Assembly (NCBI RefSeq): GCF_000585495.1 | Contig: NZ_CP007264.1 | Coordinates: 868,001 to 932,000 of the forward strand | Direction: 5' to 3' | Length of the DNA stretch: 64,000 nt | Source of the DNA: Thermococcus nautili | Lineage (GTDB): Archaea; Methanobacteriota_B; Thermococci; Thermococcales; Thermococcaceae | Shown: positions 1 to 64,000 of the stretch, piece after piece | How the letters are laid out: every line of letters starts with the position of its first letter | Numbering within the stretch: position 1 is the first letter of the stretch | Notes under the pieces: model-generated | What the model was told of the DNA's origin: nothing | Databases searched by the model: none | The model's input: the letters and a program-made list of their open reading frames with translations, nothing else | Made by a program: the position numbers and the translations under genes

Positions 1-1
1 G

Positions 2-292
2 GAGTGTCGCGAGATTGAGGTAGAGGAAGAGGACCTGGAGGCCCTCCTGTACAGCTTCCTTGAGGAACTCCTGGTGCTCCACGACATGGAGGGACTGGTC
101 TTCGGCGACGTCAGGGTCAGGATAGAGAAGACAGAGAACGGCTACCGCCTTAAAGCGAAGGCCTGTGGAGAGGTTCTCGACTACGAGAAGCACGAGCCGA
201 AAGAGGAAGTTAAGGCGATAACCTATCACGACATGAGGATTGAGAAACTGCCGGACGGGCGCTGGATGGCGCAGTTCGTTCCCGACCTGTGA
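2..292 (+). CDS. Archease, C-terminal part (5' end outside window)
   Basis: The open frame enters from the left edge and ends at TGA 290-292, so only about the last 96 residues of a protein usually near 140 residues are present. The readable part contains the archease-type segment [14 protein letters not shown] and the C-terminal [11 protein letters not shown] with a final WMAQFVPDL. Archease activates the RNA ligase RtcB and, in Pyrococcus abyssi, was reported to tune the specificity of the neighbouring tRNA m5C methyltransferase. Both of those partners follow here: the methyltransferase 9 nt downstream and rtcB two genes on. An in-frame GTG at 74 is internal and not a start. Confidence 0.88.
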
Positions 293-301
293 GGTGGTCA
301 G

Positions 302-1237
302 ATGAGCGCGAGGGACGTTATTAAGGAAACCAATCCCCCATTTTACGAGCGCTACTCAAAGCTCGACGATTCGGACGAGTTCTGGGAGTTCATAGTTAAA
401 CCCCTCAGGCAGAGCATCAGGGTGAACACGCTCAAGGCACCGCTGGAGGTTGTTGTTGGGAGACTCGAAGAGGAGTTTGAGCTCGAGCCGATTCCCTGGG
501 TCAGGGAGGGGTTCTTCATCAACGTTGACAACCTCGCGAAGGTTCCGGAGCACGGCTTGGGCTTAATCTTCGGCCAGGAAGCCAGCTCGATGATTCCGCC
601 GGTGGTTCTCGAGCCGAGGCCGGGGGAGCTCGTCCTCGACATGGCCGCCGCGCCGGGCTCGAAGACCGGCCAGATAGCCCAGTACATGGAGAACGAGGGG
701 TGCATAATAGCCAACGACCCCAACAGGGACAGGGCCAACGTTCTGATAGCGAACCTCAACAGAATGGGGGTTCTGATAGCGAGGGTGACGACGAGGGACG
801 GGGCCAAATTCGCGCGCTTCGAGAATACCTTCGACAGGGTTCTATTAGATGCACCGTGCTCCTCTGTCGGAATGATACGAAAGAGCTGGCGCTTCCTGAG
901 GGAGTGGCGTGAGAAGGCCGTCGTCAAGTACATGAACATTCAGAAGAGGCTTATCTTGGCCGGTTACAAGGCGCTGAAGCCCGGAGGGGTCATGGTATAT
1001 TCGACCTGTACCATAGACCCGCTGGAGAACGAGGAGGTCGTTGACTACCTCCTGAGGAAGACCGACGCGAGGCTTGAAAAGATAGACCTGCCCGTGAAGA
1101 CGAGCGAGCCCGTCCTCGAGTGGGAGGGGAAGACCTACTCGGACGAGCTGAAAAAGGCCCTGCGCATACACCCGAACGACAACGACACCGAGGCCTTCTT
1201 CATAGCGAAGATAGTCAAGCCGGGTGATGGGGAATGA
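302..1237 (+). CDS. tRNA (cytosine-C5) methyltransferase, NOL1/NOP2/sun family
   Basis: This 311-residue SAM-dependent enzyme methylates C5 of cytosine in tRNA. Visible motifs are the SAM loop DMAAAPGSKTGQ (about residues 113-124), the LLDAPCSS motif with Cys186, and YSTCTIDPLENEE with the catalytic-type Cys236. The N-terminal 100 residues match the RNA-binding region of the family. GAGGTGGTCAG lies directly before the ATG. It sits just after archease, as in Pyrococcus abyssi, where archease modulates this enzyme. Its stop overlaps the next start by ATGA. The exact target position (for example C49) cannot be read from sequence. Confidence 0.93.
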   Translation: MSARDVIKETNPPFYERYSKLDDSDEFWEFIVKPLRQSIRVNTLKAPLEVVVGRLEEEFELEPIPWVREGFFINVDNLAKVPEHGLGLIFGQEASSMIPPVVLEPRPGELVLDMAAAPGSKTGQIAQYMENEGCIIANDPNRDRANVLIANLNRMGVLIARVTTRDGAKFARFENTFDRVLLDAPCSSVGMIRKSWRFLREWREKAVVKYMNIQKRLILAGYKALKPGGVMVYSTCTIDPLENEEVVDYLLRKTDARLEKIDLPVKTSEPVLEWEGKTYSDELKKALRIHPNDNDTEAFFIAKIVKPGDGE

Positions 1238-1674
1238 GCAACCCGAGGGACGAGATTGGGAAAACCGGCGATGCCGAGCTCGTTAAAAGGCTCCTTATCG
1301 AGAACTACGGTTATGCTCCAGAGCTAATCTACGAAATCCGGGGCAACCACAGCAAGGTCTACGCCTACAAGCCTTGTCAGTTGAAGATAAGCGACACCGG
1401 CAGGAGGGGAATCTACTTCGGCAGGATAGAGAGCGACGGGATAAGGCTGACGATTGAGGGTGCCTTCCTCGTCGGACCGAAGGCGACGAAGAACGTCGTC
1501 GAGCTGGACGACGAGCGGGCGAGGCGCTATTTGGCCGGGGAGAGCGTGGAAGTTGACGCGCCGGACGGCTGGGTGCTCCTCAAATGGCGCTCCTACTACC
1601 TCGGTTCGGCCAAGGCCAAGAACGGGAGGTTGCTCAACTACGTCCCGAAGGAGAGGAGGTTAAGGATTGAGTAA
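1234..1674 (+). CDS. Conserved protein, probable PUA-like RNA-binding partner of the methyltransferase
   Basis: A 146-residue protein translated from an ATGA overlap with the m5C methyltransferase. It is beta-rich, with a helical N-terminus, then KVYAYKPCQLKISDTGRRGIYFG and a C-terminal GWVLLKWRSYYLGSAKAKNG segment. This resembles the extra domain that follows the catalytic core in bacterial RsmF-type enzymes, encoded here as a separate gene. A role in RNA recognition for the methyltransferase is an inference from fold impression and coupling; no catalytic motif is visible. Confidence 0.6.
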   Translation: MSNPRDEIGKTGDAELVKRLLIENYGYAPELIYEIRGNHSKVYAYKPCQLKISDTGRRGIYFGRIESDGIRLTIEGAFLVGPKATKNVVELDDERARRYLAGESVEVDAPDGWVLLKWRSYYLGSAKAKNGRLLNYVPKERRLRIE

Positions 1675-1690
1675 CATTTCCGTTCCTCGA

Positions 1691-1736
1691 AAGCTTAAAA
1701 TAAATCTTAGGCCCACCTAAGGAGGGGGTGAGAGGA
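1691..1736 (+). promoter_or_regulatory. rtcB promoter and ribosome binding site
   Basis: An AAGCTTAAAATAAAT TATA/BRE-like stretch at 1691-1705 is followed by GGAGGGGGTGA at 1721-1731, five bases before the ATG at 1736. The spacing implies a very short leader. rtcB can therefore be transcribed independently of the archease-methyltransferase genes. Confidence 0.6.
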
Positions 1737-3175
1737 TGGTTCCGCTGAAGAGGATTGACAAAATCCGCTGGGAGATTCCGAAGTTCGACAAGAGAATGCG
1801 CGTTCCGGGCAGGGTTTACGCTGACGACCAGCTCATCGAGAAGATGCGGCAGGACAGGACGCTGGAGCAGGCCGCCAACGTTGCCATGCTACCCGGCATC
1901 TACAAGTACTCCATAGTGATGCCCGATGGGCATCAGGGCTACGGCTTCCCGATTGGAGGCGTCGCGGCGTTCGACGTGAAGGAGGGCGTAATAAGCCCCG
2001 GAGGCGTCGGATACGACATCAACTGTGGCGTCAGGCTCATCAGAACCAACCTCACCGAGAAGGAGGTAAGACCACGCATCAAGGAGCTCGTTGACACGCT
2101 CTTCAAGAACGTTCCGAGCGGACTTGGAAGCAAGGGAAGGGTTAGACTCCACTGGACCCAGCTCGATGATGTCTTAGCGGACGGTGCCAAGTGGGCCGTC
2201 GACAACGGCTACGGCTGGAAGGAGGACCTGGAGCACCTTGAAGAAGGCGGAAGAATGGACGGAGCAGACCCAAGTGCGGTAAGCCAGAGGGCGAAGCAGA
2301 GGGGTGCTCCTCAGCTCGGCTCCCTCGGCTCCGGAAACCACTTCCTTGAGGTTCAGGTCGTTGACAAAATCTACGACGAGGAGATAGCTAAAGCGTACGG
2401 CCTCTTCGAGGGGCAGGTCGTCGTGATGGTCCACACCGGTTCGCGCGGTCTCGGCCACCAGGTGGCGAGCGACTACCTCAGGATAATGGAGAAGGCCAAC
2501 AGGAAGTACGGAATCCCCTGGCCCGACCGTGAGCTGGTGAGCGTTCCCTTCCAGAGCGAAGAAGGTCAGAGGTACTTCAGCGCGATGAAAGCTGCCGCGA
2601 ACTTCGCCTGGGCCAACAGGCAGATGATAACCCACTGGGTCAGGGAGAGCTTTGAGGAGGTCTTCAAGAGGAAAGCGGAGGACATGGAGATGCACATCGT
2701 TTACGATGTGGCACACAACATAGCCAAGGTGGAGGAGCACGAGGTCGACGGGAGGAAGGTTAAGGTCGTCGTTCACAGGAAGGGAGCGACGAGGGCCTTC
2801 CCAGCAGGCCACCCGGACGTGCCGAAGGCCTATCGCGACGTCGGCCAGCCCGTCCTTATTCCGGGCTCGATGGGAACCGCGAGCTACGTCTTGGCAGGTG
2901 CAGAAGGCTCGATGAGAGAGACCTTCGGAAGCTCCTGCCACGGCGCCGGAAGACTGCTCAGCAGGAAGGCCGCAACGAGGCAGTACCGCGGTGACAGGCT
3001 CAGGAACGAGCTCCTCCAAAGGGGTATCTACGTCCGCGCGGCTTCGTTAAGGGTCGTCGCGGAGGAGGCACCGGGTGCCTACAAGAGTGTCGATAACGTC
3101 GTCAACGTCGTCCACCAGGCTGGCATAGCAAAGCTCGTCGCGAGGATGCGTCCGATGGGCGTCGCGAAGGGCTGA
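1736..3175 (+). CDS. rtcB: RNA-splicing ligase RtcB
   Basis: A 479-residue GTP- and metal-dependent RNA ligase that joins 2',3'-cyclic phosphate (or 3'-phosphate) and 5'-OH ends, acting on tRNA exons after intron removal. Metal and guanylate residues are recognisable: GYDINCG (Cys97), GSGNHFLEV (His202), MVHTGSRG (His233), DVAHNIAK (His327) and the guanylylated histidine in SSCHGAGR (His402). Length matches the mature P. horikoshii enzyme, but no intein interrupts this copy. The archease gene at the left edge encodes its activator, and the intron-containing tRNA-Met at 27.05 kb is a likely substrate. Confidence 0.97.
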
Positions 3176-3250
3176 CTACGTGTGTTTTCCCTTCAATCTT
3201 GCACTTTTCCCTTCTGTTTCCCTATAGCATGTCACGCTCCAAAAAATGTA
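3176..3250. terminator. Pyrimidine-rich convergent intergenic stretch
   Basis: Between the convergent rtcB and ABC permease genes, the top strand carries several short T-runs (TTTTCCC, CTTTTCCC, TCTGTTTCCC). Archaeal termination uses oligo-U tracts, so this is a plausible rtcB terminator. No hairpin is evident. Confidence 0.35.
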
Positions 3251-4180
3251 TCAGTTGAGGTCCCTCGTCAGGAACCTCACGTAGGAGAACGCGAAGGGTA
3301 GGAGAAGCATTACCAGCAGGAGTGCAAGGTTGTTGAAGCCGTATGAGAGGGCATCTCTGAGCGGAGTGTAGTAGTTTGTAAACTCGTCGCCCCCGAAGAT
3401 GTAAACTATAAGCTGAACGTAGTGGTGCGTCGGATTGAGCAGGTTGAACCGCAGAATCCACGCGTTTCTGCTCTCCTCCCACGCGTTGTAAGCCGGTGAG
3501 TCCCAGTAGGGCTCGGGGCCGACTATCTTATCTACAATAGCCCCCGCAATGAGGTTGTAAAATATCGGAACGAATATCGCCAGGAGAAGGCCCACTATAA
3601 GGGAGTTCTCCGGTTTCTTGAAGAGCGTTGACAGGAACAGGCCAAAGGAAAGGTAAACAAGGGTGTAAAGTGCAGTTACAAGCATCCCCATGAGCCCTCT
3701 GATGAATGAATCCATCGTTAGGGGCAATCCCAAGAGAAGTATTAAGCCGACTGTGAGGAGGAAAGTCAGGAAACTCGTAGACAGCACGAGGACCGCAAAG
3801 CCCAAGAACTTGCCGTTTATAACCTCGTCCCTGTATATGGGATGTCCGAAGAGCACCTTGGCGGTTCCCTCCTCGACTTCCCTGTTTATCGCGTCCGCCC
3901 CGAGGGAGACGCCGAGAACCGCCCCTATGATTGTGAGGAGGCTCATGTTCAGGAGAAACATAAGCGTAAATGGGGTATAATAGACGTCTCCTCTGACGGC
4001 CCACATGTCCCACAGTCCCACTGAACCAACTCTCGCCGAACCCATGTCCATGAGCTCCGACTTTGTTGAATAGACGATGAAACCGAAGAGAAGAAAATAA
4101 ATGGCCATCACTATCAGGAACCTCTTGGTTCTAACGGCAATGTAGAGCTCCTTTTTGGCCACGTTCCATGAGGGGTTCAT
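3251..4180 (-). CDS. ABC-2 type transporter permease
   Basis: A 309-residue integral membrane protein with about six hydrophobic segments: near residues 20-37, a pair around 100-140, then 150-170, 180-205 and a C-terminal segment near 280-300. The segment LGADAINREVEEGTAKVLFGHPIYRDEVINGK is typical of ABC-2 permeases. It is the last gene of a three-gene operon (ATPase, extracellular protein, permease) and overlaps the upstream gene by ATGA. The operon probably moves a substrate across the cytoplasmic membrane; the substrate is unknown. Confidence 0.85.
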   Translation of the reverse strand: MNPSWNVAKKELYIAVRTKRFLIVMAIYFLLFGFIVYSTKSELMDMGSARVGSVGLWDMWAVRGDVYYTPFTLMFLLNMSLLTIIGAVLGVSLGADAINREVEEGTAKVLFGHPIYRDEVINGKFLGFAVLVLSTSFLTFLLTVGLILLLGLPLTMDSFIRGLMGMLVTALYTLVYLSFGLFLSTLFKKPENSLIVGLLLAIFVPIFYNLIAGAIVDKIVGPEPYWDSPAYNAWEESRNAWILRFNLLNPTHHYVQLIVYIFGGDEFTNYYTPLRDALSYGFNNLALLLVMLLLPFAFSYVRFLTRDLN

Positions 4181-6282
4181 CTTCTCCCAACCCTCCTCAT
4201 CATCAGAATGACCGCCCCAAAGACCACGACGAGCACAAGGACGCCGAGATACGTGCTTCCAGAGCCCCTCTCAACGCGAACGGTGAGCATCGACTTCGAC
4301 CTGAGCTGGTCGCTGGTTATCTCCACTACGAGTGTGTAAGTGCCGGCGGGCGCCGAGGAGGGTACTGAAACGGTGACGTACACTGGTATTGAAGTTGATA
4401 TCATGACGCTCCCAGAACTTCCGAGCCTTGAAAAGTGGTCGGGACTAACGTCGAGCTTCCAGCCGCTCGGTCCTCTGACGGTGATTTTCACGTTGGTCAA
4501 AACGCCGGAGACATCAAGGTTAAGCCTTATTGAGCCACTACCTCCGGGTCTGAGAACCAAGGTATCCCTGTCGGGGATGACGTCGAGCTGGGCGTTGCTG
4601 GACACTGCCACGTCAATTGGGTACTCGCGCTCCATTGAATAACCCGAAACGGTAAGCGTTAGCCGAAGAGAACCATGACCCGTGGAGAAATACGGGTAGA
4701 GTATGAGGTAAACCGTTTTTGATTCTCCCGGTGCCAGGGAAATTTCTTTAACGGTGTCCTGGCCAGCCGAATCGAGGCTCAGGGAGTAGTCCCATCCCTG
4801 GGGCAGACCCGAAAGGGAAACGCGGTATGTGTCCTTCTTGGAGCCTAGGTTCTTTATGGTGAGGGGGATTACTCCCGGCTGGTCAGAGGAAACCGTGAGG
4901 GAACTCCTACCGAGGGTCACTTCAAAGTAGTAGGGCTTTCTCTCAAGCCGAAGTGTTATGGTTTTTGTTTCACCGTCTAGGACTGTCACGTTTCTCAAAA
5001 TCGCGTTGAAAGCATTGCCCCCTGCCCTGACCTCATGCACTCCGGGCTTTAGCCGGAACTCCGCCAACGGCCCGGAAACGTTCTTCCCATCAACCCAAAT
5101 CCAGCCATCCACGGGAGAGCCTGCATCATCAACCAGCCTGACTGTTAGTGTTCCGGGCATTCCGAGGTATGTTTTGTAAACGGTTACGGTCAGGTCGTAC
5201 GGCTTTCCATTGACGATGACCTCAACCCGGTGGTCGCCGAGGGTGGCGTTTCTGGGAACTGAAATGACCAGGGTAGTCCCCAGGTTGCCCTCAACATTAA
5301 AGGACGTTATCCGGTAGTTACCGGAAACCACGTAGGCATCCCATCCTGGAGGAGCGCTCACGGAAAGGTTAACGCCGCCATAGCCCGTAAACGTCAGGGG
5401 CACTGTTACGTTTGTACCAGCTGCAACTTCGATTCCCGAATACGGAAAGTTCATGGAGACACCGAGGCTCTGCACGTTCAAAACAAAAGTCTCGTCGCCG
5501 ACTTCAAAAACCACGCTACCGCTTCCAGACGGCTCAACGTGGAGAACAACAGTGGTGGAACCCTCGGGGGGAAGAATCACCGAGCCAACGATGAGACCGC
5601 TCTCACGGAAGCTGGCATCCCAGCCGGCCGGCGTTGAAACGATTCTAAGGGGCACCCTAAGGGTATTCCTCGAGCGGCTTGTAATCGTGATTGGGACATC
5701 AACGGGGCCGCTAACAGTTATTGAGTCATAAGGAACGAAAACCGAGTAGTCCTCTGTCTCGGGAATCCTGACCTCGGGCCCGGCGTAAACCTCGAGACTT
5801 GAGTTGGCGTAGAGGAAGAGCAGTCCGTCGAACTGGGCCGTTCCATTGGCAGGAACACGAAACACATCGCCGCAGGACAGAACGAGATATTCATTGGTGA
5901 CGTTCAGTATCGAGAATACCCTCCCAGAGAGCGAAAACTCAGTTCCAACCTTGGCAGGCACGGTTAGGACTTTTCTCCCCTCGGCAGAAACTATCAGAAA
6001 CACGGAGTTGTCAAAGTAACTACCAACGGTGACTTCGAGCCCTTTAAGGGATATCGTTCTGCCAAATGTGGCAGGTGCGAGCGCAACAACTTCCTCTCCC
6101 CTAAGTACCATAACGTACGGGCTTCCGTTGGACGCGAGAGTTGGAAAGACTGTGTAGTTGCCGACGGCGAGCTTTTCACCGATGGAAATTCTGCCCTGAT
6201 AAACGGTAACGTACGGATTTGCCAGGGCAAGAGAGGACAGCAACACAATCAAAAGGACGGCAAACCTTTTCAACTTATTCAC
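4177..6282 (-). CDS. Large exported protein with NEW3/Ig-like domains of the ABC operon
   Basis: A 701-residue protein with an N-terminal signal peptide ([19 protein letters not shown]), a beta-rich body and a C-terminal membrane anchor (YLGVLVLVVVFGAVILMM) followed by RRVGRR. Repeated segments of the type GWDYSLSL/GWDASFRE with PPGW or PQGW turns and LAPGESKTV match NEW3-like, immunoglobulin-fold domains. A carboxypeptidase-regulatory-like segment (GSPVDGWIWVDGKNVSG) lies near residue 390. It should sit outside the membrane beside the transporter, possibly as substrate or wall contact. It overlaps the ATPase stop by 8 nt and the permease start by 4 nt. Confidence 0.75.
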   Translation of the reverse strand: MNKLKRFAVLLIVLLSSLALANPYVTVYQGRISIGEKLAVGNYTVFPTLASNGSPYVMVLRGEEVVALAPATFGRTISLKGLEVTVGSYFDNSVFLIVSAEGRKVLTVPAKVGTEFSLSGRVFSILNVTNEYLVLSCGDVFRVPANGTAQFDGLLFLYANSSLEVYAGPEVRIPETEDYSVFVPYDSITVSGPVDVPITITSRSRNTLRVPLRIVSTPAGWDASFRESGLIVGSVILPPEGSTTVVLHVEPSGSGSVVFEVGDETFVLNVQSLGVSMNFPYSGIEVAAGTNVTVPLTFTGYGGVNLSVSAPPGWDAYVVSGNYRITSFNVEGNLGTTLVISVPRNATLGDHRVEVIVNGKPYDLTVTVYKTYLGMPGTLTVRLVDDAGSPVDGWIWVDGKNVSGPLAEFRLKPGVHEVRAGGNAFNAILRNVTVLDGETKTITLRLERKPYYFEVTLGRSSLTVSSDQPGVIPLTIKNLGSKKDTYRVSLSGLPQGWDYSLSLDSAGQDTVKEISLAPGESKTVYLILYPYFSTGHGSLRLTLTVSGYSMEREYPIDVAVSSNAQLDVIPDRDTLVLRPGGSGSIRLNLDVSGVLTNVKITVRGPSGWKLDVSPDHFSRLGSSGSVMISTSIPVYVTVSVPSSAPAGTYTLVVEITSDQLRSKSMLTVRVERGSGSTYLGVLVLVVVFGAVILMMRRVGRR

Positions 6283-7198
6283 CCCCGTAAACGGTCTTCA
6301 GGAAGACGTCCTCAAGGCTGGGCTCCTCCATCGTCAGCGAAACCACCGCGAGCCCCTTCGAGCACAGATACCGCGAAAGTTCCGCTCTTATGTCGCTTCT
6401 TGCAACAACCACGGCGCTGTTTTCGGAGGGACGCTCGATGGAAACAACCCCCGGGAGTTTGAGCTCGGGAATCGGGCCGTCGGTTTCTACCTTTATTACG
6501 TAGCCCTCCATCTCCATGAACTTCCTTTTAACTTCATCAAGCTTCCCAACGGCCCTGAGCTTGCCCCTAACTATTATGCCGACCCTGTCGCTGAGTTCCT
6601 CAACCTCACTGAGAACGTGACTTGAGAAGAAAACCGTCTTTCCCTCGCGCCGGTATTCTCGGATTATCTCCTTTACGAGAATTGCTCCCTCGGGGTCGAG
6701 GCCGCTCGTCGGCTCGTCAAATATCAAGAGCTCGGGGTCGTTTACCAGGGCCTGGGCCAAGAGGAGCCTCTGGCGCATTCCCTTCGAGAAAGTTTTGGCC
6801 TTCCTGTGGCGAGCCTCCCAAAGGCCAACGCGCTTGAGGAGCTCGGTGATTCTTCTCTCCATTTCCAGGTGGGGGATTTTGTAAAAGCTGGCGAAGAACT
6901 CAAGGTTCTTCCACGCCGTCAGCTCGCCATAAATCGTCGCACTCTCAGGAAGATAGCCGAGCTTTTCTTTGGCCTTGAGGGGTTCAACGGCCATATCATA
7001 ACCCAAAACCTCAATTCTGCCGGAGTCTGGAACGACTATGCCCAGTATACTCAGTATTGTTGTTGTCTTTCCGGCACCGTTTGGCCCGAGAAACCCAAAG
7101 ACTTCCCCCTCCTTGACTTCGAACGAGACACCGTCAACGGCCCGAAAGTTACCATAGCTTTTAATTAAGCTATCCACCATTATGGCTGTGGTTGGCAT
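6275..7198 (-). CDS. ABC transporter ATP-binding protein
   Basis: A 307-residue nucleotide-binding subunit. Walker A is [10 protein letters not shown] (about residues 38-47), the signature is [13 protein letters not shown], Walker B is [15 protein letters not shown] and the H-loop is FFSSHVLSE. The C-terminal 90 residues form the regulatory tail common in ABC-2 systems. GAGGTGTTGCC precedes ATG 7198, and a TATA-like CTTAAAAATC lies near 7245-7255. It energises the permease two genes downstream. Confidence 0.95.
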
Positions 7199-7353
7199 GG
7201 CAACACCTCGGGGTAGGTTCTCCCCAATTCAAAATCGAGACAAGATTTTTAAGAATTTTGTTGGGCCCGCCCAAACACACATTGACCGCAGCCGGAAGTT
7301 CACATCAGGGGCACGCTTTTTATATTCTACCTCGAATGAAGGGTGGTGGTCTT

Positions 7354-7818
7354 ATGGAGCTGACGCACGTCGATGAAAAGGGCGTCAAGATGGTTGAGGT
7401 CGGCCACAAGGACGTCGTTTTTCGAAAAGCCGTTGCGAAGGGCAGGATTAAGCTCAGGCCCGAGACGATAGAGCTCATTAAGGCGGGAAAGACCAAGAAG
7501 GGCAACGTGATAGCGACGGCCCAGATTGCCGGGATTTTAGCGGTTAAGAAGACGCCCGAGTTAATTCCCCTCTGCCACCCGATACCTCTGACCGGCGTTG
7601 ACATAACCTTCGAGTTCGGAGAAGATTACATCGAGGCCACCTGCGAGGTTCGCGCCTATTACAAGACCGGCGTCGAGATGGAGGCCTTAACCGGTGTGAC
7701 CGTCGCGTTACTCACGATATGGGACATGGTGAAGGCCGTCGAGAAGGACGAGAACGGCCAGTACCCGGTGACCAGAATCGAGGGAATACACGTTGTGGAG
7801 AAGGTTAAACAGAAATGA
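7354..7818 (+). CDS. moaC: Cyclic pyranopterin monophosphate synthase MoaC
   Basis: Converts the cyclic GTP intermediate to cyclic pyranopterin monophosphate in molybdopterin/tungstopterin synthesis. Family motifs are [13 protein letters not shown] and [28 protein letters not shown] start at ATG 7354 (154 residues, normal family length) because GGGTGGTGGT lies just before it. The TATA box TTTTTATATT at 7316-7325 predicts transcription starting near 7345, which excludes the longer upstream readings. No other moa gene is in the window. Confidence 0.95.
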
Positions 7819-7866
7819 CCAGTAAGGGTTATAAATGGCACCTGTCGAGTACCCCCGGTGAGGAAA

Positions 7867-8379
7867 ATGTACGAGGTCAAAAAGAGCAAGTCAGGCTACG
7901 TCTTCGACCTTCCGAGGGAGAGGATAGCCTTCATGTTCCTGAAGGACGGAACCTACATGATGTTTCACGACGAGGAGTTTCTCTGCTACTCAATGAAGCC
8001 CATCGAGATTTCGAGGGAGGAACTCGAACGCTTCGAAGAAACCGGGGAGATGCCCGAACTGATAAGGCGCGTAAAGGCCCACGATTTCCCAAACGAGTGC
8101 GTCGTCAAGAGACTGCCACCTATAGACGAGGATTTGAAGCCCTTCGACCCGAACAGGAAGTGCGTCGTAATCTTCACCGGCTTCCAGGACACGGTTATAG
8201 ACTACGTTGAGAGGGACGGAATCACCTACGCGGTTGCCAAGCTGGTGGACGAGCCGGAAAAGGTCTGCAGGTTCGTCGGAAAGGGCAACTACAAGATTGC
8301 CGCGGTCAGGCTGAAGAGGAACCAGCCCTGCATGAGCAGGGAGGAGTTCAGAAAAGAACTTGAAAAGCTGAAAGAATGA
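7867..8379 (+). CDS. Conserved hypothetical protein
   Basis: A 170-residue soluble protein I do not recognise. Features are four to five cysteines (EFLCYS, NECVV, RKCVV, KVCRF, QPCMS), an acidic middle, and a lysine-rich C-terminus with a short amphipathic helix (SREEFRKELEKLKE). Start ATG 7867 is preferred over GTG 7858 because GGTGAGG lies just upstream and the TATA-like TTATAAAT at 7829-7836 gives a leader of about 12 nt. It may have its own promoter, 48 nt after moaC. Confidence 0.7.
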   Translation: MYEVKKSKSGYVFDLPRERIAFMFLKDGTYMMFHDEEFLCYSMKPIEISREELERFEETGEMPELIRRVKAHDFPNECVVKRLPPIDEDLKPFDPNRKCVVIFTGFQDTVIDYVERDGITYAVAKLVDEPEKVCRFVGKGNYKIAAVRLKRNQPCMSREEFRKELEKLKE

Positions 8380-8384
8380 AAGGC

Positions 8385-9896
8385 TCAGATGTTTCCGATT
8401 CGCTGGAGGACCATTCCCTCTATTCTTATCGGCTCTGTCCTTCTCGCGAGAACTATCGCCTGGTCGAGCCTCGCCTCGTGCTCGGCGTGAATCGTGAAGA
8501 GTGGGTCTCCTTCTTTGACCTTCTCACCGACCTTGACGTAGAGCTCCAAGCCGGCTCCCTTGTCCTCAGGAGCTCCAGCGGCCCTCGCGATGGCAGTTAT
8601 CGCCCTGTTGTCTATCGCGGTGACGTAGCCGCTCGTTGGGGCGGTGAAGGTGTAGGTCTTGTCACCTATCGGAATCTCCTCTGGCTTGATGTTGGGGTCT
8701 CCTCCCTGGGCCTCGATGATTTCTTTCATCTTCTCCCACGCCTTTCCGCTTTCAAGGATTTCCCTCGCCATCTTCTTGCCCATTCCAGCCGGAGCAACTC
8801 CACCCATCTCGAGCAGGATTCCGGCAAGTCCGGTGGCCTTCTCTATGAGGCTTCCCGGCCCCTTGCCGGTCATCAGAGCCGAGAGGGCTTCCCTGGCTTC
8901 GAGCGCCGGGCCGACGGTGTGTCCTATCGGCTGGCCACCGTAGGTTATGGCAACCTCAACATACTGGCCGAGCCTCTTGCCGAGCTCTATGAAGTCCCTC
9001 GCGAGGGCCCTCGCCTGCTCGACTGTCTCGACCTTGACGCCCTTTCCGGTTGGAATATCTATGAGGACGTACTGGCTTCCCATGGCGTACTTCTTGGACA
9101 TTATGCTCGCGAGCATGAGCCCGGTCGGGTCGATGCTGAGGGCGCGCTCGGCCTTGATTGTGATGTCGTCGGCGGGAGCGAGGTTTAAAGCCCCTCCCCA
9201 GACGAGGCACGCGCCGACCTTCTCAACTATCCTCTTGATTTCGTCGAGGGAGAAACTAACGTCGGCAAAGACCTCGACGACGTCGGCCGTTCCAGCGGCG
9301 CTGGTTATTGCCCTCGAGCTGGTCTTCGGGATTGTTAAACCGGCGGCGGCTACAATCGGAACGACAAGTATGTTGGTCTTGTTACCAGGAACGCCACCGA
9401 TGCTGTGGACGTCCATTATCGGCTTCCTGTCGATGTCGAGCATGTCGCCGGTTTCGGCCATTGCTATCGTTAAAGCCGCAATCTCGTCCATGTCGAGGCC
9501 GTTTATCTCAAGCGATGTAACGAACGCGCTTATCTCGATGTCCCTGAGCTTCCTGTCGACGATGTCCCGTATTATTGCCTCAATCTCGACCTTCCTGAGC
9601 TTCGAGCCGTTCATCTTCTTCTTTATGTAGCGGACGCTCTCCGGGGTTCCCGCGGGAATAACCGCGACGGTCTCGCCCTCGGAGAAGCTGTGGAGCTCAA
9701 GGACGTCCCTGCTAACTCCAACTTCTCCCCGCTCCACGAGGTTGCTTATGACGACGCTTCCATAGACCGTCTTCTTCCCGGCTTCGAGCTTCACGAGGTC
9801 ATCCGGGTGGAGCTTGGCCTCCTTGGCGTCCTCCTCGTTTATGAGAACCGAGTACCGGCCGCTGTAGAAGTCGAGAATCCTGACCTTTGCCCTCAT
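8385..9896 (-). CDS. deoA: AMP phosphorylase (archaeal DeoA-type nucleoside phosphorylase)
   Basis: A 503-residue enzyme that phosphorolyses AMP (also CMP and UMP) to ribose 1,5-bisphosphate plus base. That is the entry step of the archaeal pentose bisphosphate pathway through isomerase and type III RuBisCO. An N-terminal archaea-specific domain of about 80 residues precedes the thymidine-phosphorylase fold, with [15 protein letters not shown] (phosphate binding) and the signature [16 protein letters not shown]. The length equals that of the characterised T. kodakarensis enzyme. The pathway partners are not in this window. Confidence 0.95.
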
Positions 9897-10010
9897 TCTT
9901 TCACCCCCTGTGAATTTATCTTCTCTGTCAAAGCTTACTTAAATGTTTTCGAGAAGAGCGCGCCAAAAGGTTGTGACGTGAAAAATCCCAATAGTCAGAG
10001 ACTTGTAGAA

Positions 10011-10259
10011 TCAATCCGAAAGGCTCTCCCCGTACTGAACCTTTGACTGGATAATCGTCTCGAGCTCACCGGTTCTCAGAAGCAGTCTGATGACGTCGTT
10101 GGTCACATCCCTGATGGCAGGGGGCAGAACTCCTGAACCGGACAGGTAGTGTTTAATGACCTCCTCAAGGGGGGCGGTGTAGAGCTTTCCATCGAAGACC
10201 ACAACCTCGTTTTCGGCTATCTCCACGAGTTTGTCTTCATACCCTAACTTGGTCCTCAT
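10011..10259 (-). CDS. Small conserved hypothetical protein
   Basis: An 82-residue protein beginning MRTKLGYEDKLVEIAENEVVVFDGKLY, with a C-terminal helical half (VTNDVIRLLLRTGELETII). I choose ATG 10259 because GGAGGTGGGGGGCG lies immediately upstream; the longer reading from 10289 runs through that site. A TATA-like TTTTAAAA lies near 10297-10304. No family recognised. Confidence 0.6.
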   Translation of the reverse strand: MRTKLGYEDKLVEIAENEVVVFDGKLYTAPLEEVIKHYLSGSGVLPPAIRDVTNDVIRLLLRTGELETIIQSKVQYGESLSD

Positions 10260-10346
10260 CGCCCCCCACCTCCAGAATAGGAAGCACAACGGAGGTTTTA
10301 AAATTTAACGGCCCAGAAAAGTTTAATAACAGAGGGTAAAAGAAGC

Positions 10347-10595
10347 TCAGAGGTTCCTGACTTCCTCGTCTATTGACTCTTCGAGGGTCCTCTCCCAGTC
10401 GTCAACGTCAAACTGCTCCAGCTCGCCTTCGAGTTCCTCTTTGAGGCTCATAACACGCCTCTTGAGAGCAGTCTTGGTCTCCTCGTCGTAAACGACGTAG
10501 TACGGGTTGTTCTTCGCTGAGACGTAGAGGATTGCCAGTATTATGACGAGGATAAAGAGGATTATGACCAGCCCGTAGAGGATGACCTCCGCCAT
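10347..10595 (-). CDS. Small single-span membrane protein downstream of minD
   Basis: An 82-residue protein with one N-terminal membrane helix (VILYGLVIILFILVIILAILYV) followed by a charged, probably coiled-coil cytoplasmic tail (KRRVMSLKEELEGELEQF). Its ATG overlaps the minD stop (TGATG), indicating translational coupling. It could anchor or regulate the MinD-like ATPase; that is inference from context only. Confidence 0.72.
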   Translation of the reverse strand: MAEVILYGLVIILFILVIILAILYVSAKNNPYYVVYDEETKTALKRRVMSLKEELEGELEQFDVDDWERTLEESIDEEVRNL

Positions 10596-11374
10596 CACTT
10601 CTTCCCTCCGAATATGGCTTTGAAGACCCTCTTAATCGGGCTCTCGGGCTCGGGCGGCTGCCACTTGATTCCGGCAAGCTTGGCCGCGAGCTGTTTGATG
10701 GCTATGGCAGCAGGACTGGTGGGGTTCTTGATGACGAGCGGGATACCGTAGGCGGAGGCGCGCTTTACCTCCGGGTCCTCAGGAATCATCGCAAGAACCG
10801 GAACCTCGAGGATGGCCTCTATTTCCTCCTTGCTGAGTTCGGTCTTCTCGTTGGTGACCCTGTTGAGAACGACGCCGAGCGGAAGGGTTCCAAGCTTCTC
10901 GGCAATGAGCTTGGTCTTGAGCGAGTCAGTTATGGCGGAGATTTCCGGGTTGGTAACTATGATGAGCTCCTTACCGATGAGGAGCGCGGTAACAGAGGTC
11001 ATCTCAAGTCCCGCTGGCGCGTCAATGAGGACGAAGTCTGCCATCTGACCGATTTCCCTCATGAGCTCCCTGAGCCTCTCTGGCTTGGCCTTCTTGACCT
11101 TTTCAAGGCTGAGTCCACCGGGGATTACCTTGACTCCGGCCGGTCCCTCGTAGATTGCGTCCTTAAGGTCAGCCTCCCTCGCGAGAACGTCGTGGAGCGT
11201 GATTGGTATGTCCTCCATTCCAAGGACGAGGCTGAGGTTTGCCATGGTCAGGTCAGCGTCGAGGAGAATCACTTCCTTGCCGAACTGGGCTAAAGCAACA
11301 CCCAGGTTTGCCACGGTTGTAGTTTTACCGGTTCCACCCTTTCCGGATGCAAAAACTATTGAACGCCCTTCCAA
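10595..11374 (-). CDS. minD: MinD/ParA-family cell division ATPase, TTG start
   Basis: A 259-residue deviant-Walker P-loop ATPase that positions cellular machinery by ATP-dependent membrane or partner binding. The deviant Walker A KGGTGKTT, switch I LLDADLTMANLS and switch II DFVLIDAPAGLE are all present. I start at TTG 11374 (MEGRSIVFASGKGG). GGAGGTG lies six bases upstream, the family normally begins just before this strand, and the TATA-like CTTAAATTAG at 11411-11420 would place transcription start downstream of the earlier ATGs. The C-terminus (PIKRVFKAIFGGKK) is an amphipathic, possibly membrane-targeting helix. Confidence 0.9.
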   Translation of the reverse strand: MEGRSIVFASGKGGTGKTTTVANLGVALAQFGKEVILLDADLTMANLSLVLGMEDIPITLHDVLAREADLKDAIYEGPAGVKVIPGGLSLEKVKKAKPERLRELMREIGQMADFVLIDAPAGLEMTSVTALLIGKELIIVTNPEISAITDSLKTKLIAEKLGTLPLGVVLNRVTNEKTELSKEEIEAILEVPVLAMIPEDPEVKRASAYGIPLVIKNPTSPAAIAIKQLAAKLAGIKWQPPEPESPIKRVFKAIFGGKK

Positions 11375-11506
11375 AGCCGACACCTCCGGTAAAATCATGA
11401 TAGGCATGTACTAATTTAAGGCCTATGGTGCACTGCGATTATCGCTTATGGAGAAGTGCTTTTAGCTTTTGCGGTGGAAATAAAAAGAAGTAATCGCCAG
11501 AAATGT

Positions 11507-12316
11507 TCATTCGGCTTTCTCTTCCTTCTCTTCCTTCGTCTTAGCGGTGTATGCCCTCGCGGCATCGCCAACTGCCTGGAACAGCTTCAGCATCTCCATC
11601 GGGAGCGGTAGAACTATGACGTTGCTCTTGTCGCTGGCAACGTCGCTTATCGTCTGGAGCGTCCTGAGCTGAAGGGCCATCGGGTGCTCGCTGATAATCT
11701 CAGCCGCCTCGCGGAGCTTCTCCGCGGCCTGCCTCTCGGCCTCGGCAAGGAGAATCCTTGCCCTCCTCTCCCTCTCGGCCTCGGCCTGCTTGGCCATTGC
11801 CCTCTGCATTCCGCTCGGGAGCTCAACGTCCTTTATCTCGACGGTGGTCACCTTGATGCCCCATGGGTCGGTTGCCTCGTCGATAATCTTCTGGAGCTGG
11901 AGGTTGAGCTTCTCCCTCTCGCTCAGCAGTTCGTCGAGGTGAGCCTGTCCAATGACGCTCCTCAGCGTCGTCTGAGCAATCTGGCTGGTGGCCATTATGT
12001 AGTTGCTGACCTGGGTGACTGCCTTAATCGGGTCAACGACGCGGAAGTAGACGACCGCATTGACCCTGACCGGAACGTTGTCCTTGGTTATGGTCTCCTG
12101 AACCGGAACGTCGAGAACCCTCGTACGGAGGTCAACTATGACTGCCTTTTCGAAAATCGGGATTATGAAGAACAGTCCGGGTCCTCTGGCACCAACGACC
12201 CTACCGAGACGGAATATGACGGCCCTCTCGTACTCCTTGACGATTTTTATGGCACTTGCCAGTATAATCAAAACAAAAAGCAAAACGATTCCCAAAACGA
12301 TGGTCCCAATCGCCAT
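11507..12316 (-). CDS. Stomatin/prohibitin-like (SPFH/band 7) membrane protein
   Basis: A 269-residue protein with an N-terminal membrane helix ([18 protein letters not shown]), the band 7 core ([25 protein letters not shown]) and a long charged helix ([19 protein letters not shown]). It corresponds to P. horikoshii PH1511, a stomatin that scaffolds and is cleaved by the neighbouring NfeD-type protease PH1510. The two genes abut here, with the upstream stop and this start sharing one base, as in the known pair. Confidence 0.93.
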
Positions 12317-13647
12317 CAGCTATCACCCCTAACCTTTTCAACTATGAGAGTCAAACCCCGAACCTCAAGAACCCTAACCCGTTCTCCAACTTTAATCGTT
12401 GAACCATCCTTTGATACGGCCTTCCAGAGCTCTCCGCGAACTTTGATTACGCCCTCTGGATTGAGGTCTTCGATGACCTTACCAACTTCCCCTATCAATT
12501 CTTCCCTGCCAGTCTCGGGCTTTCTGCGATGAGCCCTAACCACCGCCGCCATTCCGAAGAGGAAGAACAACGCCAGCAGGACTCCTGTAACGATTATTGC
12601 CACCCTGAGGGTCTCGAAGGTTGAAGCGCTCACGAGGTAAACACCTCCACCACCTTTGCCAAAGAGTATCAGACCGCCGAGGACGAAGCTAACGAGACCA
12701 GCAACTGTGAAGAGTCCGAACGTCGGTGTCAGCGCTTCCGCGATGAAGAAAATCATGCCCAGGATTACCAGCACGAGACCGGCTTCGTTGTAGCCAAAGT
12801 AGCCCATTCCAATGACGCCGAGAACGAGCAGAATTGCGCCGAGCGTTTCTGGAACGTGCCAGCCGGGCGTCAGGAAGCCGAAGACAAGGCCGAGCATTCC
12901 GACCACAAAGAGGAGGTACGACACAGCCGGATTCGCGAGGAACGTGACTATGCGATAGCTAAGCGATGGATTAAGCTCTCTCACTTCAACGTTCGTGAAA
13001 TTAAGCGTGACATAGCCTTTCCCAGCAACCGGAACCTTGGTCCGCATGCCGTTGGCCTTCCTGAGAAGGTCGGGGACATCGTTTGCTATGACCTCAATCA
13101 CATGGGCCTCCAGGGCCTCCTCAGGGGTTAAGCTCAGGTCTTCCAGCACAAACTTCTCCGCGGCGGTGACGTTTCTACCGCTCTCCTCAGCCAGGGAGCG
13201 CATGTAGGCGGTGTAGAAATTCCTAATCTTGTCGGGAGCGCGGATTATACTCCCGTTGGAAGCGTAGCCGAGTATCGGCTCGCAGGCTCCTATGCTGGTT
13301 GCAGGAGCCATTGCTATCAGATGAGAGCTCATTGCGATGTACGTCCCGGCGGAGGCCGCTATCGCTCCCCTCGGGTAAACGTAGATTATCACGGGAACTG
13401 TCGAGTTCTGGATGAGAGAAACGATGCGCATCATCGCGTCGCCCTGGCCGCCTGGCGTGTTGAGCTCTATAATCAGCGCCTCTGCGTTGTTTTCCTCGGC
13501 GGTCTTTATGTAGCTCGCGAACTGGTCTGCGGTGTACTGCGTTATCGTGCCCTCTATCTTACCAACGTAGACCACCTTCTTGTCAGCAGATACAAATGGA
13601 ACCAGCAGCATCGAAACGAAGAGCATTACGAGCAAGGCGCGCTTCAT
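12316..13647 (-). CDS. nfeD: NfeD-family membrane serine protease (stomatin operon partner)
   Basis: Signal peptide ([21 protein letters not shown]), a ClpP-like protease domain with nucleophile in [12 protein letters not shown] and a Lys general base probably in [13 protein letters not shown], then four to five membrane helices and a C-terminal OB-fold NfeD domain ([23 protein letters not shown]). This matches the Ser-Lys protease PH1510, which cleaves the C-terminal region of stomatin. I prefer ATG 13647 over 13671: the TATA-like GTTTTAAACG near 13677-13686 implies a transcript start near 13657, and the protein then begins as a clean signal peptide. Confidence 0.92.
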
Positions 13648-13744
13648 GGCCCTCATCAGAGGAGATACCACTTAAACGTTTAAAACTTTTGCCTGCGGGC
13701 GAGAGTTAGGAAAGCCATTTATATGCCCGGCACCAAGGTGAACC

Positions 13745-14053
13745 ATGCTCGCCGAAACCTACAGGAGTTACCGTCTCGCGAAGGGGGATAAGAAAAGGGA
13801 ACTTGCGAGAAAGCTTGTAATGGAACTCGCAAGGTACTCACACAGAGAGCCCTTCTGGGAAACCGTTCGTGAGCTCGGTCTCAAGCCCGACAGAGTCAAG
13901 GAGGTAATGCTCTTCCTCGAGGAGAACGGGGAAATCGAGATAAGGCGCTCCTCCGACGGGAAGAGGCTCTGGGTCCTAACCCTAAGGGATATAAGGCGCA
14001 ACCCCGTAAGGCTCGACCGATGGTTAGCGTTGAAAAAACCGCAAAGGAAATGA
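13745..14053 (+). CDS. Small winged-helix-like hypothetical protein
   Basis: A 102-residue basic protein. The segment KPDRVKEVMLFLEENGEIEIRRSSDGKRLWVLTLRDIRR reads like the recognition helix and wing of a small winged-helix DNA-binding domain. The TATA-like ATTTATATG at 13715-13723 and AAGGTGA before the ATG start a four-gene operon with a DNA glycosylase and two coiled-coil proteins. Its stop overlaps the glycosylase start (ATGA). Whether it regulates or assists repair is unknown. Confidence 0.65.
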   Translation: MLAETYRSYRLAKGDKKRELARKLVMELARYSHREPFWETVRELGLKPDRVKEVMLFLEENGEIEIRRSSDGKRLWVLTLRDIRRNPVRLDRWLALKKPQRK

Positions 14054-14856
14054 TACGCAACGGCACCTGGACCTTCAGGGACGGCACTTTCTACCAGGCC
14101 CTGAGGCTGAGCAACGGGAAGACCGGGGTGGTCGCCTACGACGGGGACTTCCGCTTCCCCGAGGGCTGGGGGAGAAGCGAGAGGAGGGAAGCGAAGGAGA
14201 AACTGACCTTTATCCTTGGCCTCGACACGGATTTGGACTCATTCTACGCCGAGATAGGCGATTCGCCCTTCACATTCCTCATCGAGGAGTTCTACGGCCT
14301 AACTATTCCCGCATCCCCAAGCCCCTATCAGGCCCTCGTCGAGGTGATAGCCCAGCAGCAGGTTAACTACGAATTTGCCCAGCGGACGATTAGGAACCTC
14401 GTCAAACTCGCCGGAGAGCCCGTTGGAGAACTCTACGCCTTTCCCACCGCCGAGCGGATTGCAGGGCTGAGCGAGGAAGAGCTAAAGGAGGCCAGACTCG
14501 GCTATAGAGCGGGCTACATAAAATCCCTCACGGAGCTCTATTTAAAGGGCGAGCTGAATCTCGAACTCTGGGACCGGGACGTTGGAGAGGCCATCAAATA
14601 CCTCACGAAGTTCAGAGGAATAGGGAAGTGGAGCGCGGAGCTGTTCCTTGCTTACGGCCTTAGGAAGAACGTCTATCCAGCTGGAGACCTCGGCCTGAGG
14701 AGGGGAATAGCGAAGATTTTCGGCAAAAGGCCGAAGGAGGTCAAGGAGAGGGACGTTAGGGAAATCATTGAACCCTACGGAAGGTGGAAGGGGCTTCTGG
14801 CCTTTTACATCCTCTGCTACGACAGGAAGACCGAGATGGAGAGGAGGAAGAGATGA
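14050..14856 (+). CDS. AlkA-like HhH-GPD DNA glycosylase
   Basis: A base-excision repair glycosylase of about 268 residues. An N-terminal beta-rich domain leads into the HhH-GPD core: SPYQALVEVIAQQQVNYEFAQ, the hairpin KFRGIGKWSAELFL and the catalytic aspartate in YPAGDLGLRRG. The pattern is closest to 3-methyladenine glycosylase II (AlkA). No Fe-S cluster cysteines are present. I choose ATG 14050, which forms an ATGA overlap with the preceding gene; a GTG-type reading from 14020 would overlap it by 34 nt. Confidence 0.85.
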   Translation: MIRNGTWTFRDGTFYQALRLSNGKTGVVAYDGDFRFPEGWGRSERREAKEKLTFILGLDTDLDSFYAEIGDSPFTFLIEEFYGLTIPASPSPYQALVEVIAQQQVNYEFAQRTIRNLVKLAGEPVGELYAFPTAERIAGLSEEELKEARLGYRAGYIKSLTELYLKGELNLELWDRDVGEAIKYLTKFRGIGKWSAELFLAYGLRKNVYPAGDLGLRRGIAKIFGKRPKEVKERDVREIIEPYGRWKGLLAFYILCYDRKTEMERRKR

Positions 14857-15203
14857 GTGATGTAGTAATTATCCTGCCCCGCGAGAAGTTCAAGTCCCTG
14901 AAGGGAAGGGACGTTAAGGCCCTAATCGAGGAGAACCTTCCTAAAGTCGAGGAAACCCTCGGGGCCGAGCGGGAGGAGTTCCTTCGGGAGAAAATTGGGA
15001 AGCTCGAGGAGAAGCTCCGGGAAATGGAGAACCAGCTCGACGAGCTGAGGGAGTTTTACGAGAAGGCCCTGAGAGACAAGGAGCTAATGATGGCGGAGCG
15101 GGACAAGCTGAGAAAGGAGAACGAGGAACTCAGGAGAAGACTGGATGAGAAGGGAAGTTCAGGAAATGTGAACGAATCGTTCACGGAGCGTGAACTAAGA
15201 TGA
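14853..15203 (+). CDS. Coiled-coil protein of the glycosylase operon
   Basis: A 116-residue protein coupled by ATGA to the glycosylase and by ATGA to the next gene. The N-terminal 35 residues (MSDVVIILPREKFKSLKGRDVKALIEENLPKV split by turns) form a small head. Residues 40-105 are an unbroken heptad-rich helix (EKIGKLEEKLREMENQLDELREFYEKA continuing). No enzymatic motif. It probably oligomerises with the next coiled-coil protein. Confidence 0.68.
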   Translation: MSDVVIILPREKFKSLKGRDVKALIEENLPKVEETLGAEREEFLREKIGKLEEKLREMENQLDELREFYEKALRDKELMMAERDKLRKENEELRRRLDEKGSSGNVNESFTERELR

Positions 15204-15595
15204 AGCTCACAATCAAACCAGACAGGGGCTTCGGGAAGGTTGAGGTCGAGCTCGGCGAGCTCTCGGCCGAGATTGAGAAGCTCGCGGAGCGATACGGCGT
15301 CCCTCCAGAGAGGATTATTGAAATCGCACTCATCGGAGAGTTCAAGGAGTCGAAGGGAGAGCTTGAGCAACTCGAGAAGAAAGCTGAGGAGCTTGAAAAG
15401 AGAGTCTGGAAGCTCGAAATGGAGTACGCTCCGCTCCGTTACAAAGCCTACGGCCTTAGCGAGGACAACAAAATCCTCGCAATCGAGCTTTCTGGTTTGA
15501 TAGCGGAGAACAACCAGCTCAGGCGCTTCTTGAGGCTTCCACTTAACCGAAACATTGAGCTGAGAAAGCTTATATCCTACTACCTTCAAGGTTGA
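15200..15595 (+). CDS. Second coiled-coil protein of the glycosylase operon
   Basis: A 131-residue protein. A beta-rich N-terminus (MKLTIKPDRGFGKVEVELG) leads into a helix-turn-helix-like stretch (IEKLAERYGVPPERIIEIALIGEF), then a coiled coil (GELEQLEKKAEELEKRVWKLE), then a leucine-rich tail. The middle segment resembles a ribbon-helix-helix or HTH dimerisation unit, so DNA binding is possible. Function unknown. The sRNA promoter lies inside its last codons (15569-15577). Confidence 0.68.
   Translation: MKLTIKPDRGFGKVEVELGELSAEIEKLAERYGVPPERIIEIALIGEFKESKGELEQLEKKAEELEKRVWKLEMEYAPLRYKAYGLSEDNKILAIELSGLIAENNQLRRFLRLPLNRNIELRKLISYYLQG
15569..15577 (+). promoter_or_regulatory. TATA box placed for the sRNA
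   Basis: CTTATATCC, preceded by the purine-rich GAGAAAG (BRE-like), is centred 25 nt before 15598. That is where the box C/D RNA would begin. It lies within the end of the preceding coding sequence. Confidence 0.6.
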
Positions 15596-15597
15596 AG

Positions 15598-15656
15598 CGC
15601 GGATGATGACAGCGAATTGCACCGAACGCTGTGATGACGAGGACTGGCCCTGACGC
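15598..15656 (+). ncRNA. Box C/D sRNA (2'-O-methylation guide)
   Basis: All four boxes are in register: C box ATGATGA (15603-15609), a 12-nt guide (15610-15621), D' box CCGA (15622-15625), a 5-nt spacer, C' box GTGATGA (15631-15637), a second 12-nt guide (15638-15649) and D box CTGA (15650-15653). GCG before C and CGC after D can form the terminal stem. Twelve-nucleotide guides and a short spacer are the archaeal norm. D' is degenerate (CCGA for CUGA). The methylated targets pair with the fifth base upstream of D and D'. I could not assign them to specific rRNA or tRNA positions by eye. Confidence 0.82.
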
Positions 15657-15659
15657 CGT

Positions 15660-15737
15660 CCCGGGCCGGCCGTGAGGAATCCAAGACGGGATGAGCGAAG
15701 GCGATGATATACCCTATGAGCGCCGAGCCGGTCCGGG
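15660..15737 (+). ncRNA. Putative structured RNA adjoining the sRNA
   Basis: An 11-bp stem pairs 15660-15670 (CCCGGGCCGGC) with 15727-15737 (GCCGGTCCGGG), including one G-U pair. It encloses a 56-nt loop with an inner GGCG/CGCC helix (15700-15703 with 15721-15724). Boxes resembling degenerate C (GTGAGGA, 15672-15678) and C' (GCGATGA) with ATGA tetramers are present, but the second spacing is only 8 nt. It may be a divergent guide RNA, a processing stem for the upstream sRNA, or a terminator-like element ahead of the convergent gene. Confidence 0.4.
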
Positions 15738-15740
15738 GCG

Positions 15741-16820
15741 CTAAATTGCCCCAACCTTCTCAAGAACGCGCGGTATCTCAACCGGCTCGAGGGCGCTCTC
15801 GACGATGTAGCCCTTCTCCACGAGGATTCTCGAAACGAGCTCCTCCCGCGTGAAGCCGTCCAGTGTTCTGTCGCCGTAGAACATCAGCTCCGGGAGCAGG
15901 ACAAGGCCGAGGTCAACCTCCGGAAGCTTTTCAACGGTTCTGAGCACGTCCCTGCCCGTGAGCAGGCCGGCAGTTCCTATGTTCCCGCCGAAGAACTCGT
16001 TTTTAACCGCCACAACCGGAATCCTCGGGAAGATTCGCCTCAGCTCAGGATAGGCCAGCTCGCCGGTCAGTATGTAGGTCGGCATCCCGGGCTCGATTTC
16101 AAAGGGACCCACATCGAGCCGAAACTCGCCGAGGAGGGCCTTAAAGATGGGCGGAATCACGACCTTTATCCCGGTCTCCCTTCCAGCTTCGAGGGCCGTC
16201 TCCTTGACGAAGGTTAGCTCGTCCCTCGTTAGGGGCCTAACGTCCCTGTTGTATCTCGTCACCCCAACGGGGAAAAGCCTAACCTCGGCAACGCTCATCG
16301 AGGCCAAATCCTCTATTATCTCCCCGATGTCGTCAACGTTGTAGCCCGGAGTGAGGATTATGTCCGCTATAACCCTGAAAGTCTCTGCCACGAGGGGGAG
16401 GAGGTCTATAAGTTTACCGGCGAGCGGGCTTCTCATGAGGGCAATCCTCTTTTCCTTCTTTGTCGTGTGGACGGAAATCTGCATCTCGTCGAGGCCCGCT
16501 TTCTGGAGGCTCTCAATTCTCTTCTCGTCCAGCCCGACGTTTCCGGCAGTATCGGTAACTCGAATCCATAGCTCGGGATAGTGCTCTCTCACGTAGGCAA
16601 TCCTTCTCTCGAGCTCCGGGTCGTTCAGGGTGTCGTGGAAGGAAACGCGGTAAATCATCTCGGGTGGATTCTGCCGGAGGTAGCAGAAGAGGCAGTAGCT
16701 CCCGCACGGGCCGGCCCTGCTCGACGGAGGAATGACTACCAAATCGTCCCGCTCATCGACGCCATCGAGCTCGTACTTGGTGATTCTCCTCAGCTTGAAG
16801 TCCTCGGTGAACTCGTACAT
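15741..16820 (-). CDS. Radical SAM protein, COG1625/DUF512-like
   Basis: A 359-residue Fe-S oxidoreductase-type protein. The cluster motif is [15 protein letters not shown] near residue 40 (spacing Cx3Cx2C, as in radical SAM enzymes). It is followed by [31 protein letters not shown] and an [10 protein letters not shown] strand consistent with a partial TIM barrel. The C-terminal half ([21 protein letters not shown] and [21 protein letters not shown]) is the DUF512-like domain. Substrate unknown. It is monocistronic and converges on the sRNA region. Confidence 0.8.
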
Positions 16821-16877
16821 GCTCGAAACTCGGGCTGGGTTTTTAAAAGCTTAAGGTGAAAGCTTAGGGGTGGTGGC

Positions 16878-17411
16878 ATGATAATAGCGGTAACCGGAAC
16901 GCCCGGGGCCGGGAAGACGACGGTTTCGAAGCTTTTGGCTCAAAAGCTCGGCTACGAGTACGTCAGCCTGAGGGACTACGCGATGGAAAAGGGCATCGGC
17001 GAGATGAAGGGAGATGAGCTCGAGGTCGAGGTGGACGAGCTGGCCTACAACTTCGAGCGAGACTTCAAGGGGAGGAACGTCGTCGTTGACGGGCATCTCA
17101 GCCACTTCCTCAACGCAGACCTCGTGGTTGTGCTGAGGGCACATCCAAAGCTAATCGGCGAGAGGTTAACCAAGAGGGGTTATTCGAGGGAGAAAGTTGG
17201 CGAGAACGTTGAAGCCGAGCTCGTTGATGTCATCCTAGTGGAAGCGCTCGAGGAGAACGAGAACGTCGTAGAGGTTGACACGACCGGAAAGACGCCGGAA
17301 GAGGTTGTGAACGAGATTTTGGGGCTGATTGAGAAAGGTGTCAGGAGAAGGGTCGGCATCGTGGACTGGAGCGAGGTCTACGACGAGGTGATTCCCTACC
17401 TGCGCCTCTGA
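16878..17411 (+). CDS. Fap7/AK6-type adenylate kinase-like NTPase
   Basis: A 177-residue P-loop protein: [15 protein letters not shown] at the N-terminus, [11 protein letters not shown] and the lid-type [24 protein letters not shown]. This is the archaeal homologue of Fap7/AK6, an ATPase in late small-subunit ribosome maturation that contacts uS11. GGGGTGGTGGC precedes the ATG. Its 3' end overlaps the convergent nob1 gene by 16 nt, and Nob1 acts at the same maturation step. Confidence 0.9.
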
Positions 17412-17881
17412 CGCCTCCTCTTTTTCCTCGGTATGAGCTTAACGGGACTGCCACAGTCAGGGCAGACTCCTCCAGGGGGCATCTCGGAAAAGCGCTTCCC
17501 ACAGCCAATGCAGACGTAGTTCCAGCGGATTACGCGCTTTATCCCGCGCTTTAGGGTCTTGAAGGGAATCCCAAGGGTTCTGGCTATGTTCTGGAGGTTA
17601 TAGTCGTCGGTGAGGAGAGTGGCTTTAAGCTCGTACGCCAGGGCGAGAACTTCAACGTCAGCCTCGCTGAGCTCGTTGAGCTCACCCGTCCTTCTTGCGG
17701 CTTCCATAACTGCTTCAACGCTCTCCTTTGAGGGAACGAGCACCTTAACCTTTCCCGCGCTTATCAGACCCTCAAGGAAGAGCTTCGACTCAGAGTCCTT
17801 GACCTCTTCAACGACCTTCGGCGTCGTGAAGCCCTCGACGTCTATCCCCTGGATGAAGATGGCGGCGTCAATTACCTGCAT
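17396..17881 (-). CDS. nob1: Endoribonuclease Nob1
   Basis: A 161-residue PIN-domain RNase that matures the 3' end of 16S rRNA. PIN acidic residues are visible in QVIDAAIFI (N-terminus), [11 protein letters not shown] and [12 protein letters not shown]. The C-terminal zinc ribbon is CIGCGKRF...CPDCGSP (about residues 123-145), followed by a basic [10 protein letters not shown] tail for RNA contact. It is tail to tail with the Fap7-like gene. Both the length and the PIN plus zinc-ribbon order match archaeal Nob1. Confidence 0.93.
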
Positions 17882-17939
17882 AGTTCAAACTCTGGGAAAG
17901 CCTTTTTTAGACTTCCGTCGAAACGCCATTGGTGGGAGC

Positions 17940-18707
17940 ATGAGGGTGGATTTGAACTCCGACCTCGGGGAGAGCTTTGGCCGATACAAGTTAGGCCTCG
18001 ACGAGGAAGTCATGAACTACATCACGAGCGCCAACGTCGCCACCGGCTGGCACGCCGGCGACCCGCTGGTAATGAGAAAGACAGTCAGGCTCGCGAAGGA
18101 GAAGGGGGTTGCAGTCGGCGCGCACCCGGGCTACCCGGATTTGATGGGCTTCGGGAGGAGGTACATGAAGCTCACGCCCGAGGAGGCAAGGAACTACATT
18201 CTCTACCAAATTGGAGCGCTCTACGCGTTCACTAAAGCTGAAGGCCTCGAACTCCAGCACGTCAAACCGCACGGGGCACTTTACAACGCCCTCGTTAAAG
18301 AGGAAGACCTCGCAAGGGCAGTTATAGAGGGGATGGCCGACTTCGATAAAAAGCTAATTTTTGTAACCCTCTCCGGTTCAAGGCCCGCCCAGATAGCCGA
18401 GGAGATGGGCGTTAAGGTTGCCCACGAGGTCTTCGCTGACAGGGCCTATAACCCCGACGGAACGCTCGTCCCGCGCTCGAAGCCTAACGCTGTAATCCAC
18501 GACAAGGAGGAGATAGCGGAGCGCGTTATCTCGATGGTCAAGGACGGCGGTGTTAGGGCCATAAACGGCGAGTGGATTGAGCTTAAAGCCGATACAATCT
18601 GCGTCCACGGCGACAACCCGAAGGCCGTTGAGATAGCGAGGCACATCCGGGAGGTCCTTGAGCGGGAAGGGGTTAAGGTAGTGCCGATGAAAGCGTTCAT
18701 CAGGTGA
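17940..18707 (+). CDS. pxpA: 5-oxoprolinase subunit A (LamB/YcsF family)
   Basis: A 255-residue subunit of the ATP-dependent 5-oxoprolinase that hydrolyses 5-oxo-L-proline to glutamate. The N-terminal [27 protein letters not shown] and [10 protein letters not shown] motifs are diagnostic. I start at ATG 17940, preceded by GGTGGGAGC; the open frame extends far upstream but only antisense to nob1. pxpB follows after 4 nt. This removes pyroglutamate, which forms spontaneously from glutamine and glutamate at high temperature. Confidence 0.95.
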
Positions 18708-18711
18708 GACC

Positions 18712-19386
18712 ATGAACTTCAAACCCCTCGGCGACTCGGCGTTACTCGTCTCCTTCGGAGAGGTCATCGACGAAGAGACAAACGACCGCGTTCACGCCCT
18801 CGCTGGGGCGATAGAAAAAGCCAACTTCGAGTGGCTCGTCGAAGTCGTTCCGGCCTACTCTTCCCTCGAGGTAATCTATGACCCCAAGCTCATAGACTTT
18901 GAAGGGGTCAAGCGGGCAATCCAGGGGCTTGAGTTCTCGGCCGAGAAGTTCGAGGGAAGGCTCGTTGAGATTCCGGTTCTCTACGGCGGTGAGCACGGCC
19001 CGGATTTGGAGTTCGTAGCGGAATACAATGGCCTGACTCCTGAAGAGGTCATCGAAATCCATTCAAAACCGGTTTACCGCGTCTACTTCCTCGGCTTCCT
19101 GCCCGGCTTCGCCTATCTGGGTGGAATGGACGAGCGCATAGCGACGCCCCGCCTTGAGAAGCCCAGACTGAAGGTGCCAGCAGGCTCCGTTGGAATAGCC
19201 GGAAAGCAGACCGGCATCTACCCCCTCGAAAGCCCCGGGGGCTGGAGGCTCATCGGCAGAACCCCGCTGAGGCTCTTCAACCCATCGAAGGAACCGCCGA
19301 CGCTCCTTCAGCCCGGCGACAGGGTAAAGTTCGTGCCGATTGATGAAAAGACCATAAAATTTAAATTTGAGGTTTTCAGCAGGTAA
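18712..19386 (+). CDS. pxpB: 5-oxoprolinase subunit B (carboxyltransferase-like, KipI type)
   Basis: A 224-residue subunit. N-terminal GDSALLVSFG and the C-terminal cyclophilin-like core with VYFLGFLPGFAYLGG, PRLEKPRLKVPAGSVGIAG and QTGIYPLESPGGW are diagnostic of PxpB/KipI. It normally pairs directly with pxpC, but here an AT-rich two-gene cassette begins 5 nt after its stop. The last codons (ATAAAATTTAAATTTG, 19352-19367) are A+T-rich and could act as a TATA element for the cassette. Confidence 0.95.
   Translation: MNFKPLGDSALLVSFGEVIDEETNDRVHALAGAIEKANFEWLVEVVPAYSSLEVIYDPKLIDFEGVKRAIQGLEFSAEKFEGRLVEIPVLYGGEHGPDLEFVAEYNGLTPEEVIEIHSKPVYRVYFLGFLPGFAYLGGMDERIATPRLEKPRLKVPAGSVGIAGKQTGIYPLESPGGWRLIGRTPLRLFNPSKEPPTLLQPGDRVKFVPIDEKTIKFKFEVFSR
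19352..19367 (+). promoter_or_regulatory. Possible promoter of the CARF-HEPN/mCpol cassette
   Basis: ATAAAATTTAAATTTG inside the last codons of pxpB is TATA-like. A start about 25 nt downstream would fall at or just before the cassette's GTG 19392. It also encodes part of PxpB (KTIKFKFE), so the composition may be coincidental. Confidence 0.35.
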
Positions 19387-19391
19387 GTAGC

Positions 19392-20405
19392 GTGATAGAT
19401 ATGGAAGAAAATAAAAAGAAAAATACTACTAACACATATCAGGCCCTTGTGATGCTAGGGAATATTAACAGAGAAACAGTCGACAGTGTGTTAAATATCG
19501 TTCAACAGAAGTACCCTACTATTGAGCATGTGTTTTTAATTGACACAAGAGATAGCTATAAGGCGAATTTGTTCGAACTAATACATAAAAGATTAGGAAG
19601 TCATGTGACGATAACCCATACTGTTTTACCAGAGGACGTGCGCTCTGCATACGAGCGCATAGTCAATGTTATAGAGGCAGCAGTTAAATTGTATCAGAAA
19701 GAAAGCATTCTTGTTGATTTGACAAATGGCACAAAGATACATTCATCAGCATTATATGCTATCTCTTCCCTGATTGGTATTGATTCTATGTATCAGCTTG
19801 TAAGGAGTTATGAAACTAAAGATGAAATTAAATACGAATTAGAATACAAACAAATTCCGAAATTTGATAAAATTGAAATTTTGCCCAAAGTTGGGTATTT
19901 TGAGATAGTATATTATTTATTAGAATTGGAAGAGGTGTTTAAGAATATACCCGAAGCATCATTCATTGAATATGCTTATACTAAAATTAGAGATGGGATA
20001 CTCGAATATTTTGAAATAAAAACAAAAAATGACAATGATTACCAAAGAAGTCTTGCAGAAACGGTTAAATGGGTAGAAAGGTCCATTAATATTTTGTATG
20101 AATTTGTTGAAGAGATAACTAATAAAAAATTCAATGAGAACAACACTACCGGAAAACTAAGAAGGATAAAAACGGAGATTAAGAAAAACAACATTCCAAT
20201 AAACCATCTAAAGTACCTTAGAGGCATTCCCCACTTACTCGAATTGTTGTGGGAATATCGCCATATCCCGGCACACCAATCAAATATCATGTATAAAATA
20301 TCCTCACAAGAGGCTATGATTGCAATAGAGGCATCACTAGAGATATTCAGACGCATAAAACAAGATCACGACCTCTTTGAAAAATTTACCTCAGTTGAAC
20401 TTTAA
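19392..20405 (+). CDS. CARF-like sensor fused to HEPN RNase domain (predicted immune effector)
   Basis: A 337-residue protein with no membrane segment. Residues 16-140 look like a Rossmann-type CARF domain: strand QALVMLG (17-23), strand HVFLID (46-51) and the ligand-loop motif ILVDLTNGTK (106-115), typical of CARF proteins. Residues 165-337 are helical and contain EYRHIPAHQSN, an R-x4-H motif (Arg290, His295) that marks HEPN ribonucleases. The gene is AT-rich (hand counts of 22-35% GC on sample lines against over 60% in pxpB). It sits between pxpB and a mini-polymerase. Start may be GTG 19392 (AGGTAAG upstream) or ATG 19401. Predicted role: a cyclic-nucleotide-controlled RNase. The domain calls rest on motifs, not a profile search. 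Confidence 0.75.
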   Translation: MIDMEENKKKNTTNTYQALVMLGNINRETVDSVLNIVQQKYPTIEHVFLIDTRDSYKANLFELIHKRLGSHVTITHTVLPEDVRSAYERIVNVIEAAVKLYQKESILVDLTNGTKIHSSALYAISSLIGIDSMYQLVRSYETKDEIKYELEYKQIPKFDKIEILPKVGYFEIVYYLLELEEVFKNIPEASFIEYAYTKIRDGILEYFEIKTKNDNDYQRSLAETVKWVERSINILYEFVEEITNKKFNENNTTGKLRRIKTEIKKNNIPINHLKYLRGIPHLLELLWEYRHIPAHQSNIMYKISSQEAMIAIEASLEIFRRIKQDHDLFEKFTSVEL

Positions 20406-20425
20406 TCTGTCAGAGATGATATGGT

Positions 20426-20833
20426 ATGACGTACATATCGATTGACGGGGATAATATTGGAGCATTATTGGAAAAATTTATTTTACAAAATAAAAAAGAG
20501 GACTTAAAAAACATCAGCAAAACTATCTCTCTCTGTTTTCAATCATTTATCTCCAAGTTAGAAAGTGAGGTACTTATCCCTATTGAGGTTATAGTTCTCG
20601 GAGGAGATACTATTATAATTGAGGTGAATGAGAGAGAAATAACAACTGCAATAAATGTTATCATTAAACACTTCTCAAACTGTCCGTTTTCAGTGTCTAT
20701 TGGTATTGGGGCATCTCTCCGAGAGGCATACCTAGCATTAAAATTTGCAAAGGCAACGGGAAAAAACAAGATTGTAATACACAAAGACAGCAAGTTTAAA
20801 ATATTAGCTGAAAATATCACAAACCATGATTGA
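20426..20833 (+). CDS. Minimal CRISPR polymerase-like (mCpol) nucleotide cyclase
   Basis: A 135-residue stand-alone palm domain of the Cas10/GGDEF superfamily. The first metal motif is YISIDGDNIG (Asp7, Asp9) and the second turn is VIVLGGDTIII (Gly59-Gly60-Asp61-Thr62). A typical GGDEF C-terminus follows: FSVSIGIG, EAYLALKFAKATGKNKI (about 88-116). Size and motif order match mCpol, which pairs with CARF effectors. The second Asp of the usual GGDD is Thr here. It follows the CARF-HEPN gene by 20 nt, and its TGA lies inside the start of pxpC. Predicted product: a cyclic di- or oligo-nucleotide controlling the neighbour. No Cas genes are nearby. Confidence 0.78.
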   Translation: MTYISIDGDNIGALLEKFILQNKKEDLKNISKTISLCFQSFISKLESEVLIPIEVIVLGGDTIIIEVNEREITTAINVIIKHFSNCPFSVSIGIGASLREAYLALKFAKATGKNKIVIHKDSKFKILAENITNHD

Positions 20834-21818
20834 ACTCCTCCGCGTTCCCTCGTTGCTGACGGTTCAGGACTCCGGTCGGAAAGGATATAGAAAGCTCGGC
20901 GTTCCCGTTTCGGGCTACATGGACGATTACTCCGCGAAGATAGCAAACTACATCGTCGGAAACCCCGGCGATGCCTCGCTTTTGGAGTTCCTCCTGAGCG
21001 GGCCAGCGATGCGGTTCAACGCCTCTGTAGTCTTCGCCATTGCCGGAGACGTTGATGTCAGACTCAACGGCGTTCCCATCGAGCCATGGACAAGCCATTG
21101 GGCGAAAAGGGGAGACGTTCTCGAAGTCGGGACGCTGAGGAGCGGTCTCTATGGCTATATTGCCTTTGCCGGGGGGATAAAGTGCGAGAAGCTCTTGGGC
21201 AGTTGCTCGACCTACGCCAAAGCGGGTCTTGGAAGGCCACTAAAGGCCGGCGATAAACTAACCCTCGACTACGCGATACTGACTGGCAAAGAGGGGCGCA
21301 GACTTCCTGAGGGGCTGAGACCGGACTACTCGGCTGAGGAGATAAAGGTAGGAGTCGTCCTCGGCCCGGATTTGGAGCACTTTACCGAGAAGGGAATTGA
21401 AACGTTCCTCAGTGAGGCCTACACCGTAACGCCGGAATCGGACAGGATGGGCTACCGCCTCGACGGAAAAGAGATAGAGCACTCCGAGAAGGGAGCGGGG
21501 ATAGTCACTGGCCCGCTCGTCCCCGGAACGGTTCAGGTTCCGGCCAACGGAAAGCCAATCGTGATGATGCGCGACGCTCAAACCACCGGCGGTTACGCGA
21601 GGATTGGCGTCGTTGAGAGTGCACATCTGCACCGGCTCGCCCAGCTGAGGCCCGGTTTTAAGGTGCACTTTAGGGAGACGAGCGTCGAAGATGCCAGAAA
21701 CGAGCTCCTGAAGAAGGAGAAAACGCTTGAGGCGATAAGGCTTTTCCTTGACGGGAGAATGAGGGCCTACAGAATAAAAACCGAAAAAGCGGAGACGATA
21801 GCATTCGCGGGGGAGTAA
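20826..21818 (+). CDS. pxpC: 5-oxoprolinase subunit C (KipA/biotin-dependent carboxylase-like)
   Basis: A 330-residue subunit. N-terminal LLTVQDSGRKGYRKLGVPVSGYMDDYSA, GYIAFAGGI and the C-terminal TQTGG-like MRDAQTTGGYARIG are diagnostic of PxpC. The GC-rich composition resumes exactly here. Its ATG (20826) overlaps the mCpol stop by 8 nt, and the upstream bases (ATATCACAAACC) hold no ribosome binding site. Translation therefore likely depends on termination-reinitiation from mCpol. The operon remains formally intact despite the insertion. Confidence 0.94.
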   Translation: MIELLRVPSLLTVQDSGRKGYRKLGVPVSGYMDDYSAKIANYIVGNPGDASLLEFLLSGPAMRFNASVVFAIAGDVDVRLNGVPIEPWTSHWAKRGDVLEVGTLRSGLYGYIAFAGGIKCEKLLGSCSTYAKAGLGRPLKAGDKLTLDYAILTGKEGRRLPEGLRPDYSAEEIKVGVVLGPDLEHFTEKGIETFLSEAYTVTPESDRMGYRLDGKEIEHSEKGAGIVTGPLVPGTVQVPANGKPIVMMRDAQTTGGYARIGVVESAHLHRLAQLRPGFKVHFRETSVEDARNELLKKEKTLEAIRLFLDGRMRAYRIKTEKAETIAFAGE

Positions 21819-22253
21819 TCACTCCTTCTTGCGCATTACCTTGGCAATCTTGTAGGTCTTTCCGTCGCACTCGATTTCTCCCGTTATCTCAATGATTTTC
21901 ACGTGGTCGCCTTCAAAGAGGCCCTCCGGCTTGAAGAGGTCCCTCTTCTTGGGGTCACTGCACTCCTCGAACTTCAGCTGGATTATCGAGCCGACTATGG
22001 CCAACCTTGGCTCTATCGCCACCTCGACGCTCGGCTCGACGACTTCAACAACCCTAACCTTGCCCTCGTGCAGTGGACAGGAGTGCGACGGCATGCTCCT
22101 CACGCGCAGAATCTTGTACCTCCTGCCCGGTTCAAGGTTTCCGACGCAGACTCCAGCCAGCTTGCAGGTTTTGCACGGCTCGGCCGGTCCGTAGAATATG
22201 AACTCAACACCCGGTTTCGCAAGCTTTTCACCGACTAACGTGATTATGGCCAT
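21819..22253 (-). CDS. UPF0179 family protein
   Basis: A 144-residue archaeal protein starting [22 protein letters not shown] lies upstream of ATG 22253, excluding the longer reading. Cysteines cluster in [12 protein letters not shown] and SCPLHEG, with a later EECSDPKK, suggesting a metal site. The fold is beta-rich. Function unknown; I recognise only the family. It is convergent with pxpC, sharing no bases. Confidence 0.78.
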
Positions 22254-22287
22254 TCCAAACACCTCCTGAAGTTGTGAGAGATGATAG

Positions 22288-23340
22288 TCAGATAACTCCG
22301 GTGATTTTAGCGGCTTTCTCGGCCGCTTCGCGGGTGAGGCCGTCCTTTCCAAGGATTGTGTAGCGCTCGGGCCTTATCGTGTGGGCGATAGTTAGGGCCT
22401 CGATTATAATTTCCGGCTCGATTCCGAGCTCGTATGCTGTAGTTGGTGCCCCAACCCTCTTTAAGGTTTCCCTAACGCGCTCCCACTTCATGCCGTGAAG
22501 GTAGGCCATTATAATCGTCCCGAGTCCCGTCTGCTCGCCGTGCAGAGCGGGTTTGTCGAGGAGCATGTCAAGGGCGTGGCTGAAGAGGTGCTCCGCACCG
22601 CTCGCGGGTCTTGAAGAGCCGGCTATGCTCATCGCGACGCCCGTGGAGATTAGGGCCTTTATAACTTTCCTAACGCTCTCCTCGTTGCCGAGCCGTATTA
22701 TGTCGGCGTTCCTCATGACCATCTTGGCGCTCATTAGACTGAGCGAGGCCGCATACTCGCTGTAGTACTCTCCCCGAATCCTGTGGGCCAACTGCCAGTC
22801 CTTTACGGCCGTCAGGTTGCTTATCGTATCGCCAACCCCCGCCGCGAGGTAGCGGTAGGGTGCGGTTTTGATGACCTTGACGTCCGCTATGACCGCTATC
22901 GGCGGGACGGCCTTGACTGAAGTTTTAGCACCCAAATCTCTTATCGAGGCGTTGGCGCTCGCTATGCCGTCGTGGGAGGCCGTAGTTGGGAAGCTGATGA
23001 AGGGAACGCCCGTTTTGAAGGAGGCGAGCTTGGCGACGTCTATTATGCTTCCCCCTCCCACCGCTATGACCCAGTCGGCGCTCTCGTCCTTTATCAGGTC
23101 TATCGTCCTCTCAACTTCCTCCATCGTCGCGCCCTTTCTGACGGTGAGCGAAACAACTTCGTACTCGGATTTAAGGCTATCCTCAACATCTTTACCCGCT
23201 ATCCCCTTCGTTCTCGGCCCGTAGAGTATGAGGGCCTTCTCGCCGAGGCCCAGCCGTCTCGCAACGTTCACAACTTCCCCTTTAAGGTCCTCGCCCAGCA
23301 AAACCTCGCGGGGAAGCTGCATCAGGTGAAGTCCCTTCAT
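22288..23340 (-). CDS. egsA: sn-Glycerol-1-phosphate dehydrogenase
   Basis: A 350-residue NAD(P)H- and Zn-dependent enzyme that reduces dihydroxyacetone phosphate to sn-glycerol-1-phosphate, the backbone of archaeal lipids. [12 protein letters not shown] binds NAD. Metal ligands lie in [21 protein letters not shown] and [21 protein letters not shown] precedes the ATG. Its TATA box (CCTTAAAGC on the minus strand, 23372-23380) falls inside the first copy of a 37-bp direct repeat. Confidence 0.96.
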
Positions 23341-23364
23341 TCTCCCACCCCTAACCTCTCGGAA

Positions 23365-23401
23365 GGAAAAGCTTTAAGGCTATCGGAACAACCGTCTATG
23401 G
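23365..23401. repeat. 37-bp direct repeat, copy 1 (egsA promoter)
   Basis: Matches 24767-24803 at 36 of 37 positions (T at 23381, C at 24783). It contains AAAGCTTTAAGG, which reads as a TATA element on both strands. On the minus strand it places transcription about 11 nt before egsA. The pair flanks the ATPase cassette like a target duplication or recombination scar. Confidence 0.85.
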
Positions 23402-23473
23402 CGACCTTAAAAAGTCCAGAGACTTCCTGAGTCCCTTTGGAGACCCAGCGTGGCTTGCTCAAGGGTTCAATTT

Positions 23474-23526
23474 TGGTCTTCCACATAAGGAAATATTTAA
23501 ATAATATTTCCTCCCATAAAAGACCA
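23474..23526 (+). promoter_or_regulatory. Nested palindrome over the ATPase-gene promoter
   Basis: An inner inverted repeat, GGAAATATT and AATATTTCC (23489-23497 and 23503-23511), is centred on a TATA-like ATTTAAATA. An outer pair, TGGTCTT (23474-23480) and AAGACCA (23520-23526), brackets it and runs into the ATG. This symmetry over the core promoter suggests repressor control, possibly autoregulation. Confidence 0.55.
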
Positions 23527-24779
23527 TGATTGACAAAGATTTAACCCTCCAGTACCTGGCGGACTTCCAAGAGAAAAAGCTCCCAGAAACCGTCGAGCGC
23601 GAATTGAGAGTTCCCCTAAAGAGCGGGCAAATCATAACCCTAATCGGGCCGCGGCGGAGCGGAAAAACCTTCTACTTCTACCAGCTCATTAAAGAACTCC
23701 CGCGCGAGGACGTTCTCTACATAGACTTCGAGCATCCCATCTTCGAGGGATTTGAGTCAAGGGACATCATGGACGTCCTTAAACTCCATCGTGAGGCCTT
23801 TGGCGAGCCGGCTTACGTCTTTCTCGACGAGGTTCAGGCTGTCAAGGGCTGGGAGCGAATGGTCAGGTATCTCCACGACGAGGGGTATTCAGTTTTCGTA
23901 ACCGGCTCCTCCTCAAAGCTCCTCTCCATGGAGATAGCCTCAAGGCTGAGGGGAAGAACGCTGACCTACACGATGCTCCCCTTCTCGTTTCGGGAGTTCC
24001 TGAGGGCGAGGGAATACCGTGTGAGACGACCCCTGAGCTCAAAGCGGGAAGCTGAGCTTAAGGCCCTGCTCAGAGAGTACCTCGAGTGGGGGGGCTTTCC
24101 AAGGGTCGTCCTTGAGGATAACGAGATGATTAGGGAGAAGCTCCTCGAAGAGTACCTCGACATGGTTCTCTACAAGGACGTCGTGGAGCGCTACGGCGTT
24201 AGAAACCTCCACGTGATGAAGCTCCTCCTCCGCTCGCTGATGCGTTCCTTCGCCAAGGAGTTCAGCGTTCACGCCTTCTACAATGCCCTCAAGTCCCAGG
24301 GGATAAAGGTCAGCAAGGGAGTCCTCTACGAGTACCTCAGCTATCTTGAGGATTCAATGAGCGTCTTCCTGGTGAAGAAGTTCAGCTACTCCCTAAAAAC
24401 CTCGGAGCTTTCGATTCCAAAGGTTTACCCAGTTGACGCCGGCTTTCCACGGCTTTTCTCATTTACACCCGACACGGGCAGGCTCATGGAGCTCGCGGTG
24501 TTCCTTGAGCTGAAGAGACGGGAAGTGGAGGTTTACCACTACAAGAACCGGGGGGAGGTTGACTTCGTGGTAGCTAAGAGAGGCCAGCCCGTCGAGCTGA
24601 TTCAGGTCACGTACGCGCTGGACTCTGGAGACGTAAGGCCGAGGGAAGTCGAGGCCCTGAAGTCCGCCGGCAGAAAGCTGGGCGTGGAGAGCCTAACGGT
24701 GATAACGTGGGACTACAGAGACGAGAAAGATGGAATCCGCTTCGTTCCGCTCTGGTGCTTCCTCACGGAAAAGCTTTAA
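23526..24779 (+). CDS. AAA ATPase with DUF4143/nuclease-like C-terminus
   Basis: A 417-residue protein. Walker A is GPRRSGKTF (about residues 39-47), Walker B is YVFLDEVQ and sensor 1 is VFVTGSSS. The middle is winged-helix-like. The C-terminal DUF4143 part has ELKRREVEVYHYKNRGEVDFVV and VELIQVTY, a PD-(D/E)XK-like arrangement. This is a multicopy, patchily distributed archaeal and bacterial family with no settled function. The gene sits between two copies of a 37-bp repeat, and its last codons lie inside copy 2, which suggests recent insertion. Confidence 0.85.
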   Translation: MIDKDLTLQYLADFQEKKLPETVERELRVPLKSGQIITLIGPRRSGKTFYFYQLIKELPREDVLYIDFEHPIFEGFESRDIMDVLKLHREAFGEPAYVFLDEVQAVKGWERMVRYLHDEGYSVFVTGSSSKLLSMEIASRLRGRTLTYTMLPFSFREFLRAREYRVRRPLSSKREAELKALLREYLEWGGFPRVVLEDNEMIREKLLEEYLDMVLYKDVVERYGVRNLHVMKLLLRSLMRSFAKEFSVHAFYNALKSQGIKVSKGVLYEYLSYLEDSMSVFLVKKFSYSLKTSELSIPKVYPVDAGFPRLFSFTPDTGRLMELAVFLELKRREVEVYHYKNRGEVDFVVAKRGQPVELIQVTYALDSGDVRPREVEALKSAGRKLGVESLTVITWDYRDEKDGIRFVPLWCFLTEKL

Positions 24780-24803
24780 GGCCATCGGAACAACCGTCTA
24801 TGG
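24767..24803. repeat. 37-bp direct repeat, copy 2 (DUF63-gene promoter)
   Basis: The second copy encodes the last residues and stop of the ATPase, then supplies the TATA element for the DUF63 gene, whose ATG is 8 nt past the repeat. Distances from TATA to start codon are the same as for egsA in copy 1. Confidence 0.85.
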
Positions 24804-24810
24804 TGGTCGA

Positions 24811-25620
24811 ATGGGACTCTACGAGTTTTTTTACCGCTATTTCGTTGAACCCATAAAGTACAATCAGGGTTACAACGTCGTGAACACCCTCGTTTACGCC
24901 TTAATCCTCGGCGTCGCCGTTCTGCTCCTGTATAAGATGCTCAAGAGGATGAGGGTAAAGGTGGACGAGCGCTTCTTCGTGGCTCTCATGCCCTACATAA
25001 TCCTCGGCCCGCTGATGAGGAGCATGACCGACATAGGCCTGCTCCCGAGGACATACTTAACAGTCAGCCCCGGTGGTTACTTCGTCATAGCGGGCTTCGC
25101 GATAGCGTCCCTCTTCGCCGTCTGGAGACATCTCGGGCCGGACGACAGGCTCTACCCCATATATCGCGACTTTGGGTGGGTTCTCGTCGCGGGCCTGCTC
25201 TTCATAATGGTAATTAACTGGGACAGGGTGTCCGTCAGATGGGACTACTTCAAGTACTTCCTCCCAAGCCTTCTCGTTGCGGAATCCTTCATCTGGCTCC
25301 TCTCAAGGAAGTTCGAGCTCGTGAGAAACAACAAGATACTATTCTACACCCACTTCTATGACGCGACGACCACCTTCGTTGGAATCCAGTTCTTCGGCTT
25401 CTGGGAACAGCACGTTCTCGCGAGGACGCTGATGAACCTGTTTGGAACGCCTGCCGTCATGTACCTTGAGAAGCTGGTTATAATCACGCTCGTGATTTAC
25501 GTTCTCGACAGGCTGATGACCGATGAGGACCCCGAGCTTATAAACTTCGTCAAGCTGACGGTCTTCATCCTCGGATTCGGCCCGGGAACGAGGAACCTGC
25601 TCATAACGTTATTGAGGTGA
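24811..25620 (+). CDS. DUF63 family membrane protein
   Basis: A 269-residue protein with seven or so hydrophobic helices: VVNTLVYALILGVAVLLLY near residue 25, then ALMPYIILGP, YFVIAGFAIASLFAVW, VLVAGLLFIMVI and others. It has the conserved segments RSMTDIGLLPRTYLTVSPGGYF and TTTFVGIQFFG...WEQHVLARTL. These are typical of DUF63, an uncharacterised archaeal family. ATG 24811 follows GGTGGTCGA. Its stop is just before the next start, so the two are probably co-transcribed. Confidence 0.82.
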   Translation: MGLYEFFYRYFVEPIKYNQGYNVVNTLVYALILGVAVLLLYKMLKRMRVKVDERFFVALMPYIILGPLMRSMTDIGLLPRTYLTVSPGGYFVIAGFAIASLFAVWRHLGPDDRLYPIYRDFGWVLVAGLLFIMVINWDRVSVRWDYFKYFLPSLLVAESFIWLLSRKFELVRNNKILFYTHFYDATTTFVGIQFFGFWEQHVLARTLMNLFGTPAVMYLEKLVIITLVIYVLDRLMTDEDPELINFVKLTVFILGFGPGTRNLLITLLR

Positions 25621-25625
25621 TTCGT

Positions 25626-26396
25626 ATGGAGTTCGCCTGGAACGAGATTGCACTCAACATGGCAAAGGATTTGGAGAAAACGATAATGCCCCTCTTCGGC
25701 ACGAAGAAGGCCGGTGAAAACGTTGGAACGAACGTGAGCGGTGACGTGACGAAATACGTTGACAAGGTCGCGGAGGACCTGATTATAAGGCACCTCAAAC
25801 CGCTCGGCGTCAACATAGTGAGCGAGGAAGTTGGGGAGATAGATGTCGGGAGCGACTACACAGTTGTCGTTGACCCCCTCGACGGCTCCTATAACTTCTC
25901 GATGGGAATCCCGATATTCGCCTTCAGCTTCGCCGTCTTCAGGAGGAAGGAACCAGTTTACGGGGCAATCTACGAGTTCTTCCCGAAGGCCTTCTACGAG
26001 GCGATTCCGGGTGAGGGGGCTTACCTCAACGGAAGGCGGATTCACGTCAACGAGCCCGAGCCGGGGAAGGAGGCGATAAGCTTCTACACGCGCGGAAGAT
26101 GCCTCGGACTCGTGAAGAGGGTTAAACGGGTCCGCGTTCTCGGAGCGATAGCGGTAGAGATGGCTTACACCGCCAAGGGCTCGCTCGACGGGGTCTTTGA
26201 CATAAGGAACTACGTGAGGCCGACGGACATAGCGGCCGGAGTTATGCTCGTCAGGGAAGCCGGTGGACTGGTGACCGATGAGAATGGAAAGCCCCTTGAG
26301 TTCGAGCTGAAGGCTGAGGTGAACACCAACGTTATCGCAGTCGCGAACGAGAGAATACTCAAAATAATCCTGGAGGAGCTGGAGAATGAGCCTTGA
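25626..26396 (+). CDS. Inositol monophosphatase / archaeal fructose-1,6-bisphosphatase (type IV)
   Basis: A 256-residue Mg-dependent phosphatase. Metal motifs are VSEEVGE, DPLDGSYNF and PTDIAAGVMLVREAGG. Thermococcales and Methanocaldococcus homologues act on inositol-1-phosphate and fructose-1,6-bisphosphate, serving di-myo-inositol phosphate synthesis and possibly gluconeogenesis. ATG 25626 is preferred over GTG 25617 because GAGGTGAT lies four bases upstream. The rhomboid gene overlaps by 11 nt. Confidence 0.92.
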   Translation: MEFAWNEIALNMAKDLEKTIMPLFGTKKAGENVGTNVSGDVTKYVDKVAEDLIIRHLKPLGVNIVSEEVGEIDVGSDYTVVVDPLDGSYNFSMGIPIFAFSFAVFRRKEPVYGAIYEFFPKAFYEAIPGEGAYLNGRRIHVNEPEPGKEAISFYTRGRCLGLVKRVKRVRVLGAIAVEMAYTAKGSLDGVFDIRNYVRPTDIAAGVMLVREAGGLVTDENGKPLEFELKAEVNTNVIAVANERILKIILEELENEP

Positions 26397-27000
26397 GCGC
26401 TACTTCAATCGCTACGGGAAGGCAACCTTCACGCTCTTTCTCATAAACGTCGCCGTCTATGTGGTTGAGGCCATCCTGAGCAGGAACCCGATAAGCATCA
26501 GCGGGAACGTCTTAGCGACCCTCGGCCAGTGGAACTACGCTGTTCTGCACCTCGGGGCCTGGTGGCAACCCTTCACGGCGATGTTCGTCCACGTGAACAT
26601 AATCCACATCTTCTTCAACACCTACTTCCTCCTCGTCATGGGAAGCCAGCTTGAGAGAATACTCGGGCCCAAGCGGGTCGCCATGATTTACATAGTCTCA
26701 GGCTTAGCCGGAAACCTCCTGACGCTGTTCCTCATGCCCCCCAACGTCGTCAGTGCGGGCGCGAGCGGGGCGCTCTTCGGTATCGCGGGGGCGTTGATAA
26801 CAATCACCGGCGTCGTCGGAGGGAACATGCAGGGGGCCCTTATGAACGCCTTCGTGCTGTTCCTAATCAACAGCTTCCTGCCGAGGGTTAACGCCTACGC
26901 CCACCTCGGCGGACTTCTCGCCGGAATCCTCATAGGCTACTACTACGGCAAGGCCATAAAGAGGAAGCTAACGTGGGCCTACGCGTACGACTACTATTAG
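26386..27000 (+). CDS. Rhomboid-family intramembrane serine protease
   Basis: A 204-residue protein with six membrane helices. The catalytic dyad is visible: serine in SAGASGALFGIAGA and histidine in NAYAHLGGLLAG. The helix-2 HIFFNTYFL and the loop segment GAWWQPFTAMFVHVN match the family. It would cleave membrane-spanning substrates; these are unknown. GGAGGAGCTGGAGA precedes the ATG within the phosphatase gene. Confidence 0.93.
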   Translation: MSLERYFNRYGKATFTLFLINVAVYVVEAILSRNPISISGNVLATLGQWNYAVLHLGAWWQPFTAMFVHVNIIHIFFNTYFLLVMGSQLERILGPKRVAMIYIVSGLAGNLLTLFLMPPNVVSAGASGALFGIAGALITITGVVGGNMQGALMNAFVLFLINSFLPRVNAYAHLGGLLAGILIGYYYGKAIKRKLTWAYAYDYY

Positions 27001-27052
27001 CGAAAGATTTAAAAACGCCCGCCGGAAGGTATAGGTCGAGCGCTCGGGCAGT

Positions 27053-27160
27053 GCCGGGGTAGCTTAGCCTGGTCAGAGCGCTCGGCTCATAGGGCCGCTC
27101 CCCCTCGGGGGAGCCTGAGAAACCGAGAGGTCCGGGGTTCAAAGCCCCGCCCCGGCACCA
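27053..27160 (+). tRNA. Elongator tRNA-Met(CAT) with intron, CCA encoded
   Basis: Acceptor arms GCCGGGG (27053-27059) and CCCCGGC (27150-27156) pair fully, with A73 then CCA at 27158-27160. The anticodon stem is CTCGG (27081-27085)/CCGAG (27123-27127), anticodon CAT at 27088-27090, and the T arm is CCGGGGTTCAAAGCCCCG. GCC at the 5' end rather than AGC marks the elongator type. A TATA-like ATTTAAAAA near 27007-27015 serves as promoter. Confidence 0.95.
27092..27121 (+). other. tRNA-Met intron (bulge-helix-bulge)
   Basis: A 30-nt intron between positions 37 and 38. CTCA (27086-27089) pairs with TGAG (27116-27119), giving the 4-bp central helix. The 3-nt bulges are TAG (27090-27092) and AAA (27120-27122), cut after the second base of each. 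This is the canonical substrate for the archaeal splicing endonuclease, then RtcB. Confidence 0.92.
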
Positions 27161-27162
27161 CA

Positions 27163-27464
27163 GAAACTTTGCTGGGCAAAGTTTCATCAAAGTTAGTAGC
27201 TCCTTTTGGAAAGTGATATTTCGGGTGATTTTTTTCTTCAGTTGGCCGTTTTGAGTGTGAGAACTTCTCGAATTGCTCTTTTACTGCGGGTTTACCTTTA
27301 AATCGACGCCCGAAGGGCGTCAGAGAAGAATAAACCCTTTTGGAGATTGTTGTTTTGGTTGGTTCTCTCTTGTAAGGCTCGATTTTCCCAATAAAATCCC
27401 CCCTTCCCTTGAGCCCTTGAGCGAGGAGCTACTAACTTTTGGTGAAGCTTTTTTCAAAAGCTTC
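27163..27464. repeat. MITE-like element with inverted, hairpin-bearing ends
   Basis: AAAGTTAGTAGCTCCT (27189-27204) is inverted perfectly at 27424-27439. Outside each copy is a hairpin: GAAACTTTGC-TGG-GCAAAGTTTC (27163-27185) on the left and GAAGCTTTT-TTC-AAAAGCTTC (27444-27464) on the right. The stems differ by paired changes. The roughly 42-bp ends enclose about 220 bp with a GACGCCC-GAA-GGGCGTC hairpin (27305-27321). There is no coding capacity, so a non-autonomous mobile element or a repeated extragenic palindrome is likely. Confidence 0.55.
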
Positions 27465-27774
27465 CTTCACAAGCGCTGGCGGAAGATGACGTGCCTTTTT
27501 TGGAAGTGCAAGTTTTGAAGGGGGGTTTCTATTGGATTCGCTCCTTTTGTGAGTGTTTCTCCCTTTGAAGGCGCCCGGAGGGCGCCGATGGTAAGTTGAA
27601 CCTATCTTGGGAGGTTTTATTACAGTGTTAAACCCTCCACTGGCTTGCCCCTTGTTAGTGCACGACCGTTTTTCTGCTTCCCGAAGAGAAAGGTGCTTTT
27701 CACCGGCCTTCATTAAAGGATGCGCAAAGCTTCTTCCGGAAAGTTTATCTAAAAAGATGTCAATGTAGACCCTG
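27465..27774. other. Gene-free stretch after the tRNA element
   Basis: About 310 bp between the inverted-repeat element and the next gene. It holds a second GC hairpin, GGCGCCC-GGA-GGGCGCC (27570-27586), similar in design to the one at 27305, and a TATA-like TTTATCTAA near 27743-27751 for the following gene. Short open frames here lack ribosome binding sites; I see no gene. Confidence 0.5.
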
Positions 27775-28137
27775 ATGAAGATTGTTAAAGTACCCTCCGA
27801 TGACAAAGTCGGTGTCATAAACGTCGGCGCGCCACCGAAGGTCGAGCTCGACATCGACGTCAAGCCCCGGAAGGGAGAACTCGTCGTCTGGGTAACGAAC
27901 CCAAACACCTTCAAGGTCGAGACGGACAACGAGATTGAGCTCTACGAGTACGTCGGTTTCTGGCAGAGGCTTGACCCGGGGATAGTGTTTCTAAACCGCA
28001 AAATCGTCCTAATCCCCGGTGAAACGATAGAGCAAAAGTTACCGGTAGAGCTCCCGCCAGGGAGATACAAGGTCGTCAAGGTAGCCTATGTGAACGGGGC
28101 CAAGGTCAGGGTCGAAAAGGAGTTCACGGTCCGCTGA
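27775..28137 (+). CDS. Conserved hypothetical beta-rich protein
   Basis: A 120-residue acidic protein, all strands by appearance: KVELDIDVKPRKGELVVWVTNPNTFKVETDNEIEL, then GETIEQKLPVELPPGRYKVVKVAYVNGAKVRVEKEFTV. This looks like a single Ig or beta-sandwich domain without signal peptide. No ribosome binding site precedes ATG 27775, and the TATA-like element about 27 nt upstream suggests a nearly leaderless transcript. It overlaps the convergent helicase gene by 14 nt. No family recognised. Confidence 0.68.
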   Translation: MKIVKVPSDDKVGVINVGAPPKVELDIDVKPRKGELVVWVTNPNTFKVETDNEIELYEYVGFWQRLDPGIVFLNRKIVLIPGETIEQKLPVELPPGRYKVVKVAYVNGAKVRVEKEFTVR

Positions 28138-30046
28138 GCCAGAACCTCTTCAGGTAAAGCCTCATCCTCGCCAGGTCAACGGGCCTCATAGTCTCCACCA
28201 TCCAGTCTGGAAAGTCCTTCCTGACGTTCCTCCAGAGGACGCGGTAGTCGAGGATTATTATCGAGCCCTTCTCCTCCGCAGAGCGGTGAACCCTTCCGGC
28301 TGCCTGAACCAGTTTCCTGTGGGCGGGCAGGTAGTAGCCGTAGTAGCGGCCCTTTCCCGGGAACTTCCGCTCGAAGTACCTTATCTGGGCCTGCACGCGC
28401 GGAGTTGGCCTCGCGTAGGGAATCCCGACCAGTATAACCCCGTTCATCTCGTCGCCAGAGTAATCCTGTCCCTCACTGTTCCTCCCGCCCATGACGCCGA
28501 GCAGAACCGCCCCGTTGCCCTTCGCATGGGCTTTAAACGAAGCCACCATCGTGTCGTTCTCGGCCGAGCTCACCCCCTGCCTCTCGATGAATACCGCCTT
28601 TCCCGTTCCTTCAAGTCTGACCTCAAGGTTGGCCGAGAGGAGGCCCTGAAGGACTTCATAGGAGGCAGTGAAGACGCCGACGTTCTTGGGAATTAGCTTA
28701 ACGGCCTCGACGATATAATCGACCATCTTCCTGTAAACCTGGAGCGAGCGCTCCTCACCGCGCGTCGATACATCTTTGGCGACCAGAACCTGCGCGTTTT
28801 CGCGCTTCACCATCCTCGGAAACTTCTTCAGCTTAGCTTTTTCGATGCCCATGACGTCGCGGAAGGCCTCAAGCGGGGTGAGCGTTCCGGAGATGAAGAA
28901 GGCGCTGTGGACTTCCCTGAGAAAGGTCAACGCCTTCGATGGGTCCAAAGCCACGAGCTCAAGGCTCAGGCCTTTTTCCCTGCTGAGCAGGAAGAGGTAG
29001 TCCTCCCTTCCGATGAGCGAGAACCAGAGGAGCAGGAACTCGCCAACGCGACCGATATAACTCCTTGGAGGTTTGCCCTTCTCTATCCTGTCCTCCCTTA
29101 TCGCCTCGCCTATTGAGACCATCTCGTTCAGCGTTTTGACGAGCCAGCGCTCGCTTATCCCGAGGGTTCTCATGAGGTGGACGAAGACCAGCTCGGGCTG
29201 AATCGGGGTTTCCTGGATTTCCCTGTCGGCGAGCTTCTCACGGAAGAGCAACTCAAGACCCTTACCAAGTATGCTCAGGAAGTTGGCTATCTCGTTCTCC
29301 CTGTACTCGTCGGCCTCCTTAATGGCCCTGTTGAGGGTGTGTATGCTCAGCCTGTCGCTCAAAGCCGAGATGGCCTGGTCCGGCAGATTGTGGGCCTCGT
29401 CGAAGACGATTATCAGGTCCGAATAATCCACGCCGAGCGAGCTTATCAGGCTCTCCCTTATGCCCGGGCTTATCGCGTAGAGGTAGCTGGCAACGATGAC
29501 GTCTGCCTTCTCGGCTATCTTCCTCGTCAGGTCGTAGGGGCAGAGCTCGAGCGTCTCTGCGTAGCTCAGGATTTCGGACGGGTGAGAAGGGCTTTCAAGG
29601 AAAAAATTCACCAGCTCGTTGAACTCGGCCTTTTTCTTCTTCTCGTTCTCGTAGAAGGGGCACTTTCCGAGCTTCTTCAGGTTCTTGCAGACGACCATAG
29701 CGGTGTAGGCGTCGCTCGTGAACTGGGTGAGGTAGTTGTGGAGGCACAGCTCCTTCCTGCCCCTGAGCTCAACCCCGGAAACCCTCGCCTTCCGGTTTAT
29801 CGCCTTGAGCTCCTCTATAACTCTGTCCATCTGCCTGTGCGTTCGGGCTAAGTAGAGAACCTTGAGGCCGAGCTCTTCAGCTATTGGAAGAACGCCGGCC
29901 AGAACGCTCACGGTCTTACCGAAGCCGGTAGGTGCCTCGATTATGGCGTTCTCTCCCCTCTCGGCAGTTTCGCGCACGAGCTCGATGAACTCTGCCTGAT
30001 TGGGCCTGAGGGTGTCGTAGGGAAAGTACTGGAGGTCTGGTTGCAT
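28124..30046 (-). CDS. XPD/Rad3-family Fe-S DNA helicase
   Basis: A 640-residue superfamily 2 helicase. Motif I is APTGFGKTVSVLAG, the Fe-S domain cysteines are in KELCLHNY, VVCKNLKKLGKCPFY and LELCPYDL, motif II is FDEAHNL, motif V is GGRNSEGQDY and motif VI is QAAGRVHRS. It unwinds DNA 5'-3' and is linked to repair in archaea. I start at ATG 30046 (MQPDLQYFPYDTLRPNQAEF), where the helicase domain begins; the upstream open frame crosses the divergent promoter region. It is divergent from the gene at 30093. Confidence 0.93.
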   Translation of the reverse strand: MQPDLQYFPYDTLRPNQAEFIELVRETAERGENAIIEAPTGFGKTVSVLAGVLPIAEELGLKVLYLARTHRQMDRVIEELKAINRKARVSGVELRGRKELCLHNYLTQFTSDAYTAMVVCKNLKKLGKCPFYENEKKKKAEFNELVNFFLESPSHPSEILSYAETLELCPYDLTRKIAEKADVIVASYLYAISPGIRESLISSLGVDYSDLIIVFDEAHNLPDQAISALSDRLSIHTLNRAIKEADEYRENEIANFLSILGKGLELLFREKLADREIQETPIQPELVFVHLMRTLGISERWLVKTLNEMVSIGEAIREDRIEKGKPPRSYIGRVGEFLLLWFSLIGREDYLFLLSREKGLSLELVALDPSKALTFLREVHSAFFISGTLTPLEAFRDVMGIEKAKLKKFPRMVKRENAQVLVAKDVSTRGEERSLQVYRKMVDYIVEAVKLIPKNVGVFTASYEVLQGLLSANLEVRLEGTGKAVFIERQGVSSAENDTMVASFKAHAKGNGAVLLGVMGGRNSEGQDYSGDEMNGVILVGIPYARPTPRVQAQIRYFERKFPGKGRYYGYYLPAHRKLVQAAGRVHRSAEEKGSIIILDYRVLWRNVRKDFPDWMVETMRPVDLARMRLYLKRFWLSGP

Positions 30047-30092
30047 GGGAAGAGTTTTTAACGGGTCGCTTTTAACCTTTCCCGTGGTGAAG

Positions 30093-30350
30093 ATGGAGGA
30101 GCGAGAGAAGAAGCTGGTCGAATACGGCATCGAGGCAGTTATTATAGCGTGGCTCGGCTACCTGTTCCTCTACCAGAACTACCTGCTCCACGAGTGGCAC
30201 CGCGGGCTCCCACTGCCAAGCAAATGGCCCTTCGCCTTGGGGGGAATAGCAATCGGATTGGCTTTTCTGGTTTACGAGCTGTGGAAGCTTGAGAAGAGGT
30301 CACCGACGGAGAACACTGAGGAAGTACTCTCCCCCGAGCTCGAGGCCTGA
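30093..30350 (+). CDS. Small two-span membrane protein
   Basis: An 85-residue protein with two membrane helices (AVIIAWLGYLFLYQNYLL and WPFALGGIAIGLAFLVYELW) and a charged tail. ATG 30093 follows GGTGAAG; the reading from 30045 overlaps the helicase start. Its 3' end overlaps the convergent gene at 30300 by 51 nt, unusually long for this genome. Function unknown. Confidence 0.65.
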   Translation: MEEREKKLVEYGIEAVIIAWLGYLFLYQNYLLHEWHRGLPLPSKWPFALGGIAIGLAFLVYELWKLEKRSPTENTEEVLSPELEA

Positions 30351-31001
30351 GAAGTCATCTTCACCGACGCCAAGCAGGGGCTTGTTAACTTCGACTATCG
30401 CGCTTCCACCCGAGCTCTCGTGCTCGATGCTTTTCACCACGTCGTTCTCGACGGTTATCCTGAACTCCTCGCCGTTGCCCTTTCCGCGGAGGGAGAACGT
30501 CCCGTTCCCGAGGCTGAAGCGGAGGTACCTGAGAAGGTGGGGAAGGTCATCAGATGCCATGTCCTTTATGTAAAACTCCCCCTCCCCCGTCGGAAGGATT
30601 TTTCCGACGATTCTCCGATAGCTTTCCGAGAAACGGCAGACCGCCAGGGCGAAGCCGTTGACAAGGGCTTCCAGCTTTCGACCGAGAAAGCGCTCGACGA
30701 GGTCGGCGGAGGCCCTTGACTGGAGGACATCACCGTCAACGGAAGCGGAGAGAATCAGCAGTCCCTTCGGGCCCTTCATCACGTAGGTGGCCGTTGAATC
30801 TGCAAATGCCACGTTCATTCGGCCGGAGAACTCAAACTTAAATAATCTCCTCCTGATTCGTATTTGAACGTCGAACGGCTCTTCTCCCGATACCTCGGCC
30901 TCGAAGGGCAGGGACTTGAAGAGTTCCCTTGGCTTCGATGTCACCCACCTAACGGCCTCCCAGTCCGCCGAGAAAGGCATCTCTGCCGTCCTTGATTCCA
31001 T
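30300..31001 (-). CDS. Hypothetical protein, possibly SRPBCC/START-like
   Basis: A 233-residue soluble protein. The alternating strands of VQIRIRRRLFKFEFSGRMNVAF and ATYVMKGPKGLLILSASVDGD, followed by a long helix (SADLVERFLGRKLEALVNGFALAV), suggest a helix-grip ligand-binding fold; this is a weak call. TATA-like TTTTATAAGC at 31045-31054 supports a start at 31001, though ATG 30980 is possible. Confidence 0.6.
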   Translation of the reverse strand: MESRTAEMPFSADWEAVRWVTSKPRELFKSLPFEAEVSGEEPFDVQIRIRRRLFKFEFSGRMNVAFADSTATYVMKGPKGLLILSASVDGDVLQSRASADLVERFLGRKLEALVNGFALAVCRFSESYRRIVGKILPTGEGEFYIKDMASDDLPHLLRYLRFSLGNGTFSLRGKGNGEEFRITVENDVVKSIEHESSGGSAIVEVNKPLLGVGEDDFSGLELGGEYFLSVLRR

Positions 31002-31066
31002 CGCTGGACACCCTTGAGCAGTGCTGGAGAAAATTTGAAGGGAGGCTTATAAAATTTAAGGGAGAA

Positions 31067-32125
<1,059 letters not shown>

Positions 32126-32207
32126 TTAGATAGTCATCGTAATGAGCTTTTAAGGGTTTAGGTGGGCCACCTCTTCATTATGGGGAGAAGAGCTGGCAAA
32201 AGAAAAG

Positions 32208-32804
32208 TCACGGGTATACTCTGACTCCCATTGCCTTCTCTCCATTGTCGTATATTTCCCGTATCTTGAACAGGTAAGCGGGCGTTTTAGTCCAATCCCG
32301 TGGCTCTTTTGGCCGATGAAACGTATCGTGTACCGCGTTTACAAACTCCCATACCGGACCGGACTCGTGAATCTCCACCTCACACCTGACCTCATAGGAC
32401 GTACTTGGAGGGGTGAAAAAGAGTATCGTTGCCTCCTTTCTGCCTGTTCTCAGGTTTTCCCAAGTGTGTTTTCTGGCGAGCTCTAAGGAAACCAACTTGC
32501 TGAAGTCGATTTTCTCTCTCACGTAGATTTCATCTAGAAGAAATTTTAGGGCCCTTTTGGAATCGTAGGGTCTTTGAAGTTCCTCCCGAAGTTTTTCAAG
32601 AGCTTCCGGAAGATATTCTTGCCTGTGTATAAATCCAATCCCCTTTATCGAACCGTTTATCCCCGCTTTCCCGCAGGTTATGACGGCGGCGTTGTGCCGG
32701 GTAAAGCCGATGAGCGCCTCGGGCCCAAACTTCCCCTCAGCAAGCCTCTTAATTCCTTCCACCCTTTCTTCGAATGCGTATTTTATGAAGTCGTGGGGTA
32801 TCAT
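32208..32804 (-). CDS. Hypothetical protein of lower GC content
   Basis: A 198-residue protein I do not recognise. It has FIKYAFEERVEGIKRLAEGKFG, RHNAAVITCGKAGINGSIKGIGFIHRQEYLP and a late EVEIHESGPVWEFVNAVHDTFHRP. No signal or membrane segment. Its base composition is lower in GC than its neighbours (one counted line at 38%, another at 53%), hinting at a later arrival. GGTGAT precedes the ATG. Divergent from sfsA across 58 bp. Confidence 0.6.
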   Translation of the reverse strand: MIPHDFIKYAFEERVEGIKRLAEGKFGPEALIGFTRHNAAVITCGKAGINGSIKGIGFIHRQEYLPEALEKLREELQRPYDSKRALKFLLDEIYVREKIDFSKLVSLELARKHTWENLRTGRKEATILFFTPPSTSYEVRCEVEIHESGPVWEFVNAVHDTFHRPKEPRDWTKTPAYLFKIREIYDNGEKAMGVRVYP

Positions 32805-32831
32805 AGTATCACCGTTCCTTTTTAGGCCTTA

Positions 32832-32863
32832 ACTTTAAAAGACACTTCTGTGACATTCGCCCA
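32832..32863 (+). promoter_or_regulatory. Leaderless promoter of sfsA
   Basis: TATA-like ACTTTAAAA at 32832-32840 is about 25 nt before ATG 32863, and no purine-rich ribosome binding site occurs in the CATTCGCCC before it. Transcription is expected to begin at or next to the start codon. Confidence 0.55.
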
Positions 32864-33573
32864 TGTCACCGGTTTTGCTGAAGCTCAACGTGGTTCCGTG
32901 CAGGTTCGTGGAGAGGCTCAACCGCTTCGTTGCTCTGGTCGAGGTGAACGGCGAAATCAGAAAGGCCCTTCTCACCAACACCGGTCGCCTGGAGGAGTTT
33001 ATGATTCCGGGACGAAAGGTCTTCTGCACGCCTAAGAGCGGGGGAAAGACAGACTTCGTTCTTATAGCCTTCGAGGATTTAGGGGGAAAGGGAGCGATAG
33101 TGGACACGAGGACTCAGGCGAAGGCCTTTGAAAGGGCGGTTGAGCTCGGCCTCGTCTCCTGGCTGAAGGACTGTTCGATAAAGCGGAAGGAAGTTCGCGT
33201 TGGCAACTCCCGCCTCGACTACCTCTTCGAGTGTCCCGGTGGAGAGCTCTACGGCGAGATGAAGAGCGCCGTTCTAAGGGGAGGCGAGAGGGGTGAATAC
33301 GCGATGTATCCCGACTGCCCGACTTTACGCGGACAGAGGCACGTTAGGGAGCTGATTGAACTCGCCAGAGCAGGAAAGGACGCGATAATCTTTTTCATCG
33401 GGGCGATGCCCGGCGTCGAGAAGTTCAGGCCCTACGAGAAGGGCGACCCGGAACTCGCGAGACTTTTGAGGGAGGCGAAAAAAGCCGGTGTGAGAATTGA
33501 AGGCTTCTCGATTTCGCTCCTGCCCGACGGAAGGGTAATCCTCGAAAGGCCCGAGCTGAAGGTCGAGCTATGA
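32863..33573 (+). CDS. sfsA: SfsA family protein
   Basis: A 236-residue protein. The family segments RFVALVEVNGEIRKALLTNTGRL (split by an OB-like fold), LDYLFECPGGELYGEMKSAVL and PDCPTLRGQRHVRELIELA are clear. The second half has a PD-(D/E)XK nuclease-like core (D...E-x-K in LDYLFE...GEMKSA). In bacteria, sfsA affects sugar-regulated transcription and binds DNA; its archaeal role is unclear. It appears to be leaderless. Confidence 0.92.
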   Translation: MSPVLLKLNVVPCRFVERLNRFVALVEVNGEIRKALLTNTGRLEEFMIPGRKVFCTPKSGGKTDFVLIAFEDLGGKGAIVDTRTQAKAFERAVELGLVSWLKDCSIKRKEVRVGNSRLDYLFECPGGELYGEMKSAVLRGGERGEYAMYPDCPTLRGQRHVRELIELARAGKDAIIFFIGAMPGVEKFRPYEKGDPELARLLREAKKAGVRIEGFSISLLPDGRVILERPELKVEL

Positions 33574-33616
33574 GAACGGTTTTAAACCGGGGCGAGAATT
33601 ATTGACGGTGGTGAGC

Positions 33617-34507
33617 ATGGCGATAGTTGACGTTAGGATTCTCGTTGAAGGGGCGAGCGACGTTGAGGTCGTCAGCAAGGCCCTGCAGGGGCTCGCGCTG
33701 GGGAGCGAGTACAACATCACAATCTCCGCCATAATCCCGACGACCAACGTGGACATAGCCAAGAGTGCCGCGGCAGGAGCGGACCTTCTCATCATAGCGA
33801 CCGACGCCGACCGCGTGGGAAGGGAGCTCGCGGAGAGGCTCTTCAACGAGCTCGGAGAGATGGTCGGGCACATCGAGAGGATGAAGCTCCCCCTCGGCCA
33901 CGACCTTGAGCACGTCGATGTGGAGCTCGTGAGGAAGGAACTGAAGAACACCCTCGTCAGGGCCGGGCTGAAGAGCCTGCAGGTCCTTCCGGAGTACATG
34001 GAGCTCAGGAAACAGCTCCTCGACGTGAAGGGCAAGTACGACCAGCTCGCGAACGAGTACGAGAGCCTTTACAAGGAGCACGAGGAGCTTCAGAAGAAGT
34101 ATGAAGAGCTTCACGCCGAGTACGTCAGGCTGAGGAACGAGAACGAGGGCCTGAGAGAGCTCCTCGACAAGAAGAGCAGGCCGGTCAAGATTGAAGAAGC
34201 GTGGACGAACCTCTTCCCGGCTGAACCCGTTCCGGACGAGAGGATTTTCGCCATAGCGGTTGAGAAGCTCGGCCTTGCAGGAAAGGTCGTGGTCGGCCAG
34301 GGCTACGTATTCGCCGAGGAGAGGGAGCTCGTGGAGGAGCTCATGAAAACAGTTTACCTGAGCCTCGCCATAAAGGAGGGCCTTGAGGAGAAAGCCGAGA
34401 GCGAGGAAACCGTTGAGCGGAAGGAGGAGAAGCCCGAACCCCAGGAGAAAGCCGGAGATGAAATCGAAATCATTGAGGCTGAGCTCAAACCGGACGAACT
34501 GCTCTAA
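33617..34507 (+). CDS. Toprim-domain protein with coiled coil, upstream of xerA
   Basis: A 296-residue protein. The N-terminal 90 residues carry Toprim signatures (DVRILVEGASDVEVVSKAL with the acidic Glu, and IIATDADRVGRELAERL with DxD). A long coiled coil follows (about residues 125-195: KYDQLANEYESLYKEHEELQ onward), then a small globular part and an acidic tail. ATG 33617 follows GGTGGTGAGC. xerA starts 10 nt after the stop, implying a shared role in chromosome topology or segregation; that is inference. Confidence 0.8.
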   Translation: MAIVDVRILVEGASDVEVVSKALQGLALGSEYNITISAIIPTTNVDIAKSAAAGADLLIIATDADRVGRELAERLFNELGEMVGHIERMKLPLGHDLEHVDVELVRKELKNTLVRAGLKSLQVLPEYMELRKQLLDVKGKYDQLANEYESLYKEHEELQKKYEELHAEYVRLRNENEGLRELLDKKSRPVKIEEAWTNLFPAEPVPDERIFAIAVEKLGLAGKVVVGQGYVFAEERELVEELMKTVYLSLAIKEGLEEKAESEETVERKEEKPEPQEKAGDEIEIIEAELKPDELL

Positions 34508-34517
34508 GGGCTGAGCG

Positions 34518-35354
34518 ATGGACGAGGTTATAGAGGAGTTCGAGACCTACCTCGACCTCGAGGGCAAGAGCCCGAACACAATTAGGATGTACTCCTACTA
34601 CGTCAGGCGATACCTCGAATGGGGCGGGGCTTTGAACGCGCGCTCCGCCCTCCGCTTCCTGGCGAGGTTAAGGAGGGAGGGCTACTCCAACAGGAGCTTA
34701 AACCTCGTCGTCCAGGCTTTGAGGGCCTACTTCCGCTTCGAGGGCCACGATGAGGAAGCGGAGAAGCTGAAGCCACCGAAGGTGCCGAGGAGCCTGCCGA
34801 AAGCTTTGACGCGCGAAGAGGTCAAGAGGCTCCTCTCCGTCATCCCACCGACGCGAAAGAGGGACAGGCTGATAGTTCTGTTACTCTACGGGGCGGGTCT
34901 TCGTGTCAGCGAGCTGGTCAACCTGAAGAAGAGTGAAGTCGACTTGGAGAGGGGCATAATAGTCGTCCGCGGTGGAAAAGGGGCCAAGGACAGGGTCGTG
35001 CCGATTCCGGAGTTCCTGGTGGAGGAAATCCGTTCCTACCTCGAAACGCGCTCCGATTCGAGCGAATATTTACTCGTCGAGGAGCGGAGGAAGAACAAGG
35101 ACAGACTCTCGACGAAGACCGTCTGGTACCTACTGAAGAAGTACGGGAAAAGGGCAGGCGTTGAAGTCACGCCCCACAGGCTCCGCCACAGCTTCGCAAC
35201 GCACATGCTCGAGCGGGGAGTGGATATAAGGGCCATTCAAGAACTTCTCGGCCACTCCAACCTCTCGACGACCCAGATTTACACGAAGGTCACCGTCGAG
35301 CACCTCAGGAAAGCCCAGGAAAAGGCGAGGCTCATGGAGGGGCTGGTGGAGTGA
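34518..35354 (+). CDS. xerA: Tyrosine recombinase XerA
   Basis: A 278-residue integrase-family recombinase that resolves chromosome dimers at dif. The N-terminal SAM-like domain ([19 protein letters not shown]) is followed by the catalytic core: Arg in [12 protein letters not shown], Lys in [38 protein letters not shown] with the nucleophilic Tyr. Length and motifs match archaeal XerA. No dif-like site is evident beside the gene, but two GGTAC palindromes follow its stop. Confidence 0.95.
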
Positions 35355-35355
35355 G

Positions 35356-35410
35356 CGGTACACCATGCAGTACCGTCCCTTTTTAAAGACTGGTACGGCA
35401 TACCGTACCA
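35356..35410. promoter_or_regulatory. Paired GGTAC-N8-GTACC palindromes around a TATA-like core
   Basis: Site 1, GGTACACCATGCAGTACC (35357-35374), and site 2, GGTACGGCATACCGTACC (35392-35409), have identical GGTAC-N8-GTACC architecture, 35 bp centre to centre. Between them TTTTTAAAG (35380-35388) reads as a TATA element on both strands. Each palindrome covers the transcript start expected for one direction. They lie in the 110-bp gap between convergent xerA and pfkC. Confidence 0.6.
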
Positions 35411-35464
35411 ACCAAAAACCAAGCCTAACTGTCCCGGAGAGAACGAGAAAACATTAAGAAGACG

Positions 35465-36847
35465 TCAAAGCGCGCCCTTCTCCCTCAGAAGCGCGAGGTA
35501 GCTCGTGAAGGCTCCGGTTGAGATTGTGTCGCCGAGGCCGACCGTCGAAACCGGGTTCTTAACGAGCCTCGTCGGGATTATCACGACCTTGTATTCCCTC
35601 GTGCGGAGCCGTCTCTTGGCCTCCTCAAAGCGTAGTTTTACGTACTCCCCGCGCTCGTTGTAGGGGACGCTCAGACCGACCTTGAAGTCCTCGGGCGAGC
35701 GGACGTCGCCGAGTGAGGCCCTCGCCGCCGCTAAAGTCGTTGCTATCTCAAGGCTTCTCCTGAGCTCGTCCTCGCTCAACGGGTTGTCAGCGTGGGTGAT
35801 GTACATGAGGTAGTAAATCGTGTGGATTTGCAAAACTTCGAGGTTCATCTCATCTATGAGGATTTTTCCGCCCAAGACAGTGTCCTCGATGCGGTTGTAG
35901 GTGAATATCCTGTCGGCGAGCTTGGAGTAGCCGAGGGCGCTCAGGACGTAGGCTATCTCCGACTCGTCCATGCCGACGCTGTCAACGAGCGGGAAGAGGT
36001 TGTAGATGACCTTCTTCCTGAGTTCTCTGCTCTGTATCGAAGCGAACTCCAGGTGGACCTTGACGTCCTTCTCGCGCTTGAGCAGGAGAATGTCCTTCTT
36101 GGCCTCCCTGAGATAGTAGTTCGCGTCCTTTCCGTCGGAATAGCGAAGCCTTATCCCCTGGTAGCCCGAGAGGATTGCACCATCAACTTGGAGGCCAATC
36201 TCGGGGAGAAACGGTTTGAGAGCCTCCTCCGTGTAAATCCTTATGCTCTCGAAGCGGGCCGAGACGATGAAGCGACCAGAGTAAGGAACTGTAATCGTCT
36301 CGTCGCCCAGCCTGAAGGTCGTTCCGGCGCGGAACTCGAAAATCCTGTTCACCTTGACCGGGTCGTTCTCGCGGTAGGCCTCGCGGGGGTGCTTCAGAAC
36401 GAGCTTTCCGTTCCCAACGACGGGGTAGAAGAGGTTCTTCTTTGGAACGAACATCTCGGCCTGCCTCTTCGCGAGGTGTGGGGTGTAGACGATTACCTTC
36501 CTGAAGTCGAGGTTGGCTAAGAGGTTCGCTATTATTCCCGCCTGACCTCCAATCCTCTCAACGTCGTACTTGAAGTGGTCATCGAACCAGCCCTGGAGCT
36601 CCTCGTTGACGAGGGGAACGGCCATCGGCTTGCCTGTCTTGAGGGCGTGAACGAGCCTCGCGACGAAGTCAATCGGCTCCTCAATCTGCCGGGGAAACTC
36701 TTCCATCCTCCTCCTGACGGCATCGGCGCCGAACTCGTCTATGAGCCTCTGAACGGTCTCGCCCTTGAGGTAGACTATCGCGTCAACGTTAGCGTTGTAG
36801 GCCGTGAAAATCGACAGCTTCCTTGCCTCGTCGAGGAGCTCCACCAT
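35465..36847 (-). CDS. pfkC: ADP-dependent 6-phosphofructokinase
   Basis: A 460-residue ribokinase-fold enzyme of the modified Embden-Meyerhof pathway that phosphorylates fructose-6-phosphate with ADP as donor. Very close to the Pyrococcus ADP-PFK: AYNANVDAIVYL, GGQAGIIANLLANL, RFIVSARFESIRI, SVGMDESEIAYVLS and the catalytic-loop VSTVGLGDTIS. ATG 36847 follows GAGGGTGAT. A glycolytic motif lies just upstream. Confidence 0.95.
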   Translation of the reverse strand: MVELLDEARKLSIFTAYNANVDAIVYLKGETVQRLIDEFGADAVRRRMEEFPRQIEEPIDFVARLVHALKTGKPMAVPLVNEELQGWFDDHFKYDVERIGGQAGIIANLLANLDFRKVIVYTPHLAKRQAEMFVPKKNLFYPVVGNGKLVLKHPREAYRENDPVKVNRIFEFRAGTTFRLGDETITVPYSGRFIVSARFESIRIYTEEALKPFLPEIGLQVDGAILSGYQGIRLRYSDGKDANYYLREAKKDILLLKREKDVKVHLEFASIQSRELRKKVIYNLFPLVDSVGMDESEIAYVLSALGYSKLADRIFTYNRIEDTVLGGKILIDEMNLEVLQIHTIYYLMYITHADNPLSEDELRRSLEIATTLAAARASLGDVRSPEDFKVGLSVPYNERGEYVKLRFEEAKRRLRTREYKVVIIPTRLVKNPVSTVGLGDTISTGAFTSYLALLREKGAL

Positions 36848-36850
36848 TTG

Positions 36851-36867
36851 TATCACCCTCAGTGACT
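36851..36867. promoter_or_regulatory. Thermococcales glycolytic motif (TrmBL1/Tgr site) of pfkC
   Basis: TATCAC-CCTCA-GTGACT matches the consensus TATCAC-N5-GTGATA at 10 of 12 fixed positions. The pfkC TATA element (CTTTTAAGAG on the minus strand, 36892-36901) is upstream of it. Downstream placement is the arrangement for glycolytic genes repressed by TrmBL1 in the absence of sugar. Confidence 0.6.
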
Positions 36868-36949
36868 AACTATGGAGGAGTTGAGGGAGGACTCTTAAAA
36901 GGGTTTCGTTTTAAATTAGGAAAGCAAAAAAGAGTTAGGGAAAGCCGGG

Positions 36950-37663
36950 TCAGTACTCGGTGAAGAGCCTTCCGAGGCTCGGAATCCGCTCCATGACATC
37001 CATCTCCCTTAAAGCCAGCCAGAGGGAGGCCTGGTTGCTGGTAACCACGGGCACGCCGAGGTCCTTCTCGAGGGTCTCGATGATTTCGAAGGTTCTCCAG
37101 TTGGTACAGCTTATGAAAATCGCCTCCGCCTCGTCGGTGAAGCTCGCCTTCGCGAGGCGGTAAGCGGTGTAGGGCTCGAGCTTGCCGATTGCCTGGTTGT
37201 CCTCGAGGCCGAGGCCCCTGATGTCGAGAACCGTGAACTCGTTGGCCTCAAGGAACTCCTTCTCGCGCTGGTTAATCTCGTCGGTGTAGGGCGTTACCAC
37301 GAGTATTTCTCTCGCGTCGAGCATCTTGAGGGCCTCTATCACCGCGGTGCTCGTGCTTATTACCGGGACGTTCACCTCGTCCTCGATTTCCATCTCAAGC
37401 TTTTTCTCGTAGTCCTTTCCGCCGATGAAGGAACCGCTCGTGCACCCGTAGAGTATCAGCTCAACGCCCGCATCCCTGAGCAGTCTGGCGCTCTCGACTG
37501 CCAAAGTGTTCATCTTCACGAGCTCCTCTTCGGTGACGTTCCTGAGCGGAACCCTGGCGGTGTGAAGCGAAACGCCCTCCGGCAGGTAATCGTGAAGCTC
37601 CATCTCCATCGTGGTGTTCGAGGAGGGAACTATAAGGCCGAGCCTTCCTCTCCATCCGTACAT
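36950..37663 (-). CDS. Asp/Glu racemase superfamily protein (maleate isomerase-like)
   Basis: A 237-residue protein. RLGLIVPSSNTTMEMELHDYLP, the first cysteine motif LYGCTSGSF and the second FISCTNWRT fit the maleate cis-trans isomerase/arylmalonate decarboxylase group, where two cysteines act on the substrate alpha carbon. The true substrate is unknown in Thermococcales. It is a single-gene unit, divergent from the nitroreductase. Confidence 0.82.
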   Translation of the reverse strand: MYGWRGRLGLIVPSSNTTMEMELHDYLPEGVSLHTARVPLRNVTEEELVKMNTLAVESARLLRDAGVELILYGCTSGSFIGGKDYEKKLEMEIEDEVNVPVISTSTAVIEALKMLDAREILVVTPYTDEINQREKEFLEANEFTVLDIRGLGLEDNQAIGKLEPYTAYRLAKASFTDEAEAIFISCTNWRTFEIIETLEKDLGVPVVTSNQASLWLALREMDVMERIPSLGRLFTEY

Positions 37664-37757
37664 GCTTTCACCCTCCGGGGTTTCTCGGCGCTTCTATTAA
37701 ACCTTTGGTTTCGAAAAGGGATTAATAAAGGAATCCCCAACGGTGACCGGTGGGAAC

Positions 37758-38366
37758 ATGGAACTGGACGAGGCGATAATGAAAAGGACCTCCGTGCGCT
37801 ACTTCCTCGAAAAGCCCGTGCCGGAGGAAGCCATTAGAAAGCTCATCGAGAGCGCAATAAGGGCCCCAACCGCGAGCGGACTTGAGAACTGGCTCTTCGT
37901 TGTCTTCAGGAGCGAGGAGGCGAGGAAGAAGCTCTACGAGCTCATAGCGGAGGGTATGGAGGTTTATTACCGCGCCGTCAACCTGCCGGAGGAGAAGATA
38001 GAGAAGCTCAGGAAGAGGATGTACAAGGAGGGCATGTTCAGGGCGCCGGTTTACATAGCGGTCTTCATAGACAGGCGCGTTCGCTTCCTTCCTGGAAAGG
38101 AGTTCGACGAGGTTGAGTTCATCTGGAGCGTCGAGAGCGCATCGATGGCCATTCAGAACCTCATGCTCAAAGCTGTGGAGCTCGGCCTCGGCACGGTCTA
38201 CATCGGCGTGACGAGCTTCAAGGGCATCGAGGAGAGGGTTAGAGAGCTCGCGGGTCTCGACGAGAACCACTACCTCGTGGGAGTCATTCCCGTCGGCTAC
38301 CCGAGGAGCGAACCCAAGCCGAGGAAGAGGAAGAAGGGCGTCGATGACGTGACGAGGTTCATCTAA
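37758..38366 (+). CDS. Nitroreductase-family flavoprotein
   Basis: A 202-residue FMN-binding oxidoreductase. N-terminal KRTSVRYFLEKPVPEEAIRKLIESAIRAPTASGLENW is the family FMN motif; ESASMAIQNLMLKAVELGLGTVYIG and VIPVGYP complete it. ATG 37758 follows GGTGGGAAC. It would use NAD(P)H to reduce small acceptors; substrate unassigned. The C-terminus ends in a short basic stretch (KPRKRKKG). Confidence 0.9.
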   Translation: MELDEAIMKRTSVRYFLEKPVPEEAIRKLIESAIRAPTASGLENWLFVVFRSEEARKKLYELIAEGMEVYYRAVNLPEEKIEKLRKRMYKEGMFRAPVYIAVFIDRRVRFLPGKEFDEVEFIWSVESASMAIQNLMLKAVELGLGTVYIGVTSFKGIEERVRELAGLDENHYLVGVIPVGYPRSEPKPRKRKKGVDDVTRFI

Positions 38367-38404
38367 ACTTTTTTATCCCCTTTATCCAAGCAAGGACGAT
38401 AGCC

Positions 38405-38728
38405 ATGATAGAGTTCGTAATCCTCCTCGGGGTCATCGGTGGCTGGCTCGTGATGACGTCAACGCTCTTCCTAATGCTGGCCTTCGGCAAGATGATGGGC
38501 TTAGTCGGGGTGCTCTTCCTCGTGGGGTTCATCGTCATGAACCAGAGCTGGAAGGTTCGCTATATGCGCGCCATAGTCGACGCCACCCCGAGGGCGAAGG
38601 AGCTGGCGAGGCACATCTTTGAGATGAACGAGCTTATCCTGCTCTCGTCCTACCTGATGTCCCTCGTGCTCTACACGGTCATCCAGAAGTACATAGAGAT
38701 TGTTGTCAAGTTCCCGGTGGCGAGGTGA
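38405..38728 (+). CDS. Small membrane protein upstream of thiI
   Basis: A 107-residue protein with three to four hydrophobic helices (FVILLGVIGGWLVMTSTLFLML, LVGVLFLVGFIVM and LILLSSYLMSLVLYTVIQ). A charged cytoplasmic loop (RYMRAIVDATPRAKELARHIF) lies between. No family recognised. thiI begins 4 nt after its stop, so they share a transcript. Confidence 0.68.
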   Translation: MIEFVILLGVIGGWLVMTSTLFLMLAFGKMMGLVGVLFLVGFIVMNQSWKVRYMRAIVDATPRAKELARHIFEMNELILLSSYLMSLVLYTVIQKYIEIVVKFPVAR

Positions 38729-38732
38729 TTCC

Positions 38733-39875
38733 ATGAACGTCGTCATAGTCCGCTACGGTGAGATTGGAACGAAGTCGAGGCAGACGAGGAGATGGTTTGA
38801 GAACATACTCATGAACAACATACGCGAGGCTCTGGTGAGCGAAGGAATCGACTTCAAGAAGGTCGAGGCCAAGCACGGGAGGATTCTCGTGAGGACGAAC
38901 AAAGCCAAAGAGGCCGTTGAGGTCCTTACGAGGGTTTTTGGCATAGTCTCGCTCTCGCCGGCAATGGAAGTCGAGGCGAACCTTGAGAAAATAAACAAAA
39001 CTGCCCTAAAGCTCTTCAGGAGGAAGAAGAGGGAACTAAACCTTGAGAGGCCGAAGTTCCGCGTCACGGCGAGGAGAATCACCAAGGAGTTCCCTCTGAA
39101 GAGCCCCGAGGTTCAGGCCAAGGTTGGGGAGTACATACTCGAGAACGAGGAGAGCGAGGTTGACCTTCACAATTACGATATCGAGGTCGGCGTCGAGCTG
39201 ATGGAGGGTAAAGCGTACGTCTTCGTTGACAAGGTTAGAGCCTGGGGAGGACTGCCAATAGGCACGCAGGGCAAAGTTGTCGCTCTGCTGAGCGGGGGCA
39301 TTGACTCACCCGTTGCTACCTTCCTGATGATGAAGCGCGGTGTCGAAGTGATTCCAGTCCACATCTACATGGGCGAGAAGACCCTTGAGAAGGTCAGGAA
39401 AATCTGGAACCAGCTGAAGAAGTACCACTACGGCGGAAAGGCCGAGCTTGTAGTTGTCAAGCCGAAGGAGCGCGAGAGAATCATTGAAAAGCTGAAGGAA
39501 CTCGGGAAGGAGAAGTACACCTGCGTGTTCTGCAAGTTCATGATGGTGAGGCACGCGGATAAGATAGCCAAGGACTTCGGCGCGAAGGGCATCGTGATGG
39601 GCGACTCCCTCGGGCAGGTTGCCAGCCAGACGCTCGAAAACATGTACATCGTCAGCCAGGCGAGCGACTTACCGATTTACAGGCCGTTGATAGGCATGGA
39701 CAAGGAGGAGATAGTTAGCATAGCGAAGAGAATCGGCACCTTCGAGCTGTCCACACTGCCGGAGGACGAGATACCCTTCATTCCAAAGCACCCAATAATC
39801 AGGGGCTCGTGGGAAGAGTTCAGGAAGCTCTACAGGGCGGTCTTTGACGAGGAACCGAGGAAGAGGGAGTGCTGA
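38733..39875 (+). CDS. thiI: tRNA 4-thiouridine synthetase ThiI
   Basis: A 380-residue enzyme that thiolates uridine 8 of tRNA and may supply sulfur for thiamine. Order: N-terminal ferredoxin-like domain, THUMP domain (about 60-165), PP-loop ATPase with LLSGGIDSPVATFLM near 187-200. A CVFC motif in EKYTCVFCKFMMVRHAD takes the place of the rhodanese domain, as in archaeal ThiI. ATG 38733 follows GGTGATTCC. Confidence 0.94.
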   Translation: MNVVIVRYGEIGTKSRQTRRWFENILMNNIREALVSEGIDFKKVEAKHGRILVRTNKAKEAVEVLTRVFGIVSLSPAMEVEANLEKINKTALKLFRRKKRELNLERPKFRVTARRITKEFPLKSPEVQAKVGEYILENEESEVDLHNYDIEVGVELMEGKAYVFVDKVRAWGGLPIGTQGKVVALLSGGIDSPVATFLMMKRGVEVIPVHIYMGEKTLEKVRKIWNQLKKYHYGGKAELVVVKPKERERIIEKLKELGKEKYTCVFCKFMMVRHADKIAKDFGAKGIVMGDSLGQVASQTLENMYIVSQASDLPIYRPLIGMDKEEIVSIAKRIGTFELSTLPEDEIPFIPKHPIIRGSWEEFRKLYRAVFDEEPRKREC

Positions 39876-39885
39876 GGTGGTCGCG

Positions 39886-40434
39886 GTGGAACTCGAACGC
39901 TTCGCTTCCTACGTAGCCCTTTCCCTGCCCATCATCTTCATCGTGGGCCTTGCAGTAGTCATCCACGCCAACCCATGGTTCTCCTTCACGAACAACGCGC
40001 TGAGCGACATGGGCTCGCTCAAGAACCCCAACCGCTGGCTTTTCAACGGTTTCGTGATGTTCTTCGCGGTAGTTGCAATGATTCCGTCCGTTGTAGCCTT
40101 CAAGCACGGCCTCTCCTACCTGATGCCCCTCGCGCTGGTCTTCCTTTTCCTCGTCGGGGTTTTTCCGGAGGAGACCCCTTACCACACCCCCTCGGCGGTG
40201 CTGTTCTACGTTCTGGCGCTGGCAGATATAGCGCTCGTCGGGATAAAGCTCGGGCGGAAAAACCCTATCAACTACGTCTGGAGCGTTCTCTCGGTTGTCG
40301 TGTTCCTCACGATGCTCTACCTGATTAAGGCGAGGGTCTTCAAGGGGCTGGCGATTCCGGAGTTGATAGGGGCATCGCTAATCCTCGCGTGGTTCGTCTA
40401 CATCAGCATTCTCCTTAAAGGTTTGAAACCCTGA
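39886..40434 (+). CDS. DUF998-like membrane protein
   Basis: A 182-residue protein with six hydrophobic helices, starting YVALSLPIIFIVGLAVVIH. The loop NALSDMGSLKNPNRWLFNGFVMFFAV is typical of DUF998. I choose GTG 39886 because GAGGTGG lies a few bases upstream; GTG 39877 is an alternative. It sits between thiI and a ThiI-like gene. Function unknown. Confidence 0.72.
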   Translation: MELERFASYVALSLPIIFIVGLAVVIHANPWFSFTNNALSDMGSLKNPNRWLFNGFVMFFAVVAMIPSVVAFKHGLSYLMPLALVFLFLVGVFPEETPYHTPSAVLFYVLALADIALVGIKLGRKNPINYVWSVLSVVVFLTMLYLIKARVFKGLAIPELIGASLILAWFVYISILLKGLKP

Positions 40435-40475
40435 GTTGAAGAAAGCCTCATAAAAGCCCGCCCGAAGTTCCGGTC

Positions 40476-41048
40476 ATGAAGGCCGTCGCACTGCTCAGCT
40501 CGGGCATCGACTCACCCGTGGCAATCTACCTGATGCTCCGGAAGGGAGTCGAGGTAGTTCCGGTTCACTTCAGGCAGGATTCCATCAAGGAGGAGAAGGT
40601 TCACGAGCTCTGGGAGGTTCTGAGTAAATACGGCAAGCTCGACGAGTTAATCACGGTGGACTTCGCGGAGGAGCACGTGCCCGTATTTAAGAGGCTGAAG
40701 GAGCTCAAGAAGGAGCGCTGGACCTGCGTCTTCTGCAAGTGGCTGATGCTTAGAAGGGCCTGCAGGATTGGGCACGAGGTCGGAGCGAGTGCGATAATAA
40801 CCGGCGACTCCCTCGGACAGGTCGCTTCACAGACGCTCGACAACCTGCTCATAATAAGCTCTGCCAGCGACCTGCCGGTTCTGAGGCCCTTGATTGGACT
40901 CGACAAGGAGGAAATCGTTCAGATAGCCAAGGAGATAGGAACCTTCGAGATAAGCGCCCGTGAGGAGCCAAGCTGTCCCTTCACGCCGAGGTATCCGATA
41001 GTCAGGGGCTCGCCGGGCGAGTTCGAGAGGATTAGGGGCCTGCTGTGA
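40476..41048 (+). CDS. Stand-alone ThiI-like PP-loop ATPase
   Basis: A 190-residue paralogue of the ThiI catalytic domain without ferredoxin-like or THUMP domains. It keeps the PP-loop LLSSGIDSPVAIYLM, WTCVFCKWLMLRRA (CxxC), TGDSLGQVASQTLDNL and LRPLIGLDKEEIVQIA, and adds a third cysteine in EEPSCPFTPRYPIV. Probably a sulfur-transfer or adenylation enzyme acting on a substrate other than through THUMP-bound tRNA, or with a separate RNA-binding partner. It has its own TATA-like ATAAAAGC near 40451. Confidence 0.85.
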   Translation: MKAVALLSSGIDSPVAIYLMLRKGVEVVPVHFRQDSIKEEKVHELWEVLSKYGKLDELITVDFAEEHVPVFKRLKELKKERWTCVFCKWLMLRRACRIGHEVGASAIITGDSLGQVASQTLDNLLIISSASDLPVLRPLIGLDKEEIVQIAKEIGTFEISAREEPSCPFTPRYPIVRGSPGEFERIRGLL

Positions 41049-41125
41049 TTACCCATTTTTGTCCACAACTGAACGTTTTAGGAAGGTTTTTAAGGAAAAC
41101 TCCCTAACTCCACCCGGTGACGGCC

Positions 41126-41990
41126 ATGAACGTGTTCGAGAACAGTATCGAGCTGTTCGAGAGATACAAGCCGACGCCCCTCCTCAGGCTGAGGACGAGG
41201 GGGGATGTCTTTTGCCAAGTTAGAGTTCTTTAACCCGTTCAGCAGGAGCATAAAGGACAGAACGGCCTACAAACTGCTCTTCTCGGCCCTTGAAAACGGA
41301 AACGTTGGGAGTGTTTTTGAGGCAAGCTCCGGCAACACGGCAATAGCACTCGCTTCGCTGAGCAACGTGCTCGGTGTAAAGTTCAGGGCCTACCTGCCGA
41401 GGCCAACGCCGAAAGCCACGCGCGTTCTGCTCGGCGTTCTCGGGGCGGAGGTCGTTCTAACGGACTTCGAGACGATAGACCGGGAAATGGTGGAGTTCGT
41501 CAGGGAAGAGGCCGGGAGAAGCGGGGCCTTGAACCTGAACCAGTACGAGAACGAGAACAACTTCCTGGCCCACAGGGAGACTGGAAGGGAGATAGCCGAG
41601 CAACTGGAGAGCATCGGGAAGAGACCCGACCTCCTCATAGCGGGGGTTGGCACTTCCGGACACATCGCCGGGATTGGGAGCTATCTGAAGGAACGCTACG
41701 GAACGAGGGTTGTGGGCGTCGTTCCTGCGAAGGGCGAGAGGATTCCCGGGATAAAGGGCCTTGACACCGGACCGAAGTGGATAAGCTATGTTGATGAGGT
41801 CGTCGAGGTTACCCTTGAGGAAGCTATTGCAGGGGTCAGGGAAGTTGCAAGGCTCAACGGAATCCTCGTGGGGTTGAGCTCCGGCGCCGTTTACCGGGCG
41901 ATGAAGGAGCTAAAACCGGAAGGAACGACTGTCCTAATCTTCCCGGACGACGGCTTCAAGTACGTCGAGATTTTTGAGAGGTTCTCCTGA
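41126..41990 (+). pseudogene. Cysteine-synthase-like PLP enzyme with a +1 frameshift
   Basis: Reading from ATG 41126 gives NVFENSIELFERYKPTPLLRL and TRGDVF, then drifts out of frame and stops at 41231. The other frame resumes at GCC 41214 as AKLEFFNPFSRSIKDRTA (PLP lysine), EASSGNTAIALAS and GVGTSGHIAGIG to the end at 41990. Removing one T from the TTTT run at 41210-41213 restores a 287-residue protein of fold type II (cysteine synthase/O-phosphoserine or O-acetylserine sulfhydrylase group). The upstream GGTGACGGCC and TATA look intact. It may be a real mutation, phase variation, recoding, or an assembly error. Confidence 0.8.
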
Positions 41991-42028
41991 CGGAGGAAAG
42001 GCTTTAAAGGCCCCCTCCAACTTTTTCC

Positions 42029-42385
42029 ATGCTCAACCTCAAGCCACCAAGGCTCGCCACGTACCTGCTCACCATCAACGGAATACTCCTCCTCGGCTAC
42101 GCCTACTACTGGAGCTCGGTTACGTACCTGTTCTTCGGCCTGCTCAACCTCGTCCTGGCTTACGGCGTCGGGCGGGAGAACAGGAGGGCGATAAAGGTCG
42201 CGCTGGTCTACATAGCGATAGAGTTCTTCTTCGCGTTGCTCTACTTAATCTCTGGAAACATCTACTCCGCCATCGATGCCGGCATAAGCTTCTTCATAAT
42301 GCACGACCTTTTGAGCTACATCGAACTCGTCTACAAGGAGGAAAAAGAGGCCGAGGAAAGGGAAGAGAGGCCAGAAGGCGATTAA
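42029..42385 (+). CDS. Small membrane protein
   Basis: A 118-residue protein with four hydrophobic helices (YLLTINGILLLGYAYYW, YLFFGLLNLVLAYGVG, ALVYIAIEFFFALLYLI and IDAGISFFIMHDLLSYI) and an acidic C-terminal tail. No ribosome binding site before ATG 42029; TATA-like CTTTAAAGG near 42001-42009 suggests a short leader. It overlaps the convergent acyl-CoA synthetase beta gene by 4 nt. No family recognised. Confidence 0.65.
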   Translation: MLNLKPPRLATYLLTINGILLLGYAYYWSSVTYLFFGLLNLVLAYGVGRENRRAIKVALVYIAIEFFFALLYLISGNIYSAIDAGISFFIMHDLLSYIELVYKEEKEAEEREERPEGD

Positions 42386-43143
42386 GCGCACCTCTCCTTG
42401 TACTCCGAGCTGACCTCGGGCTTCTTTTCCTTCGGCTCCTTGAGGATAATCCTCGCGTCGACCACAACCGCGCCCTTGCCCTTCTCGTAGACGAAGACGG
42501 GGTTGAGGTCCATCTCCTTAATGTAGTCCCTGAGCTCATCAACCAGCTGGCTGACCTTGAGGAGCAGGTCAACGATGGCGTCTATATCAGCTGGCTCCTC
42601 TCCACGCGCTCCTGCCAGAATCGGGTAGCTCTTGATTTCCTTAATCATCTTCCTCGCGTCGCGCTCCGTAATTGGGATAATGCGGAAGGTCACGTCCTTG
42701 AGAACCTCGACGAAGATTCCGCCGAGACCGAACATTATCGCGTGGCCGAACTGCGGGTCCTCGGTGACACCTATGATTATCTCCCTGCCGGGCCTGAGCA
42801 TCGGGGCGACGAGAACGCCGAGGATTTCTGCATCTGGGCGGTATTTCTTCGCGTTCTCGTGTATCTCCTCCCACTTCTGCTTGAGCTCCTCGGGGCTCTT
42901 TATGTTCAGCATGACGACCTTCGCGTCGCTCTTGTGGAGTATCTGGGGCGACATCAACTTCAGGGCAACGGGGTAGCCTATCTCCTCCGCGTACTTGAGA
43001 GCCTCATCGAGGGTCTTGGCGAGCTTCTCGTTCGGAACGGGGAGGCCGTAAGCCTTTAAAACCTGCTTGGCCTCGTACTCAACCATGGCCGTCCTGCCCT
43101 GGGACAGGACGGACTCAATAACTTTAAGGGCTTCCTCCTTCAT
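42382..43143 (-). CDS. ADP-forming acyl-CoA synthetase, beta (ATP-grasp) subunit
   Basis: A 253-residue ATP-grasp subunit. GRTAMVEYEAKQVLKAYGLPVPNEKLA, YPVALKLMSPQILHKSDAKVV and GREIIIGVTEDPQFGHAIMFGLGG are diagnostic. With the alpha subunit 20 nt upstream it forms the enzyme that converts acyl-CoA, ADP and phosphate to acid, CoA and ATP. This is the main substrate-level ATP step of peptide and sugar fermentation in Thermococcales. Confidence 0.92.
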   Translation of the reverse strand: MKEEALKVIESVLSQGRTAMVEYEAKQVLKAYGLPVPNEKLAKTLDEALKYAEEIGYPVALKLMSPQILHKSDAKVVMLNIKSPEELKQKWEEIHENAKKYRPDAEILGVLVAPMLRPGREIIIGVTEDPQFGHAIMFGLGGIFVEVLKDVTFRIIPITERDARKMIKEIKSYPILAGARGEEPADIDAIVDLLLKVSQLVDELRDYIKEMDLNPVFVYEKGKGAVVVDARIILKEPKEKKPEVSSEYKERCA

Positions 43144-43162
43144 GCTACCACCACCGTAAGCG

Positions 43163-44584
43163 TTACTCCTTCGCCTTCTCCCGGTACTGGGCGTACCTCA
43201 CGAGGCCTGCTAAAGCGCGGACGCCCCTCTCGGGGGTCGGGTAAACGGGAACGCCCTTCTCCTCCAGCATTCTCGCGTAGCGGTCGGTCTTCTTACCGCC
43301 CATCGCAACGGCCACAATCGGCTTGTCGCTCTTCTTCTGGTAGTCGGCTATGATGTCAATGACCTTCTCCTCCTCAAGGAGAGGAACCTGGAAGAGCACT
43401 ATGACGAGTATCGCGTCAACGTTCGGGTCCTTGGTGAAGGCCTCCAAAGCGAGTCTGTAGCGCTCCGCGTCGGTGTCTCCAACGACGTCAGTGGGGTTGC
43501 CGACGACCGCGTGCGGTGGGAACTTCTCCTTGAGGAACTTGACGGTTTCCTCGCTGAGGTCTGCCATCTTGAGGCCGAACTTCGCCACCGCGTCGCTGGC
43601 CATGACTCCTGCTCCACCGCCGTCGGTGATGATGCCTATCCTGTCGCCCTTCGGGAGCTTGTGAACGAGCTGGGCAAAGGCCTTGGCCAGGTCGAACATG
43701 TGCTCGAAGTCCTCAGCCCGTATAATGCCCGTCTGCTTGAAGACCGCGTCGTAAATCGTGTCAGCACCAGCCAGAGAACCGGTGTGGCTCGATGCCGCTT
43801 TGGCTCCGTACTCGGTCCTTCCGCTCTTGAGGGCGATGACGGGCTTGACCTTCGTTATCCTCTTGGCAGCCTCTATGAACTTCCTTCCGTCCTTGACGCC
43901 CTCGATGTAGAAGGTAACGACGTTTATGCTATCATCGTGGATGAAGTAGTCCATCAAATCGGCGTCATCAACGTCGAGCTTGTTTCCGTAGCTGACCATC
44001 TTGCCGATTCCTATGCCCGCTCCTGCCGCCCAGTCAAGCATCGCGGCCGCGAAGGCACCGCTCTGACTGACGAACGCTATCGGCCCGCTCTCGGGCCTGT
44101 CCATCTTGCTCTCCGGCAGGAAGACGGTGTCAACGCCGGTATCTGGGACGTAAACGCCAACACAGTTCGGACCGATGACGCGTATGCCGTTCTCCCTGGC
44201 AATTTCAAGGATTTCGCGTTCGAGCTTCTTGCCCTCTTCACCGAGCTCTCCAAAACCACCGGTGATTATGATGACGGCCTTTATGCCCTTCTTCGCTATC
44301 TGCCTCATCGTATCGGGCACGAAGGGGGCCGGAATCGAAATAACCGCCAAATCGGTGTCATCAGGAAGCTCCTCAACGCTGTGATAAACCTTGTATCCGT
44401 CAATCTCGTCGAGCTTGGGGTTCACGGGGTAGATGTTGCCCTTGAATACCCCGCGCTCCTTGTTCATCTTGAAGTTCTCGAAGATAACGTTACCAACCTT
44501 CCCCTTCTTGTTGGTTGCACCGATGATAGCGACCGCCTTCGGGTCGAAGAAGGGTTTCATTTCCTCCACTATCTTCTCAGCCAT
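43163..44584 (-). CDS. ADP-forming acyl-CoA synthetase, alpha subunit
   Basis: A 473-residue subunit with CoA-binding Rossmann domain (PKAVAIIGATNKKGKVGNVIF), succinyl-CoA ligase-like domains and the phosphorylated histidine in KAASSHTGSLAG. Also GPNCVGVYVPDTG and VSQSGAFAAAMLDWA. ATG 44584 follows GGAGGGACGAGC; the upstream open frame is excluded. TATA-like CTTTTATAC lies near 44624-44633. Which isoform (acetyl, aryl, 2-oxoacid-derived) cannot be told by eye. Confidence 0.93.
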   Translation of the reverse strand: MAEKIVEEMKPFFDPKAVAIIGATNKKGKVGNVIFENFKMNKERGVFKGNIYPVNPKLDEIDGYKVYHSVEELPDDTDLAVISIPAPFVPDTMRQIAKKGIKAVIIITGGFGELGEEGKKLEREILEIARENGIRVIGPNCVGVYVPDTGVDTVFLPESKMDRPESGPIAFVSQSGAFAAAMLDWAAGAGIGIGKMVSYGNKLDVDDADLMDYFIHDDSINVVTFYIEGVKDGRKFIEAAKRITKVKPVIALKSGRTEYGAKAASSHTGSLAGADTIYDAVFKQTGIIRAEDFEHMFDLAKAFAQLVHKLPKGDRIGIITDGGGAGVMASDAVAKFGLKMADLSEETVKFLKEKFPPHAVVGNPTDVVGDTDAERYRLALEAFTKDPNVDAILVIVLFQVPLLEEEKVIDIIADYQKKSDKPIVAVAMGGKKTDRYARMLEEKGVPVYPTPERGVRALAGLVRYAQYREKAKE

Positions 44585-44671
44585 GCTCGTCCCTCCAGAA
44601 GTTATCCGAGAGTTCCTTCGGTGGGGATGTATAAAAGGGTTGCGTTTTGTAAAAATGGACCTCAATGAACT

Positions 44672-45445
44672 TCAAAGCTCACCAATGTCTCTGAGAAAGG
44701 CCAGACTAACCCGGGCGTCGTCGAGACTCGAGACCTCCAGGGCACGGCTGAACTTTATAAGCTTGGGCAGGACCTTCCGCCAGGGGACGGTTCCCCTCCC
44801 GAGGGGCAGGTGCTCGTCGCTCTTCCCGGAGTTGTCGTGGAGGTGGACGTGAACGATTCTATCGCCGAGGAGCGCCATAAAGCGCTCGAAGGGAAAGCCG
44901 ACGGTGTTGAGGTGGCCGACGTCGAGGGTGACGCCGAGGCCAATGCCATCTAAAAGCTCGGCCAGCCTCTCGGGAGTCTGGGCGTCGAGTATCGGAAAGC
45001 TCGGCATGTTCTCAACGCCGACCTTAACGCCGAACTCCCCCGAAAGCCCCTCAAGCTCCCGAAGGGAATCGCGGTGAACTCTGTTGTAGTCCTCCCTGAA
45101 CTTTCTGCTCGCCGGCGAGCAGTGGCCAGGATGAACCGTAACCACGAGCGCGTTCAGACGGGAGGCAACGTCAAGCGTCTCCCGCAGGACTTCGATGGAA
45201 GCCCTCCTGAGCCTCTCGTTGAGCGAGCCGATGTTGACGTCGCTGAACGGGGCGTGGACGGTAACCCCAAGCTCGAAGCTCCCGAGAACGTCGGCGTAGG
45301 TTTTCCACGTTTCCCTCGTTAGGAAGTTCGGCCACTCGCTGACCAGCTCGACGAAGTCGAAGCCGAGCCCTTCAGCTCCCTCGAGCCAGCGTTCGAACTC
45401 CTCAGGAGTTCTACCCGTGTAAGACGTCATCGAGAGCCCTATCAT
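44672..45445 (-). CDS. Xylose isomerase-like TIM barrel protein
   Basis: A 257-residue sugar phosphate isomerase/endonuclease IV-superfamily protein. Metal-site segments are TVHAPFSDVN, VVTVHPGHCS, VGVENMPSFPIL, VTLDVGHLNTVG and VHVHLHDNSGKSDEHLPLGRG. Substrate unknown: it could be a sugar epimerase/isomerase or an AP-site nuclease, with the isomerase group closer by size. It overlaps the MgtE-like gene's stop by ATGA, so they are co-transcribed. Confidence 0.82.
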   Translation of the reverse strand: MIGLSMTSYTGRTPEEFERWLEGAEGLGFDFVELVSEWPNFLTRETWKTYADVLGSFELGVTVHAPFSDVNIGSLNERLRRASIEVLRETLDVASRLNALVVTVHPGHCSPASRKFREDYNRVHRDSLRELEGLSGEFGVKVGVENMPSFPILDAQTPERLAELLDGIGLGVTLDVGHLNTVGFPFERFMALLGDRIVHVHLHDNSGKSDEHLPLGRGTVPWRKVLPKLIKFSRALEVSSLDDARVSLAFLRDIGEL

Positions 45446-46605
45446 GCTCCCACCATCAGCTTGGCTATCGCGACGACGTAAAGGGTTCCAAATATGTCGC
45501 TGTTGTTCGCTATCAGGGGAATGGCAACGCTGTCCGGGTCTATGTTGTGCTGGAAGAGGACGTAGGAGAGCGAGTAGGCGTAGAGCATTATGAAGAGGGC
45601 CATCAGGGGATAGGTGACGGCGAGCTCAAGGGCGAACCTTGGCTCAAGACCGAGGAGGAGATAGGCTATTCCCGCGCTGAAGAGGTTGATGAGAACGCCC
45701 ATTATCGGGGCCGTCAGGAGGAGCGCGAGGATTTCCTCAAAGGGCTCCCGCGAGAAGTAGCTCTCAATCTCACCGAGGTTGAGCTTGGTTGAGGTTTTCG
45801 CGGCGATTATGGAGCCGTAGTTGCCGAAGGAGCTGAGGATTGAGGGGTAAGCGAAGCCGAGGATTACGGTAGAGGCTATAAGCCCGCTGAAGCGCTCGAG
45901 GGTGAAGCCCGAGATTAGGCTGAGCATCGCGAGGGCAGTTATCGTTGTGAAGAGCTGCTTGTACTTCAGGAACTCGGCAAACCTGACGCGGGAGAGGAAC
46001 CAGAGGACGAGCAGGAGGAGGAGTGAAGCCCCGTTTAGTGTCCAGAACGCCTTACCGCTCGCCTCGAGGAGGAGAATGAACCCGATTAGCGTTGGAATCG
46101 TCAGCAAATCGCCCATCGAGGCGACGAGAGGTGCCGCGAGGCTGTCGGGGTCAACGTCCCTCTTGAAGGCCAGGATTGTTATTCCAGCCGTGAAGTAGCC
46201 GAGGATTAGCGAGACGAGTATCGTCGAGCCGATGACTATGAAGAGTATCTCGAACGCGTGATAGCGGATTCCCCTTATGACACCTATCGCCCAGAGGAGC
46301 GTTACGGGAATCAGCGAAAGGAGCATGGCGATGACGACGTTCTCGAGGACCTTTCTGTCCTTCATCGAGGGCTCGAGCTCACCGAGGTAGAGCATCGTGG
46401 AAAAGCGCGAGGCCATCGAGCTGAAAACGTTTCCGCGGAGACCCATCATTCCAGGGAGGATGACGAGCAGGCCCGGGTAGCTTTTCCTGATTCTGTCGAG
46501 GTATTTGCCGAGGAACGTTCCCCCGAAGAAACCTATGACTAGCGAAAGGACGAGTGAGGGAAGGGACACCCTGAAGGCGTTTCGAACCTTATCACCAAAC
46601 GACAT
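45442..46605 (-). CDS. MgtE-type divalent cation transporter with two membrane repeats
   Basis: A 387-residue integral membrane protein built from a duplicated MgtE domain. Repeat 1 has LPGMMGLRGNVFSSMASRFST and DPDSLAAPLVASMGDLLTIP; repeat 2 has FGNYGSIIAAKTSTKLNLG and DPDSVAIPLIANNSDIFG. The aspartates in DPDS and GD/SD segments line the ion path in MgtE. No CBS domains are present. I choose ATG 46605: TATA-like GTTTAAATG (46627-46635) lies about 25 nt upstream, so the mRNA is leaderless. Confidence 0.87.
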   Translation of the reverse strand: MSFGDKVRNAFRVSLPSLVLSLVIGFFGGTFLGKYLDRIRKSYPGLLVILPGMMGLRGNVFSSMASRFSTMLYLGELEPSMKDRKVLENVVIAMLLSLIPVTLLWAIGVIRGIRYHAFEILFIVIGSTILVSLILGYFTAGITILAFKRDVDPDSLAAPLVASMGDLLTIPTLIGFILLLEASGKAFWTLNGASLLLLLVLWFLSRVRFAEFLKYKQLFTTITALAMLSLISGFTLERFSGLIASTVILGFAYPSILSSFGNYGSIIAAKTSTKLNLGEIESYFSREPFEEILALLLTAPIMGVLINLFSAGIAYLLLGLEPRFALELAVTYPLMALFIMLYAYSLSYVLFQHNIDPDSVAIPLIANNSDIFGTLYVVAIAKLMVGA

Positions 46606-46690
46606 CGAGGGAAAGTCGCTGGAGGGCATTTAAACGTTTGTGCCGAAAAGTTAAATAATCGCCCGCCCAACTTAGACCGGTGAAGCGGGA

Positions 46691-47296
46691 GTGGAGGAAT
46701 GGGACGAGGTTGAGGTTCCCAAGAACGTTAAGGACATCTTCATCGAGATGAAGAACACGGCCGAGCTCATGGTTGATTTGGCCTATTCGGCGGTTCTCTT
46801 CAAGGAGAAGGAGATGGCGGAGGAGGTTTTGGAGCTTGAGGAATACCTTGACATACTGAACTACAACCTCGCGGTGAGGGCCGTTTTGGCGGCGAGGAAT
46901 ATGAAAGAAGCGGAAAGGATAACGTCCATTCTCCAGATGGCCCGCTCCATAGACGACATCTCCGACGCGGCAGGGGATTTGGCGAAAATGGTCCTTGAGG
47001 AAAAGCTCCATCCGCTGATTACAGAAGTAATCCTGGAGAGCGAAGAAACCATAGGCAAAATCGTCGTTTCCCCCGAGTCTGTGCTGGTCGGCAAAACCCT
47101 TGAGGAGCTCGACCTCGCGACGAACACCGGGGTGAGGATAATCGCAATAAGGCGCGGAAAGAGGTGGATTTTCGACCCCGACGAGGACACCAAGATATTC
47201 CCCAACGACATCCTCATCGGCAGGGGAACGAGAACTGCCCTGGACTACCTGAAGGAGATAGCGAGGGGCAACATCAAGGTGATGCCCAATGAATGA
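46691..47296 (+). CDS. PhoU-RCK_C (TrkA-C) domain protein 1, GTG start
   Basis: A 201-residue protein. The N-terminal half is PhoU-like helices (VKDIFIEMKNTAELMVDLAYSAVLFKE). The C-terminal half is an RCK_C/TrkA-C domain (VVSPESVLVGKTLEELDLATNTGVRIIAIRRGKRW, FPNDILIGRG). Such proteins bind regulatory ligands for cation channels and transporters. It is divergent from the MgtE-like gene and overlaps its paralogue by 8 nt. TATA-like GTTAAATAA lies near 46651-46659. Confidence 0.85.
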   Translation: MEEWDEVEVPKNVKDIFIEMKNTAELMVDLAYSAVLFKEKEMAEEVLELEEYLDILNYNLAVRAVLAARNMKEAERITSILQMARSIDDISDAAGDLAKMVLEEKLHPLITEVILESEETIGKIVVSPESVLVGKTLEELDLATNTGVRIIAIRRGKRWIFDPDEDTKIFPNDILIGRGTRTALDYLKEIARGNIKVMPNE

Positions 47297-47867
47297 GTTC
47301 GACGAGATTAGGAACTGCCTCGTCGAGATGAAGGATTTATCGGCCCTCATGATTGACCTGGCCTTTTCATCGGTCATGTACAACAGCGAGGACATAGCCG
47401 AGGAGGTCTATCTCTTAGAGGAGAAGATGGACGACCTGACTTTGAAGGTCAAGAAGCTTGCCCTCCGCGCGGCTAAGAGGGAAGAAGACCCCGAAAGCCT
47501 GCTGAGCATAATAGACCTGGCGGACATCAACGAGCGCATAAGCGATGCCGCCTACGGGATAGCGGACATAATCCTCCGCGACATCGAGCCCCACCCGATT
47601 ATTCAGAAGATAATGGAGGACACCGAGGAGGAGCTCGGTCGCGTTACTGTAAGGGCCGGCTCGGTTCTCATCGGCAAGACCCTTGAACAGCTCAAGCTTC
47701 CGAGCAAGATAGGCACGAGGATTCTGGCAATAAAGCGCGGCGAGCGCTACATCTACAACCCCGGAAGGAAGGACACGATTGAAGAAGGTGACGTCCTCAT
47801 AGCGGTCAGCTCGGACATGGACAAGCTGAGAAAGCTGGCGGGCGAGGAAGTGGAAGAGGAGGAGTGA
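47289..47867 (+). CDS. PhoU-RCK_C (TrkA-C) domain protein 2
   Basis: A 192-residue paralogue of the preceding gene with the same layout: PhoU-like helices (FDEIRNCLVEMKDLSALMIDLAFSSVMYN) then RCK_C (VRAGSVLIGKTLEQLKLPSKIGTRILAIKRG, EEGDVLIAVSS). An acidic tail (GEEVEEEE) ends it. The two probably form a heteromeric regulator of the divergent MgtE-type transporter. Confidence 0.85.
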   Translation: MNEFDEIRNCLVEMKDLSALMIDLAFSSVMYNSEDIAEEVYLLEEKMDDLTLKVKKLALRAAKREEDPESLLSIIDLADINERISDAAYGIADIILRDIEPHPIIQKIMEDTEEELGRVTVRAGSVLIGKTLEQLKLPSKIGTRILAIKRGERYIYNPGRKDTIEEGDVLIAVSSDMDKLRKLAGEEVEEEE

Positions 47868-47915
47868 CCTCTTTCATTCGAAAACTTTTTATTCTCTGCT
47901 GTAGTTTCTCTTGCA

Positions 47916-48671
47916 GTGGTCGCGGTGAAGCTGAGGACTCTGGCGGTAGTGCTGGGTGTTCTCCTCGTAACTGCGTATTCCCTCGCGTGGCTCCACGAGA
48001 GAACCTTAGTGCATCACGGAAGCTCCCGCGTTTTCTGGCTTGAGGGAGAGAACATAACCTCAAACGGCTCCAACCTCTCAAGCATCCTCGGGGACTTCAG
48101 GACACTGGGGTTCGTCGAAAGAGAAGTTAACGGCTCCGTCGGCATGAGACTCCGGTATATCCCCCGGGCGCTGTGGGCCACCGCAGGGCAGTGCAGTATT
48201 GAAGGGCCACTCCTGATAACGCTGTCCCCAAACCGGACAACTTCAATAGAGCACATCTCGGTCAGGGCCACCCTCGCCGGCGATGGATGGGCCGACGAAA
48301 TCTGGCCCGATTTTGCAGACCCCAACCCCATCGTCATCCCTCCCAAATTCGAAGGAGGGCCGAGCTGTCCCGGCGAAAGCGAGGAAAGTCTGTGCGCCCG
48401 GTTCTGGGCGGTTAAGCCCCTCTGGGGCAGGAAGGTAAGGCTGTATCTCCATCCGGACTTTACCCTGCTCCAAAACGGCTCCACATGCAACGGGAGCGTT
48501 CTCCTTGAGGTCCGCGTTGAATACCTGGTGAGAACGGGCTTTTTCACGTCCAGGCGGGAAGCGATGGTTGTCAGGCTCCCAGTGAAGCTCCACATCTACA
48601 ACCTTCCAGAGCCGACATCCAGGATAGTTGTGAGGTACAAAAACGAAACTACCGTATATCCTCGTCCCTGA
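47916..48671 (+). CDS. Exported or membrane-anchored hypothetical protein
   Basis: A 251-residue protein with an N-terminal membrane helix (LRTLAVVLGVLLVTAYSLAWL) and an extracellular part rich in N-x-S/T sites (NITSNGSNLSS, NRTTS, NGSTCNGS). Four cysteines (QCSIEG, PSCPG, SLCARF, STCNG) could form disulfides. Start GTG 47916 or 47925; no clear ribosome binding site, and a TATA-like CTTTTTATT near 47885. Its end overlaps the convergent nth gene by 23 nt. Function unknown. Confidence 0.6.
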   Translation: MVAVKLRTLAVVLGVLLVTAYSLAWLHERTLVHHGSSRVFWLEGENITSNGSNLSSILGDFRTLGFVEREVNGSVGMRLRYIPRALWATAGQCSIEGPLLITLSPNRTTSIEHISVRATLAGDGWADEIWPDFADPNPIVIPPKFEGGPSCPGESEESLCARFWAVKPLWGRKVRLYLHPDFTLLQNGSTCNGSVLLEVRVEYLVRTGFFTSRREAMVVRLPVKLHIYNLPEPTSRIVVRYKNETTVYPRP

Positions 48672-49362
48672 CGAGCCCCTTCGCGTAGGGACAGAGCTCC
48701 TTCAGCGGACAGCTTTCGCACTTCGGCCTTATCGGCTTGCATATGCTCCTCCCGTGGTCTACCATCGCGTGGTTCACGTAAATCCACTTGTCCCTCGGAA
48801 TCAGCTCCATCAAGTATTCCTCGACCTTCTCCGGAGGAACCCTCGGCGGGGCCAGACCGAGGCGCTTGCTTATCCTGTTCACGTGAGTATCAACGGGAAT
48901 GGCCTGCCTTCCAAAGCCGTAAGCCAGAACGATGTTGGCGCACTTCCGGCCGATGCCGGGCAGTTTCATCAGCTCGTTGATGTCATCGGGCACTCTGCCA
49001 CCGTACTTCTCAAGGATTATCCGCGAGGCTTCCACAATCCACTCGCCCTTCGTCTTCCAGAGGCCGACGCCCCTCTTCCTGAGGAACTCGCGCATCTCGT
49101 CAACCGGCGTGTTGGCTATCGTCTCGATGTCCCTGTATTTCTCAAAAAGCTCCTCCCAGACGCGATAAGTTACTTCGTCCCTCATGCGCTGGGAGATTAT
49201 GCAGTGAACCAGCGTCCTGTAGGGGTCGCCGATTAGGAGCTTTTCCCTCGGGTGAGTCTTCATGAGGATTTCAACGATTTTTTCGGCCCTTTTCCTCTTC
49301 TCCTCCCAGCTCTCCTCGAAGGTGAAGCCCTCAAGGCTCAACGACCGTGACTTCCCTGCCAT
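48649..49362 (-). CDS. nth: Endonuclease III
   Basis: A 237-residue HhH-GPD glycosylase/AP lyase removing oxidised pyrimidines. The hairpin LPGIGRKCANIVLAYG contains the catalytic Lys, IPVDTHVNRISKRLG the Asp, and the C-terminal 4Fe-4S site is CKPIRPKCESCPLKELC. The ATG at 49362 lies inside the end of the upstream gene (32-nt overlap); a TTG at 49341 would give a shorter overlap, but GGTGGTAGTGC favours the ATG. Confidence 0.94.
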   Translation of the reverse strand: MAGKSRSLSLEGFTFEESWEEKRKRAEKIVEILMKTHPREKLLIGDPYRTLVHCIISQRMRDEVTYRVWEELFEKYRDIETIANTPVDEMREFLRKRGVGLWKTKGEWIVEASRIILEKYGGRVPDDINELMKLPGIGRKCANIVLAYGFGRQAIPVDTHVNRISKRLGLAPPRVPPEKVEEYLMELIPRDKWIYVNHAMVDHGRSICKPIRPKCESCPLKELCPYAKGLVRDEDIR

Positions 49363-49759
49363 GCACTACCACCACCTTTCCCTCGGCCACTCTAACCTTT
49401 TTCAGGTTCTCGAACTCTCTGCTATAAACCTTTTGCCCGCTCCAGTTGTAGATTCGAACCTCGCTCCCGAGGACGACGACGAGCCCCTTCGCAAAGGGAA
49501 CGGCATCATTTACCTCCCTCTCGAACTCGAGCGTGAACTCCTCGACCTCCCCAGCGGAGAACTCGATTTTTGTGGCCTTGTCCACCTTCAGGGGGCTCGG
49601 CTCCGCTAAGAGAACCTTAAACGGCAGGGGCTTTCCAAGGAGTTCCACCTCGACGGTCTCTCCAGTCTTCAGCTCCCTGCCCCTGAGCTTCTCCCTCACT
49701 ATATCCTCGAAACCGGCTGGAAGTTCAGCCTCGAAGAGAGGTTTTAAAACGACCTTCAT
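49331..49759 (-). CDS. Hypothetical protein, possibly double-psi barrel fold
   Basis: A 142-residue all-beta protein. The stretch FEDIVREKLRGRELKTGETVEVELLGKPLPFKVLLAEPSPLKVDKATKIEF resembles the N-domains of Cdc48/Ufd1-type proteins, and the second half (VVVLGSEVRIYNWSGQKVYSREF) looks like a small beta propeller blade or barrel. Neither call is firm. It precedes nth with a 32-nt overlap and GGTGGTTCC before its ATG. Confidence 0.62.
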   Translation of the reverse strand: MKVVLKPLFEAELPAGFEDIVREKLRGRELKTGETVEVELLGKPLPFKVLLAEPSPLKVDKATKIEFSAGEVEEFTLEFEREVNDAVPFAKGLVVVLGSEVRIYNWSGQKVYSREFENLKKVRVAEGKVVVVHGREVTVVEP

Positions 49760-49798
49760 GGAACCACCAAAAAGGGATTGGGAGGTGAGGAAAAAAGG

Positions 49799-51565
49799 TT
49801 AGCGCCTCCGCGTGGTTAGCGGAAGGACTGCAAGGGCAAAGAGCAGGACTGCACCGGGTCCGCAGATTCCGCTGGACGTCTCTGGCGGCGAGGCCGTCGT
49901 CGGCCGCTGAACCCCGACGTGAACCCGCCTGCTGACCCCAAGGACGTGCTCATCGGGAATCCACGCCGGAGGCTTCTCGCCGAGCGTTCTAAGAATCGCG
50001 GCGAGCAGGGGATGGCTCTCCGTCTTCGGCTTCCTATCTGCGGTGATTTCCCAGACCATAACGCCCCCCAGGGTGTGGTTGAGGGCGTATTCCACCTTAA
50101 TCGCTATGCTCTCGGGGTCGTCGTAGGTTATGAAAACGCCCCTGCAGTAGGCCCAGGGCACCTTTGAGGCGCTGCTCCAGTAGCGGGTGCACTTTCCGCT
50201 CGCTATCCTGCCGGCTATATCCCAGTAATCCATAACCCCATGCGTTTCCACAGCCGGCCCCCAGGTGCCGGAGGGAGTGCCATTAAAGGGCTGGTAGAGA
50301 CCATGATTGGTCGGTGGAACGTTGGCGAAGCTCCTGCCGTAGAAGGGAACTCCGAGGACGAGCTTCTCGCCGGGAACCCTCTTCAGGTACCAGCTTATCG
50401 TTTCATTGACGCTCCCGAGCCCGGGCCCGCTGGGGTCCCGGTAGAGGGGCGCGTTGAAGTAGGTGACGTTCAGCCAAGGCCCCGCGTAGTCGTAGGCCAT
50501 GACGTCTATGAAATCAACGATTTTTGAAACCTCCCCCCAGTTCACCCGGGACGCTATGGTCGTGTCAGCCGGCGCGGCGACGGTCAGGAGGTAATGCTTC
50601 CACGTGCTCGCGTTGTCGAGGGCTTTCCTGAGGGTTTTGAGAAGGAGGACGAAGTTCTCTCCGTCATCGGGCCGGACGTGGTTCCCCTCCATGCCCCCTC
50701 CGCCGGGGTACTCCCAGTCGATGTCAACGCCGTCGAAGCCGTACTTTTTGAGTATCTCAACGACGCTCCCCGCAAAGTTCTCGCGCTTGATGGGGTCTGC
50801 GGCTATGTCGGAGAAGTACTTGCTCAGTGTCCATCCTCCAACGGAGACGAGGATTTTGACGGCTGGATATTTCTTTTTAAGCCTTTGAAGTGCCTCAAAG
50901 TTCATTGGGTCCGCGTACGGGTCGGCCCACGTGACGGTTCCGTTCGGCAGGGGCTTCAGGAAGGCGTAGAGCACGTGGGTGACGTTCTCGAAGGGTATGC
51001 TGTAGGGTGAGAACGCCCTCGCGTAGATGCCCCAGGAGATGTAGTAGACGACGATGCGGTACGGCTGGGGAGGTGTTTTCACTATTAAGACGTTGGAGGG
51101 CCTTCCAAGCTTGCCACCCTTGAAAACCGGCCGGATGAAGTAGTAGTAAGTCGTGTTTCCCCTTAAGGAGTCGTCAACGAAGTTGGTGGCCGGGATTATT
51201 GGACCGAGCCTCTCCCAGTCCCCGCCCCCTGGAGGGCTGGACGTGACGTGCTTGGCCCGCCAGAGGGAACCGTTGTACTCCACTATCTCACCGGTGAGGT
51301 AGGCCTCCCCGGGATTGAACTTGGAGTAGTTGCTCCAGTTCACGGTGATGAGAAGGCTCTCCGTCAGGTTGTCCATGGAGGTGCTCCGATAAACGCGATA
51401 CGCTATTGCACCTTTAACCGGGTTCCAAGTGAGGTTTACGGCGTCCCAGCCTAGGATGTTCCCGTTGAGCTGAGGGATGTTGTTTGCAGAAGCCCTTCCA
51501 GGAAGAGCCGTCCCGATAGAACAGACAACGAGAAAAACAAGGAGAATAGAGAGGACGCGGTTCAT
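49799..51565 (-). CDS. GH18 chitinase with CGP-CTERM cell-surface anchor
   Basis: A 588-residue secreted enzyme. Signal peptide (MNRVLSILLVFLVVCSIGTA), a fibronectin-III-like domain with an inserted chitin-binding CBM5/12 unit (YLTGEIVEYNGSLWRAKHVTS), then a GH18 barrel with catalytic DGVDIDWEYP. It ends in the Thermococcales CGP-CTERM tail (ICGPGAVLLFALAVLPL then TRRR), predicting processing and lipid or surface anchoring. It closely parallels the first third of the 1631-residue chitinase directly upstream, so the two arose by duplication. ATG 51565 follows GGGGTGG. Confidence 0.92.
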   Translation of the reverse strand: MNRVLSILLVFLVVCSIGTALPGRASANNIPQLNGNILGWDAVNLTWNPVKGAIAYRVYRSTSMDNLTESLLITVNWSNYSKFNPGEAYLTGEIVEYNGSLWRAKHVTSSPPGGGDWERLGPIIPATNFVDDSLRGNTTYYYFIRPVFKGGKLGRPSNVLIVKTPPQPYRIVVYYISWGIYARAFSPYSIPFENVTHVLYAFLKPLPNGTVTWADPYADPMNFEALQRLKKKYPAVKILVSVGGWTLSKYFSDIAADPIKRENFAGSVVEILKKYGFDGVDIDWEYPGGGGMEGNHVRPDDGENFVLLLKTLRKALDNASTWKHYLLTVAAPADTTIASRVNWGEVSKIVDFIDVMAYDYAGPWLNVTYFNAPLYRDPSGPGLGSVNETISWYLKRVPGEKLVLGVPFYGRSFANVPPTNHGLYQPFNGTPSGTWGPAVETHGVMDYWDIAGRIASGKCTRYWSSASKVPWAYCRGVFITYDDPESIAIKVEYALNHTLGGVMVWEITADRKPKTESHPLLAAILRTLGEKPPAWIPDEHVLGVSRRVHVGVQRPTTASPPETSSGICGPGAVLLFALAVLPLTTRRR

Positions 51566-51593
51566 AGAACCACCCCTGAAAAGGAAAGGGAAA

Positions 51594-54500
51594 TCAGACG
51601 GGGACGGCGACAGCCTGCGCTGAGGCGCTGGAATCGTTAACAAAGGCGTTCATGAACTGGACGAAGACGTGGCTGTAGGCCCAGTCTGGGTCGCTCGTGC
51701 CCCTGTGGAGCGGCGAAACCTGCCCCTCAGGACCGGGATGGTCGCGGTCAACGCTCCAGAAGGCCAGCGCGCGTATCTTGTGTTCCACGGCCCAGTCAAC
51801 GAGCTTCTGAGCGTCGCTTAGGGTGAAGACGCTGTGGTCGTCGTTTACACCAATCATCGGGGTGAGGCCAATCATTCCCCATATCTCCTCGTCGCTCTTG
51901 CTGGGATAGAGGCTCTTGAGCTGGCTGAAGAGGTGCTCGGCAACCTTTATGGCGTTGTCCGCGTTTGATGGCGTCCAGTAGTAGTCCATCGTCATGACGT
52001 TGACCCTGTCAATCTTCACCCCCTTCTGAACCATCGTCTGGATTATCGAATAGCCGTTGCCAACGAGGCCCGCTCCAGGGTCGCTTGGGAGGGTGAAGCT
52101 TATGCTGACGTTTCTCTCGCGCTGGACTATGAGCAGGGCATCGGCGAGGAGGTCGGCGTTCACGGAGGACTCTATGTCGAAGTCGAGGTAAGTGGCGTTG
52201 TATAGGTCAATAACCTGGAGGTACCAGTTCGCGAGCTGTTCGGCATTCTGGGCCTGCTGGCAGAGGTACGGTCCGACCGCACCGCCGAAGGCTATTATGA
52301 CGTCACCGCCGGCTTCTCTGAGCTCCTTAACCTCGTTGAGATAGTAGTCGAGCGGCAGCTTCCCTCCCCAGCTCGGCCCGTTCTGAGCTGAGCCGTAGAG
52401 AACGAAGGCGAGGGTGAAGTAGGGCGTCCCCGTGAGGTTGTAGTACTCGACGAGGGGCCTGTGGACATCGGTGAGGGTCATGTCAATGTATGGCGCGAAG
52501 AAGTGCTCTGGAAGCCCCGACCCGGCAGGAACGTAAGCCGTGCCGTTATCGGGAACGGTCTGGTTCTCAGACGGAGTTGAGGGGCTCTCCGAGGTCGAGT
52601 TATCAGATGTAGTCTGGTTCTCGGTGTTTTCTGAGGGAACGGAGCTTCCCTCGGGCCAGACGTCCCAAACCTGACCGTTCACCTCAAGGACCATCTGCTC
52701 AACGGGCTTGCTTCCGCTGGCTATGAATCCGAAGCTGGCGGTGGGGCCCTTGTTCCAGCTTACAGGGGTGAGCACAATCCATCCATTCTCCTCGGCCTTG
52801 TTGACGCTCCAAATGCTCGTTATCCTTGAGCCGTCTTTGAGCTTTACCCTGACGACCCAATCATACTGACCGCCCAAGTCCAGGGTCACGTCGTACTCCG
52901 TGCTTCCCCAGTCGGTAACCTTGACGCTTATCGCACCGGGCTTAACGAGGTCACCGGTCTGGTCCGCGGGAGTCTCAGAGCCTCCAGAGGTGGAGTCGTC
53001 CGGGGCAGTCTGGTTTGAGGGAGTGGTTTCGGTCTGGTTCGTTGGAGTTGTGTCTTGGGGCTCTTCCTGGACGGTCTGGTTGTCCGTGGTGGTTTGGTTG
53101 GATGAAGCGCCTCCGTCAGACTGGGTCTCGTTCACCGGAACTGCTTCGGTCTGGTTGTCCTCCCTTGGAACCGGACCGAGTTCGGGCGTGAAGCTCAGCG
53201 GCGGCAGGTTGCTCTGGTCCGTGTAGAGGTTGAATATCCTGCTGAACTCGTAGTCCTCGATGTCGGGAAGGCTGGAGTGGTGGGGCGAAACGGCACCGCT
53301 TCCCGGGTGGTCTCTCGTCATTGACCACATGGAGAGCATTCCAACTCCAGTCTCATTGGCCCAGTCAAGGAGCTTCCAGGCGTCGCTCGGGTAGAAGACC
53401 TCGCTGGTGACGTCGTTGACGCCAATCATCGGCGTTATGCTAATCATCTTCCAAATCTCGGCGTCGCTCTTGTTGGGGAACAGCTCCTTGAGCTGTTTAA
53501 AGGTGTTTTGAGCGGCTTGAATGGCGTAGTCGCCCATCTTGCCGTCAGGGTTTGGAGCCGCCCAGTCGCCGTAGTCCATCGCCATTATGTCAACCCTGTC
53601 AATCCTGACGCCGTTCTGGATTGCGTTCTTCAGGAGGTCTATTCCCGGCTGGGTGAGGCCACTCGGGAGAACAGGGAGGGTAAAGCCTATGTGAACGTTC
53701 GGGTACTTCCGCTGAATTATGGCAAGAGCCTTGGCGCGCCTGTCGTTCTGGGCAGTGTCCTGCAGGTATGAGCCCTCAACGTCGAAGGTGAGCCACGTGG
53801 CATTGTAGGTCTTGATGACCTCTTCAATGGCCTGGGCGAGCTCCTCGGGAGTTGAACACTTCTCCGCGAGGTACGGTCCGTTGGCACCGCCGAAGGCTAT
53901 GAGGACGTCGCCACCCATCTGACGAACCTTGTTGATTTCATCGACGTAGAAGCCGTCGCTTACCTTGTAGGCTCCAGCCCACGCCGGAGTGCAGGTGCCG
54001 TCGCTCGATGCTATGATGAACGCCAAGTTGAAGAACCTTACACCGGTCTTCTTCATCATCTCGCTTATCGAGGGCGTCGGCCAAAGGGTTATGTCAACGT
54101 AGGGCGAGAAGACCCTGTCCGGCCAGCTGACCTTCGCGGCGATTGCCACGTTGGAGTTGTCGGTTCCGCCGTTGGTGGTTTCTGAGGGCACGGAAGAAAG
54201 GGAAGAGAAGTCGGCCGGGACGGGCCCCTCTGGCCAGACGTCCCAGACGACGCCGTTGATTACGAGAACCATCGTGATGTTCTCAACGCTTCCCTGATAG
54301 GTGAATCCAAAGCTCGCAGTTGGTCCCCTGTTCCAGCTCTTGGGTGTGAACACTATCCAGGTTCCGTTCGTGCTCTTGTCCGCGCTCCAGTAGCTCGCGA
54401 GGGTTGCCCCTTCGAGTTTAACGTAGAGCTCCCAGTCGTATTGGCCGCCGAGGTTGAGAGTGATGTCGTACTCACCGCCAGTTCCCCAGTTGGTGTGCTT

Positions 54501-56489
54501 AACGCTGATTGTTCCCGGTTTGTAGAGGGTGACGTTCTCCGCGGGAGTGCCCGGAGTGCTTCCGGTTTCATTGCTCGGGGTCGTCCCGGTCTGGTTGTCA
54601 GGCGTGGTGTCAGTCTGGTTGTCCGGGACTCCGGTGTCGCCAGAGGTCGAGTTGTCGGGGACCGTCTGGTTGTCGGACGGAGCGGAGCCCTCGGAAGTTG
54701 AGTTATCGGGGGTGGTCTGGTTGACCGGGCTCTCATTGCCCGTGCTCGGGGTCGTCTCGTTGTAAACGGGCTCAGGAACGGTCAGGTTGGCGGGAACGCT
54801 GGAACCGATGTAGTATGTGTCGGGAATCCAGGCCGGCGGTTTTTCCTTCAGGTGCTCCAGGATTGTATCGAGGAGCGGGTGGTCGCTGGTTCCGGGCTTC
54901 CTGTCTGCGGTGATTTCCCAGACCATGACTCCGCCTATGCCGTTCTTGAGGGCGTAGTCCACCTTTATTCCGATGCTCTCGGGGTCGTCGTAGCTTATGA
55001 AGACCTTCTTGGTGGGCGAGTAGGCGTAGGGAACCATCGCAATCGGGTCCCAGTGGCGCTCGTACTCGCCGCTCGCTATCTTGTCGGCGATGTCCCAGTA
55101 GTCCATGACGCCGTAGGTCTCGGAGGCCGGACCCCACGTTCCGTCGGGGGTTCCGCTGAAGCTCTGGTAGAGGCCGTTGTTGGTGGGCGGAACGTTGGCG
55201 AAGCTCCTGCCGTAGAAGGGAAGTCCGAGGGTTATCTTGGTCTTATCCGGAACGTGGCTGATGTACCACTGTATTGACGCGTTCACGTTGAAGTTCCACT
55301 TGACGTTGGGGTCGGTGTAGGGGGCGTTCGGGTCGGCGTAGAGCGGGGCGTTGTGGCCGGTCACGTTCTCCCAGGCGCCGTGGTAGTCGTAGGTCATGAC
55401 GTTTATCGAGTCGAGGTACTTGCTCGCCTCGGTCCAGTTGATGCGGGAAGCTTTGAGCGGGTCGGCCGGAACGGCGGCGGTTATGAGGTAATCTTTGTGG
55501 TCAACCTTCTCGGCCTGGTCAAAGACCTCCCTTATGGTCTTGAGCAGGAGCACGAAGTTCTTCCCGTCGTCGGGGCTTACGTAGTTGCTCTCAAGTCCCC
55601 CTCCGCCGGGGTACTCCCAGTCGATGTCAACGCCGTCCAAGTTGTACTTCCTTATTATCTCCAGCACGCTCTCGGCGAACCTCTGCCTCTTGGCCGGGTC
55701 GGCCGCAACCGGTGAGAAGTACTTGCTCAGAGTCCAGCCGCCGACAGAAACGAGAACCTTGACGGCCGGGTACTTCTCCTTGTACTTCTTAATCTCCTCC
55801 AGGTTGAGCGGGTCGGCGTAGGTGTCGTAGTAGGTAACCGTTCCGTCCTCCTTGAGGTCGAGGAAGGCGTAGTTGACGTGGGTAACCTTGTCCCAGGGAA
55901 TGTCGCTCACGTAGAACTTCCTCGCGTAGCGCGCCCATGAGATGTAGTAAACAATGACGCGGTACGGCTCGTAGGGAGTTGTGACCTGAAGGATTCCAGA
56001 GGGGGTTCCCTTCGAGCCGTCGCTAAGAACCGGAACGACGGCGTAGAAGTAGGTCGTGTTGGCCTTGAGGTGGTACTGGTCGAGATACTCCGTGGCCGGT
56101 GTTGCATCGCCTATAAGCTCCCAGGCATCCCCTCCGGGCGCGCTCTGGGTCCAGTACTTGGCGCGCCAGATTTTACCGTCGTACTCGACGATGTCGCCCT
56201 GAAGGTAAGTCTTCCCGGGCTCGTACTGGGGATAACTGCTCCAGTTGACGACGACAAGCAGGTTCTCGGGGCTGATTACGTTGGTCGGGTCGGTGGAGCG
56301 GTAGATTTCGTAGGCCTTGGCGTTCTCAACCGGCGTCCAGGTCAGGTTAACCACATCCCAGGCAACGGCACTGCCGCTCAGCTGGATTTGAGACGCGGAA
56401 ACAAGGCCGAAGAAAGGCACTACCGCGGGCACCACCGCGAACAGCATAACAGCCACAACGGCCATGCTCAAAAACTGTCTCCGATTCAA
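51594..56489 (-). CDS. Giant chitinase with three GH18 modules
   Basis: A 1631-residue secreted enzyme. The twin-arginine-like signal (NRRQFLS then a hydrophobic run) is followed by Fn3 with inserted CBM5/12 (about 40-170), GH18-A (175-555, DGVDIDWE with Glu292), a Thr/Asn/Pro linker (575-650), CBM2-like module 1 (655-755), GH18-B (790-1090, TFDVE with Glu905), a linker, CBM2-like module 2 (1183-1282) and GH18-C (1325-1625, DFDIE with Glu1440). T. kodakarensis ChiA has two GH18 modules, so this carries an extra one. GH18-B lacks the first Asp of DxDxE. TTG start 56489 is supported by GGAGGTGA upstream. No CGP-CTERM is present, so it is likely released. Confidence 0.93.
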   Translation of the reverse strand: MNRRQFLSMAVVAVMLFAVVPAVVPFFGLVSASQIQLSGSAVAWDVVNLTWTPVENAKAYEIYRSTDPTNVISPENLLVVVNWSSYPQYEPGKTYLQGDIVEYDGKIWRAKYWTQSAPGGDAWELIGDATPATEYLDQYHLKANTTYFYAVVPVLSDGSKGTPSGILQVTTPYEPYRVIVYYISWARYARKFYVSDIPWDKVTHVNYAFLDLKEDGTVTYYDTYADPLNLEEIKKYKEKYPAVKVLVSVGGWTLSKYFSPVAADPAKRQRFAESVLEIIRKYNLDGVDIDWEYPGGGGLESNYVSPDDGKNFVLLLKTIREVFDQAEKVDHKDYLITAAVPADPLKASRINWTEASKYLDSINVMTYDYHGAWENVTGHNAPLYADPNAPYTDPNVKWNFNVNASIQWYISHVPDKTKITLGLPFYGRSFANVPPTNNGLYQSFSGTPDGTWGPASETYGVMDYWDIADKIASGEYERHWDPIAMVPYAYSPTKKVFISYDDPESIGIKVDYALKNGIGGVMVWEITADRKPGTSDHPLLDTILEHLKEKPPAWIPDTYYIGSSVPANLTVPEPVYNETTPSTGNESPVNQTTPDNSTSEGSAPSDNQTVPDNSTSGDTGVPDNQTDTTPDNQTGTTPSNETGSTPGTPAENVTLYKPGTISVKHTNWGTGGEYDITLNLGGQYDWELYVKLEGATLASYWSADKSTNGTWIVFTPKSWNRGPTASFGFTYQGSVENITMVLVINGVVWDVWPEGPVPADFSSLSSVPSETTNGGTDNSNVAIAAKVSWPDRVFSPYVDITLWPTPSISEMMKKTGVRFFNLAFIIASSDGTCTPAWAGAYKVSDGFYVDEINKVRQMGGDVLIAFGGANGPYLAEKCSTPEELAQAIEEVIKTYNATWLTFDVEGSYLQDTAQNDRRAKALAIIQRKYPNVHIGFTLPVLPSGLTQPGIDLLKNAIQNGVRIDRVDIMAMDYGDWAAPNPDGKMGDYAIQAAQNTFKQLKELFPNKSDAEIWKMISITPMIGVNDVTSEVFYPSDAWKLLDWANETGVGMLSMWSMTRDHPGSGAVSPHHSSLPDIEDYEFSRIFNLYTDQSNLPPLSFTPELGPVPREDNQTEAVPVNETQSDGGASSNQTTTDNQTVQEEPQDTTPTNQTETTPSNQTAPDDSTSGGSETPADQTGDLVKPGAISVKVTDWGSTEYDVTLDLGGQYDWVVRVKLKDGSRITSIWSVNKAEENGWIVLTPVSWNKGPTASFGFIASGSKPVEQMVLEVNGQVWDVWPEGSSVPSENTENQTTSDNSTSESPSTPSENQTVPDNGTAYVPAGSGLPEHFFAPYIDMTLTDVHRPLVEYYNLTGTPYFTLAFVLYGSAQNGPSWGGKLPLDYYLNEVKELREAGGDVIIAFGGAVGPYLCQQAQNAEQLANWYLQVIDLYNATYLDFDIESSVNADLLADALLIVQRERNVSISFTLPSDPGAGLVGNGYSIIQTMVQKGVKIDRVNVMTMDYYWTPSNADNAIKVAEHLFSQLKSLYPSKSDEEIWGMIGLTPMIGVNDDHSVFTLSDAQKLVDWAVEHKIRALAFWSVDRDHPGPEGQVSPLHRGTSDPDWAYSHVFVQFMNAFVNDSSASAQAVAVPV

Positions 56490-56536
56490 ATGTGGTCACC
56501 TCCGCATGGGTGCTCATTATTTATCAATAACGTCCA

Positions 56537-56549
56537 CCTTATAAATTTC
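56537..56549 (-). promoter_or_regulatory. TATA box of the chitinase operon
   Basis: Minus-strand AATTTATAAGG, preceded by purines (GGGA), lies about 50-60 nt upstream of the TTG start. It predicts a leader of about 30 nt that holds the GGAGGTGA site. Confidence 0.5.
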
Positions 56550-56676
56550 CCGGTTTTTGTAATCTTGTCAAAACTTGGAAATTTTCTTAGATTTGTGGAC
56601 ATAACCTCAACGGGTTGAAGGCAAAATCGCTCAATGAGAAAAGTTCCCAATGACCTCATGAAGGATGAACCACAAT

Positions 56677-56705
56677 GCTTTTAAACAACATATCATCCGA
56701 TATGT
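56677..56705 (+). promoter_or_regulatory. Ferredoxin promoter with PadR-type operator
   Basis: TATA element GCTTTTAAAC (56677-56686) is followed at once by the perfect inverted repeat ACATATC-ATCC-GATATGT (56688-56705). Binding there would block the transcription start. The same arrangement occurs before the padR gene 490 bp downstream. Confidence 0.7.
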
Positions 56706-56750
56706 CGAAATTAAACATGTCCAAAAAATGAATATCTGGAGGTCGAGGCC

Positions 56751-57164
56751 ATGGAGAAAGGGAAACCCGAGAACACACCGGACTGGAAGGAGTACTACGA
56801 GAGGATGAAGGAAACCGCCCCGCTCGTGATACACTACCCAATCTGCGGCGGAGGGGAGGAATGCATCTTCGTGTGTCCGTTCAGCGATAAAATCTGGGAA
56901 GTCGTCCCGATGAAGGTTAGCCTCTTCGGCTTCAAGTACAAGGTAAGGCTCAGGCCATTCATGGCCAATCCGGAAAACTGCAAGAAGTGCTACATCTGCG
57001 TTCAGGCCTGCCCAACGGGAGCGCTGAGGCCCGTCGAGAAGCCCGTAAGGCATCCAGCCCTCGTTCTGCTCTACAACACCCTGAAACTGCCCTTCAAGAA
57101 GAAGTACGGCGTCAAGTTTGTGTTCCGGAAGGAGCATGCCGAGAAGTTCAAGAAGAACAACTGA
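56751..57164 (+). CDS. 4Fe-4S ferredoxin-like protein under PadR control
   Basis: A 137-residue protein with cysteines in PICGGGEECIFVCPFSDKIW and ENCKKCYICVQACPTGALRP. The second set (CxxCxxCxxxCP) binds one 4Fe-4S cluster, and the first (Cx5Cx3CP) could help bind another. A basic C-terminal helix region follows. GGAGGTCGAGGCC precedes the ATG. Its redox partner is not evident. Shared operators with the adjacent padR gene suggest induction by an unknown ligand or stress. Confidence 0.82.
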   Translation: MEKGKPENTPDWKEYYERMKETAPLVIHYPICGGGEECIFVCPFSDKIWEVVPMKVSLFGFKYKVRLRPFMANPENCKKCYICVQACPTGALRPVEKPVRHPALVLLYNTLKLPFKKKYGVKFVFRKEHAEKFKKNN

Positions 57165-57166
57165 AA

Positions 57167-57196
57167 GCTTTTAAACCAACATGTCGAACGATATAT
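57167..57196 (+). promoter_or_regulatory. padR promoter with matching operator
   Basis: GCTTTTAAAC (57167-57176) is followed by ACATGTC-GAAC-GATATAT (57179-57196), which aligns with the ferredoxin operator and has the same offset from TATA (12 versus 11 bp). The palindrome is weaker, consistent with autoregulation at lower affinity. Confidence 0.65.
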
Positions 57197-57207
57197 CGGT
57201 GAATTAT

Positions 57208-57684
57208 ATGGAGCGGCCGAACTTCAGGGGTCAGCTCAAGCTCCTAATCCTTAAGATGCTCGACGAGAAGCCGATGCACGGCTACGGGATAATGGCCGAA
57301 CTGGAGAGCCGATACGGCGTCCCCCACCCCAGTCCAGGAACCGTTTATCCAATTCTCGCATCGCTTAAGAGGGCCGGGCTCATCGAGACTGTCGGCTCGG
57401 GTAAGAGGGAGAAGAAGCTCTACCGAACCACTGAAAGGGGAAGGGAATACCTGCGGGAGCACGAGGAGGAGCTCAGAAGCGTTCTTGAGCTAACCGAGAG
57501 GTTCATCGAGTTCAGGAAAATAGGCGGGGTCGAGCTTGCCCGCGCCCTAAAAGACGTCTTCAACTCGATTAACGAACTGAGCGAGGAGCAGAAGAAGACC
57601 CTTGCCGAGGAGTTCATGGACTTCACCAAGAGGGTCAGGCTGATTCTCCTCGGGGAAACAAAAGGTCAGGAAAAGAGCTCGTAG
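57208..57684 (+). CDS. PadR-family transcriptional regulator
   Basis: A 158-residue regulator. The winged-helix core LILKMLDEKPMHGYGIMAEL, SPGTVYPILASLKRAGLIET and KLYRTTERGREYL is diagnostic of PadR. A C-terminal dimerisation helix pair follows (LTERFIEFRKIGGVELARAL). I start at ATG 57208 after GGTGAATTAT; the upstream reading from 57181 would run through the operator. Predicted to repress its own gene and the ferredoxin. Its end overlaps the convergent pgk gene by 19 nt. Confidence 0.92.
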   Translation: MERPNFRGQLKLLILKMLDEKPMHGYGIMAELESRYGVPHPSPGTVYPILASLKRAGLIETVGSGKREKKLYRTTERGREYLREHEEELRSVLELTERFIEFRKIGGVELARALKDVFNSINELSEEQKKTLAEEFMDFTKRVRLILLGETKGQEKSS

Positions 57685-58886
57685 CTTATCCTGAAGGCCT
57701 CAAGAACGGGAAGCTTTTCCCCTGCGAAGAAGCTGAGCATGGCCCCTCCGCCGGTTGAGACGTGGCTTATGCCCTTTATGTTGTACCTGTAGATGCTCGC
57801 GATGGAGTGACCACCGCCGACGACGCTGAAAGCTGGACTCTTGGCTATCGCCCTGAAGACGCCAACGGTTCCAATCGCGAACTCCTCTCTTTCGAAAACG
57901 CCCATCGGGCCATTGGCAACTATGATTTTTGCCTTCAGAAGAATCTCACGGTATTTCTCCACCGTCCGGGAGCCTATGTCAAGGATTGGGTAGCGGTCGA
58001 AGAGCCACTTCTCGTCGCTCAGCAGGTCAACCTCAACGCGCTCTCCGTCGCGGTCAACGGCGAAGTCAACCGGGGTTCTCACGTAGGGGTAGAACTCGTC
58101 GAGTATTCTCTCGGCCCAGTCAACAAGCTCGAGGAGGCCCTTCTTTTCCATGAACTCAAGGTTGGCATCGCCGAGGTTGAAGCCCTTCGCGAGGGTGAAG
58201 ACGTGGCCGACTAGACCGCCGGTGAGTATTAAGTCGGCCTTACCCTTTCTCAGGACGTTTTCCGCCACCCTGAGCGAGTCGTCAACCTTCGCACCGCCGA
58301 GCACGTAAACCCTCGGCCTCTCGTCGCTCTCGTAGGCCTTGCTGAGGGCGTCTATCTCCTTTTCCATCAGGTGACCCATCACCATCGGCTTCAGCCGGGC
58401 GAAGCCAACTAAGGATGGCTGACTCCTGTGTGCCGCGGCGAAGGCGTCGTTGACGACGTAGTCTATGAGCGGGGCGAGCTTTCTCACGAAGAAGGTTTTC
58501 TCACACTCCTCAAGGGGCCTGTAGAAGACCTCCTCTGCCGAGAAGCGGAGGTTTTCAAGCATGAGAACTTCTCCGGGTTTCATGGCCCTTATTCTATCCC
58601 TCGCGAGCCTTCCAAAGATGTCCTCGACGTACTCAACTTCCCGCCCGAGAAGCTCGCCGAGGATTTCCGCGTGTTGCTCGGTCGTTATGTAGTCGCCCTT
58701 GTAGGGCCTGCTCTGGTGGGTTCCGATTACGACCTTTGCTCCGTCCTCGACGAGGTGTTTCACCGTTGGCAGAACCGCCCTGAAGCGCGCGTCACTTGTA
58801 ATCCGTCCGTTTTCAACTGGAGAGTTCAAATCCACCCTCAGAAACACCGTTTTGCCGTGAAAGTTGAAGTCGGTGAGCCTGAACAT
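57666..58886 (-). CDS. pgk: Phosphoglycerate kinase
   Basis: A 406-residue monomeric kinase interconverting 1,3-bisphosphoglycerate and 3-phosphoglycerate; in Thermococcales it works mainly in gluconeogenesis because GAPOR bypasses it in glycolysis. VFLRVDLNSPVENGRI, THQSRPYKGDY, LENLRFSAEE, YVLGGAKVDDSLRV and the C-terminal GGGHSIASIYRY/STGGGAMLSF match the archaeal form. GGTGAT lies three bases before the ATG. No glycolytic motif is visible upstream. Confidence 0.97.
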   Translation of the reverse strand: MFRLTDFNFHGKTVFLRVDLNSPVENGRITSDARFRAVLPTVKHLVEDGAKVVIGTHQSRPYKGDYITTEQHAEILGELLGREVEYVEDIFGRLARDRIRAMKPGEVLMLENLRFSAEEVFYRPLEECEKTFFVRKLAPLIDYVVNDAFAAAHRSQPSLVGFARLKPMVMGHLMEKEIDALSKAYESDERPRVYVLGGAKVDDSLRVAENVLRKGKADLILTGGLVGHVFTLAKGFNLGDANLEFMEKKGLLELVDWAERILDEFYPYVRTPVDFAVDRDGERVEVDLLSDEKWLFDRYPILDIGSRTVEKYREILLKAKIIVANGPMGVFEREEFAIGTVGVFRAIAKSPAFSVVGGGHSIASIYRYNIKGISHVSTGGGAMLSFFAGEKLPVLEAFRISYELFS

Positions 58887-59009
58887 TGCATCACCGGGAA
58901 AATGTTAAATATGGCCATTAATAAAGCTTATTTGGACACTCCCAGTGAATAACGGAGCTCAAGTAAGTTCTTAAGGGGAACGTATTATTCCTTTCGGAAG
59001 GTGAACGGC

Positions 59010-61130
59010 ATGACCTGGACGGCCCAACTGGTGAGAAAGCTCCCCCGCGAGACGCTCATCGACTACATCATCGAGGTTCTCGGAAGAATGGGGTTTAAGA
59101 ACTACGAGCGCGTCAGCGACCGGGGAAAGTGGGGCATAGACATAGTTGCAATCAGGGATGACCCGATAGCTGGAATGGAGAAGCTCATCATAAAGGTTCA
59201 CACGGAGTCCCTTGCATCCGCCAAGGACATTAACGTCTTCGGCGACCTCCTTGACAAGTACAAGGCCGACAGAGGGATTCTCGTTGCCCCAATAGGCTTC
59301 ACAAAGGACGCGAGGAGCACAGTCGCCAAGGAGTACCGCGGAAGAATAGTGATGTGGGACGCCGACAAACTGGCACAGACTTTCTCCAACTACGGCATAG
59401 AGGCACCGAAGATTGAAGAGGAGAAGGACGAGGAAGAGGAAAAGAGCCCGCTCGAAGAGTTCGAGCTTGACGCACCGCTCCTCTACGAGTTCTCTCCTGA
59501 GGAGATAACAAGGCTCATAGCAAAGAAGGCGAGCACCGAGTACCCCGTCAAGCCCGCCGAGCTGAGGATAAAATCAATGAAGGTCGTTCTCACGAGCGCT
59601 TACATACTCTCCTGGAGCGTTGACGAGAAAAACGAACGCGATAAAGCCGTCGTGTTCTCGAAGGAGAACGTGGTTCCGAAGGCCCTCTCAAGCGAACTCG
59701 CCACCCCGGTTAAGAAGGCCCTCCTCAACGACAGCTCCACGATAAAGGCCACCGAGAGGGAAATAATAAACCAGATAAGCCCCAGCGAGTCCGTGATAAT
59801 CCTCAAGGAGAGACTCGCGAAGGAGCTCGGCGTTACAGAGGGACAGGTCAGGATACAGGACCGAAAGAAGGTGTACATCCCGGAGAGCGTTGAAGTCGAG
59901 CTCCAGGTCGGGGAGAACGAGGGGAAGGCGAGGGTCAACCCCGTCACCGGTGAAGTGGAGTTCGAGATGAAGCCCCTGCCGGAGGAGTTCTTTGAGGAGA
60001 AGGTAAGAGAAATAGTGGAAAATCGCATTGGCGAGAGTCCTGAAACGATGGAGCTCACTAGGGAGGGCTGGAAGGTAAAGGTAACCGGAAAAACAAAGCG
60101 CTTTACCTTCGAGTTCAAGTTCAACGCCTACACCGGAAAAATATTGATAGCAGAGACTGTTTTAACAGACGAAGCGCTGAAAGAACTTCTCACAAGGACG
60201 TATCCTGAGGGCGAAATCCTGAGCCTTGAGAAGGGCAAGAAGGTGGCCGTCGCCGACGTCAAGCTCAGGGACGGGATAGCGGTCGTTGAGGTCAACCTCG
60301 AGAACGGAAGCCTGAAGGAAGTCAGAAAGCTCCCCTCACCTGAGGAGGCCCTCGACAACGCAAGGAGGGTCATCGAGGAGAACTTCCCGCTGAGAAACCT
60401 TGAGATGAAGGGAAGCAGGGTCATAGAGCACAAGTTCCTTGAACTCGAACTTGAGGGCGAAGGTGGAAAGGCCCTCGTAAAGGTTGACGGCGCGACGAGG
60501 GACGTTCTTGACTACATCGTCGAGATAACCCCCGAGAAGGCGAAGGAGCTCGTTAAGGAAAGGTACCCGGACTTCAAGGTAAGGGACGTTGAGGAGAAGG
60601 AGGCTTCCTACCTCGTCACCGCAGAGAACGAAAGACACGCGATAAAGGTTAAGGTCAGCAAGGACGGCAAGCTGATAGAGGAAACCGACCGCGTTCTGCT
60701 CGAAGACGTTGCAAGGGAGATAGCGGTTGAGCGGATAAAGGGAATCGACGAGACGGCGGAGCTCAAGTCGCTAAAGCTTGAAAACGACTGGGTCGCGGAG
60801 TTCCAGGGCGGAACGAAGGTCGGAAAGCTAATCCTCGACAGGAAGACCGGCGAGGTCAAGGAGGAAGACGTCCGCTTCACGGAGGTTGCCCTTGAGAACA
60901 GCTTCCACGAGCACATACGGAAGATTTACGGCGAAACCGAGCTGAGAACCGAGAGGCTGACCCACTACAAGGAGCAGAATTACATCCACATAAAGGTCGC
61001 CGGAAAGGACCACCTCTACTACGCGAGGATTGACACGAGAACGGGGAAGATAATAAGCGAAGACAGGGCCCCAGCGAAGGGCCTGACGGCGAAGCTCAAA
61101 CAGCTCCAGCTGGAGAGCAAGTACAAGTAA
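59010..61130 (+). CDS. Mrr-like N-terminal domain with long repeat region
   Basis: A 706-residue protein. Residues 8-130 follow the Mrr-type restriction endonuclease pattern (YIIEVLGRMGFKNYERVSDRGKWGIDIVAIRDDP, EKLIIKVHTES, RGILVAPIGFTKDA). The catalytic Q-x-K is KVH here, so nuclease activity is doubtful. An acidic stretch (about 140-155) leads to repeated alpha/beta units with motifs like VNPVTGEVE, FNAYTGKILIAE, VDGATRDVLD, LDRKTGEVKEE and IDTRTGKIISED, resembling PepSY-type repeats. ATG 59010 follows GGTGA. Function unknown. Confidence 0.75.
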   Translation: MTWTAQLVRKLPRETLIDYIIEVLGRMGFKNYERVSDRGKWGIDIVAIRDDPIAGMEKLIIKVHTESLASAKDINVFGDLLDKYKADRGILVAPIGFTKDARSTVAKEYRGRIVMWDADKLAQTFSNYGIEAPKIEEEKDEEEEKSPLEEFELDAPLLYEFSPEEITRLIAKKASTEYPVKPAELRIKSMKVVLTSAYILSWSVDEKNERDKAVVFSKENVVPKALSSELATPVKKALLNDSSTIKATEREIINQISPSESVIILKERLAKELGVTEGQVRIQDRKKVYIPESVEVELQVGENEGKARVNPVTGEVEFEMKPLPEEFFEEKVREIVENRIGESPETMELTREGWKVKVTGKTKRFTFEFKFNAYTGKILIAETVLTDEALKELLTRTYPEGEILSLEKGKKVAVADVKLRDGIAVVEVNLENGSLKEVRKLPSPEEALDNARRVIEENFPLRNLEMKGSRVIEHKFLELELEGEGGKALVKVDGATRDVLDYIVEITPEKAKELVKERYPDFKVRDVEEKEASYLVTAENERHAIKVKVSKDGKLIEETDRVLLEDVAREIAVERIKGIDETAELKSLKLENDWVAEFQGGTKVGKLILDRKTGEVKEEDVRFTEVALENSFHEHIRKIYGETELRTERLTHYKEQNYIHIKVAGKDHLYYARIDTRTGKIISEDRAPAKGLTAKLKQLQLESKYK

Positions 61131-61748
61131 CTAAGCCATCAGCATGTTCTCTATCATCTTTATTGCTTCCACTATCTTCTTCTCTGGCTTGTCCTCGTTG
61201 CGCGGTATCTCGAGGTTTATGACGAGCCTCTCCTCCTTGCCGTCGTCGAAGTCGTAAATCTCAAGCTCTTCAACCTCAACGTCCTCGAAGATGCTCTCAA
61301 GCTCTGGACTGAGTATTTTGCCCTCGTTGCCGTAGACTTCCACGCGAACAACGTCGTCGGTGGTTGAAGCCACCACGACAATCTCGTAGGGGCCGACCTT
61401 CTTGACGAAGCGGAGGACGCTTCCGTAGCCCTCGACTGCCTCTTTGAAGCCGAGCTGGAGCATCGTCGAGCGTATCGCCTCGGTCTTGCTCCTAATCCTG
61501 TTGAGTATCCTCTCGCGGAGCTTGTAGCTCTCCTCAAGGGCCTTCTTTATGCCCTCTCCCGCTTTTTCAACGGGCCCCTCCCATATGCCGATAACCTTTA
61601 TACCGGATGAGGTCGGCTTGAGCTCAATCTTGAGGGAATCAACGTCAAAGTCTCTCAAATCATCAATCTTAAGCTCGCCGAGGGTGAGTATGTCGAACTC
61701 AATCCTCACGACGTTTCCGAAGGCCTTGCCTTTGAACTTCACCCCCAT
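61131..61748 (-). CDS. Conserved hypothetical protein
   Basis: A 205-residue soluble protein, beta-rich at the N-terminus (VKFKGKAFGNVVRIEFDILTLGELKI), then helical (KKALEESYKLRERILNRIRS) and ending in mixed structure. I start at ATG 61748 because the TATA-like GTTTTTAAAC (61773-61782) predicts transcription from about 61752; the reading from 61790 lies upstream of it. It abuts the convergent Mrr-like gene without spacing. No family recognised. Confidence 0.65.
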   Translation of the reverse strand: MGVKFKGKAFGNVVRIEFDILTLGELKIDDLRDFDVDSLKIELKPTSSGIKVIGIWEGPVEKAGEGIKKALEESYKLRERILNRIRSKTEAIRSTMLQLGFKEAVEGYGSVLRFVKKVGPYEIVVVASTTDDVVRVEVYGNEGKILSPELESIFEDVEVEELEIYDFDDGKEERLVINLEIPRNEDKPEKKIVEAIKMIENMLMA

Positions 61749-61863
61749 CACCAAGGGACGCTCAAAGCTACGGTTTAAAAACCCTTCCATGCCGGTCGGG
61801 TGAAAGCTATCTCTTCCGAAGGTTTTTCGAGAAAAAGCGGGAAAACGGCGGGGTTTGGAAAGG

Positions 61864-63312
61864 TCATCTCAGGCCAGATTTCCAAAAAACAAGGGCCAAC
61901 ACAGACAGAAGCAGAACGGCTCCGGGACCGCAGATTTCCCGGTTTTCTCCCCCCGCCGTGGACGTTTCCGAAAGGGCTGAGGGAGTGCAGTTAAGGCCGG
62001 GGCCAACCTTCGGCGGAACCGGAAGGAGCGTGCCGTTGACGGAACGGAACAGGGGGTAGAACTTTCCGTTCACCGTTACGGCAAAGGGAACGTGGGGAAG
62101 GACCTTTGAAATTTTCCCGTTCAGGATTATGACCGTGTGGTTGTCCGAAAAACCCAGGAATCCCGCTGGATAGCTCACCGTGAGGTTCCCCACCTTCACG
62201 GAAGTCCACTCAATGGGAACTTTCGGCACTTCAACGGGACTCACGTTGGAGTCGTTGAGACAGACGGGATTAAAGGTCGCGTTCTCAACGCTACCGTTCC
62301 AGAGGTGGAGCTTAAACCTCCAGAGGCCGTCTTCAAACTTCACCACCGGCTCTTCTGGATAGGCGCCGAGGAAGTACGGCCCGCTGGAGGAGACGTAGAA
62401 GAGATAGCTGGAAACCATGTCGGGAACGAGGGTGCAGTTGAGCGGATTTCCCGGACACATTCCCGGACTGAGAACCTCGTAATCGACCACGAGGATAACG
62501 CCTTCTCCTCCCCTGTAAACGTCCTCCACCCGAATCGCTGTGATGGGGAACCTAACGCTGGCGCTTCTGCAGACCGTCACGTTGACTGTTTTAACATCAC
62601 TCGGGAACCAGAAGCCCTGAACGAGCATTTCGGGGTTTCTCGTGGTGTTCAGATAGAGGAGCGTTATCCTCCTCGTTGTACCGTCCCGTTTGAGGGTGAA
62701 GTAAGCCGGGAATGTGCTGGAGTTTGGAACCGTAATCGGCACAGAAAACCCTTTGCTCGCGTTTTCACTCAGGGCAATCCAGAGGTCGCTCACGTTCGCG
62801 TAACCCCACTCGCCGGGGCCGATGGACTGAAGTTCAATCCGCCAGCCGTCTATCGAATCGCTGACGTTTCCCCTCGGGAGCCCAAACCACTCCACGTCGG
62901 CGGGTTTGATGCAGAAGTCCTGGAAGTCGAGGCGATAAATCCTATCAACCAGCGTCAAGCAGGCCGGTGGATAGTACTCGGTCCAGACGTACCAGCTCCC
63001 GTTGAAGAAAGTAACCCCCCTGTAGGATACCCTCCACGTTGGAAGGCCCAGGGCGGGCGTGAAGTTGAGGAGGTAGAGCTGAGAACCGTTGAAGTAGAGC
63101 AGGTAATCGTGGTCGGAGTAGACCTCGGGCCAGCAATCGACCATGCCGCAGGTGATTCCCCACTGGAGGACGTCCAGATGGATTAGGGCGTCGGTTCCGT
63201 TCGAGAGAACTGAGTACTTCACCTCGTAGACGGGGCCGGGTGACCTAACTTGATACGCCGAGACGGGAACCGCGAGCAACAGGAGCGCGATGAGTGGAAT
63301 CGCCTTCCGCAT
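61864..63312 (-). CDS. Secreted CGP-CTERM protein of unknown function
   Basis: A 482-residue protein with signal peptide (MRKAIPLIALLLLAVPVSA), a beta-rich extracellular region with many N-x-S/T sites and eight or so cysteines, and the CGP-CTERM tail (EICGPGAVLLLSVLALVF then WKSGLR). The tail and spacer (STAGGENREICGPG) show surface anchoring like the smaller chitinase. No enzymatic motif recognised. ATG 63312 follows GGGAGA. TATA-like CGTTTTTAAG near 63400-63409 gives a leader of about 65 nt. Confidence 0.8.
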   Translation of the reverse strand: MRKAIPLIALLLLAVPVSAYQVRSPGPVYEVKYSVLSNGTDALIHLDVLQWGITCGMVDCWPEVYSDHDYLLYFNGSQLYLLNFTPALGLPTWRVSYRGVTFFNGSWYVWTEYYPPACLTLVDRIYRLDFQDFCIKPADVEWFGLPRGNVSDSIDGWRIELQSIGPGEWGYANVSDLWIALSENASKGFSVPITVPNSSTFPAYFTLKRDGTTRRITLLYLNTTRNPEMLVQGFWFPSDVKTVNVTVCRSASVRFPITAIRVEDVYRGGEGVILVVDYEVLSPGMCPGNPLNCTLVPDMVSSYLFYVSSSGPYFLGAYPEEPVVKFEDGLWRFKLHLWNGSVENATFNPVCLNDSNVSPVEVPKVPIEWTSVKVGNLTVSYPAGFLGFSDNHTVIILNGKISKVLPHVPFAVTVNGKFYPLFRSVNGTLLPVPPKVGPGLNCTPSALSETSTAGGENREICGPGAVLLLSVLALVFWKSGLR

Positions 63313-63498
63313 TCTCCCATCGTATTGGAAGGATAGATTAACACAGAGTGGCCCAGAGGAGTGGTAATCAACCATCGAGTTGCAGTTAGTGGCAGGACTT
63401 AAAAACGTTGCTGGGGGATAAGCGCGTTTAACACTAATGGTTGGAACATTGTATAGGCGGTTCAGCGCAGAATAGAAAGAGACCAAAAGGAAAGGAAA

Positions 63499-64000
63499 TC
63501 AGAATATCAACGGCGCCCGGTACTCGCCCCAGACCTCGCGAAGGACGTCGGTGACCTCGCCGAGGGTCGCGAGGTGCCTGTGGGCCTCGATGATGTAGGG
63601 CATGAGGTTCTCGTCGTCGGTTTCGGCCGCGTTCCTGAGCTTGTCGAGAGCTTCTTCAACCTTCTTGCTGTCCCTCTCGGAGCGGAGCTTCTTTAGGCGC
63701 TCAATCTGCTTCTCGCGGATGCTCGGGTCAACCTTGAGTATCTCGACCTCGAGGGGTTCATCCGTCTGGAACTTGTTGACGCCGACGATTATCCTCTTCC
63801 CTTCTTCGATTTCCTTCTGGTACTTGTAGGCGGCATCGGCAATCTCCTTCTGGATGTAACCGCGCTCTATGGCCCTCATCATTCCGCCCATCTTCTGAAT
63901 CTTCTCGATGTACTTCAGGGCCTCCTCGTAGATGTGGTCGGTGAGCCACTCGATGTAGTAGGCACCTCCGAGCGGGTCAACGGTGTCAACGACACCGCTC
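63499..64000 (-). CDS. Methylmalonyl-CoA mutase large subunit, C-terminal part (5' end outside window)
   Basis: The frame is open to the right edge and ends at 63499; about 166 residues are visible. DTVDPLGGAYYIEWLTDHIYEEALKYIEKIQKMGGMMRAIERGYIQKEIADAAY and IVGVNKFQTDE are characteristic of the C-terminal part of the mutase catalytic subunit, which converts succinyl-CoA and methylmalonyl-CoA using a B12 cofactor bound by a separate small subunit in archaea. The sequence ends without the B12-binding domain, as expected for the split form. Confidence 0.93.
   Translation of the reverse strand, partial: SGVVDTVDPLGGAYYIEWLTDHIYEEALKYIEKIQKMGGMMRAIERGYIQKEIADAAYKYQKEIEEGKRIIVGVNKFQTDEPLEVEILKVDPSIREKQIERLKKLRSERDSKKVEEALDKLRNAAETDDENLMPYIIEAHRHLATLGEVTDVLREVWGEYRAPLIF

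Follow-up and report, generated by a model that had tools for sequence, protein, structure and literature searches.

A candidate defence ATPase gene between two copies of a putative egsA/DUF63 promoter in Thermococcus nautili and related species

Accessory-gene hotspots of bacteria are exchanged via conserved flanking genes by homologous recombination. The locus described here in Thermococcus nautili resembles these hotspots in that mobility genes are absent and the gene content varies at one constant position flanked by conserved genes. In contrast, the spot here is a single shared core promoter, which has to be duplicated for use, and the duplication would then permit scarless loss. The locus also resembles the target-site duplications of transposons, which are direct repeats around an insert that occur as a single copy in relatives. 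However, the repeat here is 37 bp long, is accompanied by neither a transposase nor terminal inverted repeats, and does not recur at other loci of the gene family. In Pyrococcus furiosus COM1, a homology of about 40 nt, which is near the 37 bp found here, reportedly sufficed for marker exchange (PMC3462420), and the integrase of the T. nautili plasmid pTN3 can mimic homologous recombination between DNA segments about 100 bp in length (PMC5495485). The gene at this locus matches PDC-S01, a candidate defence family that is described, in the available part of the source, as a very common, archaea-enriched single gene, not experimentally validated, whose product joins an ATPase to a PD-(D/E)XK domain (PMC12988326). 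Site fidelity and promoter duplication, both of which are seen here, are not described for PDC-S01 in that part of the paper (PMC12988326). No literature on DUF4143 genes in Thermococcus was found.

The window, i.e., the whole analysed stretch of 64,000 nucleotides from the genome of T. nautili (G000), contains an ATPase gene between egsA and a DUF63 gene (Table 1). The earlier note had described two 37-bp copies with one mismatch around the ATPase gene, 1402 bp apart, and both the coordinates and the mismatch were reproduced (36/37 identical positions, 1402 bp from start to start). The observed repeat score was 34, compared with a maximum of 12 over 300 shuffles. The 37-mer occurred only twice in the 1,976,356-bp genome in a search that allowed up to three mismatches; a common dispersed repeat, which the earlier note had raised against its own reading, was therefore ruled out for T. 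nautili. The ATPase gene was the sole gene of the insert, in agreement with the absence of a transposase reported previously; neither a transposase or recombinase gene nor terminal inverted repeats were detected within the insert. The left 80 bp of the insert had no match in the 61 genomes of the genus except for the ATPase promoter itself.

Table 1. Features of the egsA/DUF63 locus in window coordinates; promoter assignments are predictions.
Feature	Position	Strand	Description
egsA, NAD(P)-dependent glycerol-1-phosphate dehydrogenase	22288..23340	-	NCBIfam; left neighbour, putatively served by the left copy
Low-divergence tract G050/G006	23298..24785		Two-breakpoint fit, lnL gain 94.6; 2.5% inside, 17.4% outside
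Left 37-bp promoter copy	23365..23401		Putative promoter of egsA (-); sits where the original shared promoter was; matches the empty sites of G031 and G053 exactly
Inserted segment between copies, 1365 bp	23402..24766	+	Missing from 44 relatives by empty-site comparison
Palindrome AGGAAATATTTAAATAATATTTCCT with TATA-like core	23488..23512	+	Probable ATPase promoter/operator; stretch common to the ATPase genes of G020, G038 and G043
ATPase gene, 417 aa, AAA_14 + DUF4143	23526..24779	+	Pfam; PADLOC candidate defence family PDC-S01
Right 37-bp promoter copy	24767..24803		Putative promoter of the DUF63 gene (+); contains the ATPase stop codon 24777-24779; one mismatch vs the left copy
DUF63 membrane protein gene	24811..25620	+	Pfam; right neighbour, putatively served by the right copy

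The 37-mer contained a palindromic core, AAAGCTTT, and a TATA-like sequence, AAAGCTTTAA, in the promoter block that is legible on both strands, as had been noted earlier. Furthermore, the block was the best-conserved part of the egsA/DUF63 intergenic region among 43 empty sites (mean of 1.46 bits per column inside and 0.86 outside). The ATPase reading frame also ends within the right copy, which supplies its three final codons and its stop codon (GAA AAG CTT TAA, 24768-24779). The transcript starts and the promoter roles of both copies are predictions from these sequence features. The longest open frame of the DUF63 gene (24730-25620) has its first position within the ATPase gene; judging by conservation and the promoter, the true start is at 24811. 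Promoters of the ATPase family contained palindromic or repeated boxes: AGGAAATATT..AATATTTCCT makes up the palindrome in Table 1, and another ATPase site (L148:3310-3400) showed repeated TTTACCACCATACYGGTAAAC-like boxes that were also kept in species without that gene. These boxes point to a possible autoregulation.

The DUF63 gene was taken in 61 Thermococcus genomes and the sequence upstream was read; a few genomes were left out (some at contig ends), and about 50 relatives were compared. An uninterrupted egsA-promoter-DUF63 arrangement with one promoter block was identified in 44 genomes, with an egsA-DUF63 spacing of 63 to 142 bp. These included the close relatives G031 and G053, both of which carried a perfect single copy, CTCTCGGAAGGAAAAGCTTTAAGGCTATCGGAACAACCGTCTATGGTGGTCGAATGGG, and the DUF63 protein of G031 was 98% identical to that of the window. 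The cassette was present with the same joints in G000 and three further species (G010, G050, and G006), and the left and right copies were identical at 36, 37, 35, and 35 of the 37 positions in G000, G010, G050, and G006, respectively. An empty site thus held one copy of the repeat, as expected in a target-site-duplication test. The order egsA-promoter-DUF63, which the earlier note had proposed as ancestral, is therefore intact in relatives, and its proposal of an insertion that doubled the shared promoter is confirmed by the empty sites with one block and the filled sites with a full block on each side. These comparisons show that the insertion occurred within Thermococcus, in a lineage descended from an ancestor with a single putative promoter block.

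The explanation that we favour, with a probability of roughly 0.6, is that a single-gene PDC-S01 candidate cassette sits within the overlapping divergent promoter that egsA and the DUF63 gene share, where it would have been inserted, exchanged, and lost by recombination. The dS of the ATPase gene between G050 and G006 was 0.076, compared with 0.51-0.98 in five flanking genes, and between G000 and G006 it was 0.21, compared with 0.58-1.03 in the flanking genes. The low-divergence tract shared by G050 and G006 (Table 1) had its left end in the first codons of egsA and its right end inside the right promoter copy, and its divergence was low inside and high in the flanks, which is the pattern sought in a test for a homologous-recombination hotspot. 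These results show exchange of the candidate cassette between species, in a tract that extends from the 5' end of egsA into the right block. Because the tract ends in the egsA start and the right promoter copy, it fits homologous recombination through these, and the conserved promoter block and the egsA start would have served as handles. Spread between species is most likely explained by homologous recombination through the flanks rather than by jumping.

An unlikely alternative is that the cassette is at times circular, with one promoter copy, and integrates through a single crossover, carried out either by the recombination machinery of the host or by an integrase that acts in the same way. 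One crossover between promoter copies would yield exactly this structure, and the pTN3 integrase of T. nautili carries out homologous-recombination-like reactions on short segments (PMC5495485). However, this integrase needs about 100 bp (PMC5495485), and the G050/G006 tract runs to the left past the promoter into egsA, which fits a linear exchange with two crossovers. A related and quite improbable idea is a transposase-free mobile cassette that uses a core promoter of the host as its attachment site: thanks to the doubled 37-bp promoter, the defence-candidate gene would exit without a scar as a circle and could then insert again into any relative that has this promoter, and the expression of the neighbours would be kept at each step.

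The nearest other ATPases (75-77% identity) were located directly before the DUF63 gene in G020, G038, and G043, and their stop codon likewise lay inside the DUF63 TATA box (CTTTAAG). The ATPases of the G000 and G020 groups formed one clade (support of 96), and their C-terminal lengths were one or two codons apart. No 37-bp repeat was present at the DUF63 site of G020, G038, and G043. To the left of the sister ATPase there was an extra gene for a protein kinase with a beta-propeller, about 1050 aa long; egsA was located on the far side of this gene in G020, and the contigs of G038 and G043 stop before egsA. The earlier note had held that relatives with the ATPase gene in place and no direct repeat would speak against its reading. 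Such relatives do occur in these three species, yet the extra kinase gene on the left sets their site apart, and the objection stands only in part. The sister ATPase without a repeat before the DUF63 gene in three species means, therefore, that the junction of the ATPase gene with the DUF63 promoter may be older than the repeat.

The beta-propeller and Ser/Thr kinase gene beside the sister ATPase was found at L169:5972-9124 in G020 and at L170:9-3095 in G038, and its end was present on the G043 contig; a paralogue of the kinase was located near another ATPase of G020 (L102:3391-5400). The kinase adjoining the sister ATPase matched the PADLOC defence-kinase models mad6 and PD-T4-6, and this neighbour would be in keeping with a defence role of the ATPase.

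In the proposed scheme, the incoming DNA would already have carried ATPase-promoter-DUF63, as in G020, G038, and G043; after its recombination into the promoter already present, the resident block would lie to the left and a second block to the right. Since a single TATA region would serve both egsA and the DUF63 gene, an insertion would be tolerated only if a complete block remained on either side, and selection, not a transposase, would set the repeat. We tentatively regard recombination of such a donor into the resident promoter as the most likely origin, and this is the least certain step of the account. The right block in the G000 group was of the host type and not of the G020 type, which argues against this origin; a block from a G020-type donor must therefore have been replaced or converted since. 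The difference of one or two codons in ATPase C-terminal length and the lack of a genus-wide match for the left 80 bp also count against the favoured explanation.

Loss of the cassette likely occurred in G031, whose empty site would represent a scarless deletion between the repeats. At this locus, G031 was closest to the filled G000 and G010 on both sides, with about 4-6% divergence from G000 at the edges, and no imported G053-like tract was present around its empty site (the flanking genes differed by about 18% from those of G053). The empty site therefore reads as a loss. In a tree built from about 10.8 kb of other loci, the filled G006 and G050 fell outside G000, G010, and the pair of G031 and G053, which also fits an insertion before these species and a loss in some of them, with recombination as a caution. 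On the other hand, the evidence for the loss in G031 consists of local similarity and a small tree, and the wider tree pairs G031 with the empty G053. If the insertion predates the six species, the grouping of G031 and G053 would still correspond to one loss.

The suggestion in the earlier note that the repeat is a clue to how DUF4143 ATPase genes move in general did not hold. Direct repeats were sought between 400 bp before and 300 bp after the gene at 110 DUF4143-ATPase loci of the genus. A long flanking repeat occurred at one site only, represented by the four orthologous loci in G000, G010, G050, and G006, and the best direct repeat was at background level at the 106 other ATPase loci. A long flanking repeat as a family-wide signature was thus ruled out over the 110 loci, since it was confined to the egsA/DUF63 site. 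Four other ATPase sites that were filled in the window genome and empty in near relatives (compared with G031, G050, G010, and others) had no such repeat either. When sites were defined by both flanking genes, 93 loci fell into 14 sites with at least two members; the ATPase tree of these loci needed 15 site changes, compared with a shuffled mean of 69, and the nearest ATPase relative was at the same site in 85/93. The other ATPase sites showed even identity over the gene and its flanks between species, as under vertical descent. At one empty site, a relative had kept the promoter of the ATPase gene together with a remnant of its 3' end, and some empty sites are therefore losses. These comparisons show that the predicted ATPase genes of the family keep to their own sites and come and go there. 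No sign of a general transposition mechanism for the ATPase family was seen.

At one of the other sites, two relatives had different genes. In G031 (L187:808-1501), an apparent PIN-domain toxin-antitoxin pair stood where the window genome has the ATPase, and the palindrome of the ATPase promoter and a 3' stub remained. At the same site in G010 (L188:684-1501), there was an unrelated membrane-protein-like gene behind an inverted copy of this palindromic promoter (TTTATAAA core, GTACTGTA arms).

This survey also bears on a transposon-like insertion, in which an enzyme with a long staggered cut would have produced the 37 bp as a target-site duplication. The filled and empty sites look exactly like such a duplication, and both copies within each genome resemble each other. 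However, the insert lacks a transposase and terminal inverted repeats, the long repeat is missing from the 106 other family loci and from the four polymorphic sites of the window genome, and the ATPase genes seldom change site. Moreover, the ends of the repeat match the conserved promoter, which selection explains. A transposon-like origin therefore appears distinctly improbable. Independent insertions in the G000/G010 and G050/G006 lineages, each doubling its own promoter allele, would account for lineage-specific letters that are common to both copies, such as GGAACAACCG in G000 and G010, and for GAAGGAC, which G050 has in both copies and G006 has in its left copy; but all four filled genomes share their joints and the 80-bp leader, and conversion between copies would produce the same letter pattern, which makes this scenario very unlikely. 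Purely vertical descent from a common ancestor, with losses and without exchange, agrees with the other ATPase sites, which appear vertical with losses and have even identity over gene and flanks, but is extremely improbable in view of the sharp breakpoints and an ATPase dS several times below the flank dS between G006 and the others; the dS contrast refutes it unless synonymous sites of the ATPase gene are unusually constrained.

The ATPase protein matched AAA_14 (1.7e-35) and DUF4143 (1.3e-16) in Pfam, and the PADLOC model of PDC-S01 at E=1.2e-105 over residues 25-415; it thus shares the PDC-S01 profile over most of its length, with an AAA_14 ATPase domain. Walker A (GPRRSGKT) and Walker B (LDE) were present, and their key residues were invariant or nearly so in the 110 members of the genus. 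In contrast, the PDC-S01 description includes a PD-(D/E)XK domain (PMC12988326), whereas the ATPase here is without the lysine of the (D/E)xK motif; the canonical residues are expected from the published description and are not a known requirement for membership. D346 was kept, and both the genus members and the archaeal relatives had S/T/C/N at the position of the catalytic lysine. The motif EVDF...LIQV(S/T)Y...RE (24555-24650 in the window; residues 344-374) had nearly invariant Q and V in the genus: EVDF followed by LIQV(S/T) occurred in nearly all 110 members, and in a wider, mostly archaeal set the 22 homologues had Q/N-x-S/T/C/N after EVDF. These results suggest a conserved but different use of a PD-(D/E)XK-like site. 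Since the catalytic lysine is absent from every homologue compared, ordinary DNA cutting by this ATPase is doubtful, and the protein would be a poor candidate for moving itself. The AlphaFold model (mean pLDDT of 90) had strands that fit the PD-(D/E)XK fold. A structure search matched mainly the AAA+ part with low TM-scores, and Orc1/Cdc6, RuvB, clamp loaders, and TnsC were among the matches; sequence comparison with solved structures gave short P-loop matches only. Judged by its profile matches, the ATPase gene is a candidate antiviral gene of PDC-S01.

PDC-S01 is reportedly among the commonest candidate defence genes of prokaryotes (PMC12988326), and the egsA/DUF63 site offers a clear case of its spread by recombination between species. 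The doubled promoter represents a plausible case of scarless loss. Furthermore, the locus indicates that a gene may be placed in the overlapping divergent promoter of two conserved genes, including egsA of archaeal membrane-lipid synthesis, without obvious harm.

What the first reader, a model, noticed from the sequence alone, without database searches (positions are those of the whole stretch)
35356..35410. Twin GGTAC-N8-GTACC operators around a two-way TATA between convergent genes
Two 18-bp palindromes of identical architecture lie 35 bp apart around a symmetric TTTTTAAAG. Predicted starts fall on each palindrome, one per strand. The location is the 3' junction of xerA and pfkC, where no promoter is expected. 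Transcripts would run antisense into both genes, or the sites might bind a recombinase or nucleoid protein.
Basis: partly seen in the sequence, partly recalled or inferred. Interest (0 to 1): 0.57.

Follow-up and report, generated by a model that had tools for sequence, protein, structure and literature searches.

The report
Orphan operator of lost ATPase gene
Two matching DNA palindromes between two genes of a Thermococcus look like the left-over control switch of a neighbouring ATPase gene (a candidate virus-defence gene) that this species has lost, and sister genes of that ATPase carry their own different switches of similar layout, which suggests that these ATPases control themselves.

Summary
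In detail: GGTAC-N8-GTACC lies at 35357-35374 and 35392-35409 (0.01 expected), with one other exact copy in the chromosome. The genome is Thermococcus nautili 30-1 by length.

Of 54 genus genomes examined (this one included), 16 have an ATPase gene (AAA_14 + DUF4143) on the pfkC strand; in 16 of 16 the same twin flanks its TATA-like box just before the ATG. T. nautili and 7 others have the twin without the gene, 4 have part of it, and one has a 5' coding remnant at the junction. So this is an orphan operator-promoter.

Paralogous ATPases have different dyads or twins before their ATG, repeated at 33-35 bp where the repeat is significant. This fits autoregulation in a family that PADLOC lists as candidate defence PDC-S01; binding is inferred.

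Across four gene-less species (this one included) the twin varies at 7 of 53 columns, fourfold sites at 152 of 310, so it may still be selected.

The parts
35357..35374 (.). palindrome 1 (xerA-proximal); equivalent by position of the start-codon-proximal operator of the ATPase gene in gene-bearing relatives
35375..35391 (.). 17-bp spacer with TATA-like TTTTTAAAG; equivalent of the ATPase promoter core, which in relatives serves the minus strand; direction and activity of any residual promoter here not settled
35392..35409 (.). palindrome 2 (pfkC-proximal); equivalent by position of the distal operator
35355..35356 (.). 2-bp junction between the xerA stop and palindrome 1: the place where relatives have a ~1.3-kb ATPase gene
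   Evidence: compare (G010, gene present)
23526..24779 (+). intact paralogue of the lost gene: AAA_14 + DUF4143 ATPase, PADLOC PDC-S01; comparison case, not part of the orphan site
23475..23525 (+). that paralogue's own, different operator-like dyad: GGTCTT..AGGAAATATTTAAATAATATTTCCT..AAGACC, ending at its ATG

Best explanation
The element is the operator-promoter of an AAA_14/DUF4143 (PDC-S01-like) ATPase gene that stood between xerA and pfkC and is missing from this genome. Shown by comparison: in gene-bearing congeners the two palindromes flank a TATA-like box and end at the predicted ATG of the ATPase; in T. nautili the palindrome abuts xerA and the gene is absent. Inferred: the ATPase (or a factor specific to it) binds both palindromes, shuts out TBP/TFB and represses its own gene, so expression would rise when the protein is drawn away. 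Also inferred: the orphan copy has been kept by selection for a while after the loss, through an unidentified binder or as a terminator/insulator between convergent genes.
For: Twin before the gene in 16 of 16 gene-bearing loci. Gene-less loci: 8 of 38 a full twin (at most 1 arm mismatch per palindrome), 4 of 38 part of one; in those read, the palindrome begins within about 10 bp of the xerA stop. G044 holds a gene-X-like 5' coding remnant (KRHIRLFYEREL) and G007 a 3' fragment: decay in place happens. Paralogue families have their own dyads: 55 of 75 upstreams exceed the 95th percentile of 48 control genes; 49 of 75 have at most 1 of 100 shuffles as good. Lag between copies: 35 in the 15 of 16 significant gene-X upstreams, 34 in 8 of 10 of one family, 33-34 in 6 of 11 of another; 0 of 48 controls pass. 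A pattern drawn from one other family's twin hit 9 of 61 genomes and, place by place, only before genes of that family. Constraint in G000, G031, G050, G053: arms 1/20, spacer 2/17, core 4/16 variable columns v 152/310 fourfold columns (one-sided p 5e-5, 0.002, 0.05); twin 7/53 v flank 13 variable and 13 gapped of 55 (p 0.03 without gapped columns).
Against: No binding or expression data. A separate regulator could bind the sites. The dyad test is uneven: gene X 16/16, L065 13/13, L066 3/3, L064 6/8, L288 6/10, but L254 2/11, L067 1/6, L265 1/3 and singletons 1/5; the best centre is not always near -26 (L066 at -35.5, L067 at -40.5). Clusters L065, L067 and L265 show no significant direct repeat. 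Orthologues are not independent. Twin-only genomes do not form one clade on the pfkC tree (7 changes, at least 6 forced), so some losses may be recent, which would weaken the constraint argument. The structure hint is weak (mean pLDDT 70.5; TMq 0.17-0.34 in the listing).
Confidence: 0.82

Rival explanations
1. The twin acts as a bidirectional terminator or insulator between convergent genes: hairpins end the xerA and pfkC transcripts.
For: Terminator-like hit 35355-35376 with a T-run on the + strand; both strands fold better than shuffles (z -2.4 and -3.5); constraint in gene-less species.
Against: In 16 of 16 gene carriers the twin is the start region of a gene. 17 of the 26 genomes without a twin have xerA on the same stretch as pfkC, though not always directly adjacent. 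The arm changes in gene-less loci are, by eye, not compensated on the other arm.
Confidence: 0.15
2. A transcription factor unrelated to the ATPase binds the twin and controls whatever stands there.
For: The twin persists without the gene.
Against: Only this site pair in the genome; paralogue families have different operator sequences, which would need a different factor for each.
Confidence: 0.2
3. The site is a XerA/integrase recombination or attachment site at which the ATPase gene cassette inserts.
For: Beside xerA; the gene is gained and lost here and its tree disagrees with the pfkC tree; G010 and G020 have a third palindrome, and in G010 the sequence beyond it matches that beyond palindrome 2 of gene-less G053, as if a cassette had entered an empty site.
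Against: dif in Thermococcales has 11-bp arms and a 6-bp spacer. In G009, G017, G020, G029 and G051 the twin stands before the ATPase with no xerA in the stretch taken (G051's is cut by a contig end). Homologous recombination in the flanks would suffice. Target-site duplications were not looked for systematically.
Confidence: 0.05
4. The twin is a neutral relic, simply not yet decayed.
For: Partial decay in G004, G005, G024 and G032; losses look repeated.
Against: Conservation well above fourfold sites in four gene-less species that share the junction and nearly the same spacer.
Confidence: 0.35

Closest known systems
PDC-S01, candidate single-gene phage defence (ATPase fused to a PD-(D/E)XK-like domain; PMC12988326, passages read)
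   Same: Gene X of G010 and the window paralogue match PADLOC PDC-S01 models (best E 1.7e-97 and 1.2e-105).
   Different: The passages read mention no operators or regulation; here the promoter layout and an orphan operator are described.
RptR, repressor of a bacterial defence island (PMC12255303, abstract and outline read)
   Same: A defence-locus promoter controlled through short repeated sites with a palindromic core.
   Different: RptR is a separate small regulator in enteropathogenic Escherichia coli acting on three direct repeats; here the proposed binder is the ATPase itself, in an archaeon, with two palindromes around a TATA-like box.
Archaeal autoregulators of the Lrp family (recalled; PMC2995911 seen only as a search listing)
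   Same: Repression by occupying sites around TATA and start (recalled).
   Different: Those are small helix-turn-helix proteins, not AAA ATPases (recalled).
Xer/dif of Thermococcales (PMC2958812, passages read)
   Same: Inverted repeats in a genome with xerA.
   Different: Arm and spacer lengths and association differ.

Membership tests
PDC-S01 / AAA_14-DUF4143 (gene X and the window paralogue) | AAA_14 (PF13173) followed by DUF4143 (PF13635) | tested here: met
   21 of 21 members of alignment A1 match both; gene X of G010 E 7.9e-33 and 7.7e-23
PDC-S01 / AAA_14-DUF4143 (gene X and the window paralogue) | PADLOC PDC-S01 profile match | tested here: met
   2 of 2 proteins scanned
PDC-S01 / AAA_14-DUF4143 (gene X and the window paralogue) | anti-virus activity | not testable with these tools
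operator of the gene-X ATPase (orphan copy) | GGTAC-N8-GTACC twin, 35-bp period, TATA-like box between | tested here: met
operator of the gene-X ATPase (orphan copy) | ATPase gene directly downstream | tested here: not met
   absent at the locus; best relative in the genome 48% identical, elsewhere: hence 'orphan'
operator of the gene-X ATPase (orphan copy) | bound by the ATPase | not testable with these tools
   inferred from the pairing of protein family and operator type
XerA dif site | 11-bp arms, 6-bp spacer | tested here: not met
   shared arms of 5 bp (7 bp in palindrome 2) around an 8-bp (4-bp) core; definition
intrinsic terminator | hairpin then T-run | tested here: inconclusive
   one pattern hit on the + strand; relevance in this archaeon unknown

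The most novel reading that the evidence does not exclude
PDC-S01 ATPases, among the most common candidate defence genes of prokaryotes, are sequence-specific DNA-binding autoregulators, each subfamily with its private twin operator around its own TATA box; after a gene is lost the operator is retained under selection, as a landing or control site to which the gene cassette can later return (as G010 suggests).
Probability: 0.35. Interest if true: 0.75.

Novelty: new variant of a known kind. Interest (0 to 1): 0.5.

Why it matters
PDC-S01 was reported as the fourth most common defence system across prokaryotes, with validation pending for most such candidates (passages of PMC12988326). Private operators would give a handle on how such genes are controlled: an autorepressed ATPase-nuclease whose repression could be lifted by an invader is a testable model. 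Orphan operators would also mark where such genes have been lost.

Tried and rejected
Rfam: no family at gathering score in the window. sigma-70 scan: not meant for an archaeon, no hit. Genome-wide regulon: rejected, three exact sites and no excess with mismatches. Scan of the species-genome collection for the twin with 15-19-bp spacers: 85 stretches, 80 listed, one titled Thermococcus (L230); the rest, mostly bacterial by title, were not examined, and that tool may leave out near relatives of the window. Solved structures by profile: three RecA chains only (best 9.6e-9, no stretch passing on its own). NCBIfam: 0 of 21. Foldseek on a moderate model: ORC/Cdc6, RuvB and Avs4 chains among the listed hits at low TM, used only as a hint. 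Viral contigs: 6 relatives at 28-31% identity, three used for the fold. Literature: DUF4143 with Thermococc 0 papers; DUF4143 1 paper, listing only; COG1373 with archaea 5 papers, listing only; PDC-S01 3 papers, one read in passages; operator/autoregulation terms nothing on point in the listings. An antisense ORF at 35130-35411 was not taken as a gene: the ATG inside palindrome 1 is not present in G031 (by eye).

Rows dropped: 7 of 61 genus genomes had no usable pfkC hit (G023, G036, G049 no match; G033, G042, G052, G054 xerA side only, and G054 holds part of a gene X at a contig end). The palindrome count looked only near the pfkC stop or the xerA end inside the stretches taken; whole genomes were searched by the fixed patterns. 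G051 was left out of the pfkC tree (short). Promoter comparison: 73 of the 147 matches, mostly the best scoring, plus 4 weaker matches of the own genome (its ninth left out) gave 77 loci, of which 75 had a usable start; 16 of the 75 are gene X itself. G002's row is a chance place elsewhere; its real pair has an 18-bp spacer. The pattern was drawn from the family it then found; one of that family's ten members (L299) was not found at 3 mismatches.

Full report
OBSERVATION. Two GGTAC-N8-GTACC palindromes stand at 35357-35374 and 35392-35409, 35 bp start to start, around GTCCCTTTTTAAAGACT. Two exact matches in 64 kb compare with 0.01 expected. The chromosome has one further, unpaired site. The window is positions 868001-932000 of a 1,976,356-base contig, the length published for the chromosome of Thermococcus nautili 30-1 (PMC3968343, passages).

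RELATIVES. The junction was sought in 61 genus genomes, the window's own included; stretches around pfkC were taken from 54 of them. In 16 of 54 there is an ATPase gene (gene X) on the pfkC strand, and the twin precedes it in 16 of 16, with at most 2 arm mismatches per palindrome. In 11 of these 16, xerA lies on the same stretch, convergent with gene X. In 38 of 54 there is no complete gene X: 8 have a full twin (G000, G002, G031, G039, G040, G050, G053, G058), 4 part of one (G004, G005, G024, G032), and 26 none by that scan. Of the 26, G007 keeps a 3' piece of the gene, G044 a 5' piece reading KRHIRLFYEREL, and G014 and G046 a different palindrome in the same place. In the family, the 53-base pattern with up to 3 mismatches hit 24 of 94 genomes, all in the window's genus; the row for G002 is a chance place, its true pair having an 18-bp spacer.

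THE GENE. Gene X of G010 is 429 residues, AAA_14 plus DUF4143, and matches PADLOC's candidate defence PDC-S01. In T. nautili the best relative is 48% identical and lies in this window at 23526-24779. In G010 the palindrome is directly followed by the predicted ATG of gene X on the minus strand. In T. nautili the equivalent palindrome is followed after 2 bp by the xerA stop. The gene's tree disagrees with the pfkC tree in places (G017 with G029; G041 near G011), so it probably also moves between species. G010 and G020 carry a third palindrome; in G010 the sequence beyond it matches that beyond palindrome 2 of gene-less G053, which I read as a gene with its own twin returning to a gene-less site.

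PARALOGUE OPERATORS. I compared the regions before the start of gene X and of paralogues (77 loci; 75 usable; 16 of them gene X). By eye, eight protein clusters of three or more members show cluster-specific inverted repeats around a TATA-like box, for example TTGTGTATT-N3-AATACACAA twice, TGGTAAAGT..TTTACCA twice, or one large dyad (clusters L064 and L065). By test, a dyad centred 18-48 bp before ATG scored above the 95th percentile of 48 window control genes in 55 of 75, and had at most 1 of 100 shuffles as good in 49 of 75: gene X 16/16, L065 13/13, L066 3/3, L064 6/8, L288 6/10, L254 2/11, L067 1/6, L265 1/3, singletons 1/5. Start codons were picked by rule, and some in cluster L254 are probably off. 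The controls include the window paralogue itself. Copies repeat at a significant lag of 35 (gene X, 15 of 16), 34 (L288 cluster, 8 of 10), 33-34 (L254 cluster, 6 of 11), 33 (L064, 2 of 8) and 34 (L066, 1 of 3); clusters L065, L067 and L265 show none, and 0 of 48 controls pass. A pattern drawn from the L288 cluster hit 9 of 61 genomes, only before genes of that cluster. Thus sequence differs by family while spacing is much alike, the pattern expected if each ATPase, or a factor specific to it, reads its own promoter. Binding by the ATPase is inference. An AlphaFold model of the window paralogue (mean pLDDT 70.5, 4 sequences) shows an ATPase part, a helical stretch with helices 228-240, 248-257 and 264-276 that I read as a possible winged helix, and a C-terminal alpha/beta part; listed folds include ORC/Cdc6 and RuvB at low TM.

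IS THE ORPHAN STILL USED? Across G000, G031, G050 and G053, arms vary at 1 of 20 columns, spacer 2 of 17, cores 4 of 16, against 152 of 310 fourfold columns of xerA and pfkC (one-sided p 5e-5, 0.002, 0.05). The 55-column flank to pfkC has 13 variable and 13 gapped columns (p 0.03 ignoring gapped ones, 1e-4 counting them). The four share the junction and nearly the same spacer, unlike the gene-bearing twins listed, suggesting one older loss; but the tree does not unite them (G010, G020 and G007 fall among them), so recent separate losses are not excluded. Other gene-less genomes show decay. I hold selection on the orphan as somewhat more likely than not.

VERDICT. As a promoter left without its gene the element is ordinary, but it leads to a general and testable point about control of PDC-S01 ATPases, for which my limited searches found no account (listings only, apart from passages of one paper and the abstract of another).

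Noticed in passing
window 23475-24779: Intact PDC-S01-like ATPase with its own, different dyad ending at its ATG.
   Followed up: yes
L103 2785-2880 (G014) and L107 2750-2845 (G046): At the same xerA-pfkC junction a different palindrome (in G046 TGGTCTAA..TTAGACCA) stands beside a TATA-like box: perhaps the orphan operator of another family, or an altered specificity.
   Followed up: partly
L105 (G058) and L119 (G024): Another open reading frame (MKKKVLAILVVGLVFGF in G024) lies between the twin or half twin and pfkC: the junction seems to be a place where genes come and go.
   Followed up: no
L044 1558-1575 and L058 909-926: Third palindrome in G010 and G020, 34 bp beyond the second.
   Followed up: partly
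L151-L229: GGTAC-N8-GTACC pairs in many bacterial contigs, many with 54 bp total length and some repeated; not examined.
   Followed up: no
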